A stretch of DNA of 64,000 bases, from assembly GCA_026874595.1 (NCBI GenBank), contig CM049309.1, positions 22,115,033 through 22,179,032 on the forward strand. The letters are read 5' to 3'. Shown one piece after another: positions 1 to 64,000 of the stretch; the first letter of the stretch is position 1; every line of letters starts with the position of its first letter. The stretch comes from Sipunculus nudus (taxonomy: Eukaryota; Annelida; Sipuncula; Golfingiida; Sipunculidae). Both the position numbers and the translations under genes were made by a program. The notes beneath the pieces are model-generated. The model was given only the letters and a program-made list of their open reading frames with translations, was not told the origin of the DNA and ran no database searches.

Positions 1-51
1 AATTCGTTCCAGGTTCCTTCGTGCATTAGTGACAGTACATTAGTGAATATA

Positions 52-163
52 CCTTGATGATGTTCCTCGATCCGGATCATATGTCGGATCCACACCAACA
101 TTCAATCGATTCATCAATGGCCCATTCCCGAAATGCCGTGAAAATGTTATGAGATTCCGTTCA
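52..163 (+). repeat. Dispersed repeat with GGATCCACACCAA core, copy 1
   Basis: The segment CTTGATGATGTTCCTCGATC, GGATCCACACCAA, CCCATTCCCGAAATGCC and ATGAGATTCCGTTCATG is repeated with substitutions at 10451-10572, both on the plus strand. Family unknown. Confidence 0.5.
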
Positions 164-1048
164 TGTGTGCCTGAGTGCCCCGCCCCCTCCACCGCGCGCG
201 CACACACACACACACGAACGGGGATAACGTTTTCCCCTCTCAGATTTTGCTCATACTCCAGCAAGCTCTTATTGTTCCCGTTTGTACGGCCCTGATTTTT
301 GCAGTCAGCGACTCTTTTTATTGCTGATGTGAATATAATAACCGGACCACGTATATATAGGCCTATACATAGTAGTATATATGCTAAGCGTAAATTCCTA
401 GCCTACCTCCATATAAGTATATATAGAGCTAAATACTGGCCTATAACCATAAGCTCGTTATAAATGTCTATATTTGGATGATAAAAATGGTACGGTACAT
501 GTATATGCCGTAAATACATTAATAATATATCAGCTCATAGGCTACTCTTAAAATGTATGTGTTCGTGTTGATATTAAACTAAATTAATCATGTAGGCCAC
601 GGTTAGTGTCAATATTAAAAGAGCAACAAAAATCTAATTTCCTATAAATTTAGAGGTACACTCAATAATTGTCGCAAATAAAGGTTATAAGCCTGTATGG
701 TATACATGCATACATAGGCCTAAGGCCCGTTTTCCATGTACGCTTTTCTTTACGGTTTTCTGCGAGCAGAGGAGTATAGATCAAGAAGAAACAATATGAG
801 GCATTTCCGGTTCCATGTATAGGCCTATACGTACGCTCATATGCGCGCTTGCATTCAGGGCGATGGGAAAAGTCGATTCGTGTTAAACTTTTCTGCTCGC
901 TTTTTCTGCTCGAAGCGTCATTTAATGCACAAGAACTCATTATCAACGCTAAAAGTAGCTTAACTACAGCTAAATATCCTTATCGACCATGCATCTCATC
1001 CCAATAAACGCGACATTCATGTAGGGACATTTGATAAGAAAATAAACA

Positions 1049-1081
<33 letters not shown>

Positions 1082-1246
1082 CCTAATCACATTTTCTGAT
1101 CTTAGATTTGTTACGGATTCAAACCTCAAACTCATGTGCGTGAAAATATGTTTGAACCATAGGCCTATATAGATACTTAGAATACCTCAAAAACATGCAG
1201 GATTGTCGTGCAATATGTTATCAGTGTTTGCCTCAAATTGACACTT

Positions 1247-1738
1247 TATAAGGTGCCCATTCACCTATACCTTTTGAAAATAAATTGTGATTTCTGGCTT
1301 CCTCTGTATATATATTAATGATCTAAGGGTAAATCTGGTTATGAAAAGTTCTTATAACGCCTCAGTGAAGGATGTATGATTTTGTTTATCAACAACGTGT
1401 TTGTAAACACAGCAATGTTGACACTGAGGAAAAGCATGTATAACCTAAGGTGGTAGGTTGCATAAAGACCTATATATAATTGCGGAGGTAGAAAGTCACT
1501 TGTTGCAAAACGCCATTTGCAAAGCTCTGGTTTGACTGACTTGCCGCCAGATACCCTTGTTGAATTTGTTTTGATTATTTTGCGCCCCCCCCCACGTGTA
1601 TATTATAAACACGTTGATATAAACAAAACAAGCATCCTCTGTGCGGTGATATCCGCGTTTTCTGGCCTATTTAAAAAAAGACCCAAGGGATCACCTTTAG
1701 TTTATCAAGGCCAAATATAGGGGACTGGGCCCCTTTAA
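1247..1738 (+). repeat. Interspersed repeat with TTAAAGGKGCCC inverted ends, copy 1
   Basis: It starts TTATAAGGTGCCCATTCACC and ends GGGCCCCTTTAA. The interior matches the inverted copy at 62245-62663, for example AACACGTGTTTGTAAACACAG versus its inverse. Non-coding; a MITE-like element. Confidence 0.55.
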
Positions 1739-2362
1739 GTTAGGTGAGACCAAATGAAGCACCTTAATTATTTTATTTGTTTCCTGTTCAATGTTTTTAT
1801 ATTCCCATATTATTATAGATTCAAGGATTTCTCTAGACATATATAGCCAAAGGTATATCATGGAACTTACCTTTTTTCTACTAAAGTTATAGTTATGGTA
1901 TAGGCCTACTTATCTTTTGTCTGTCATGCAGCAAAATTATGAAGACAATTTATCCCCTGGATGTTAAATTAAAAATACTGTAACGTTTTACTTGCTCTGG
2001 CCTTTTAGATATTTGCAAAATATGTATATAGGCCTACTGCCATGGATCATGGAGGTGTTCATGGGTCATTTCTGCCTTCGTTTCTTTCTTCTTTAACATT
2101 CCATATTGAAATTAAGGGGCTTAATTATTGGTCCAACTGAAATCAAAACTATCAGAAATCCAAATTTTACACTGTGATCTAATGACAACAATATTATAAA
2201 TGTATGAGGCTTTAACTTTTTAATATATATGTGCGGCTTTGCTGTATCTCAGCCATTACTATAGAGTCCGATTTTCCAAATTCAATGTCCCATAGAACCA
2301 TGCAGTAAGGTATGTGGGATATTTATTTTAAGAAAATGATTAGATTTGATCAAATAACGGGT

Positions 2363-2717
2363 GTTTCCATGAATGCGTATATGCGTATATGCGTGAAAAA
2401 TCGCTCATTTGATTTTGTAACGGGGTGTTTCCATGTGTCCGTTGGGATATATGCTTGTATAATTATATGCGTGAAAATCGACACAGGAGCGATTTGCACG
2501 CATATAGGGTTTGCGTGAATTCGAGGATTCGGAGTAAAATGATGTCACTTCACATTTTTGTAGAAGATCCACTGTACAAATATATATATATAGGCCCAAT
2601 GTCTGCAAGTTCACGCATAAACCTAACCGTATATATACGAGCACATGGAAACATACCTTTTTTTCACGCATATACGCACATGGGCATACGCATATACGTA
2701 TACGCATACATGGAAAC
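2363..2717. repeat. Fold-back repeat with nested GTTTCCATG inverted ends
   Basis: Outer arms are GTTTCCATG (2363-2371) and CATGGAAAC (2709-2717), with GCGTATATGCG-type sequence on both sides. An inner pair GTTTCCATGTG/CACATGGAAAC lies at about 2427 and 2642. Related TTCCATG and GCGAGCAGAAAA segments occur at 735-930 and 2775-2880. Open frames on both strands here reflect the inverted symmetry, not genes. Confidence 0.5.
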
Positions 2718-2894
2718 ATATAGCTAAATAAAGTTAATTACCCTAAGTCAATTAATTATCTAGATAGTAGCCCGGATTCAGCGAGCAGAAAAGTAGGCTA
2801 TACATGGAAAAGCTGTTTCAGTGCATTTTCTGTTTGTCGATACGTGGAAAGCGCGATGAAATTTCAGCAACGATTCATGGAAACCGGCCAAATC

Positions 2895-3232
2895 AGGGGC
2901 GGATAAAGGAATTTAATAAAGAGGGGGGGGGGGGGGGCTCACATTGCGAAGCCACGAAGTGGCTGAGCCAAGGCGCGAAGAGCCGAGGGGGAAAGGGATT
3001 GGGAGGGGCCGGGTACCTCAGGTGTAGAATTTAAAAAAAAATAGGTTGTATAGGCTAATCGTGCAATCTGGGGTAGCTTTAATGCACTATAAAGCAAGCC
3101 ATACATTACAATTGTGACTGTTCTATACACTTGATCTTTAATTTTCATTATGTACAGACTGAATTGGTGATTACTTAAGACGTTGTATACTTGATGAGTT
3201 TTCCCCCAGATTATTTTGGTTAATCCGCCCCT
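2895..3232. mobile_element. MITE with AGGGGCGGAT ends and poly-G core
   Basis: The ends AGGGGCGGAT (2895-2904) and ATCCGCCCCT (3223-3232) are perfect 10-bp inverted repeats. Inside are a G run and GGCTCACATTGCGAAGCC, then short hairpins. A partial relative (CAGGGGCGGATACAGGAATT then G run and GGCTCACATTGC) lies at 41032-41085, and an inverted end fragment lies near 42240-42265. No target duplication was found. Confidence 0.55.
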
Positions 3233-3296
3233 TATATAAACTTTTCCGTAGTCTATAATTTCAATTTATCTGTACAGCTAAACAATTTAACTGTAA

Positions 3297-3634
3297 GGCC
3301 AAAATAAAAAAAAAAGGTATGGTTCTCGGGCACTTTTTTCAGAAATCAATGCGGGCAGGCAGTTTTTTATTTTTTATTTTGTTTGTATGTTTCGATAAAA
3401 ATGTAAAATGAAAAGGGAAAAGCAAATGATTACAGATTTATTTTGCTCAGCAAGTAAAGGCACTACATAAAAAAGGAAATTATATGATTTTATCATCTTG
3501 AAAGAAATGTCCGAGCGGCTGCAGCTCAAAATTGGTAAGTTTCTATTGAAAATCACAATAAAAATTTTAGATGCGGGGGTTTTAAAATTGATGCGGGCGG
3601 TGCCTGAGAACCATACCTTTTTTTTTCTTTGGCC
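3297..3634. mobile_element. PIF/Harbinger-like MITE, copy 1
   Basis: Inverted ends run GGCCAAA, A-rich stretch, then GGTATGGTTCTCGGGCAC, mirrored as GTGCCTGAGAACCATACC, T-rich, TTTGGCC. TAA flanks both sides, matching the 3-bp TWA duplication of PIF/Harbinger. Non-coding. Between the conserved TIR cores it measures 302 bp, the same as copy 2. Confidence 0.7.
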
Positions 3635-3775
3635 TAACCACATGAATGTCTTTGCATAAAGTCACGTATATTATAATTAACTGATCGAATAATGTCTGGT
3701 TTTGAACGGAGATAGATAGGCTGGCTCAAGTGGCATGGTCAAGCAAATGTGCAGTTTGAAAAAAAAACAAAAAAA

Positions 3776-6126
3776 CAAGGGACCTATGGGTCACGAGGCT
3801 CAGCTGTTATTTATAATAAAAAAATATTATTTAGAAATGAGGTACATGCTGGTTTTGTGTGGTAATAAATATAAGCTGTATTATGAGTTGTTGTTGTTTA
3901 GCTTATGTATGATTTTGATAGTTCCTTTGGAGACAGGGAAGAGGATTTATTTCATTTATTTTATTAACAAATGGAGTACTATTGTCACACAGATTTTGAC
4001 TTGGCCATATAACTTATAAGCAGAACATATAATATGAGAGTTTAACTATTTATTATAAAAAATTACAAATATTGTCCCAAATATAATTTTTATTAAAAAT
4101 AATAAGAGAATCATATGAATGAAATATAACTGAAATGATTATTAAAATAATATTAAAGAATATATTCATGAATGCATTCATGAATACATTTTGAAAGTAT
4201 TTGCACGAGTATTCATATACTTTCATTTTTACCTGAATTCCCATTCTTTATGCAAGAAATTTTATAATGGAGTACATAATCATATTCGTATTTAAATACA
4301 ATTACAAAGTATTCGCACCATGTCTGGTATTTATTCAGTTTTCACCAAACAATGATGTTGAGAATCCAGAATATACAAAATTCACACATTTAAATAATGA
4401 TCATAAGTGCCTGGTTTTATGGCTTTTATTTATATTAAAAAATAACTGTAAACAATTCATTTTGGACTAATTTCACATCAATGTACACACCAGACACAGT
4501 AGGAATCTAGATTAATATTATCAACTGCATCTTTGTCTATCATTAATTTCCTTCATATGATCCCTAATGATTAGTAATGAATAATATGATTTACTTCTTT
4601 ATCATTAAAATTGAACTGAAAAATGCCATAGGTGACTGCATGGTGTTATTTGGAATACGTGACATTCTACCCATCGATACAAGATTCTTATATCATCAGT
4701 AACTGCAAGTTAATTTCCTGTTATTATAAACTAACAAATTCCTTTTCTATTTTTCTTTAATTTGTTATTAAAAACCAATAAAATTTAATAATTTATTGTT
4801 TATTGTTATGTTGTTGGTTAAAACTACTAGATTAGTTGGGTTGGACACCTGGATCAACTGTGGCTGGCCATAAGCTGCCTGGATTCCGTGTATGCCTCGC
4901 CTCAAGCATGCATAATAGGCCTACAGGTGACTCGAGAGGGGCTGGAGACAGCCAAAGTCTGACAGGGTCTCATAAAAAACATTAATAAAAGCTACAATTT
5001 TTGGCCAATTTCTTTCAGCTTTCTAAACTAAAAAGCTGAAATCCTTATGTGTGCATGATATGAAAATAATATCAACAGTGCTCACGGGAAACAAACGTGC
5101 CATGGTCACAGTTGGGCAAAATTTAAGGTACTAATTTTATATTTATACTAATAACTTATAAAATTTGAAAAATTCAGAACTAATTTTGGCTATTCAATTG
5201 AATCTTGATTAAATAATGTTACATCCCTGACAAAAAAATCTCTAGCTTCAGCAATGCCCTTGTTAAGGGAGTAAATATATTTCTTGATTTTTTACAAAGT
5301 GCATTATGTTTGGGCCCATAACTTAAAACAATTACGCAATACTGACATCATTCTGGCATGTGCATAGAGATTGAAAAATATGTATAAACAATTTGTTACG
5401 TGGTGCTTGAAAACTTGAATAAAATCTACAGTTTTTGATCAACTGGTTTCAAATTTTTGGTGTTAACAGTTGAAATGCTAGCAAAAACATGCTGTGAAAA
5501 TTATATCCACAGTACTAACAGGAAAAAAACGTGCCATGGTCAAATTTGGGCAAAATTTAAGGTACCAATTTTTTATTTTTATTAATATTTTAAAAAATTT
5601 AAAAGATTTTCATCTAATTTTGGGTATACACTTTAATTTTGATTAATTAAAGTTATATTACTGGAAAAAAGTCCTTAGCTTTAACATTTTTTTGTGTTAA
5701 GTGATCAAATATCTTTCCTGAATTTTTACAAAATGCATTATGTTTGGGCCCATAACTTTTTTAAATTAAATAATACAGACATAATTTCTGGCATGTACAT
5801 AGGAACTATATAGAGGAATATTTATGGTAAATATGAGGAAAAACAAATGAGTGGTTTTGATATTAGGCAGTCCTGAAGTGTGAAAATAGGTTTTTAATAA
5901 AAAATTGAGGTTTTTCCTTAATTACTCAAAGGAACGAAGTTGCAAAGACCCAGTTTTCGGCTTGGTAGGAGATCTTGGGGACATCTAAAATTATGCCGAA
6001 TTTTGGATTCCTAGGTCTTACGGTTTCAAAACGTGCCACATCTACCGACGGACGGACGGCACGACGGACGGACGACGGACAATGGACCACGACTATAGCT
6101 CAGTTGACTTATAGTCAGCTGAGCTA
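3776..6126 (-). mobile_element. Helentron-like non-autonomous element, family A, copy 1
   Basis: Read on the minus strand, the 5' end at about 6126 starts GCTCAGCTGACTATAAG and folds into a hairpin with the following AGTCAACTGAGCT. A CCGTCCGTCC block comes next. The 3' end shows CAGCTGAGC (inverse of the 5' end), then a GACC-CATA-GGTC hairpin and CCTTG next to T residues. The interior holds two diverged copies of a roughly 0.5-0.6 kb unit and no ORF. Asymmetric terminal inversion plus a 3' hairpin is the Helentron/Helitron2 pattern. It is an inverted copy of 19299-21750. Confidence 0.6.
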
Positions 6127-6919
6127 AAAATAGTACGACTAAAGTTGACTTGACTCATCGTCCGCCATCGGGACCAGGCCTGGTTGAAATTTGTTAAATT
6201 CCTTTTGCTTAGACCCTTTATTAGGCTAGCCTGTATCATTATCAATAGTCCTGATAATGTGATATGGGCCCAAAATATTAGGCTATAATACCATAGCCTA
6301 TATACAGCACAACAGTAGGCCTATGCGGCTTACACGAGTTGTATGTCAGGCCTACCATGGTTATAACTTATAACAAACAATAAATTGCGCGACCAAAATT
6401 CCGCATATGGACATGGTTGAATGTGTTCTTTTTCTGCACGTCGTGAGATGATGACCACACTGTGACGGTGAAAGAAGGAACTGTGACGTGTTGTATACAA
6501 CAAAGCGGGTAAACACACTGTTTATGAGTGGGAACCTCAATGAATAAGCATTGGGAGTCACCTTGTGACGTCACATCCTTCACCAATTCAGCCTCATTCC
6601 AGAACATAACCTACCCAATAGGGACCTACAACAGTGATCACATGACTAAGGTGTACCCCCCTCAGACCTCTGTACGTTTATACATCATCACAAGGAAGCC
6701 AGCACTTACTTGGTTGAAAACAAGGAATCCAAACGCTTTGCTGTGGCTAGAATTTAAATACCCGAGAGATAAAATCTGAGAGAACGTCATTTGCTGTATA
6801 TATAAGTGATCAGAAATCAGTAAAGGTAAGAAAATTAGCCCCAATTTATTGTGTGGTTGTCCTGTGTCGCCATGTTTGTTGCCCAAAACAAGTTCATTCC
6901 TGACAAAGCTAGGTTGTGT

Positions 6920-7215
6920 TGTGTGGATATATACCCGACGTTTGGCTTTGTTTTGACGTAGTTTTAATTTTGATTACCACTGGTAATTAAATCCTTATCG
7001 TGTAAGCCCTAGGTGAGCCCTGTTATTATGTCCGGAATATTTTTTTCGCACGAAAGAGTGCGGGGCAGTCATTTGGTTCATAGCCGTGCAACGTCACACA
7101 TCTACAATGGGGGGGAGCCCTTGTGTAACCAAGTGAACGTTTTAGATCAGCTGTTGTGCCAGGCGGATATAATGATGGACTCGCAAGGTACCGAGGGCCC
7201 GAAAGTTCATAAAAT
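6920..7215 (+). promoter_or_regulatory. CpG-rich block, candidate promoter/5' exon of the ZFAND gene
   Basis: By eye there are about 17 CpGs in 300 bp here, and CpG becomes scarce immediately downstream, from about 7.23 kb to 29 kb. The ZFAND coding start at 19022 follows an acceptor, so a 5' exon must lie upstream. A good donor, ctag|gtgagc, occurs at 7012/7013. A palindromic CRE-like TGACGTCA is at 6566-6573. This is a positional inference; no transcript evidence is available. Confidence 0.35.
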
Positions 7216-7695
7216 TGAATATATTATGTGATCATAAAAATTTGGTCCATTGTTGCAGTTACATATATTGCAGAGTGATAAATTACACTACTAAACTGGT
7301 ATCACTGTTAGTGTTACTGGTGATTCATTGGTGAATTTGACCCATTCACTTTTGATATTGGTATTGGTAAGATTATGTACTAAAAGAACCTCTGGGCAGT
7401 GAGGTCAGCATAGTATGCTCACAAAGGAGGCATATAATCCGACCCATTGAATGCCTTATAGAGACTTGTGTAGTGCTGATCAAATCTTATAAAAGTTATA
7501 TTTATATATTAACTTGTGTGGCCAAGAGTTTTTATGTGCTTGTTAGACTTTGCATTTACCCAACTAAAAGTATAATTGCTTTATTCCAGTTGAACTGATA
7601 AAAAATCAGTTGGACTTTTATTTGGACAGAGGTTTACCATGCCAGTTATGAATATGAAACCTTGCATAATTTTTGTGAAATCACAAATAATTTCC

Positions 7696-7870
7696 TTAAA
7701 GGGGCCCAATTGACTATCTGACCTTTATAAACTGAAGGTAATCCATTTGAGATTTTATTAAAATAGGCCAGGAAATGTTGTTATCACACCACAAGCATGC
7801 CAGTTCAGTATACAGTATTCAATGCACTTCACTTCTTGTTTGTACTGAAACAGAAAAAAGCATATTCCGT
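7696..7870 (-). repeat. TTAAAGGKGCCC repeat, fragment
   Basis: It starts TTAAAGGGGCCCAATTGAC and shares CTGACCTTTATAAACTGAAG and AAAATAGGCCAG with the copy at 62245. Similarity fades after about 7870. Confidence 0.5.
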
Positions 7871-10450
7871 ACCCTTAAAATAATATTCAACAGTGTATTT
7901 GGTTCACTTCTCATGTTTGTCGTTACAGCAAATACTTTGGGTTAAGTATAAACAGAATGTAGATCTGCTAACAATAAAACAATATTTGATATTGTATGAA
8001 GTGAATAAGTGTGTTATGTGAACAAGTCTCAATTTATATCTAGATATCATTAAGTAAGTGATCTGTAGTGTTTCATCACAGGTACCCAAAAAATTGTTTT
8101 AGGTGCTTTGTGGACCCACCTGTGCTTTTTTGGCTTAAAGTTATACTAAGAGTTCCCCGTGTTGCCATATTCAGCTCGAGAAGCTAACCCAGCACATTCA
8201 GAATTTCTAGTACAGCCCTGTAGCTCTTACAAATTGCTCCTTGTGAACACGATGTGCTTTGGTTTATTTTAGAAAATAATATTAACTTTGTGTGGTGGCA
8301 GGAATCAGTTGTAATATCATATCAAATTATTGATAGTTAAAAATGGCTGATTATTTATGTACCATCTATATTACATATGCTGTATGGATAAATAACTAAA
8401 ATATTGATGGGGTAAATTAAGTCTAACTTGTACATCACACTGAAAAATCAAGGTAATGGCAAGGTTGTTGACACTTAATCATTGCACACGGTTCAGTTTT
8501 TATGCTGTTGTGTGCCCCATCTTTCTGATTGAATAAGAATATTTCATCAGGATAAGGTGACTTCTTTGCATGTGCATACATTGTCACTTGTGATCGATTA
8601 GGCAATAATCGGTTGATTTAACCGAATATGAAAGCAAATGACCAATCATTGATTAACTGGCACACTACTATTATTTTCTTGTGTCAGGGTGTTGGTCATG
8701 TGGCCGTGTTTGGCTCTTCTACTTTACCACTATTAAATCAGTTTCAATACATTTCTCAGGTCCATTTAAATTCCAGTCTCTGGATAACATTTTAATTTTA
8801 AAAATCATGAGTCTCATGAGCATTTAATAATGGTAATTATTATGGTGTTAAGCCTGTGCTGAAATTACATTTCATAGTCATCTGACTGTAAGTGGCAGGA
8901 CTTTGTATAATGATAGATTTGATGGGCCACAATGAGGACAGCTAAGCTGATTTTAAACATGCCAACTGGGAACACTGGCCCACGAGTCCAAAGGTTAACC
9001 TTGCTGATGTTTGGACTAGCTGATTATAAATATATATGTTTTCCAAGAATATAATGGCGAGTGGACAGATTTTACACATTGCATGCCTTAACTATTATGT
9101 CAAGCCTGTCTTTTTGCTAGTTTGGTCAGTATCAATAATTTCCCAGAAAGGTATTCGTACTGGCTGAGATTCTGGTCTGAGGTCACAAGGTGCCTTATAT
9201 TCATGTTGCATTTTTGTGATGGTGTGCATTCAAGAATATTTCAGTTTCTTGCATTGTTGTCCAGGATATTTTTAAACACCTCACAAGTGCTCCGGCCCAG
9301 CAGATGCTCTGTCTAATTTTATTCCTACATTGGTTTTTCTTTGGACTAGAGCAGTGGATTTTCTTACAGGATCCTGAATACTACCTCAGTACCAGGATTT
9401 TCAAGGACATCTTCAAGTGACATTAGAATGTCGTAGTTGAGAAATGGTTCAGCAGATTAACATTTTTACTCGATATTTTAAAGTTTGATAATTTGATTAT
9501 ACAAACGACATAACCTTGTTTATATTTGTATAAAAAGAATACACATTTGTCTGGTTAGTTCAGTCAATATGGTCATTACATGTAGTTCATAACACTGTGC
9601 CTCCATGACCAGGTAAAACCATTTCCAAAGCAGTATTTATATATTAGTAATGTGGTACCTACTGGCAATGGCCCAATTACCAGTGAATTGGCATACCATA
9701 AATTTGTGGCAGTATAATATTTCAAATGTTTGTAATGCTTGCCAGACCATGTAAAACAGGAGCATACATGCACATGGAATGTGTAGGGCTGAACATGTTC
9801 ACCTATTAAGGCAGTTGTTTTACTGAATATATGAATTTAGAGTATTCCACCCTAGCATCATGTCTGTTCAATTGAAATACAGTCTTTAAAGAGATGTTGA
9901 TTTTGACACAGCCTGAAACAGTGAAACTACAACCACGTTGCAACTACAACATGTGGTTGTACTGTGTGGTTTAGATTTCACAGTATAGAAAGATATTAGT
10001 ACATGAGATTTTTAGCATATATTGTGTACATATAGAGAAGTGAGGAAGTTTTAGTCTGACATGGTGCTTTAAAAAGGTGGTGTATTTAAGCATAAGAGGA
10101 AGGAAGTTCCTGAATGTTCACAGAGTATGGAAAAACTTAGATGTCATGATGCCACTGGACAGGAGGATGTGTTTATTTACAATGATCAAATATTCTTTGA
10201 TTCTGTAAAAAATAAGCTCTGAATTGCAGTAGTAGTTTATATAATAGTGGTTTTACAGTAAAATATATACACATTCCAGAATCATACATGGGGAAAATGG
10301 ATAGTGGCTCAGTGTTCTTCAGTAATTTCAACAGACCCCATGTTTTAACCAGAAATCTGCATTCTAATAAAGGCAAGACTCCGCCATTCACTTATTCATC
10401 CCATACTCCATGATCATTCATGCATAAGTCTTAAATGACTGAACATTTGT

Positions 10451-10572
10451 GAATTTTTCTTGATGACTTTCCTGGCTCAGGATCATGTGCCAGATCCACA
10501 CCAAAATCTGATTGATTCTTCATCGACCCATTCCTGAAATGCCCTGAAAATTTCATGAGATTCTGTTCATGG
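10451..10572 (+). repeat. Dispersed repeat with AGATCCACACCAAA core, copy 2
   Basis: It matches 52-163 almost throughout. Most differences are CpG to TpG or CpA changes, fitting its location in the CpG-poor gene body. Confidence 0.5.
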
Positions 10573-13500
10573 TTGCATTAGTTGTGTTGTGAACAAACAA
10601 AAAAACAGTTTAACACACATATGTATGAAAAAGAGTGAACGCAGTTAGGAAATGTCTGAGGGGTGACCACTATCTGATGTATACAATTGATGTATGTCTG
10701 CTATGTCTGAGGTTTCTCATGGGTTCCTCTGCATATCAGTGTGCCAACTGGACTGGGAGTACTTGTTTTCCTTTCCCTCTTGCTGTGAAATCACTAGAAC
10801 TATTTACAATGTCTTTTCAACAGCTCAGTAGAGAAAAAGTAAAATAATAATGTTAAAAATGTGGAATTTATTTTACTGTGTACTTCAGGCATTACTTTAT
10901 TTATACCGTAGGTCTTTGATGAGGCAACCTTTCTTTTCACCGTCTACACATCCATAACCATGTTTTGCCTCAGGCAGTAGTAGGTGGTGCCAGGTTGAGT
11001 GTTACATGTGACAGTAAACATTAACCTAAATAGAGCATGCAGGCTGGGAGGCAGCCAGGTAGGTTATGGTGGTTTTGGTTTGTGTTTGACAGTGATGTGA
11101 CCGACACAGACACCAGCGTTTTGTTCTTGTGTTTGTGGTGACAGAGAAAGGTTGCTTGTCCAGGATGGGGACCTCTGTGCATGACTTAAATGCTGATGAA
11201 GGAGATACATCATCATCATCATATATATATATGTGATGTTATACTTATTAACTACTATAACTTTACAGGTCAGTTAACATCTGACCTTGTCTTGTTGAAA
11301 AACTAGATCATTTTATATTGTTTAATGCATACTATTCCATTCAATGTAGATTGTGATGTACTGTTTTATAGAAAACGTTTGTGTTCTTAAATTTGTGGAG
11401 ATTGGATGTTCTGTCACCTTCACGGACGTTTAATACGAAATGTTGTATGGTAACATGTACCTGATATTATGCGTAATGTGTTCTGATTCTTATTTTCCAT
11501 AAATCAAATTGTGATATCCATTTGTCAGGCAGATTAAATCCTAGGATTTGTCAGGTGAAAGACAGGAACCTTCGAAATACATCATTTTTCATTTTCATAA
11601 AAAAAGAATTAAGTCAGTATGTCATTTTAAAGTATTTGAAGGTTTTTGTCTCACTGCCAGCAAAGATAGTGATCTGGTTTAAGGTCATTATATCATTTGC
11701 ATAAATTTCACTATTTAGAAGCAGGTAGATGAGAACACTGGAGATGCTACGGTTCAGGGATTAGTGAATTCTACAGTAATGTAAATTTTTTTATATTTAA
11801 TGTGCTAATGAGAAAGTACTATGGAGTTAGGGTTTGTATGCACACAGTTATTAAATACCAAGGCTTTCAGGTGTCTCATATATAGGTCTATATATAAGTC
11901 ACTGTATTGCAGTATATAAATTTTGGCAGCTTGATGCCTTAGTGACCCTTTAATTTGTGACCTGGATATACACCTAGAGCTTATGTATACATGCTGATGT
12001 AGTTCCAATCCTTGCACTCGGCTGGTGTGCTTTTTGTGTTTGTGGATTACAGCCAGCTCTGGCCTTCTCAGCCAGTGGTGAGAACTGTGTGTGTGTGATT
12101 CACCTCCGCCAGGCTTATCCTGTTTGTTGTTTACATGCTGGCAGCAACTGGCAGGGCTGCTCAGTGCTTCTTCATCACACACATGCAGGAGACTGCACAA
12201 CAGTGCAGCCTTGGCCTCTGTGCTACATCTGGACTGGACATGTCTGTCATTGTGGTCATCCAGCTGTACCTGCTGGTGGGTCTGCTGGCCAGTTAGTGAA
12301 CTGATGCTGCTAGGTATATAACTGACAAAGTGACCTGAGATACATCAGGAACCAGGTCTCTTCTGTGCTGTGATGTGATCATGGGTTTTCTTTTCTTTCT
12401 CAGGAGTTAGGCATACAGATAAAAGTATGCTTTAGATTTTATCCAGGTGTTTATAATGGTTCTTTACCTGGTGGAGGATATATAACAAAAAATGAGCCTG
12501 GCCTTCATGTCAGCTCTACATTAATCTGGAGCAACCACGTGTACCGAGATGCCAGTGCAAATGAAGATCAGCACGGGTGTATGATTTCCATACTCAATTA
12601 GCGTTCATTAAGAGGTACACATTGTGATGAGTACAGGGTACACCTTGTGTGGTATTTATAACTGATGTTCATGATGCAGTTGATTCAGGCATATACCCAG
12701 AGTACACAAACTGTTTTTCTGAAAGAAAACTGATCACTTGCTTTGTTTACACTCCTCAAAACACCCTCTGTCATGATCCCCTGGCCATCTCTGACAACCT
12801 TTATATCCATTCCTTTATAAAAAAAAAATTATTATATTATTAAAAAATTTTAAAAAATTGTTTTAAAATTGAATTCAAACCAGTGTTGGATTTAAGGAAT
12901 TCATTGCAATATAACAGCAGTCTAATTGTGATGGGCCAACTCATTACCTGGCTCAATTGGCTATGAGAGAGTGTGCTACAATTTCACTTTTTTTTCACTT
13001 TTCCATGCAGATAATATGGTATTTTAACCTGTATTCCTCTTCAAGATGATCTGAACATATCCTTGAACTATTTACTGGCTTCAGTGTTACAGGCTATCTT
13101 GTCAATACAAAACCCAATGTATGAATGCTGAGAACAAGGTCTTTAACACTGAATGTCAACTGTGTCTTGGCAGTGTGTCACATGACCCAGTTGCTGTGTG
13201 TATATTGTAATGTTTCATGCTTAGAGGAGCCTTTGTGTAGCATCCCCATGTCCTGTATGTGTGCACCCACAAGGATTGTGGGTTGTGGGTCTACGTCAGC
13301 TGTTAGGCACATGCACGGTGTATGATAAGCCTGTGACATTGATGGGATCTGAGCCACCCTTGTGCCTGAACCTTCAAAACTGCTTTGTCCTCGTAACTAG
13401 TGTCAACCAAAGGTAAACAGCCAGGCTTGTGTTTATTGTACTATTTTTGTGCCACTGAACTGAGGACTGGTTGAAATAATTTGTTTTTACACTGCCTTGA

Positions 13501-15952
13501 ATACTGTGTATATAGTATGGCTACTCATGGATTCAGGTTGTGACTAGAACATGACTGTTAAAAAGAGATCTGTGTCAGAGACGCAGAGTGTTAATGACAT
13601 GGTGTCCTGAACAAATCCACTGATCCAGAATGTCATACTCATAGTGTGGTACAATATTTAACTGTTTATGAATAATATTTCATCAGTTATTATTTATAAG
13701 GGAAACAACAGTCCTAATCATTGTCAGTTATTCTACACTACATTTCACCTCCTTGTCCTTGTGCTTTTTCTTGATGTTTCATACAATAAGAATTTGGAAC
13801 AAAGGACGGTACATACCGAAAAAAAATATCAATACAATTTCTTACAGGAAAAATACATATCTGATATAGGTAACTTATAATGCATATAATCAGTTAAACT
13901 GTATGATAAACATACACTTACATAATAAAACGTTAGGACTGGTGTTAGTCATTCATGTTGATAAATGATAACATTATGGTTGAAGTGTTCATTGAGTTAT
14001 TCAGTGTGTTCAGTCGATGATATGTTGTCATGTACTATATAATACAGACTTGTTTCAGTGTGTAATCTGATGCTCTTATTGTATAAAAACAACCCAGGGA
14101 TACCAGTGGTTGAATCAACTGAAGTGTGGTATAAATGATGTGTAACTCCTGTAGTTCATCAGGTATATTTAACTGTGACATCAGTTAACTGTGACAGTTA
14201 AGTTACCCAGGCAACCTGTAAGGCAGCCAGGTAGGATGGCAATCATCCAGTATCACAAATCATCAGCTCCTGCTTGTCATTAAGTCAGTATATGTATCAT
14301 GGTGTTGTATTAAAATAATACCAAACTATACCCAGGGCTATACCAAACAGATCCAGGTGTGTAGACTTGAATATGCCTGCCAGGAGTGTGTCTGGAGCCT
14401 GACAAAAACTTAAAGGTGTGTAGACAGTTGATTGTTAAATAGAAAAGGACAGATTGATAAGATACTATCATCACTTTGATAACGGAAGCTCCTGTGCTGG
14501 GGGGGGGGGGGGGGGGGCAGGGCTGAGGATGGTTGGGTTTCCCATTGAAAAACTTATTGCATCAGCCAGAGAGGCTGATGTCATTACATTTTATCAGTGT
14601 GTATCCAGCTCACAGTGGATCAGTATATTTAAGGTCAGGCAGTTTGTTGTATTGTAATATTGTTCTTGATGGGGAAGAAAAGTTTCTGCTGTTAGTAAGA
14701 CATGTTCCTTTTAAATTTGTATATTATTGAATACTTGGTTATTGTGTATTGTCAGTCTCTTGCTATAATGTACTAGTCAGAAGTGGAGTCGTACTTGTGC
14801 ATTTTATCTCTGTTACCCGACTTGTGACATCAGGGTTTGAATGTACGCAAAACGGCAGCTGCAAGAGCAGTTTCAAGAAACTTGGAAAAAGAAACCTATC
14901 ATGGTTGGATAAGTTGGCAAAGATGTAACTCAAAAGTACTTTGAGAGCAAAGTGTCCCAGGGAGAATCTTTCTGCAGATAGAGTTAGTTGCAGGGAAAGT
15001 GTACTGGCAAAGTATAGGGCATTGTAATGCATTTCTGCAACCATGCCCGAAAATGCAAATTATAGTTGGATGCCTGCTGATGGAGACATTTGTAGGTGTC
15101 ACATATTCAACTTGAAAAAATGCTTTCACTGTAGAGTTGCTCCTCAGAAGGGTGGGCTGTGTTTCTAAGTCTGTTTGCCAGACATTGTTTAATGTTTGGA
15201 AAATGTGGCAGATCATGAATTAAGGGCGTTTGTTCATAATTTCACATCCTATGTGCATTGGTGTTTGGTGTACTGGTTCATTTCAGATTATAATCATTTC
15301 TGAGAAAATATCGCAGTTGACTAGTCAGGATCTTATCATGTTAATCCTCTACACTTAAACTACATTGTGTTAACTGTCAGACAAACAGACAATAATAATA
15401 CAGTCACCTGGCAGACAAGAGACCTCATCTGTCTACTCAGGGCCCCCCCCCCCCCCCCCTCACATGGCAAATGTGCACATTTGGTTTTGAAGTTAGGTTC
15501 CAAATGATTTGCATATATTTGCAGAAGTTTAATGAAACCATTTTGAAATATGGTTAACTTTTGATCCATTTTGACTGCATTTTCTCCACATATGAAATGC
15601 ACAAGTGTTGTTCTCAGTAAGGATAGACCATTTTCAGCCTCATGCAAAGAGATTGGCTCATGCCCTCATAAATACATAACATTTGAAAACTGAAATGTCT
15701 GCATTACTTAAAGAGGCTTTTGTGCGTGAAACTTGAAAGTGGTTTTAACTTTTATAGAAGCATTTGTATCAGTAAACTAAGACACTTTCATTTAATAGGA
15801 TCTCCCAAGATTGTTAACCTGTTATGACTGTAGAGCCCGAAACTTTAGTAACCATCAAACATGAAACCTTGTGAATTTATTCAACAAGTATTGAATGAAA
15901 ATTAAAAAATTTCATTTTAAGGGTAGATAGAATTATGATAGAGGAAAAACAA

Positions 15953-16024
15953 AAAAATCTATTTTGAGAAATTAGTTCATTAACTAATATAAAACCACAT
16001 GACAATTTCTCAAAATAGATTTTT
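15953..16024. repeat. 21-bp perfect inverted repeat with 30-nt loop
   Basis: The arm AATCTATTTTGAGAAATT (with preceding A's, 15953-15973) is matched exactly by its inverse at 16004-16024. The spacer contains AGTTCATTAACTAAT, itself partly palindromic. No coding potential. Confidence 0.7.
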
Positions 16025-16214
16025 GGATTTTTGTTACAGGGGCTTAAAAATAGTGTACCTTTTAAAAATTTAATTTTGTTTAAAATGTTACAAAATCATG
16101 TGAAAATAAATGTAAAGTTGAAAAATATGTAAAAGTACTATCAGAAAAATCACAGTATCAGGTTTAAAATTTAAGTACATTTTTTAGGGTGTAATATGAA
16201 TTTAAAGCACTTAG

Positions 16215-16548
16215 GGCAAAATAAAAAAAGGTATGGTTCTCAGGCACTTTTTTTTCAGAAATCAATGCTGGCGGGCGCTTTTTTATTTTAAATTTTTTGG
16301 CATGTTATGATAAAAATGTCAAATGATAAGGTAAAAGCATAGAAAAAAAGTTTTATTTTGCTAAATAAGTAAAAGCACTACAAAACAAAGGAAATTGTAT
16401 GGTTTTATCTTCTTGAAAGAAATGTCGGAGTGGCAGCATCTCAAAATTGGAAAGTTTTTATTGAAAATCAAAATCAAAATTTTTGATGCAGGGGTATAAA
16501 ATTGATGGGGGCGGTGCCTGAGAACCATACCTTTAATTTTTTTTTGCC
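16215..16548. mobile_element. PIF/Harbinger-like MITE, copy 2
   Basis: Same family and orientation as the element at 3297-3634. The TIR core GGTATGGTTCTCAGGCAC is at 16230-16247 and its inverse at 16514-16531, giving the same 302-bp core length. It is flanked by TTA on both sides. Non-coding. Confidence 0.7.
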
Positions 16549-18475
16549 TTATAAATTGAATTAGGTATAGGGGTTTCAAACAGTAATGATACCTTAATGA
16601 CAACATGGTTAGTGACAAGGAAGAAAAACTAAATAAAAAAAGAAATCTTGTGTAATATACCAATCCCCAAGCTGATTGCTTTACAGGAAATTCCGTCTCA
16701 CGTAACAAGTCACAAGTTTTTTATCAAGTTTAAATGAACTCCTAGTACATCCAATATTTTGTGTGAAGGCTAACTGAATTAGTTTCCTTTGACTTCAGTA
16801 TACAGGGACAATATTTTAAAGTGAGTAAAATAGCATTGAAATCATACAGGTTGCCCCTGTTTCCTCAGTTTTTCTAGGTTTAGTTTCAGCTTGGCTGTGT
16901 ACTTGGGTTTCCCGTTAACTGTCTTTTTCATAGTGGGTGCCACTGACCATGTTGTGTACTTGATCAGTTATCAGTTGATAACTATATGTGATATACAAGG
17001 CACCTTATCACCAACCAAGTATGTCACGACAGGTCAGAGTGTACAGAGATGTAAGGCATCATTTCTACAGTGGGTGGAACCTTTGGTTGAAGCAATAATA
17101 TTTTTTCTATCCTTCTGTTTGACAAGATGCCTCAGAGACATGTTTTATTACACTCCAGTACAGGAAGAAAGGAAAAGCATGCTTAATGTTTCCTGTGTGT
17201 CACATGATTGTCAGCCAGCACTCTGCAGCAGTGAGAGTCATGTGACCATGCATGTACTCAAATAAAACCCTTACTGCAAATTTCTTTTTTTTCTATGTAC
17301 AATATTGGCACATGATAGGGCTTGAATAGTACTTATGTAAATTTGTTTTATCTGCAAACACCTTTGAAACCAACATTATATCCCAGTGAAACTCAAATTC
17401 ATTGGCCTAGCATGCCAAATTTCTTAATTAAGAAAAACATTTGTAGCCTGTTGATACAAGTTGCACTTTCATCATTGCCTACATAAGATTTTTAAGGAAA
17501 GTCCACGTAGGCAAGCAGTGTTAAAAAGTGTTGTTTTGTTTAGTCACACAGACATGATTCATGAGAAAATATAATCATATGGCCACAGAACGGGGTACAG
17601 TACACTAGGGGGATATATTCCCTGCATGTTACAACTTGGCACAGGCAGGGATACAAGTTTCCTTAAACAGGTGTATTTTCTTCTGTTAAGTGGATTTATC
17701 TTACGGTGGTATTCCTGACAGCTGAAGTTTGGGATTATATGTGTTTATGTGTACTTGAATAATTCTGTTTTACAGACTTTTTTTATGCATGGCACAGCTG
17801 TCAATGTCATCAGTGTGGTATATGGTTAACCACCGACTTTTTCAAATTATTGAGTCATGCTGGGTATTTGCTTTATTGATATATTATAATGGGAATTTAT
17901 ATGACATTTGTTATAATTTACAAATTTGTATATTATATACACAATTATTAATTGCAAAATATAGATTGTAATTTTAATGATAATTGGACCTGTAGTGATA
18001 GCCTTGTCTGTCTGTCCGTCCTTTTGTCCGTCAGTGATACTTTCTTTTGAGGGTAGTATCTCAATAAAAAAAAATTTAATCTTCCTCACATTCATGTTGA
18101 TAATTGGTGTCTATGAGTATGAGAACTCCAGCCCTAAAGAAGTACAGACCCTCCAAAAAACAGTATGGCTGCCAGAGCGCAATTGTTGATTTTGTCGTTG
18201 CTAGTTGATATTATATTCAATGTTATTTGACCTAAAATGCTGATTACGTTCTGTTTAATCACAAATTAAAGATAATAAAGATAACAATGAAAGGTCATGA
18301 TGAGTATACAGACATGAAAGTTTGGTAACTTTTAGTGTAGACACAGTGAGGACAACTGAATTTTCAGCAGTTCATATATTTTTCTGTGGTAGACAATATG
18401 TACAGTATACATACAACTTACAATACAAGGTGGCAGGTATAGCTTCTGATCCAGTTAGGGATGCACACAAAATAG

Positions 18476-18479
<4 letters not shown>

Positions 18480-18561
<82 letters not shown>
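18480..18561. repeat. (TA)n array, about 82 bp
   Basis: Uninterrupted TA dinucleotides in the intron upstream of ZFAND exon 1. Confidence 0.95.
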
Positions 18562-18565
<4 letters not shown>

Positions 18566-19021
18566 TTTTAAATGGTTTTAAAACATCTATAATTCTTAAA
18601 ATTAGTTTATACATGGAATGTCACATCTGCCTCAGGAGGTAGATATTGGCCACATTGTAGTGCAAATTGAAAAGAAACTTTGTATTAAAATGTATCTATC
18701 TTCCATTTATCTTGCAACCAAATTCCAAAATATCAGTGAAAACAGAACAATATACATTGAAAAAAATAAATATTTGCGTTAGTTAAGGGAAAATAATTTT
18801 ATACATATATCATCGGTTTTAAATATTTTTTGTCAGCGCTTATGATACAAGTCCTTATTGATCTGTTGTAAATACAAAACAATCTTGATCCATATACTTT
18901 TTATAACAACATTCACTCATCACTTATCACCTGAGATAAGTATTACTGTCTGTTATACTGCTGATATTGGATTTTTTTCTGTTACAGTTTTGCAGACACC
19001 AGCAGGTGATAAGAGGCCACC

Positions 19022-19199
19022 ATGGCTGAGAACGGCAGTGGGAACCAGAAACTGCCCAACTCCCTGTGCAGGGCGGGTTGTGGCTTTTACGGCAGTTCAT
19101 CATTTGACGGCATGTGCTCGGTGTGTTACAAAGATGCAGTGAAACGTAAACAGCAGAACCCCTCCCCTCCTCCAGTCAGCGGCAGATCAACACCTTCAG
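19022..19199 (+). CDS. ZFAND coding exon 1: start and A20 zinc finger
   Basis: This exon encodes residues 1-59 and contributes the first base of codon 60. It carries the whole A20 finger ([10 protein letters not shown] followed by MCSVCYKD). The acceptor is ttctgttacag ending at 18987, so 18988-19021 is 5' UTR. The donor is tcaG|gtaatc at 19199/19200. Confidence 0.95.
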
Positions 19200-22100
19200 G
19201 TAATCATTCACAGTGAGCGTATCAAAACGGCTGTTGTAATGATATACCGGTGCACTGATACATCAAGATACAAACCCAAGTAAAATTGGTTTGTTTTTAG
19301 CTCAGCTGACTATAAGTCATCTTAGCTATAGTCGTGGTCCATTGTCCGTCGTCCGTCCGTCCATCCGTCCGTAGATGTGGCACGTTTTGAAACCGTAAGA
19401 CCTAGGAATCCAAAATTCGGCATAATGTTAGATGTCTCCAAGATCTCCTACCAAGCCGAAAACTGGGTCTTTGCGACTTTGTTCCTTTGAGAAATTAAGG
19501 AAAAACCTCAATTATTTATTAAAAACCTATTTTCACACTTCAGGACGGCCTTATATCAAAACCACTCATCGGTTTTTCCTAATATTTACTTTTTTTCCAG
19601 TAATATAACTTTAATTAATCAAAATTAAATTGTATACTCAAAATTAGATCAAAATCTTTTAAATTTTTTAAAATATTAACAAAAATAAAAAATTGGTACC
19701 TTAAATTTTGCCCAACTTTGACCATGGCACGTTTTTTTTCTGAAAGTACTGTGGATTAAATTTTCACAGCATGTTTTTGTTAGCATTTTGTCTGTTAACA
19801 CCAAAAATTTGAAACCAGTTGATCAAAAACTGTAGATTTTATTCAAGTTTACAAGCACCATGTATTATATTGTTAACATCTTGCAAGAAATCAGCTCCCC
19901 AGCTTCAGCTCTCAGTTCCTAAAATTTGGTATACAATTAGATGTTTCCAAAATCCCCTACCAAGCCAAGAATTTGGTCACTAGGACTTAATACCTTCAAG
20001 ATATTAATGAAAAACTTCATTTTTCCATTAAAAACCCATTGTTACACTTCAAGACTGCCTAATATCAAAACCACTGATCGGACTGTAATCATATATAATA
20101 TACATATTTTCTATACATTCTCTATGCACATGCCAAAAATGATGTCAGTATTGCGTAATTGTTTTAAGTTATGGGCCCAAACATAATGCACTTTGTAAAA
20201 TATCAAGAAATATATTTACTCCCTTAACAAGGGGATTGCTGAAGCTAGAGATTTTTTTGTCAGGGATGTAACATTATTTAATCAAGATTCAATTAAATAC
20301 CCAAAATTAGTTCTGAATTTTTCAAATTTTATAAGTTGTCAGTATAAATATAAAATTAGTACCTTAAATTTTGCCCAACTTTGACCATGGCACGTTTGTT
20401 TCCTGTGAGCACTGTTGATATAATTTTCATATCATGCACACATAAGGATTTCAGCTTTGTAGTTTAGAAAGCTGACAGAAATTTGCCAAAAATTGTAGCT
20501 TTTATTAATGTTTTTATGATACCATGTCAGACCTTGGCTCTCTCCAGCCCCTCTTGAGTCACCTGTATGTTGACCTTGTTGAACTTTCAGCAAATTATGC
20601 ATGCTTGAGGCGAAACATACACTGGGGCATCCAGGCAGCTTATGGACAGCCACAGTTGATCCAGGTGTCCAACCCAACTCATCTAGTAGTTTTGACCAAC
20701 AACATAAAAATAAGCAATAAATTAATAATTTTTTATTGGTTTTTGATAACAAATTAAAGAAAAATAGAAAAGGAATTTGTTAGTGTATAATAACAGGAAA
20801 TTAACTTGCAGTTACTGATGATATAAGAATATTGTATTGATGGATAGAATGTCACATATTCCAAATAACACCATGCAGTCACCTATGGTATTTTTCAGTT
20901 CAATTTTAATGATAAAAAAGTAAATCATATTATTCATTACTAATCATTAGGGATCATATGAAGGAAATTAATGATAGACAAAGATGCAGTTGATAATATT
21001 AATCTAGATTTCTACTGTGTCTAGTGTGTACATTGATGTGAAATTAGTCCTAAATGAATATATTACATTTATTTTTTTTAATATAAATAAAAGCCATTAA
21101 ACCAGATACTTATGATCATTATTTAAATATGTGAATTTGGTATATTCTGGATTCTCAACATCATTGTTTGGTGAAAACTGAATAAATACCAGACATGGTG
21201 CGAATACTTTGCAATTGTATTTAAATACAAATATGAATATGTACTCCATTATCAAATTTTTTGCATAAAGAATGGGAATTCAGGTAAAAATGAAAGTATA
21301 TGAATACCAGTGAAGATACTTTCAAAATGTATTCATGAATGCATTCATGAATATATTCTGTAATATTATTTTAATAATCATTTCAGTTATATTTCATTTT
21401 AAAAAATCATACGATTCTCTTATTATTTTTAATAAAAATTATATTTGGGACAATATTTGTAATTTTTTTTAATAAATAGTTAAACTCTTATATTATATGT
21501 TCTGCTTATAAGTTATATTGCCAAGTCAAAATCTGTGTGACAATAGTTCTCCATTTGTTAATAAAATAAATGAAATTAATCCTCTTCCCTGTCTCCAAAG
21601 GTACTATCAAAATCATACATAAGCTAAACAACTACAACTCATAATACAGCTTATATTTATTACCACACAAAACCAGCATGTGCCTCATTTTAAATTCATA
21701 TTTTTTTTATCATATATAACAGCTGAGCACCGTGACCCATAGGTCCCTTGTTTTGCAATTACAAAAATAAAATATGTCTCTCCTACCCATGGGCCCCACA
21801 CCCCCAAATTTGAGGAAATATGCACTACTTCAAGAGTTTTGGTATTAACAGAACAGACAACGGGTAATCATAATCAGTAATGATAATCAATTACAGTTGA
21901 TTACATTTTTAGTAATTGTAATCAGTTACATATATATTTTTAAAGTAAAGTAATTGTAATCGTAATGAATTACTCTCCGAATGTGATCGTTATCATGATA
22001 ATTAGATATAATAACACTGATTACTTTGTATTATCCAATTTTAAACAGGTACACTTAATATTTCAGCTTGTAGTGGTCAGGTTTATCCTGTTTAGTTATG

Positions 22101-23709
22101 ATCAGATAATTAGCTGAAAAGGGGGAAGGGTATGAAACTACAGAGGGAGTCCAGCATCGGTCCAGGAGGTGTGAAGAGCATGGCTTCTTTGTAGCATACT
22201 GTTTGCCCAAGCGGTTGTCTAAACCAGCCATTGGTCTTTGACATCAGAACACACCTGGCTTGGTGATACACCAAGGTATAAAATCAAGTAAAATTGTTTT
22301 TTTTTTTACCCATGGGCCAAACATCCCCAAATTTGAGGAAATATGCACTACTGCAAGAGGAATGGTATTAACAGGACAAGAAATCATAATTCAAAAGATT
22401 TTGGTCACAGTGCTCTAAATTGTTAAAGAACATGGTTAAGAAATACTTGTGTATCAATTTTGAGAAAAAAGTATGCAATACTTTAATAGTTACAAGGTTC
22501 ACAGATTTTTTCTATTTAGACTCTTTGACCTTGAGGTCTTCCCTTGCTAATGTTGAAGCCCAAACAAACCAACACAATCACACAGACATAAATAAAAATA
22601 CCACTTCCTGGTTAAGGTAATTACAGAATTTCTTTTCTTGATAAAGTTCATTAAGATACCTCAAAGAAAATTTCTGAAAGGTACTTTACATTCATTTACT
22701 TAGGGATATGGACTGTGTATTAATGAGTTTATGTTGTTGACAGATATCGCAGTAACCTCCTGCAGTGCACAGGCTTCCTCAGCCAGCAGCAGCAACTCAA
22801 GTCCTGTCACGACTGGCAGCAGTGCAGCATCCAGTCCTGGAGTGGACACTGTCAGCACCACACCGTCAGTAGAGACTGCCACGCCCACAGTGGCCACAGT
22901 GCCCACCCCTAGTGATAAAGAGAAGGAGCCAACGCAAGAAGAAGGTGCCACAGGTATTTTAAAAAATATATATATACACACACGTACACACAGTGCCCAC
23001 CCCTTGCAATAAGGAGAAGGAGCCAACGCAAGAAGAAGGTGCCAAAGGTACGTCAAAAATACATACACACATACATACACATTGCCAATCCCTAGTGATT
23101 AAGAGAAGGCGCCGATGCAAGAAGAAGGTGCAACAGCTACACTAAAAGTGTATACACACATACATACATCAGAGTGGCCATCCCTAGTGATAAAGAGAAG
23201 CCTATGCAAGGTGCCATAGGTACACTAAAAATATATATACACACATACATTCACATATCATGCCCATTCAAGGTGATAAACAGAAGGAGCCAATACAAAA
23301 TGTCACTGATAGACTAAAAATAAATATTCATACAAACATACACTCACGATGCCCATCTTAGAGAAAGAGAAGGGGCCAATTTAAGGTTCCACAGGTACAC
23401 TAAGAATATGTATACACACATACATAGACACACAGTGCCCCCCTCCCCCCAGTGATAAAGAGAAGGAGCCAGTGCAAGGTGCAACAGGTATGCTAAAAAA
23501 TATATATATATATATATACACACATACACAGTGCCCCCCTCCTTGTGATAAAGAGAAGGAGCCTATGGGCAAGGATCCACAGGTACACTAAAAATATATA
23601 TACACACATACATACACACAGTGCCGACCCCTAGTGATAAAGAGAAGGAGCCAATGCATTGTACCACAGGTATGCTAAAAATATATATACACACAAACGT
23701 ACACACACA

Positions 23710-23740
<31 letters not shown>

Positions 23741-26700
23741 GAGATAAAGAGAAAGAGCCAGTGCAAGGATCCACAGGTCCACTAAAAATAAATACAGACA
23801 CACACATTCACCCACAGTGCACACCACTAGTGATTAGTAGTGATAAAAAGGAGCCAATGCACTGTACCACAGGTACAATAAAAATATGTATACATGTAAA
23901 CGTACACACATGTCCCCCCCCCCCCCCCCCCCCCCCGTTAGATAAAGAGGAGCCAATGCAGTGTGCCACAGGTACAATAAAAATATGTATACACGTAAAC
24001 AAACACACATGCCCCCCCCCCCAGTGATAAAGAGAAGGAGCCAATGCACTGTACCACAGGTACAATAAAAATATATGTACATGTATATATACACACATGG
24101 CCCCCCCCCTTCCCAGTTTGATAAAGAGAAGGAGCCAATGCACTGTGCCACAGGTTTGCTAAAGATATACATACACACTGATTACACACACATACATGCA
24201 CACACAATTCCCACCCATAGTGATAGAGAAGGAGCAAATGCATGTTGACACAGCTACACTAAAAATAAAAATATATATACAGTCGGGCTTACTTTGTGTC
24301 ATATCTGTTAATAGAAAATCTTGTGTATTGTCACATAAACCTGAAATCCAATACCAGTCCCTATATAAACAATGGTAAATCTGACCCGTTTCATATCATG
24401 GAATCTTGTCATAATCCCTTTTATTGTCATGCTTTGAACGCTTGGCAGTGATACCAGTTGGCAGTTAATATCTCATCAAACTCCAATACGCCGATCAACG
24501 AGGCCAAGAGCCTGTAATCGTTCAGGCATATCAAACGATTGCATGAGGGACTCTCCATCACTTAGCTGATAAACATCTTAGGATATCATGGTAATCGAGA
24601 TCATTGCATTTCTTTGCACTTAATGAGTGCGATGTTTGCGATAACATATCATACATAATGAACTCCTGGCCTTTGAAAGGCTGCAGTTTACACGAGTAAT
24701 GTTTCGCCGAAATGATTTGAAGTACATGCACTAAACTTTGCTTACGACTGGAAATCCCCTTTAAGTGTCCCCGAAAAGCTGGAGGTTTTGTGTGCACTGG
24801 AGGAGATACCTAGTCCAAAACCTCAATTGCAGCAAAACTTCAGAAAGTTGACAATGGCATGATGATGTCCGCTCCCTGAATGGTCCTATCATGAAGACGA
24901 TCGTGGAAGTTTGAGCCATTAATAAGATATCTAGAAAATAAGGTGCAATAGTCAGGAAAAAATTATCTATTAAAATAGTTTGCCTACGCATAACCGTGCC
25001 ACATATTTCGAGACATTTGACCTCATGACCCAGAAGCTACATCTCTTTCTGTTGGCAAGTCTTAGTTTTGTCAGTTATTGCGGCATGCGGCACAAAACAT
25101 ACAGGAAATAAATTGTCAGGTGCGCATAAATGTAATTTGGTATGCGGTTTGCAGGTTTGCAATAAAAATATTCTTAAACGTTTTTGTTTCCTTTTTATTG
25201 ACGATTTATTTAATATCATTTGAGACAACACTTCTTCTATGACTAAAAAGGACATCCGTGTTGAAGCCTGCATAATGTCACATCCTGGTTATTATCATAA
25301 TTTATGAATGAACCACCGATATGACAATAAGCTTGCTTGACTGTACATGCGTTCATACACAGTATTACACACAGTGCCCACCTCAAGAGATTAAGAGAAA
25401 GAGCCAATGCAAGCTGCCACTGGTACACTATAAATATATGTAACACACATGTACTTATAGATGAGAAAAGGTAAATGAATGTAAAAGTATGAAAGGATGA
25501 ATATAACATATTTTGATAAATCATACAGAATTTGTAGTGACATGACAGGATTAGTATCACTGCATAATTTTAAGAATTTTCTTCTTTTACCATATAGAAA
25601 CATATTTTTTTTCACCAGCTTAATTGGATATGCAAGGTTTGGACATGTTCAAAATATTAGAAGGATATAGTCCTGGTGTCATGACAAAGGGACATTTTTG
25701 CAAACACAAATGAGGATTGATACTAATTCCTGGGGTGGCTGACTTTTTGAATGTTCAGACTAAATTCAACCATATTTTCTAATTAGGTCACTGGTTTTAC
25801 CATATCATGTTGGATTATTGTGAGTCTTACCAGTGGACTTGCTAATACAGAGTGTTGGGAGCTTCAGATTTGTTAAGAATATTGTAAGAACTTTGTTTCA
25901 ACTGAAAGACCAATGGAGTATGTCATCTACTTCAGGTGAGACCGCCACAGCCAATGCAAATAGTGATTCTAAAGAGAGCCCCGACAAGGACAAGAAGCCA
26001 AAGAAGAATCGCTGCCATACTTGCAAGAAGAAAGTAGGACTCACAGGTGAGAAGCTTGCTCCACCAGAGGGCGCTCAGTCTGCTGGTTACCTCTCCTGCT
26101 TTTGAGTATTTCAACATGATGTTTAATTTTGTGCACTTAGTCATATTTTGATGATAAGCCACCTTCCCTTTATATCTTCCATATATATGATTTGGAGTTT
26201 TAGTTCAGAATCTAATACTTACTGTGAGAAGGAGGTACCTTTTCCTGAATAATATTAGAAATGAAGATTACACATACATTATAACCCTTGAAAATTTATT
26301 TTTTTTTACATTGGTGGGATAGATTGAAATTCCAGATAGAAAATTCAAATAGAAAATATATGTCAAGCAGTTTTCAGTTGAAATGAGCTGGTATCATTTT
26401 ACATATATAGCTTTTATGTTTTTTTGTGCACTGTGATCTTTGTAACAACTGAAACCCTTAGTTAGCCTGAGGTGGGAAGCTCATGTTTATGTCTTGTTTC
26501 AAGTAGGGTTTCTGTGTAAGGTCTGTTGATTTTTACAAGTGTGTATTGTCAGGGTCCATGGATCACTAGAAAGTTCATTTCCCTGGGCTTTTGATCTGGT
26601 GAGGATCTGAATATGTGACACAGTGTTCCAAACATGTAGCTAAATGTGAGCTGGTCTGTCTTTGTTTTGATACAGGAGAACCTTGCAGGTTGTCACATTG

Positions 26701-28002
26701 CCTGCCACGCTCACAGGGACTTGGCATCAGGCCCAGTACAGCCAACATACATTGGACATCATTCAGTAATCAGTCATAGTCAAACTAGTGTGGTATATGT
26801 CACAAGCAGTAAAAGTCGTCTATGTCTTTTTCAGCAGTTGTATACATTAAGTTCAAATATATCAAAATGCTTGAGTTAATAATGATGCTGTTTTGTATAA
26901 GAAAATTCAGACTGTTGCTGTATCTCCCCTTCAGTTACTAAATGGGAGCATTTTATTTATTGGTGATAGACCAATATCTATCTAACAAATAAGATTACTG
27001 TTTCCTTGCTTTCAGAGTCCCTTGATTTTGAATATTAAGCTTTGTTTAATTGTGTATGATTAATGTATATCATTACACAGGCTTCTCATGTTCTTTTCAC
27101 GACTGCCTGGTCTGACTAGATAAGTAATCTCGCTTTTTCTAAACATTTCGTGCTCTGTTATCTCATGATCCATGTCAGCCTCCAAGGTAAATATTTTGTG
27201 TGATAATGATAATATTGGATAAAATACACAGTCTAAGTAAGCAGTAGAAAAATGTCAATAAAATGTCAATTTAAAAAGGAAACTTTGCCAAACCAAATCT
27301 TAAGGTCAGGGCTTTAATGAATATTTGATCTACCAACCAATTTAATATCACAAAGCACACACCAGAAAATAAATAAAAAAAAAGAATTAATGCCATTTAT
27401 ACAAAACTTTAAAATTTCGCTGATTGGTTGCTGAAATCTGGGGGAAATGATGCTGACTATACAGAACATTATTTTTTAATTTCACATTATGTCCCTTAAC
27501 TAATTTTATCAGTTTATATGACAGTTGATAAGACAGTTTTATCTGATAACAAGTTTTTGTGCAAAGGTACCAACCTGCCACACTGGCTACTTATGAATTT
27601 ATTGATATAAGAATCATTTAGTTTTTGAATATTAGGATTATACAACTGCAAGATGACAGACAATTCATTTAATCAGGGTTCAAATATCTGTACATGCACT
27701 TATATCGGAGGCTGTAGTGTAACTAAGATTTTTTTGCAAGATTGAGTGTTGCCATTTTTGTTGTGCTAATGATGATATACCACTTGAATGCAATTGTATT
27801 ATTTTAGTTATTATGATAAGCAGGATATTGACAGGATTTATTATATTTTGCAGGGTTTGAATGTAGATGTGGGGGCCTGTACTGCAGTATACACCGTTAT
27901 TCTGATAAACATGATTGCACATTTGACTACAAAGAACATGGCCAGAAGCAGATCCGGAAGGCTAATCCTGTAATTGTTGGAGAGAAGATACAAAAAATCT
28001 GA
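19022..28002 (+). CDS. ZFAND5/6-like: A20/AN1 zinc-finger protein, ZFAND5/6 type (four coding exons)
   Basis: Four exons, 19022-19199, 22744-22953, 25936-26046 and 27854-28002, join with all introns in phase 1 and give 648 nt (215 residues plus TGA). Human ZFAND5 and ZFAND6 are about the same length. The A20 zinc finger lies at residues 15-38 with Cys16, Cys20, Cys32 and Cys35. A Ser/Thr/Pro-rich linker covers about 44-150. The AN1 finger uses Cys156, Cys159, Cys170, Cys172, Cys177, His180, His186 and Cys188. The C-terminus [12 protein letters not shown] is the family signature. The start ATG sits in a gccaccATGG context just after an acceptor at 18987, so at least one non-coding 5' exon is expected upstream. 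Known role of the family: ubiquitin binding through A20, proteasome and stress/NF-kB signalling, cytosolic. All zinc ligands are present and no frame break was seen, so the gene looks functional. Assignment to ZFAND5 versus ZFAND6 cannot be made. Confidence 0.96.
19299..21750 (+). mobile_element. Helentron-like non-autonomous element, family A, copy 2 (in ZFAND intron)
   Basis: It begins AGCTCAGCTGACTATAAG with a CCGTCCGTCCATCCGTCC block and ends CAGCTGAGCACCGTGACCC followed by ATAGGTCCCTTG. The interior matches the minus-strand copy at 3776-6126 throughout, including the ACCTTAAATTTTGCCCAAC blocks near 19700 and 20360. Non-coding. It sits about 100 bp after the exon 1 donor of the ZFAND gene, in the sense orientation. 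Confidence 0.62.
22744..22953 (+). CDS. ZFAND coding exon 2: Ser/Thr/Pro-rich linker
   Basis: This exon encodes residues 60-129 in the phase-1 frame. It is low complexity ([33 protein letters not shown]), as expected for the disordered linker between the two fingers. The acceptor is gttgacag at 22743 and the donor is cacag|gtattt at 22953/22954. Its last 54 nt (22900-22953) are the founder-like unit of the minisatellite that fills the start of the next intron. Confidence 0.92.
22900..24270 (+). repeat. Exon-boundary minisatellite (about 15 units) spanning a 5' splice site
   Basis: Units of roughly 75-110 bp repeat the pattern cacacag-tgcccaccc-(c)tagtgataaagagaagg-agccaatgcaagg-tgccacag|gtacac, then AT/CA-rich spacer. 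The first unit is the real end of exon 2 with its donor. Units 2 and 3 keep the longer 54-nt coding-like core and later ones the 48-nt form. Several units have lost the AG or GT or acquired stops. Poly-C tracts have expanded at the ccacccc position in later units. Confidence 0.9.
24271..25365. mobile_element. CpG-rich insertion splitting the minisatellite
   Basis: From about 24.4 kb this block has by eye around 30 CpGs in 0.9 kb, while flanking intron DNA has only a few per kb. It is bounded by minisatellite units on both sides. No coding domain or terminal repeat was recognised, so the element type is unknown. Confidence 0.45.
25366..25450 (+). repeat. Detached unit of the exon-boundary minisatellite
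   Basis: The sequence cacacagtgcccacctcaag followed by agagaaagagccaatgcaag and a ggtacact end matches the array at 22900-24270. It is separated from the array by about 1.1 kb of unrelated, CpG-rich sequence, implying insertion into the array. Confidence 0.8.
25936..26046 (+). CDS. ZFAND coding exon 3: linker end and first AN1 cysteines
   Basis: This exon encodes residues 130-166. A Lys-rich segment ([11 protein letters not shown]) leads into the AN1 pair Cys156 and Cys159 and the conserved KKKVGLTG. The acceptor is ctacttcag at 25935 and the donor is cacag|gtgaga at 26046/26047. Splitting AN1 immediately after GLTG is consistent with the phase-1 junction to the last exon. Confidence 0.94.
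27854..28002 (+). CDS. ZFAND coding exon 4: AN1 core, C-terminus and stop
   Basis: This exon encodes residues 167-215 and TGA at 28000-28002. It contains [15 protein letters not shown] and [11 protein letters not shown] with six of the eight AN1 ligands, then the conserved EKIQKI tail. The acceptor is atattttgcag at 27853. Confidence 0.96.
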
Positions 28003-29018
28003 AACCAGCTCCATGTGTGCCCTCCTGGAGATCCTGGTATTGCATTGGTGCTGTCACCTGGTGGCAGAGCCTTGAGACTGATCGCTGCTGACAGCAGTGA
28101 CTAAACGTGTGTGTGTGGGGTTAAGCAGGCTGATCACGTAAACCTATAATATGCATTATTCTCTTAAGCTTCAATACCCCTCCAGATTGGCCTTTTCAGT
28201 GCTATTAGCATGCATCATTTTCTTATTTACAAAATTTTATTGATATACATCATTATATGCCGTGTGGGCAGGAGAGAGATACTTCAATTATTTATAAAAA
28301 GTGAACCTTCCTTGTCCATTCAAACATATATCAGGGCTGTACAAGAAATGGTTGCAGGCTGACATAACAGGAAGAATAGACTTCTGATTAAGCTCAGGCA
28401 ATGCAAACCATATAGAAAATGTTATGGCCGAATTGTCACTACATCACTCAGACTGTGCTGTTTGGTCTCTGTTTTTTTTCAGGTACATTTATGTTTTTTT
28501 AAGGGTTGGGGGGGGGGGATGGGGGGATGGTTAAACGGTATAGGTCTATAGTTGGGTGTATATGGTATGTGTAATTGCCAGAAAGATTGTTCATGATTAG
28601 TGTGTACCATATGTTTACATTCATGTACTAAAAAGCAGCCTTCTCCCTGTAGAGGCTATGTCTTCTCTCTGTACAGCACATAGCAAGGCCTGTGTATCTG
28701 TTTGTATGTGTGTTTGTGTGTGTTTATGTCCTGCTGGGCTATGCTTTAACCAAGGCTGTACAGAGTTAAATTATCTGTGACTTTCTGAACATCATTTTCA
28801 GGTCTGAAATGTCATCTGGTTGAAAGAAGTAATTCATTGCATCACACTTACTTGAAGTAAAGTTTGTGTTGATAAGGCACTCTTTGGCCATTTCATATAT
28901 TTTGACACCAATTAAGATGTCATTAATTACAGAATAATCTGTGTTATGGTTTGTATCATTTTGTGAAACATAGGATCATAATTGAAATGAGAATGAAAAT
29001 AAATGTAATTTTAATAAA
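28003..29018 (+). other. ZFAND 3' UTR with two poly(A) signals
   Basis: No ORF of note follows the stop. The first well-placed AATAAA hexamers are at 28998-29003 and 29013-29018, about 1 kb after the stop, which would give a UTR of roughly 1.0 kb. A short G run lies near 28508-28518. The extent is inferred from signals only; transcript ends are not visible in DNA. Confidence 0.5.
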
Positions 29019-29483
29019 AATGACATATAAGCAACAGTTTAACTCATTATGGTAATGTTGGATGGGACTGCTTCAAAGCATGCAGCATAATTAACGTTCT
29101 GATCAGTTTTGAAGGTGGTTTGAGGGCGAGCTCAATTTGACCTATTTTAGAGTGAGCCCAGTTTTAGGTTGAGCTCTGTCTGAGGGAATGTTAACACGCT
29201 CCTGCATAGTAAATACAGGACTACCATAGTGTTTGTGGGACATTTAATGGGGTGGATCTCTTTTAAGTGCTTCCACCAAAATCCACTTCATTCAGCAGCC
29301 TGACAACAAGTTTTAGACACTCCTGCAACAGAAATGATTAGTATCTGGATATTTAAGCCAAATCTTGTTCATTTATCATGTTCATTAATATACGAAAGTC
29401 TTGTATTGTTTATCAGTTTCCTCACCATGTAGAAGTGTGAACCCCTGTGCATGTATGAATCCTAGACTTATCTGCAGAAAATA

Positions 29484-29493
29484 GATTTATATA

Positions 29494-29534
<41 letters not shown>

Positions 29535-29657
29535 AAAATTATGTAACATTCAATAATGTTACATAATCTGTGAACTGGTTCTGCAATATATATATATTTA
29601 TATATAAATGTATGTATTTATATACATACATATATATTTGCATATATTATATATATA

Positions 29658-29742
<85 letters not shown>
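29484..29742. repeat. Two TA arrays flanking a short palindrome
   Basis: TA-rich runs at 29484-29530 and 29585-29742 flank ATTATGTAACATT-CAAT-AATGTTACATAAT (29538-29567), a hairpin with perfect 13-bp arms. Confidence 0.9.
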
Positions 29743-29744
<2 letters not shown>

Positions 29745-32221
29745 AGAGTTGTCCTCCATACACTGTCATTTGTGTTTGGGTCCTGTTTTAGGTCGCAGTA
29801 CCATTTCACTAGCTGCGCCAAGCATGTTATATCATAGGTCGCCTTATCAAGCATATTAAGTCACACCGTTACCATATGCTTTACTGACGCTTATAATCTA
29901 GTCGGGGAGAGAATTATCAGTTAATAAATACGTTACAGCTTCACTCAGACACTTGATCAATGATCGATGTAAATTATAAACCCTAACTGATCATGATGCG
30001 GGTGCCCGCGGTGCAAGTTTTCAGCCACATAAACACATTTAATCTGGGTTACTTGCTTGATTTATGACGACGTTTTATCATTGTAGGTTGTATCTCAGCT
30101 TCTAGGTATAAACCATTGATCACTTCTGTTATTTGGGATGTCATGTATTTAGGTTAGTGGAAATTCATCGTGTGACTTTCATGTATCATTTCACTCACTT
30201 AATAAATCACATGATAGTAATCTTAGGGGCGTTATATTTTGTGAATTTATATCAATCACAAGAAATAACTCAAATAAAGCCATATCGAAAATGCGGTGTA
30301 CACAGATTCACAAGATATGTTTCTCATGGTAACCCAAAACCAACGCGGGTCAGCTGTGACCCCATATACCTATGAATGGGTCGAATCACAAAATGGAATA
30401 GAATAATTTGTATTTAAAGTGGTTGTAGTGATGCAATACCTTCAACATATAATGGGGGTGTTTATTGGCGATTACTTTAACCTCAAATTACTATTTTAGT
30501 AAAGGTACTTACAGACCAACCAAAAGAACTAGCATCAAACGGCAAAACCTCGTCGAGGTATAAATATCCTTAACTTTACTCAGTTATACGTGTGATAACA
30601 CGTCGGTGTTACATCCATTCAGTGGCCCATTATTATTAGAGTATGGGACTCGTAATATCCCATACCGTCAAACCAGCCAATATCAATTTTGACATCCTTT
30701 TATTAGCTTTTTAATGGAGCCTAGTGAAATGGTAGATGCCATGTTTCGTAACTTTATTTGATCTGTGAACAGTTGAAAGTGAGTTCGGATGAAGTTCGAT
30801 AATGTAATACTAAGAAAAGTACATCAATATAATAACAATCCTGTTAGTGATAGGAAACCATAGTCCCCACTCTTCATGGAATTCCAGAAACCTATGTTAC
30901 CGTTCTGAGCGATCGCACTTGATAGAAGTCGCGGTTTGACAAGTGCGGCCTGGTTCATTTGAGTTAACTAATTAGCGAATATTTTATTGTATATATAGGT
31001 GCATTATATGAGGCCCAAGAGCACTAAGTGAACCAACATTTCACCAAATGAGGGTTCGACACCTAAAAGGCTTTTGCTGTACCATAATATATATACTACA
31101 TGAGTATTTTATCATTCCTTAACGTTACATATGAAACATTTGGCTCACTTCTTTATCTTGACTAGTTGCGAGTACGCGACGTCATTGGCAAATATACCAA
31201 ATCATATGTACACACTGAGCAGCTAAACTCTAGCAAGAAGGGAACCCATATTTTCTCAAAATAATGTGGTTTCAATGTCTAATAGACTTCTATGTAAGAA
31301 AATAAGTAATATATAATAATATTTTATAATAAAGAAATATACAGGAAAACATCAGCGTCACTTCTCGGCTTATTTATGTTGCCTTGTTAATACACGTCAT
31401 TGACAAAAATACCAAACGTAGGTTCATTTTGCACAGACAATGTTGAAATCCGAAAAAATGAATATGTGGGTTCACTAGTTTAGTGCTTTTATCCACTGAA
31501 CCTATTTTTTTCTGCGCAAAGTTTGTATCTTCAGCTGTTGGGGGCTCACATTTGAGCCCTGTATAATGTACCTACACCTGTGTTTTTAGCATTAGGTTCT
31601 ATATTGTGCATAAATTACAAACATGAACAAAACATGAAATGATCCACAGTGGCGGTATTCCAGAATTCCTCACAGTAATTCACATAAAAATACCGGAATG
31701 ATACCTTTATATTGCGTAAATGATTCACTCTTGCAACCGGCAGTGAAATTTAAATCAGTCGGGAAGTGTGTCATCACCTGACGAGGGTCATCTTGGTGCA
31801 CTGTATGTTCGCGAAGGATCTGATAATAAGTGACCTTTATCATGTACCGAGGTCGCTTTCTGCCTCCGTCACACGTGACGTACCTGAGGTGATTTACTGG
31901 AACGCGGGAAGGGATTTTGATTTCTCAGTTACTAAAATTGTCTTTTTAACATAATTATTGCAACATTCTCACTAAGGTTTCATCGTTTGACGCGAGCCTG
32001 CGTGGAGGGTGGCGCTCCCATCTCCACCAAATAACTTGATATATATTACTGGTATCGCGAGCGATTAAAGGTATCTTTTTATCCAGGAAAGCGGTTGGTG
32101 TCAGTTTATAAATTTAACCCTTCGTCTAATTTGACTTAATAGTAATAATAATTTGTTCATTTATAAGTGCAATCATACATACATTTCAATGCACTGTACA
32201 GCGCTACAAGATCAAACATTT
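29743..32221. other. CpG-rich intergenic DNA, nothing recognised
   Basis: After the ZFAND 3' end the CpG content rises sharply. No ORF with a domain, no element termini and no RNA gene were recognised. Confidence 0.4.
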
Positions 32222-33810
32222 TTATGCCCCCGCCACAAAGTGGCCGGGGCATATAGTTTTACCCATGTCCGTCATTCCGTCATTCCGTCATTCCGAAATG
32301 AAACAGTTGTACGGACTTTTTTTTCGTAATGCCTGCAGATATTGGCCTGATTTTTGGTGTGTGGGCAGATATAGACCAGTTACAGATCGAGTTCGCGTTT
32401 CGTCCCGGTTGACCTACTTTTGACCGTTTTACGGCTCCTAAACTTAGAAAATTTCATGAAAAATAGAAATATTCATGACAGAAACACATGTACGGACTTT
32501 TTTTCGCAATGCCTGCAGATATTGGCCTGATTTTTGGTGTGTGAGCAGATAGAGACCAGTTACAGATCGAGTTCGCGTTTCGTCCTGGTTGACCTACTTT
32601 TGACCGTTTTACAGCTCCTAAACTTAGAAAATTTCATGAAAAATATGAAATATTCATGACAGATACACATGTACGGACTTTTTTTCGCAATGCCTGCAGA
32701 TATTGGCCTGATTTTTGGTGTGTGAGCAGATATAGACCAGTTACAGATCGAGTTCGCGTTTCGTCCTGGTAGACCTACTTTTGACCGTTTTACGGCTCCT
32801 AAACTTAGAAAATTTCATGAAAAATAGAAATATTTATGACAGATACACATGTACGGACTTTTTTTTCGCAATGCCTGCAGATATTGGCCTGATTTTTGGT
32901 GTGTGAGCAGATATAGACCAGTTACAGATCGAGTTCGCATTTCGTCCTGGTTGAACTACTTTTGACCGTTTTACGGCTCCTGAACATAGAAAATTTCATG
33001 AAAAATATGAAATTTCATGACAAATACACATGTACGGTTTTTTTTTTCTCAGTGCCTGCAGATATTGGCCTGATTTTTGGTGTGTGGACAGATATAGACC
33101 AGTTACAGATCGAGTTCGCGTTTCGTCCTGGTTGACCTACTTTTGACCGTTTTATAGCTCCTAAACTTAGAAATTTTCATGAAAAATATGAAATTTCATG
33201 ACAAATACACATGTACAGACGTTTTTTCGCAATGCCTGCAGATATTGGCCTGATTTTTGATGTGTCGGCAGATATTGACCAGTTACAGATGGAGTTCACG
33301 TTTTGTCCCAGTTGACCTATTTTTGACCGTTTGACGGTGCTCTCACATAGAAAATTTCATAAAAAAAGTGCACATGTATGGACTTTTTTTCGCAGTGCCT
33401 GCAGATATGGGCCTGATTTTTGGTGTGTAGGCAGATAATGACCAGTTACAGATCGAGTTCTTGTTTTGTCTCAGTTGACCTACTTTTGACCATTTGACTG
33501 CTCCTGAACATAGAAAGTTTCATGAAAAATATAAATTTTCACAACAAATGCATATGTACTGACTTTTTTTCCTCAATGCCTGCAGATACCACCCTTTTTT
33601 TTGTGTGGGCAGATAGTGACAGTTACAGATCGAGTTTGCGTTTCATCCTGGTTGACCTACTTTTGATTGTTTTACGGATCCTAAACATAGAAAATTTCAT
33701 GAAAGACAGAAATTTTTATGGAAAATGCACATGTATGGACTTTTTTTCACAATGCCTGCATATAATGGCATAATTTTTGGTGTGTTGCTTGATCATGACC
33801 CGTTACAGAT
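32222..33810 (+). mobile_element. Helentron-like element, family B, copy 1, 3' truncated
   Basis: It starts TTATGCCCCCGCCACAAAG, folding with TGGCCGGGGC, then a CCGTCATTCCGTCATTCC head and about nine monomers of roughly 180 bp (TGCCTGCAGATATTGGCCTG at about 32334, 32514, 32694 and so on). It stops inside a monomer at about 33810 without the 3' hairpin found in copy 2. Confidence 0.7.
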
Positions 33811-34303
33811 AACGCGGGGCATTCGTTGCATGCAGGACTTTCTGTACAGATATAAGAATTTTGTATTCTCTGCGCTGGTTCACGGGCAGCCAGTGGAGTT
33901 GGAATAGCACTGGGGTGATGTGTGTTAGCAGACATACAGCATTGCTTGAGCTATTTGGCACGATGTAATGTCTTGTCAGTTACATTTACAAGAAGTCCAT
34001 TAATGGAAGTCTGTGTTTGAAAAACATTGTCCACTGTTCTGATACATCAAGAAAATGACCAGAGGTGGCTGGACTTGGGAAAAAAATTGACTACCTGACG
34101 TCAGTTCCATGTAGCAAGTATTCAGTGGTCCTTTTTTTTCAAATTTATCCACCATAACGTATTCTGCTGCCGCTACCGAATTGTGCTGCCATCTTGCGGC
34201 TTTATATTTAACCATACATTTCGGATTGCATCTGTCACTTATATCCACATCGCCATATATGGACATACCCAATAAAATGTAAACTGCGCTACAGGCTACA
34301 TTT
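33811..34303. other. Spacer between the two family B elements
   Basis: About 490 bp of unrelated sequence separates the truncated and complete copies. No ORF with a recognisable domain, and no terminal repeats. Confidence 0.4.
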
Positions 34304-35802
34304 TTATGCCCCCGCCACAAAGTGGCCGGGGCATATAGTTTTACCCATGTCCGTCCATCCATCATTCCGGAATCAAACAGTTGTACAGACTTTTTTTCGC
34401 AATGCCTGCAGATATTGGCATGATTTTTGGTGTGTGGGCAGATAATGACCAGTTACATATAGAGTTCGCGTTTCGTCCCGGTTGACCTACTTTTGAACGT
34501 TTTACGCCTCCTTAACTTAGAAAATTTCATGAAAAATAGAAATTTTCATGACAAATACACATGTACGGACTTTTTTTTCGCAATGCCTGCAGATATTTGC
34601 CTGATTTTCGGTGTGTGGGCAGATAATGACCAGTTAAAGATCGAGTTCGCGATTCGTCCCAGTTGACCTACTTTTGAACGTTTTACGGCTCCTAAACTTA
34701 GAAAATTTCATGAAAAATAGAAATTTTCATGACAAATACACATGTACGGACTTTTTATTCGCAATGCCTGCAGATATTTGCCTGATTTTCGGTGTGTGGG
34801 CAGATAATGACCAGTTACAGATCGAGTTCGCGTTTCGTCCTAGTTGACCTACTTTTGACCGTTTTACGGCTCCTAAACTTAGAAAATTTCATGAAAAATA
34901 GAAATTTTCATGACAAATACACATGTACGGACTTTATTTCGCAATGCCTGCAGATATTGGCCTGATTTTTGATGTGTGGGCAGATATTGACCAGTTACAG
35001 ATCGAGTTCGCGTTTCGTCCCAGTTGACCTACTTTTGACCGTTTTACGGCTCCTGAACATAGAAAATTTCATGAAAAATATAAATTTTCAGGACAAATAC
35101 ACATGTACAGACTTTTTTTTTCGCAATACCTGCAGATTTTGGCCTGATTTTTGGTGTGTGGGCAGATAATGACCAGTTACAGATCGAGTTCACGTTTTGT
35201 CCCAGTTGACCTACTTTTGACCGTTTGACGGTGCTCTATTATAGAAAATTTTCATGAAAAAGTGCAAATGTACGGACTTTTTTTCGCAGTGCCTGCAGAT
35301 ACGGGCCTGATTTTTTTGTGTGTAGGCAGATAATGACCAGTTACAGATCGAGTTCTTGAGCTACTTTTGACCATTTGTCTGCTCCTGAACATAGAAAGTT
35401 TCATGAAAAATAGAAATTTTTATAACAAATGCATATATACAGACTTTTTTTTCCTCAATGCCTGCAGATACCATCCTGATTTTTTTATATGTGGGCAGAT
35501 AATGAGAGTTACAGATCGAGTTCGCGTTTCGTCCCGGTTGACCTATTTTTGATTGTTTTACGGCTCCTAAACATAGAAAATTTCATGAAAGACAGAAATT
35601 TTAATGGAAAATGCACATGTATGGACTTTTTTCACAATGCCTGTAGATACTGGCCTGATTTTTGATGTGTTGCTTGATAATGAGTTTGCATTTTCCCTTG
35701 TTGACCTACTTTTGACCATACGACACCTCCTGAACTCAAAATTTATCAAATGTTTCTAATTTGCCCAAGGCGGGGGCATTTGTGTCGTTCCGACACATCT
35801 AG
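34304..35802 (+). mobile_element. Helentron-like element, family B, copy 2, complete
   Basis: The 5' ATGCCCCCGCC (34306-34316) is exactly inverted as GGCGGGGGCAT at 35769-35779. It is followed by the hairpin GTGTCG-TTC-CGACAC (35782-35796) and a terminal ATCTAG before T's. Inside are eight monomers of about 180 bp. Asymmetric terminal inverted repeats, a 3' hairpin, a CTAG end and T-rich flanks are the known signature of Helentron/HINE elements. There is no Rep/helicase ORF, so it is non-autonomous. Confidence 0.72.
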
Positions 35803-36682
35803 TTTTTTATGGATCAAGGACATCATGGAAGCGGAATACGGCCTACTATTGTACCCCCAGACTGACAGCTTTCTTGCGCCGCTATATTTATTCCTTGTGA
35901 GCGAGATTATATAAATTATTTCACGTATTTGATTTTTACATTTTACATGTGCATAGAAATAGGTTAGAGGACGAGGAGAGTGATCTTTTCCTTGAATGGG
36001 TCCAGTTTTGGGGAAAATCACACAAAATTAAATATTGTGGCGAGACTGGCGTCAGTAGTTTCAAGTATATCACTGAGCTGACATTATTTGTTAGTATGTC
36101 GTAGAGCTGAAATAATGTTCCCTTGATAAAGATTCAGATTGTTCAGATTGATAGTTTTTCATTGGAGGAGGTTATGTTCAGACTAATGTTTGTTTGATAT
36201 AAATAATTTATTATATATATAGGGACTACCTTTACCGACACCTTCATACACACACGGATATACAGCAGTATTTTTAATCATTGTTTGTTACGGTCACGGC
36301 TGATTTACTTTGATAGGCTTGGTTCGGGCGAATCTTGTTTGCTCAACACTGACCCGATTGACCGCAGTACAGGCGTACGGTATGATATAAGCATCTAAGC
36401 CGAGCCACCGGTGTACTGCCTGTGTGCATTTGTGTTCTCGTCTTCCTAGCGCACATGGAGATATTAATAACCTTGTGATTTCTTAAATTTTCATTGTCTT
36501 TCCACGAATTCAAATACCCCACGGTATGCGTTTTGTACAAAAACCACGAAATTTTTAGCCCACGATGTTATCTGAATCTACAGTATGATAGTTCACACAT
36601 TGCTGTCAGAGGTAACCATTGTCACAGTCGACAAAGGAAATACCGGTGGCCAGCTTAAGTGGAGCACAGAGGGTTGTTGATT
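35803..36682. other. Intergenic DNA, nothing recognised
   Basis: Between the family B element and the SGNH remnant there is no domain-bearing ORF. A short TA run lies near 36212-36222. Confidence 0.4.
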
Positions 36683-37204
36683 TGTGATAGCATTGCCAGA
36701 AATGTTAAAAGAACTAGAAGTTTGGATGTTGAGGCATTCCCATGCAGGTGCTAGAATTGAAACTATTCATGATAAGGTTGTGCACTGCCATATTAGTGTT
36801 GAGAGTTATAAAGTGATTATTTTACATGTGGGTACCAACAATGTTGAGAAGAATAGTGAAGAAGAGATATGCAATGCTATGAACAGACTTGTTACTTTGT
36901 TGAATTGAAAGAATTCTCAAGCTGTTACTGTGATTTCCAGCATCCTACCAAGGCCAAAGAACTTGGGTGTGAATGATCTGAATAGCAAAGTTACACAAGT
37001 GAATGCAATGTTAGCACGCCAGGCTAAGGCTTGGGATTGTAAATTCTGGAAATCATACAGGGCATTTATTGAAAAACAAACCAAGGAGGTGCGACTTGAT
37101 CTGTTTGTTGGAAACGAAGGGCTACATTTTTATGAAACTGGAGCGATTGTATTGAAGCTTAGGATTACTTTGAGGGGAGTTTCCGATCTTTATTTGGCAA
37201 GCTG
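36683..37204 (+). pseudogene. Decayed SGNH/GDSL-hydrolase-like ORF
   Basis: The reading starts CDSIARNVKRTRSLDVEAFP (block I GDS altered to CDS), shifts frame at about 36743, and continues AGARIETIHDKV, VIILHVGTNNVEKNSEEEI, one TGA at 36906-36908, then AVTVISSILPRPK and NEGLHFYETGAIVL. LHVGTNN and the GLH..GA block are typical of SGNH-like ORFs found in animal retrotransposons (the esterase in CR1-type ORF1) and their domesticated relatives. The frameshift, internal stop and lost glycine suggest a non-functional remnant. Its parent element cannot be identified here. Confidence 0.65.
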
Positions 37205-37239
37205 ACAGATCGGGTGTAATTTGTATCATTGATGTTTAG

Positions 37240-38310
37240 CAGAGAAACCTACTGCTATTGCGTGATGAGTTTTAGCGAACCTATGAGCTTATGCGATGGT
37301 GCGGCGTCGTGCGGTGTGCGTCGTGCGGCGTCCGTCGTCTGTACGTTAACCCACACTATCTCGAAAACGGCAGGAGCTAGTATCAACCTTTGTGCAAAAA
37401 ATCAGTCATCTAAAAAACTCTAACGGATTATGTTTATTTTTTGACTATTTGCATTTTTTTAAAAGATTTTTAGGGATAAGCATAAAAACCGTTAAAAATC
37501 TTCTACGCCGAAATCGTCCGGGAAATTGTCCAATATTTCACAGAAATAATCCCAGAAACAATCTCTCTCAATTTTGTTCGAATGGTTCCAGTTCGGTGAT
37601 TTTTGGCTGAGTTACAGGAAGTTGAACTAAGTCATCTGTCCAAAAAAGCATACTAACATTTCAATCTCAGAAACGTCTGGGGCTATTATCACCCAATTTT
37701 ATGCCAGTGTTGATCACATGAGTCATATATGAAATTGAGGTATTGGTGGCGCCACCTGCATCGGCCTTTTTGTACGGTGGTACAAGTGCCTGTATCATAC
37801 TGAGGGCTACAAAAAACCTCTTCTCTGAAACCATATGGCAAAATTGTTTAATATTGCATAGAAATGATCCTAGGGTAGTGCTTTCTGAAGTTTGTTCAAA
37901 TGGTCTCTGTTTAGTGACTTTTGGCTGAGTTATGGGAAGCTGAATTTAGTCAAACGCCATAACAGCCAATTTAAGCTCAGTGGCTATAAAGATCTTCTTC
38001 TTAAAAACCGCTGGGCCTAATTCTTTAAACTCACAAATTAATTATCCTCAGATGTTGATAATTCAAGTTCGTTCAAATGGTTTGGGTTCAGTGCTTTTTG
38101 GCTGAGTTACGAGAAGCTGAACTTTGCCAGTTTTCTGTATCTTCCTATATGAGTTATAAACCTACAAAACGTTTCTCGACTGACGCCACTGAAGCCAATT
38201 TGTTTAATATTTTACAAGAATAATCCCCACAATAATTCTTATAATAATTGTCCTTAATGGTTCCACATGAATGATTTTTAGCTGAATTATGAAGATTGAT
38301 TTGAGTCATT
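37240..38310 (+). repeat. Diverged tandem-monomer element with CCGTCGTC head
   Basis: A head rich in GCGGCGTCGTGCGG and CGTCCGTCGTC near 37305-37345 is followed by CTATCTCGAAAACGG. Then come four diverged units near 37500-37620, 37840-37945, 38020-38125 and 38210-38300. They share AATGGTT and a TTTTTGGCTGAGTTA-type core. The layout matches the other Helentron-like families, but no termini were found. Confidence 0.45.
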
Positions 38311-38919
38311 TTACCATATATGTTAGCTGTGTGAAGCAGTTACATCTAGCCTGGCACCAGTTTATCAGCATCTATTACATCATGCCACAAGACATTTAGA
38401 TTTAAGGATATTGTTGGTAAATATTGACAAAAATGTTTTTTAAAAGCTTTAGAAAAAATCAGTTTTATGACTTAAATTATTCATCATACCAGGCAATGTT
38501 ACAATCATGGATATTCAGCTCTCTGTGGCTATATAAAGACGACTGTACATGGATTATAAATAATTGGTATCCATACTCAACTTAATTCAAGAATTTGCCA
38601 TCAGTGAGATGTATTTGTATTATAATTTTGCATTCAGTATGTATCTGTAATAATTTTTCATATATTCCTGATTTCTTTTTTTTATATAAAAAAGTCAGTT
38701 GAAAAGCATTATGTGATGGGAAAATTTATTTCAAAGTTATTTCTAGAAGGGACAACTTTTGTGTACAGATGGCAGCACTTGGTTTACCATTGGCAGATTG
38801 CCAAGATTTGCCAGTGCCTGGATGTTGGCCATTAGCCAAGATGATATCAGCTCTATAATTAGCTTTATAGTCCATAGATCATTGATAACTTTCTTTACAA
38901 AAGACTTGTCATGGCCTTA

Positions 38920-40262
38920 CAACAGTGTTTGTGTGTTTTTTATCTGTGCACATATCTCAGATGCGGTATAACATAGCAGCCTGAAATTTTGCTTGGCATA
39001 CATATTGGATATCTGTCTCATAAACAAGACTGGTGGTGCCACCTACAATTGATTTTGAGAAGTAAACTCTATTGCACATATCTCAGGAGCGGTTTTACAT
39101 ATCGGCGTGAAAATTATCATGTCCGTAATTCTTACGCTCCCGAGGCAGCAGAAATCTTGCACTTCTAAAGAAGCAACTGATTTTCACGCTGCCAGCTTTG
39201 ACCGTTTTATGATATATTTAGACATCAGATGGCGGTTCGTTGTCCGCTGAAATAAACGTGCGTATGATGTGACAAGCAGCCAATCAGATGCCAATAAACA
39301 AACACTCGACAGGCATCCTGGCTCCGCCCATTGCTGCGCTTCAAGCGCCGCTTGATGAGTTTCCGGTCGAATTAAAATTGCTCCCTCTGCATTCTCGCAT
39401 CATCGACCGATTGGAATATGACATTATGACTGTGTTAGCGTAGCCATGTATCTGTTGTCTGCAGAACTGAAACAAGCCAGCGAGGTGTGCACGCAGCCTT
39501 TGTTGTTACGTTTCGTTTGAATTACATCTCACCGGCCGAGCATCCTATGTGTCAAAGGCCCTAAGCAAACCACGTCAGGGGCAATTCTCTCTGAGCCTGT
39601 GGCCTGTTTAGACAGTTACGCGGGGCGATGAGCTGTCACTCAAAACGAAATAAACATGATTGGCTCCGTTTATGGCTCGCTTGGCTTTGTCTTCCAGCAC
39701 AAGGTCTCATCTGATTGGACAAAAATACAGTGCTCCCCTCTGGTGTAGCAATACAGGATACGAGGTCATAACAAACAGCGCCTTACGATATGGGTAGTGG
39801 CCCTATAGGTAAAGCGCTGTGTAAAGAGCGTAGTAATTCTTAGAAAACTTTATCAATACAGTACTGGTGGTACCACCTACATTTTGTTTTAGAGTGGCAT
39901 GCATCTGTGCATCCATTTTGGATGAAAAGCACACATATCTCAGGAGTGGTTTAATGTAGTGGCCTATAATATTGCGCGTCTAAACATTTTAGATAGCGTT
40001 CTCATACATAAGACTGGTGGCGACACCTTTAGTCCATGCACCTGTCTCAGGAGTGGTTTGACGTATTTGTCAGAATGTGTCATGTCCATAGATCTTGGAT
40101 TGCTTAATTTCGTTAAAGAGACAGTGTGGTACCACGTTTTTTTTGTTTATTTAGTGGACTACATCCAACCACGTATCTCAGGAACAGTTGGATGTCTTGA
40201 GCTGGTTTATCTTGTACAAAAGACTGGTGGGGCCGCCTACACTAATTTTACATGATATCCAT
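38920..40262 (+). repeat. Second diverged tandem series, interrupted by an insertion
   Basis: The motif CACATATCTCAGGAGYGGTT, paired with AAGACTGGTGGTGCCACC, recurs near 38945, 39070, 39935, 40045 and 40165. The 700-bp segment 39133-39832 has been inserted into the series. Non-coding. Confidence 0.5.
39133..39832. mobile_element. 700-bp insertion with 8-bp target-site duplication (hAT-like size)
   Basis: The insert begins TACGCTC and ends GAGCGTA (7-bp inverted ends). It is flanked on both sides by GTAATTCT (39125-39132 and 39833-39840). It is CpG-rich and contains no ORF. Eight-base duplications are typical of hAT elements; with such short ends the superfamily call is tentative. Confidence 0.6.
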
Positions 40263-40805
40263 CCGTGCTTCTAGTATGATTGAAAATCGCTCAAGGTCAT
40301 TTTCATAAATATGGTACCATTCTCCACTGAACATGATATGTGGTGCTATCTGTGTAGTATGTCAGTATGGAGCGGTAACAAGACAAGACCTATTTAAAGG
40401 TTGCATTGGCAAAGTTCGGGATACTTTAGCATCTCGAGTGCTAGAAATTAAATTTCGAGAAAACACATAAGGATACATTAAGTGCCTCATTAAGTCCATG
40501 ATATCTGATTCGACTAATAAACAGTCTCGTTTCATCTTTAATCAGTCTCCTTTTATGTTCTAGTTTTTAAGCAGTCAATGTTAATATGTCAGTAAAATGT
40601 GAGTTTTTTAACAGAAATTAACAAACATTATACTAATAAGGGATACGAAGAGTAGGACCAGACCATTTTCTGCACTACCTGCTAACTGTACTTGCTGAAC
40701 CGAGCGTGACGTCATCTCTGTGCATGGAGAGAAGGTGTGAGACCTTTCAATACGGATGGTTGGGGGGAGGGGGTGGGAGAGTGGTCCCAGGTGTAGAAAC
40801 TTATA

Positions 40806-40860
<55 letters not shown>

Positions 40861-40869
40861 TTATATAAC

Positions 40870-41260
40870 GTAGGTAAAGATAAAGAGTGACGCCTTTTAG
40901 ATAGACTAACGAGCTTTCGAAGTGCGCAGGCTTCTTCGTCAGGTGGGAACGTGTAGAGAGATGTTTATATATGGTGGAATGATAATGTATAGAGTATGTG
41001 ACGCCCACACAGGCCTTCATGGTTATAATCAGGGGCGGATACAGGAATTGAGAATAGGGGGGGGGGGGCTCACATTGCACTATGCACTCGATATATTGTC
41101 GTTTCATCATATACAACAATTCGCTATACGTTCCCACTTACCACCTGACAAAGAAGCCTATGCGCTTCGAAAGCTCGTGTGTTAATAAACAAGTTAGTTT
41201 ATCTATAAGGCGTCACTCTTTATCTTTACCTTCGCTTCTACTACAGACTAACACGGCTAT
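40870..41260. mobile_element. Head-to-head pair of Penelope-like repeat ends
   Basis: A minus-strand copy (about 40870-40995) and a plus-strand copy (about 41090-41260) share CGTTCCCAC, CTGACGA or CTGACAA, CTTCGAAAGCTCG and GGCGTCACTCTTTATCTTTA. The plus-strand copy ends ACTACAGACTAACACGGC followed by TATACCAC. Between them lies a fragment of the AGGGGCGGAT MITE. The layout resembles the inverted pseudo-LTR ends of Penelope-like elements, whose terminal sequences often hold hammerhead motifs. Confidence 0.4.
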
Positions 41261-41553
41261 ACCACTTATAATATATATATATTTTTATATATATGAGTAA
41301 CTCTGCATATACTTCGTTTTGGCGGTATTGTTTATTTACCGCGCTGCCCCTGTGGTTTGGTGTTCTGATTGAATAAATTTGTATACATGACAAAACTCTA
41401 ACTCGTGACTGTCCCAGATAAAGGATCCCAAAATGCTTACACAGCTACAACATAATCACCGCGTGTTTTCTATGACTCCGTCTCTGCATGTACTGTCATC
41501 GCGTGTACATGGTCCGCCCTGGTTTAACGGAGGTTTCCCGTCCTTCATGGTGA

Positions 41554-41647
41554 GTTTAACCAGACATAATGATTAATGACATGAAGTTTAACCAGACATA
41601 ATGATTAATGACATGAAGTTTAACCAGACATAATGATTAATGACATA
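41554..41647. repeat. Perfect 32-bp tandem triplication
   Basis: The unit GTTTAACCAGACATAATGAT + TAATGACATGAA occurs at 41554, 41586 and 41618 without visible differences, indicating a recent event. Confidence 0.85.
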
Positions 41648-42715
41648 TGGATTCACTTCTTGCCGTCACTTTGTTTCGTCTGTATATTTTATATTGATTT
41701 AAGTGTTGACACGGTCAGAGACCCAGCCTGTCTTTTGAAAAAGCGCGCAGAGGTAACATAGTCCGACTGACAGTCACAGCACTGTTTCATGTGGTCGTTC
41801 ACCCTAGCCGTGTTGTTAATTTATACTGGTATGTAAATAAAAGTGAGGAGGTAGTTCCTAACAATTAAAGGAGCTGTGATGGGCACGGAAACCTATACGC
41901 CTCATATAAATATATGTTTAACTTTTCGGAAACACAAAGCTATATTTTATAACACAATAAGTATATACATGTTTCCACACTAGTTTATAGTAAATAAATG
42001 TCGGCATTTCTGACAATTTGACGTTTAAGAGCGTCTAATAGATGCGCTTATAATACATAAACAATGGCGGAACAAGGAGGGGGGGGGGGGAGTCAAGGGG
42101 GTCCGGAACTCCTCCTTTGCAGCATGCAACCTTTTTTTTTTTTGGGGGGGGGGGGCGTATCTGGCCTGCCCCCCCCCTTTGGATCATGGGACGTTATTTT
42201 TTAGGTTTCTTATTAGTCTCCTGGGTTTGACCCTTCCCTTTCCAAAATTCTGGATCTGTCCCTGATAAATCAGTTATCACAATATCATCCTGTACACGTG
42301 CGCTGTGCATGGTTGTTGACCACGCGACAAAAATGTGTAGTCTTCTCTGAGGACACATGGTGGCGTTGCGCTCCCCTCCCCCTCCCGCGCACACACAGGG
42401 CATTTTTGTCGCGCAGGAGTCGAATCGGGACATTCATGTGAAAGCGAGTTTGTAATCATTTGCATTCTATCTATGTACTTGCTGTCTTGAGAGTAACCTG
42501 TGTATTTTATTATGATCATTAGTAGGAAATACATGGTGACTTGAGCTACCACTTGTGCATCGGGTTTGAATCAATACGGTTGACGAAGCGGTGTCGCAAA
42601 AAAAAAAATAGTCTGCCTACAGAAGATTTCACATGTATACATATGTAAATACACTCACAGTGTGATCGTGTTTGCTGTTAGACAGTAAAAGTGATCGTTC
42701 GAGTATAGTTATTTT

Positions 42716-42823
42716 TTATATATATATATATATATATACAGCTTAGGACTTCAACACACCTTATTGTGTTCGAACAAGTCCTTAACTGTATATGTTTCTT
42801 CTAAACCCCATTTTTTTACAATA

Positions 42824-42903
<80 letters not shown>

Positions 42904-43254
42904 ATATATATATATATACATACAGGGTTTTAGCTTACTTGAGTGCCGGCTAAATTTAGCGAACATTATCGAACCAAGGGGCTTAAGTCACGGCCGGGGG
43001 TTCAGGAGCCACTCGGTTTCGGAATATATAAGCTTTATATTTGCGTTGTTCTATGTGTTATAACTATTTTAATGATTATTTTGGCTCCAAATTTTGTATA
43101 AATTTAATGCAGTTTTGGATAATTAATTACCAAAATTTTATTGCTAGTAGCTGTTTTTTACAGTCTTTAAGATCTTTTGTGGCAGTGGGTTGCAAGTGGC
43201 AGAAGCCCGTCCCAGCTACCCCCAACCGGCGCCGACCGGCATGGCTATAATCCT

Positions 43255-43303
<49 letters not shown>
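42716..43303. repeat. Cluster of TA microsatellites
   Basis: TA runs at 42716-42739, 42826-42917 (three blocks separated by TAATATA) and 43257-43303. The sequence between them is non-coding. Confidence 0.9.
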
Positions 43304-43306
<3 letters not shown>

Positions 43307-43385
43307 CGGTATTAAAATATTAGCCCAATAAATTTGTTATATAACCGTGTTGTATGTGCGTGATTGTATATGTTCTTTCCTCTGA

Positions 43386-43472
43386 ACAGAATGGCTATTC
43401 TCACGGACAATTGCCATCCAGACAATCCGACTGCCAGAAATCTCATATTTAATAAGATGACTCATTTTGCAG
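43386..43472 (+). other. Possible 5' non-coding exon of the SLC46-like gene
   Basis: The coding exon of the transporter begins after an acceptor (ttgtattacag, 43755) with only 15 nt before its ATG, so an upstream exon is required. The nearest good donor is tgcag|gtgagc at 43472/43473. An ATG at 43391 is open up to that donor, but the splice would put it out of frame with the transporter, making it at most an upstream ORF. Confidence 0.35.
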
Positions 43473-43770
43473 GTGAGCGTTGTTCTGCACCACTGATGTC
43501 GGGGGCAGGACATCCTCTCAACATGGTTATGAGGGACCATCTCTAATTATCATTACACTTTGATTTACCTGTCATCTCGACATTTGTAGGTGTTGCATGA
43601 CCCTATTTGTTTGCATAACTTATTATTTGGTGATTTGTTTTTGTTATACCAAAGGCATCATTTCTAGCATTTTCACTTGATGATCGGGCACATGATGTTA
43701 CTTTTGTTGGTTAGTCTGATTAATAAAGGGCTTAATCTTTTTTCTTGTATTACAGACAAAGTGCAACGCT

Positions 43771-51974
<8,204 letters not shown>

Positions 51975-52261
51975 ATCTCACAGGTGAAAGGTATCAACAA
52001 CTGTAACAGTTTGATTTTCCTTAAGAGTACACTAAGAGTACATTAAACAAACATTCATGCAAGCAGCGGCTGCAGTGAACGCTATATGGAAGAAGTGACT
52101 GTAATAAGACAGCCTTTGGCTCTCATTAGCATATTATAAAGATGGGTAAACCAGAAGGCTGCTGCGGAGACTGCCCATAGCTGTTGTTGATATATAGACG
52201 GCCAAGATATTTATATATTTGTACAAACACACACACACTCATATATATCTATAGATATATG

Positions 52262-52432
52262 GTAATAAGTGGTATAGCCGTGTTAGTCTGTAGTATACAT
52301 TGTCGTTCCATCATATAACATCTCTCTACACGTTCCCACTTAATTACCACCTGACGAAGAAGTCTTTGTACTTCGAAAGCTCGTTTGTTAATAAACTAGT
52401 TAGTCTATCTGAAAGGTGTCACTGTTTATCTT

Positions 52433-52435
<3 letters not shown>
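52262..52435 (+). mobile_element. Penelope-like repeat end, third copy
   Basis: It starts GTGGTATAGCCGTGTTAGTC (inverse of the tail seen at 41225-41260). It continues with the same CCACCTGACGAAGAAG, CTTCGAAAGCTCG and GTTAATAAACTAG segments as the pair at 40.9-41.2 kb, and runs into a TA array at 52437. Non-coding. Confidence 0.45.
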
Positions 52436-52486
<51 letters not shown>

Positions 52487-52748
52487 TTTAATCAAAGTAA
52501 TACACATAGAAATTTAATGCAGGGGAGCATTAATAGTGTATCGTATACAGTTAGTTTTACTTCATTTACTACAGAACTGTTTCGTGAGTGCAGCTGACTA
52601 GGCGGCTCACTCTTCAGGTACTGAGCTGATCATTTGCTGAATTTGCAGTCCTTATCTGAGTTTATCTCAAAGCTGTATAGTTGTTTAAAGGTAAATCCGA
52701 GAGTCAGTAAAATATACAAACGCTATTATGTAGTTTGACTCGTGGACC

Positions 52749-52796
<48 letters not shown>

Positions 52797-53319
52797 GAGC
52801 ATTTATTTCATCTTATTCTTCACATTTGTATGCAGGCATCGGAAGATCATGATCGGATATGGAGTCTGACCCATCTTAAGTAAATATTTTGACGGGCCCT
52901 TTGTCCAGAAGTTCGACAAATGATTCGTTATATATATTTTCCTTTAAATATAAAAGCCGTGTATAGTTACAATATAAAATGGTTGCTCAATCAAACCGTT
53001 TGGTTCTTATAAATTAATCACACTTGCTTCCTCCGGTGCCCGGGCTAATGGTTTAACATAGGTATTCAAATGGACCCCTACGATAGTTCTTACAGAATCA
53101 TCTATGTACTGACATATTTTACTCAATAAGCATTATTCATTTAGTGCTCATATATCAATGGCGTGTACCAACACATCAACGCCTACATGAATATTTATTC
53201 TGAGCACATGACTGAAGTACTATTTTTTTTATCCGTTCGGACCAGGCGTTGGTATGAAAGAGATTTTATGATTAGAATGAACTAAAGGTTCACAGTTTCT
53301 TAACATACTCTTCCATCAT

Positions 53320-55330
53320 TGACAAAGTAGCACCTTTAAAAAAAAAGATAAAATATGGACCAAAGTGGGAAAGACCATCTTGGCTTGAAAACACAATTAA
53401 ATAAGAAAAGGCAGTTATGAGACGAAGTGAACGTATTTGGAAAAGACTGAAGAATCAGCAGAGTTTGGAAGAACTTGGTTTACAGAGAAAGCATTTTTGT
53501 CGGACAGTTTGTAGGAAATTTAGAGAATATCACCAAGAGATTTTTAACAGCTGTAAATCTATTTATAAGGATGTATATAAACATGCATATAGATTACTTT
53601 TCAGGAAGGAAGTAACATTTCCAATAAGTGATGATGTAGAGATTGCTAAAAATTTCAATATGTCTTTAGTGAAAAAATTGAGAAAATCATGAATTTACTG
53701 AACAGTCTGCCAACAGGAGTTGATGAGCACCTCTACATTGAGGCGGAATTTAGTACTCAGATGAAATTTTATTGCTTGCAACAATAACCCCTCAGCAAAC
53801 TAAGGAACTAATAAGTAGCCTTGCTACTAAGAGCTGTGAGCTGGATCCGTTTCCTACTCATCTCCTTAAATCAAACCTTGGGGATGTAATTCCTATCATT
53901 TGTCTAACAGTCAATAAATCACTGAGTGAAGGAGGGTCCCCTGAAGATCTCAAAGTAGCTTTAGTGCGCCCTCTTCTGAATTAGGCTGGTTTAAACACTA
54001 ATGAACGCAACAATTTTAGACCTGTCTCGAATTTGCCATACCTTGGTAAAATAATTGAAAAAGCGGCCTGTAATCAATTATATCGCATGCCAAGAAAACT
54101 GGAAACATGGAGAATTAGGAGCAAATACCAGAAATAGGGGTACTAAGACGGCTCTCTGTGATGTGATAAACAATGTTTACCAGAAAGTAGATACAGGAAG
54201 GGTGGTCTGTCTTATTATGCTGGACTTATCAGCCGCTTTTGATATCTGCAGGAAATGTGATGTTACCTTTCATGGTTACGCGGACGATCAGCAGTTATAC
54301 TGCTCATTTGATCCATTGGACAAAATGAACATTCATGAGACTTTTTCTAGATTAGAAGAGTGTATATAATCCATTCGATCATGGATGAGGGTAAACAGAT
54401 TTAAAATGAACGAAGACAAGACTGAAGTTATTATGATTGGTACCATTCTAATCGTAGAAATTGCAGGATCTTAGAGTAATGATTGGTGATGATATTATCC
54501 AGCCAACTTAATGTGTAAGAAACCTTTGTTTTTATATTGGTAGGGCTCTCAGTGGTAGAGAGCATAAAAGTAAAGTATGCTCCTTCTCATACCTATTGTT
54601 AAAACGACTGTGTAGAGTGAAACACTATAGATACAGATACAAGGAAAATTTTAGCTCAAGCATTAGTCATGAGTAGGGTCGATTATTCCAACAGTCTACT
54701 CGTTGGTGCGTCCCAGAAGGAATTGAACCGTTTACAGTGTATTCAGTATTAACATGTGTGCTCGCTTTGTAACAGGTCTAAGAAAGTATGACCGTATCAC
54801 GCCCTCGTTGAAAGCCCTTCACTGGCTGAAAATTCCATACAGAATTAAATATAAGATTCTAGTATTAACGTTTAATTGTATTGAAGAAGCAGCACCAGAA
54901 CATCTGATTGAAGCTCTTAAATTAAATTATAGTAAACGTTTGATGTCAGCAATAGTTGGAGTGTTACCGATCCCTGGCAGGTGTAATTTGTCTTGAACTC
55001 TACACGGGTGTTTTGTACAGGTAGCTCCCAGGCTTTGGAATGCTTTACCTCAGAGCCTTAGAAACACAGATGACATGTCTGTTGAATTATTTAAGTTAGG
55101 ACTAAAGACTCATTTATTTAAACTCTGTAATGACTGTTAAACTTTGACTATTAGAGTATAAAAATGCGCTATATTAAGTGATAATTGTAATTGTAAAAAT
55201 TGTAGTAGCTGCCTCATCTGGCCCGTTAGATAGCACGCAGGATGCTATTACTGTTTAAATTTTGTTTGTCTATGTCGCGAAATATATGGTGAAACATCAT
55301 GCAGTGGTGTGGACTTAATGAATGAATGAA
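53320..55330 (+). pseudogene. CR1/L2-like non-LTR retrotransposon, decayed reverse transcriptase
   Basis: Fragments in several frames follow the usual order: IDKVAPLKKK and MRRSERIWKRLKNQ linker; ELDPFPTHLLKSNL; NNFRPVSNLPYLGKIIEKA; VVCLIMLDLSAAFD; the catalytic box GYADDQQLY; SIRSWMRVNRFKMNEDKTEV; ARFVTGLRKYDRITPSLKAL followed by HWLKIPYRIKYKILVLTF; ALQSLRN-type tail with LGLKTHLFKL. The stretch between LDLSAAFD and the YADD box is deleted (about 100 residues missing compared with the family). Stops and frameshifts are frequent and no endonuclease is present. The end at 55317-55330 is a (TGAA) repeat typical of CR1-group 3' ends. The copy is dead. Confidence 0.8.
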
Positions 55331-56134
55331 ATATTTATTCAGTAATATATACCCTCAGTTCCATATTTCCAATGCATATGTCATACAATAAAAATAATAA
55401 ATTGTACATTTCTAAATGTTTACAGTTTAAATATAAAATGCAAATTTTACATAATTCTATAGGTTGCCCTTTTGCTATCATCAGTGAGAATTTTTTAGAG
55501 ACAAAAGGTTGACTTATATAATAACATTTTATAGACGGGGCAAAAACTGACATGATACGAGACCGTGAAGGACATTGAGGGTATGCAACTCTAAAATCAA
55601 ATCCGCAAACACGGTATCATTAATCGCGAGAACATATGGTCATCATCGTCTCCATTTTATGGTTTGGATGGAAAATAATGGGACGTCTATGGTGATCATG
55701 TCCTCATAGCAAGCGTGGAAAACGTTATTTTCAAACAAATGATTTTATTTCCACCTAAATTTCATAGTTATCATGTGAAATCCTGCTGGCCTGGATTAAA
55801 ACAATATAAATGTTTGGGGGGATCCCAACCCTGAGATGGAATCGCCAATATTACAAGGCAAGTAAAACCCTCCGCACAGGGTCAAGATCTATTGGGGGAA
55901 ATCATACGTCCCAGCATTTGCTTCTTCACCCGACACGCTACTTAAGCGGCCTCGAGGTAACCGCTATATATAAACATGGCGGACCCCATGGACCTGAAAC
56001 ACCCGAAACTCCTCGGCTGAATTCGTATTCCCCCGAGAACACCCGAAGATGAAGCGAGATGTTCCGAGTTGGACCGGACGTCACCCTAGAATCACACCCA
56101 TTAACCAAACACGTGTTTAAATCTGGTGTTACGT
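55331..56134. other. Intergenic DNA after the LINE remnant, nothing recognised
   Basis: Short ORFs on both strands have no recognisable domains, and no terminal repeats were seen. Confidence 0.35.
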
Positions 56135-56540
56135 GGTATTTTTTTCCCCGCTTCCTTGGAAGGAACGGGGACATTGATTTGGGTTTGTCTGTTTGTCCAT
56201 CTGTCTGTCTGTCCGTCCGTCAGGTATTTTGTTTCCGTGCGATAACTTTCCTAAATTTTATCCGATTTCATTCAAATTTGGTTTAGTGATTGCTCTCATG
56301 CTTACCTTGGTTGGGATTGGTTTTGGAGCGTCTGTCTCACAAGATAAAAATACAACATATTTCATTGTTTATATGATGAATCAGATAAGTTTCACTAATC
56401 ACCAACTGGTGTCTCATGCATGGAAATAAAATACTTGAATTTTATGCAGTAACTGCCAGGTCCTGCCATCTTTTGAGCGTGGTTAAAACTTTTTTACTTG
56501 CCACATAATTTAAAATCATCTCGGACTTGAATGCGAAAGC
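56135..56540 (+). mobile_element. Possible fragment of a fifth CCGTCCGTC-headed element
   Basis: It opens with a hairpin, TCCCCGCTTCC and GGAAGGAACGGGGA, then GGGTTTGTCTGTTTGTCC and CTGTCTGTCCGTCCGTC. AAAGCGGG near 56534 inversely matches part of the 5' end. No 3' hairpin was recognised. Non-coding. Confidence 0.4.
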
Positions 56541-58959
56541 GGGTGACATAAATTTGAATTTGCTTGTTTGTACACACTACACCGCCATGTCAACAATATC
56601 ACGCCGCAGTGAAGTTCCTCTCGTTTACGAAATTAAAAAAAAAATAATATTCTTGTTTATCGTTATATTTGGAATTAATATTGAAAATGCATGCTCAATA
56701 TTTGCTCAATTGTCTTCATTATTGTAATTGACAATACCCATACGCATCAGATCTTTTTCGGCGTGAAAGAGTGTTAAGTGCATGAGCGTATCCGTAGTTA
56801 TGCCCAGTCATAGATAGACCTGTGTGGAGAATGGGCAAGTGAGCAAGCTTTCGGAGAATATTCCAAATAGTTCATTTTAAGAAGGGGTGGCAGGGTGGTA
56901 GTGCAGGTTTCATTAGTTCATGTGATGACTGGTCATGTTCCCATGGAAGTTTGTCACTTTTTCGCAACTCATTTGTTTAAAGTTGTATTCACAATGACAA
57001 CTGACTTTTTTGGCGTATTGCAAACGGTAGCACACCATTGACATGAAGCGGGGAGGAGATGAGAGGTACTGAACGCAAGCCTTACAATGCGCTGTGCGAC
57101 AGTCGCTGGGGGTTCGATCTGTGAGGGGTTGTCTTCCGACGATTATGGGCGTTCTTTCGGTCATCAAAATGTAAATTATAATATTATAATATTAATGGAA
57201 AAAATTGGTTTGGATTTGTAAAAGGCCTATCAAAAATGTCTTTTGTTCTGACTTAACCGAACTGATTTTATAAGGCCCATCCGTTATGAATGCTGGAGAT
57301 AAGTAATGTTTTACGTATATGTGGTCGTCAAGGTCACAAGTGAAAGCGGTATGGAGACGTTATCCATCCGGATAGTAAGCGGGCTATGTGGAAGATGGAA
57401 AAAAGGGTGGTGGGTCGTCCAATGAGGCGTGATGAAAGGCCAAATACGGACATCCTGAATATATTGATGAGCTGTTGAGCACAGCCTATACCATTGCAAA
57501 TTACTAATTCATGGTACGGCGTGCAAAGCTTTACGCTTGAAGGCCTTTCATTGCATATATATGTCTTGTGTCGCAACAATGCAACATACATAAATCGCAC
57601 CAGTCTGAAACGAGAAGAACCTTTTATTTTTTTTATCAAGATACCCTTCTAAAACTCCATTCTGTCACTGTTTTATCACTTGTTCTGAGCAGGGCTGTGT
57701 GATTCAGGACTCACCTTTTGAACGATCGGAACACGAAATAACCTTCAAAGCGTAAGTTACTTTATTTCGTTCTCTGGGAGACATGCAAGGTATAAATTGT
57801 AGTAAGATGTTTGAGGAAAACGACTTTGAAGCTCCCCTGCTGTTTTTATTATCTTTTTACTGCAAAACCTTCCTTTACATAAACATCGCCATTAGTAAAT
57901 TATACAAAAAGCAAGGTTAAATGTCTGCAAAAAAAGCTTTGCCAGCATGATATAAAATCATATTAAGTTTGCCAAATTTGCGAATATCGCACAATTCATG
58001 GATCTGTACGATGAAATATTTCTTTTAAATTCCCATTTTAGCCAAGTCATAAACCTAAACAAATTTAAGGCCAAATGAAATACATATTTGTATGCAAGAT
58101 TAGTCGATTTGCACTCTCGGGTTTGTAAGGACTAGTTTCTTATTGATATTCTCAATTTGGTCGCTTTGTCTTTGTCTGACAGGTAAAAATAAACTTTACC
58201 TTCTAAATTCTCCCGTCTAGCTCTTTCATGCTAGACTAGCCATATTTTATTCTTAGATAAAATGCTGTAGTTCTAGATACTGAGAAAGTGCATTTAAGCG
58301 CCCCAAGTTTGGTATTATGAAAGTTAAACTATGTTGCCTGCAAAGCTGTTTGGTTATGAAGCAGGCTATGAACTTGGGTCTGCAGAATCAATTTAAATAA
58401 ATTATATTTTTCTAAAAAGATCTTAACAAAACGCCTAAATGGATGCATACTAACAATTTCTTAGTAGCATGATTCTTTAGGACAATTTTTTCGTTGACCA
58501 AGATGATTCTATCAAAGCTTTAGATTTTACTACCGCATGGGTAATTGAAATCGATTTTAAAATGACAGAAGTCAGCATTACAAGTTTCATGTTTAAAGTG
58601 ACCAACATTTGCTGGACCGTCCAAGGAAGTTCCACAACAAACTTGATAAAAACAGCACACGGGGAGGTTTTTTAACGAAACGACGTGATACACAATATGT
58701 TTCTTGTGTGTAATTGCCTGAGAAATTAATGATCTAACTCGCTTATGTGGAGTGCATCATCAGACTTTATGAGTAGACTTTTATGCACGGCCAGGGTGCA
58801 GAGATACAAAACAATGCACACAGAAATCTAATTGCCTTCAACACTCTCTCTGAAAGATTATATCGGCCCGGAGTCTGAGAAGGTTAGTTGCAAATAGATA
58901 ACGACTGTAGTGTCCATAATGGAAAGGCGCCACTAATATTGGATAAAATGCAATGGCTA
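56541..58959. other. AT-rich intergenic DNA, nothing recognised
   Basis: No exon-like conserved peptide, RNA gene or clear repeat was found. A short (ATATTATA) motif lies near 57177-57195. Confidence 0.35.
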
Positions 58960-59600
58960 AATAGTGGACACGGAGATGTATTTCCGTAGGAATTTGATGC
59001 CCAAATTGCGAAAATGACTGATTTAGCATAAACATGATATGAACTTATGAAAAATGTTAGGTAACAAATTTTCAGATCCCTCTAACACCGAAAATCCAAG
59101 ATGGCCGCCTGTTTGGGATAAAGTGTACTTGCACGTGTAATAGATCGACGTTTTCTTATAAATTAAATACGATAGTGCTTGCTTTCAAATTATTTGCACT
59201 TAAGCTGATGAATGAATGCAGTTTATTATTTTTCATGAACCCTATGACCCCAAGGAATCCAAGATGGCCACCAAAGCAGTCTTAATATATAGTCTTTATA
59301 TAGAGATAATGCTATAGTACTGTAAATGTCGCTTAAACCTTCATGATATTGGATAGATTTATACGTTTTTGAATGTGTTCTGTTGATTGCAACTAAAAAG
59401 GAGTTCTTATGAGCTCTGTCACCCCAGGGAATCCAAAAGGGCGACCATGTCAATCTTAACATAAAAATAATGATAAAAAATAGTGTAACTGTTGCATAAA
59501 ACTTAATTATATTAGGTAATTGGATCGATTTATACTTTTTGAATGTATTCTGTTAATTGCAACTAACCAAGAGTTGTCGGAAGCTCAAAGAGGCAGCGAA
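58960..59600 (+). repeat. Diverged tandem repeat with AATCCAAGATGGCCGCC motif
   Basis: The motif AATCCAAGATGGCCGCC, AATCCAAGATGGCCACC and AATCCAAAAGGGCGACC recurs at about 59092, 59256 and 59430, roughly every 170 bp. The first unit has an inverted relative at 63010-63165 (ATCTTGGATTTTTAGG, TTGGGCATTAAATTCCTACG). Non-coding. Confidence 0.55.
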
Positions 59601-62244
59601 AGGTCAAAGCAAAATTTATTTACTAATATTTGAAAGCATAAAAATATCTTCGGCACTTCATTGTCATATGTTATGTGATATGTTGATCAAAAGGAAATAG
59701 ACCTTATGAAATTGATGCTCGTGATCTCTTTTTTATATTGTTGATTCTCTCATAGAAGTACTACATTGTTAAGGTGCCTACCATATTAAAACAAAAACAT
59801 TTATAATGAATTTGTGTGGTTATATGGAAGATTCCAAGATTCCAAAAGCCTTGTTGGTGATCTTGATACAGAAATATTCATTTCATATTAAACTATTCCA
59901 AGTACCTTGTAGAAAAGGGAGATCGGTAAAATCGTTGTCTGGAAATTTTATATTTCTATGTGTATCTGAATATGAGCTGAAACAGGTCTAATTGTTACAA
60001 GTTATAGACAAGGCACTTCTTAAAGCTATAAATAGACAAATAATGCACAAAAAAACTAATCAGCCATATTTGATCAGCAGAAAAGAAGGCACATCTGCAT
60101 ATGGAAAATGGCATATGAGTACGCATTTTTCCTAAAGGAAAGTTTGCACATTACGGGAATACAAATATCTCTGTTGTACACTTATTGGATAAAACGGACC
60201 AGATCCGGGCATAAGGCCGACAACACGGATGGAATTTTTTTTTATAATTTTGTTTTGATGGAGGTAGCCGCTTCCATTTTTTAATGCAAACTTAACTACA
60301 TATATGTATATCTGTAGATTTCCATTCCGGTTTCGGACTACGTGACAGGGCAGTATCACACGCTTTCTCTCATTTTATATCTTGCCATTAACCAAGCCCC
60401 AATGACTTCTGCACCTACAAGCCCTGGATGCGTGATCATCCCCATTGCTGGATCAAATCACCGAGGATGCTCCGACAGGAGCCCTCGTTTGTCAGTGAAC
60501 CAAGGCCGTTGGGTATGACCTTCCCATTACGCCTGGATGGAATCACTGTCGAGTGTGCATCAACCAGGGGATGCAAATGCAACAATAATGTAAACCATCC
60601 AGTGGTGAAAAACTGCCCCCCCCCCTGTCCGTTGAGCGATCTCATTTTATTTGATTCTTTTCCCATTTATTCGTGACTATTTTAGTTTTCAGATTTCATT
60701 TTTATTCCCCACCAATTAAATTATTTATTGACGTATGTATGATTTGCTGCGTCAAGACTACATCTAAATATTTGTATACTTAGGAAGGGTGTCTTTCCTT
60801 AATTGCATTCTGGGTGGTCATATAACCAGGGTATAGATCCCCAAATTGCACCCGTGTCTAAGTGAGGCACAGCCTTCCCGTTAGTCTGTCAATAATTTTT
60901 ACCACGAAAATTAAATTTAGGTGTTGATATGTTGTGAGTGATTTTTTTTTTTCATTTTCACCGATGAATCAACATGTAACATACAACTGAATGTATGGAC
61001 CGGCCGATTTATATCCTTATTTTTAACTTCTAAAAATATTAATATTAAAGCTAAGCCCCATTAAGGTTTAACAACTATCTAAATACATTTTAAGGAATAA
61101 AAGTTGAGCAGAAATCCTAATATTTCTTATGTGAATAATGCCTCAAAATGTTCCTCTTAAATTGCATATTTCAAACTTTCTCCCTATACAGGAGGCATTA
61201 TTTATATCAAGGTTTCATATCGTGTGCACAGAGAAACCTATGAGAGAAAACTTTTGAGGCTTTTATCATGCGATTATACTATCGTGTTATTACAGATATT
61301 TTGATTCATGAATTGACAGCTGATTTCAACATATTTTTGAATTTCAATGTCTTTAATCCCCCGATGTTACCAACGACATTACCAACATTCATAACTGGTA
61401 TGTAATAATAAGTATGATCATGCAGTAGAAAGTTTCCAAATTAAGTAGGGAACCTTCACCAGAAATCTTCCATTGTTTCTTTAATTCAAGAAGAACCGCG
61501 CAGAAAGCCCAATTTAACACTGAAACTCTTACACAGCATTTTACCTACATACATTTATATGGTCATTTGAAACAGTTATCCTTATATCATATATTCCACT
61601 GCTCATATCAATATTATTTGAATACGTCCTAAGCGTATCTCATACCTGGCTGCTGTGGCATTCTGGTTTTCTTATGCACGCGCATCTCCTGGCCTATGCA
61701 GACCTGGCAGTCATTCCTGATATTATCATCCATGGTAGGGGTATCTTAATCTTGAGGTGCTTGGTCCCGATTATCCGACATTAACCTACGGTGTTCCTAA
61801 AGGTACATGTATTTGAATTCGCCAGATGGCATTTACATGTACACTCTTGTCTTTTTTTTACCGACAGAAACCAGTATGACCCTGTGCACGTGCAGATATG
61901 TTGTCTTCTTTCGTTGGCCGCCCTTTTTTGTCAGGGCAGCATATTTTTTTCTGTTTCACTCTTTCGTGACATTTACAATTACAGCTGACCTATTTCCGCC
62001 CATATTCAGGTAAACTCCAAAGATATTCAGATAAAGTTTTCTACTGAAGATCCTCGAAGTGTACCAGGCGTCTGGAATAGTTAACATGCTATAGATTGTT
62101 CCTGTATCTTTTTTTTAATAACCACACAAATTGATTTCAAAATAATGGTATCGCATTAGTACTGTCGAAGATTAATACTAAGCAATAAATCTGAAGAGAA
62201 TCATCAATATGTGAAATATGTAAAACGTACATCAACTTCATGTT
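59601..62244. other. AT-rich intergenic DNA, nothing recognised
   Basis: ORFs up to about 80 codons (for example 60428-60676) lack recognisable domains. No splice-consistent exon chain was found. Confidence 0.35.
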
Positions 62245-62663
62245 TTAAAGGGGCCAATTAAATCACCTATCTGACCTTTATAAACTAAAGGTAATTCCTT
62301 TGAGATTTTATACAAAATAGGCCAGAAAAGGTTGCTATCACGCACATAGGCGTATATAGAATTCATCAATGACATCGGACAGCAAGTCAGGTAGGCGAGA
62401 GTTTTGCATATGGCGTTTTGCAACAAATAACTTTCTGCCTTCGCATATATGCCACATACCATGTTAGGTAACATTTTTCCCCTTTTGTCAACATTGCTGT
62501 GTTTACAAACATGTTGTTGATGAACAAGTTCATATATCCTTCATGGAGGTATTATAAGAACATTCCAAAACCACAATTACCTTTAGATCATTAATATCTA
62601 TACACAGAGAAGCAAGAAATCACAAATTTTCTTTCAAAAAGGTAGGTGAATGGGCACCTTTAA
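62245..62663 (-). repeat. TTAAAGGKGCCC repeat, inverted copy
   Basis: It runs TTAAAGGGGCCAATTAAATC to TGGGCACCTTTAA and is the reverse orientation of the repeat at 1247-1738. Shared blocks include the ATGGCGTTTTGCAACAA segment and GCTGTGTTTACAAACATG. Non-coding. Confidence 0.55.
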
Positions 62664-63009
62664 GGTCCGTTTGAAAAAAACCTATGACAGTATCTTAGTG
62701 TAATGTATTTTAATATCGTCCCTATGGTATATTATTCTACCATAACAATTTTTAAAACAATTATTTCAAAAGTTGACTATTTGAAAAACGTATTACATAA
62801 ATATGACAGCGTAGTACCCAAGATGTCTAATGTTATTCTTAAGATAGAAGGTTGGTAAATAAGTTTGACCTTGACCTTGAATACTCTCCCTAACCTTTTA
62901 ACAGCTCCTGGAGTAGTTGGTATTATCAGTTCACATTTAAAATCTTATAAATTGATCCAATATTATTCATTTTGGTGCAATAGTTACAATATCAAAGCAT
63001 TATCTAGGC

Positions 63010-63165
63010 TTTTTTATATGATGGCGGGCATCTTGGATTTTTAGGCGGTAAGAGGGTTAAAATTTGTTACATAACATTTTCCATTAGCCTACACCTAAAT
63101 GAAGTAAAAGCAAGTGCTATCTCAATTTGGGCATTAAATTCCTACGGGATTGTAATTTTGCTACA
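63010..63165 (-). repeat. Inverted relative of the 58960-59600 repeat
   Basis: Read on the minus strand it gives CGTAGGAATTTAATGCCCAA and CCAAGATGCCCGCC, matching 58985-59110. The two lie about 4 kb apart in opposite orientations. Confidence 0.5.
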
Positions 63166-63507
63166 TGGGCGACTACACTAAAAGGCAAATGTTAGACAAC
63201 AACGGTGACTCATGAGGCGGGCGATGCTGTCCTACTAAAAAAAAAATGCTATAGACGGAGAGATGGCATGAAATCTAAATTGCATACAATATCAAATATT
63301 CTAACGGAAAAGTGAACATTATATCATAAAGCTGTCTTCTAGTTTTAAGGGGTTAATAGTTAATTTTCAGCGATATTTAAGTGAATTATATATGGGCTTC
63401 TAAAAATTCCACTTCTATTTCTGAAAAAGTTATATTGAAACAAGCATACATCATTCATATTGATCACGAATGTATCTTATAATCATACCATATCTGTTTA
63501 TATATAT

Positions 63508-63561
<54 letters not shown>

Positions 63562-63904
63562 GTAAAGGCAATGATTTTTTTCTGAAATTTTGATCACTGA
63601 TCAGAATCATTTCTTTCTTCATCGATGTATGGCACTGTTGGTCTTAGGCACGGCTTTCAAGAACACTGGGAAAGCGTCTGTGATGGTGGAAATCTATTTT
63701 TGGCATTCGGTTCAGGGGGTCCGAGCGTCCGATCTGTCTTAATAGATAACCCTTACCTTCCAAGATAATAAAATAATCATCTGGTGACACGATATTTAAT
63801 AATAATTATAAAATATATCCAATTCTAGATAACGCTTCAAAATATCACGCTGAATCCCCCCCCCCTGTTTTGTCTCTCCAAAATAACGTGTCCCTCCAAT
63901 TTTT

Positions 63905-64000
63905 ATCACAGCTGACTGAAAGTCATCATAGCTATAGCGATCATTCTTTGTCTGTTCTCCTTCCAGCCGCACTGTCGTCCGTTAACAGGGTACAAATCGT
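63905..64000 (+). mobile_element. 5' end of a further family-A-related element, cut by the window edge
   Basis: The sequence CACAGCTGACTGAAAGTCAT followed by CATAGCTATAGCGATC and later CTGTCGTCCGTTAACAGGG resembles the family A 5' hairpin and head, with substitutions. Only the first 100 bp are in the window. Confidence 0.4.

What the first reader, a model, noticed from the sequence alone, without database searches (positions are those of the whole stretch)
22900..24270. Intronic minisatellite made of copies of an exon end plus its splice donor, some units shaped like phase-preserving mini-exons
The last 54 nt of ZFAND exon 2 and the following donor have been amplified about 15 times into the intron. 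Unit 2 (22994-23047, 54 nt) and unit 9 (23622-23669, 48 nt) are bounded by cacag and ag|gta. They are multiples of three, lack stops and keep the phase-1/phase-1 frame, unit 9 reading [16 protein letters not shown]. If spliced in, they would lengthen the disordered linker without shifting the AN1 finger. Many reiterated donors could also compete with the real one. The sequence and frames are seen directly; use as exons is inference, and the CA-rich run before each unit is a weak acceptor.
Basis: partly seen in the sequence, partly recalled or inferred. Interest (0 to 1): 0.72.

Follow-up and report, generated by a model that had tools for sequence, protein, structure and literature searches.

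The report
Decaying minisatellite of an exon end
An animal gene carries an old tandem repeat in one intron, made from copies of the end of the preceding exon; it looks like neutral leftover DNA that is spliced out, not a store of extra mini-exons.

Summary
The detached unit is explained by a 1064-nt insertion (24280-25343) with imperfect terminal inverted repeats and TA on each side; removing it gives a 103-nt spacing, within the array's 83-107. The genome search found the repeat only here in the 1.43-Gb assembly.

The mini-exon interpretation is weak. Units 2 and 9 keep frame, as do 5 of 12 AG..GT candidates, but 7 of 12 stop early. Acceptors of units 2 and 9 score like a random AG (61st and 51st percentile). 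Donors stronger than exon 2's number 4, against 3.8 expected. Unit 2 would need a 40-nt intron. In-frame stops are at the neutral level and third codon positions show no excess change. The 215-aa product without mini-exons aligns collinearly with ZFAND5.

Best reading: a microhomology-seeded, neutrally decaying minisatellite removed with its intron. RNA and orthologues were not available, and splice scores rest on recalled matrices.

The parts
19022..19199 (+). ZFAND5/6-like coding exon 1 (A20 finger), donor at 19200
   Evidence: CDS joined; Pfam zf-A20 6.5e-11
22744..22953 (+). coding exon 2; its last 59 nt (22895-22953) are unit 1 of the repeat; donor CAG|GTATTT at 22954
22895..24279 (+). 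minisatellite, 15 contiguous units (U1-U15), spacing of donor positions 83-107 nt
22994..23047 (+). U2 exon-like segment (54 nt, in frame); acceptor at the 61st percentile, donor AAG|GTACGT at the 99th; only 40 nt from the exon-2 donor
23175..23219 (+). U4 exon-like segment (45 nt, in frame); acceptor at the 16th percentile, donor at the 83rd
23453..23487 (+). U7 pseudoexon with the best acceptor/donor combination (poly-C CAG and CAG|GTATGC), 35 nt, breaks the frame
23622..23669 (+). U9 exon-like segment (48 nt, in frame); acceptor at the 51st percentile, donor at the 99th
23744..23776 (+). U10 in-frame candidate behind a poly-C tract (33 nt); GAG acceptor, weak donor (78th percentile)
23942..23971 (+). 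U12 in-frame candidate behind a poly-C tract (30 nt); donor at the 91st percentile
24280..25343 (.). 1064-nt insertion with imperfect terminal inverted repeats beginning CAGTC, TA at 24278-24279 and 25344-25345; splits the array
   Evidence: (I1)
25370..25450 (+). detached sixteenth unit (U16), with an in-frame stop
25936..26046 (+). coding exon 3
27854..28002 (+). coding exon 4 (rest of the AN1 finger, stop codon)

Best explanation
It is an old, locus-private intronic minisatellite. A CACA(G) stretch in exon 2 (22895) and the (CA)n run just inside the intron (about 22975-22993) gave short homology for a tandem duplication of about 94 nt that took in the exon end, its donor and the start of the intron. 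Slippage or unequal exchange multiplied it to at least 16 units, perhaps some by two-unit steps. C-runs expanded in several units, and a TA-flanked inverted-repeat element later landed in the last junction. The copies drift neutrally and leave with the intron 22954-25935, while only unit 1 stays under coding constraint. Shown: anatomy, frames, splice-score ranks, insertion geometry. Inferred: duplication mechanism and order, neutrality, removal by splicing.
For: CACAG, shared by the exon at 22895 and the end of the intronic CA run, still opens 8 of 16 units (U1, U2, U7-U11, U16). The genome search gave 7 matches: the array, U16 and five of 30-33 nt in its poly-C or TA/CA stretches (the tool calls its counts lower bounds). 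Exon-like and intron-like halves agree with consensus about equally (468 of 545 and 357 of 430 bases). Intronic units with an in-frame stop: 4 of 15 by the reading, 3 of 15 by that, against a substitution-only neutral mean of 2.7, 95% range 0-6. No significant excess of change at third codon positions (P 0.13). Donor and acceptor supply is as in the rest of the window. The exon copy has the shortest end branch (0.015, median 0.2, poorly supported tree). Removing the element gives a 103-nt spacing. The 215-aa protein without mini-exons aligns with ZFAND5 over residues 9-215.
Against: Second codon positions change less than expected in the exon-like core (P 0.017, one of several tests). By eye, 4 of 6 gaps in the core are multiples of three (U11's rearranged start not counted), though a GAGAAGGAG core may favour 3-nt slippage. 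U7 joins a poly-C acceptor (99.8th percentile, human-like matrix) to a donor stronger than exon 2's, and U11's acceptor (83rd percentile) nearly equals the true exon-2 acceptor (85th). Similarity to the exon does not fall steadily along the array: U4, U7 and U9 (0.84-0.85) are as close as U2 (0.82), so growth from the exon outwards is not shown. No RNA-seq or orthologue was available.
Confidence: 0.82

Rival explanations
1. Some units are used as cassette mini-exons that lengthen the disordered linker in frame.
For: 5 of 12 AG..GT candidates keep the frame without a stop; donors of U2, U7 and U9 outscore the real exon-2 donor; second codon positions are slow (P 0.017); most units keep a purine-rich GATAAAGAGAAGGAG-like core that could act as a splicing enhancer (recalled idea, not tested).
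Against: Acceptors of U2, U4 and U9 rank at the 61st, 16th and 51st percentile; U2 would need a 40-nt intron; the best acceptor/donor unit (U7) breaks frame; 7 of 12 candidates stop early; stops at the neutral level and no third-position excess.
Confidence: 0.06
2. The array acts as a splicing modulator: decoy donors, CA and poly-C tracts (possible targets of hnRNP L-like and poly-C-binding proteins, recalled) or frame-breaking pseudoexons such as U7 tune the amount of full-length mRNA.
For: U7 pairs a poly-C CAG with a strong donor 35 nt apart; its inclusion would end the protein before the AN1 finger, with the stop 9 nt before the last junction; the real exon-2 donor is the weakest of the gene's three; 5 AGs of the array score at least as high as the exon-3 acceptor, against 3.3 expected (human-like matrix).
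Against: Density of acceptor-donor pairs is ordinary: 2 in the array, both from 23453, and 38 of 96 bins of equal size on both strands have as many or more. With a U-only tract matrix no AG of the array reaches the exon-3 acceptor, against 3.1 expected, and the poly-C sites fall to the 59th-92nd percentile.
Confidence: 0.1
3. The exon end was itself acquired from a pre-existing intronic repeat (the repeat came first and was exonised).
For: The linker is poorly conserved, so an origin from repeat DNA cannot be excluded by sequence alone; similarity to the exon does not fall steadily along the array.
Against: The last 18 codons of exon 2 align with a stretch of ZFAND5 without a gap (weak in this linker); the repeat was found nowhere else in the assembly; U1 has the shortest end branch.
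Confidence: 0.04

Closest known systems
Tandem genomic duplication at AGGT / exon-intron borders (intron-gain model; passages seen in PMC3443670 and PMC4974935, which cite Gao and Lynch 2009 and Hellsten 2011, the latter paper also Rogers 1989; the cited works themselves not seen)
   Same: A tandem duplication that copies exon sequence together with splice signals.
   Different: Here the copies lie inside an existing intron, reach 16 units, and there is no evidence that a new intron or exon arose.
[quoted passage not shown] the work itself not seen)
   Same: Several short tandem copies that each carry a splice signal.
   Different: There ESTs indicate introns across the duplicates; here no transcript data, a longer unit and an animal gene.
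Potato RdRp intron gain, and an 83-bp tandem duplication within intron 1 of the same gene (PMC4974935, passages)
   Same: Duplication across an intron-exon border; the 83-bp one lies within an intron and did not change the gene structure.
   Different: The border copied is intron to exon, with acceptor and branch site, whereas here it is exon to intron with the donor, and the copies number 16.
TA-flanked inverted-repeat DNA transposons (Tc1/mariner type, recalled)
   Same: Ends begin CAGT, TA on both sides of the 24280-25343 insertion.
   Different: Terminal repeats only about 74% complementary; no Pfam match for the one open frame tested, 24761-25036 on the - strand; no further full copy found in 0.28 Mb.

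Membership tests
Minisatellite (VNTR-like tandem array) | head-to-tail units of roughly 10-100 nt, several copies | tested here: met
   spacing 83-107 nt, 15 contiguous units
Minisatellite (VNTR-like tandem array) | length differs among individuals | not testable with these tools
   one assembly only
Cassette mini-exon array | usable acceptor at each unit border | tested here: not met
   U3, U5, U6 and U15 have no AG at the border; the 7 CA-type acceptors scored lie at the 16th-83rd percentile, against 85th-95th for the three true ones; the 5 poly-C sites score high only if C counts as a tract base. Score only, no RNA
Cassette mini-exon array | length a multiple of three, no stop | tested here: inconclusive
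   5 of 12 AG..GT candidates pass (a thirteenth start tried there, 23714, has no AG and was dropped)
Cassette mini-exon array | transcript evidence | not testable with these tools
   no RNA data held
[quoted passage not shown]
   no orthologous genomes held; the copies lie in an existing intron
Tc1/mariner-like non-autonomous element (24280-25343) | terminal inverted repeats with a TA target duplication | tested here: met
   34 aligned positions (five of them outside the element), 74% complementary, TA on both sides, spacing restored on removal
Tc1/mariner-like non-autonomous element (24280-25343) | interspersed copies elsewhere | tested here: inconclusive
   genome-wide search did not complete; no full copy in 0.28 Mb, only a 29-nt match in L009 and one 20-of-28 end match in L004
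ZFAND5/6 (host gene) | A20 finger at the N-terminus and AN1 finger at the C-terminus | tested here: met
   Pfam zf-A20 and zf-AN1; ZFAND5 E 3.4e-45

The most novel reading that the evidence does not exclude
The array is a nursery of exons: most units carry an exon-like purine-rich core and a donor, and C-run expansion keeps creating acceptors, so low-level inclusion of different units (in frame for U2, U4, U9, U10, U12; AN1-removing for U7, U13) gives length-variable or A20-only ZFAND isoforms that differ among individuals with array length.
Probability: 0.06. Interest if true: 0.55.

Novelty: new member of a known kind. Interest (0 to 1): 0.2.

Why it matters
It is a clean example of how a tandem duplication at an exon-intron border can fill an intron with copies of an exon end and its donor without, as far as sequence shows, changing the gene. 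It gives a natural test of how much donor repetition a gene tolerates, and shows that C-tract acceptor-like sites can arise by slippage alone. If any unit were used, it would be a direct view of exon birth.

Tried and rejected
Selection on units: no significant third-position excess, stops at the neutral level; the low second-position rate (P 0.017) was kept as a point against neutrality. Donor flooding: rejected as unusual, since the count equals the window average. Unit tree: 0 of 13 inner branches well supported; only U1+U2 (80/90) and U8+U10 (83/84) reach the drawing threshold, so no order of duplication is claimed. Similarity falls weakly with distance between units (Spearman -0.23, pairs not independent). 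Rfam: 0 matches in the window at gathering scores. Literature, by listing (titles and starts of abstracts): searches showed no paper on an intronic minisatellite that repeats an exon end with its donor (15 of 24 listed); one search looked for the fission yeast case and for CA repeats with hnRNP L (0 papers). Only open-licence papers are held. Copies of the inserted element: BLAST of 27 loci plus the window gave only itself and a 29-nt match in L009; the end-repeat search printed nothing and was redone by counting, which gave its own two ends (each 21 of 28 to the other) and one 20-of-28 match in L004 lacking the terminal CAGT; neither lead was followed. The splice matrices were written from recall of human-like frequencies, not trained on this species. 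One search scored the exon-3 donor and exon-4 acceptor one base off, and one search used a start and some donors one base off; replace them. In one search the start 23714 has no AG and was dropped from the count.

Full report
Setting. The window lies at C4:22115033-22179032 of a 1.43-Gb assembly in 153 contigs. The gene is a ZFAND5/6 orthologue or close relative: coding exons 19022-19199, 22744-22953, 25936-26046 and 27854-28002 give 215 aa with zf-A20 (6.5e-11) and zf-AN1 (1.7e-9). The best solved relative is AN1-type zinc finger protein 5, 213 aa, E 3.4e-45, aligned over residues 9-215 of the query. The exon model rests on the reading frame and this alignment, not on RNA.

Observation. The 59 nt from CACAG at 22895 to the end of exon 2, the donor and about 35 nt of TA/CA-rich intron are repeated head to tail. 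Sixteen units are found by a consensus search of the window, E 6.6e-8 to 3e-17, all on the + strand; the next match has E 4.1. Fifteen are contiguous, the exon being unit 1. Donor positions are 83-107 nt apart. U1-U3 keep AAGAAG in the exon-like part; the other units lack six bases there, U8 four. U7, U10, U12, U13 and U14 carry longer C-runs in place of CCCACCCC.

The detached unit. The donor position of U16 (unit 25370-25450) lies 1169 nt beyond that of U15. Between them, 24280-25343 (1064 nt) has ends that are inverted repeats (34 aligned positions including the TA and three further flanking bases, 74% complementary; the element's own ends begin CAGTC) with TA on either side. Taking out the element and one TA leaves a spacing of 103 nt, and the joined flanks align with neighbouring two-unit stretches. 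So the array was once continuous and was split by an insertion that looks like a Tc1/mariner-type non-autonomous element (type by recall). The one open frame of it that was tested (24761-25036, - strand) has no Pfam match. No second full copy was seen in the 0.28 Mb held; the genome-wide search for it did not complete.

Private to this locus. The genome search with 22900-24270 gave 7 matches: the array, U16, and five of 30-33 nt lying in the poly-C or TA/CA stretches. The tool warns that it skips simple repeats and that counts are lower bounds.

Are units exons? Thirteen starts were joined to the next unit donor; one (23714) has no AG and is dropped. Of the other 12, 5 keep the reading frame without a stop (22994-23047, 23175-23219, 23622-23669, 23744-23776, 23942-23971) and 7 bring an early stop. 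About a third would keep length modulo three by chance, and the source segment was in frame to begin with. Scored with recalled human-like matrices against all sites of the window: the acceptors of 22994, 23175 and 23622 lie at the 61st, 16th and 51st percentile, the gene's three true acceptors at the 85th-95th (96th-99th with a U-only tract matrix). The best CA-type acceptor, 23818 of U11, reaches the 83rd, close to the true exon-2 acceptor, but its segment breaks frame. Poly-C acceptors (23453, 23744, 23942, 24025, 24117) lie at the 99th percentile or above, but at the 59th-92nd if C is not credited as a tract base. AGs at least as good as the exon-3 acceptor number 5 against 3.3 expected with the first matrix, 0 against 3.1 with the second. 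Donors at 23048, 23488 and 23670 (5.1 bits) exceed the exon-2 donor (1.6 bits), yet the whole array has 4 such sites against 3.8 expected for that length. Acceptor-donor pairs 25-250 nt apart number 2, both from 23453, and 38 of 96 equal-sized bins on both strands have as many or more. The intron from the exon-2 donor to U2 would be 40 nt, short for an animal (recalled). Extending exon 2 to 23048, 23488 or 23670 puts a stop at codon 149 in each case.

Is there selection on units? The exon-like core agrees with consensus at 468 of 545 bases and the intronic half at 357 of 430 (15 units without the exon). In-frame stops occur in 4 of 15 as read (U3, U6, U15, U16) or 3 of 15 as read (U6 falls in another frame there), against a substitution-only neutral mean of 2.7, range 0-6. 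Third codon positions are not significantly faster (0.174 against 0.169 and 0.079; P 0.13); second positions are slower (P 0.017), and 4 of 6 core gaps are multiples of three (by eye; U11 not counted). Those two points lean the other way but rest on few, non-independent changes. The exon unit has the shortest end branch, 0.015 against a median of 0.2, as expected if it alone is constrained; the tree has no well-supported inner branch.

Mechanism. CACAG opens the exon copy and 7 intronic units, where it closes the preceding CA-rich run. Duplication between the exon's CACAG and the CA run of the intron would create the first copy (U1-U2, 94 nt). Later growth by slippage or unequal exchange fits the period, and a 187-nt period over about U8-U13 suggests some two-unit steps. 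These steps are inferred; similarity to the exon does not fall steadily along the array, so the order of growth is open.

Known work. Tandem duplication of exonic segments with splice signals is a described route to new introns (PMC3443670 and PMC4974935, passages seen), with multi-copy cases in fission yeast described in the latter. This array is of that kind at the DNA level, but shows no sign of a gained intron or exon.

Verdict. Real and well-defined anatomy; ordinary in likely function. The main open point is RNA.

Noticed in passing
24280-25343: TA-flanked insertion with imperfect terminal inverted repeats splits the minisatellite; Tc1/mariner-like in shape.
   Followed up: partly
46211-47396: 33-bp minisatellite, 35.9 copies, long open frames on both strands ([11 protein letters not shown] repeat on +, [13 protein letters not shown] repeat on -).
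   Followed up: no
32308-33785 and 34382-35670: Two blocks of a similar 181-bp satellite-like repeat, 8.3 and 7.3 copies.
   Followed up: no
43720-44949: Long reading frame resembling a multi-span membrane transporter (SLC46-like by eye, recall) with one in-frame stop at 44434-44436; no Pfam match for the part before the stop.
   Followed up: no
23713-23740, 23914-23936, 24012-24022: C-runs of differing length in units of the array make polypyrimidine-like acceptors; run lengths may be affected by sequencing error.
   Followed up: partly
L009:912-940: 29-nt match (93%) to the inside of the inserted element.
   Followed up: no
L004:1336-1363: 20-of-28 match to one end of the inserted element, minus strand, without the terminal CAGT; probably chance.
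   Followed up: no
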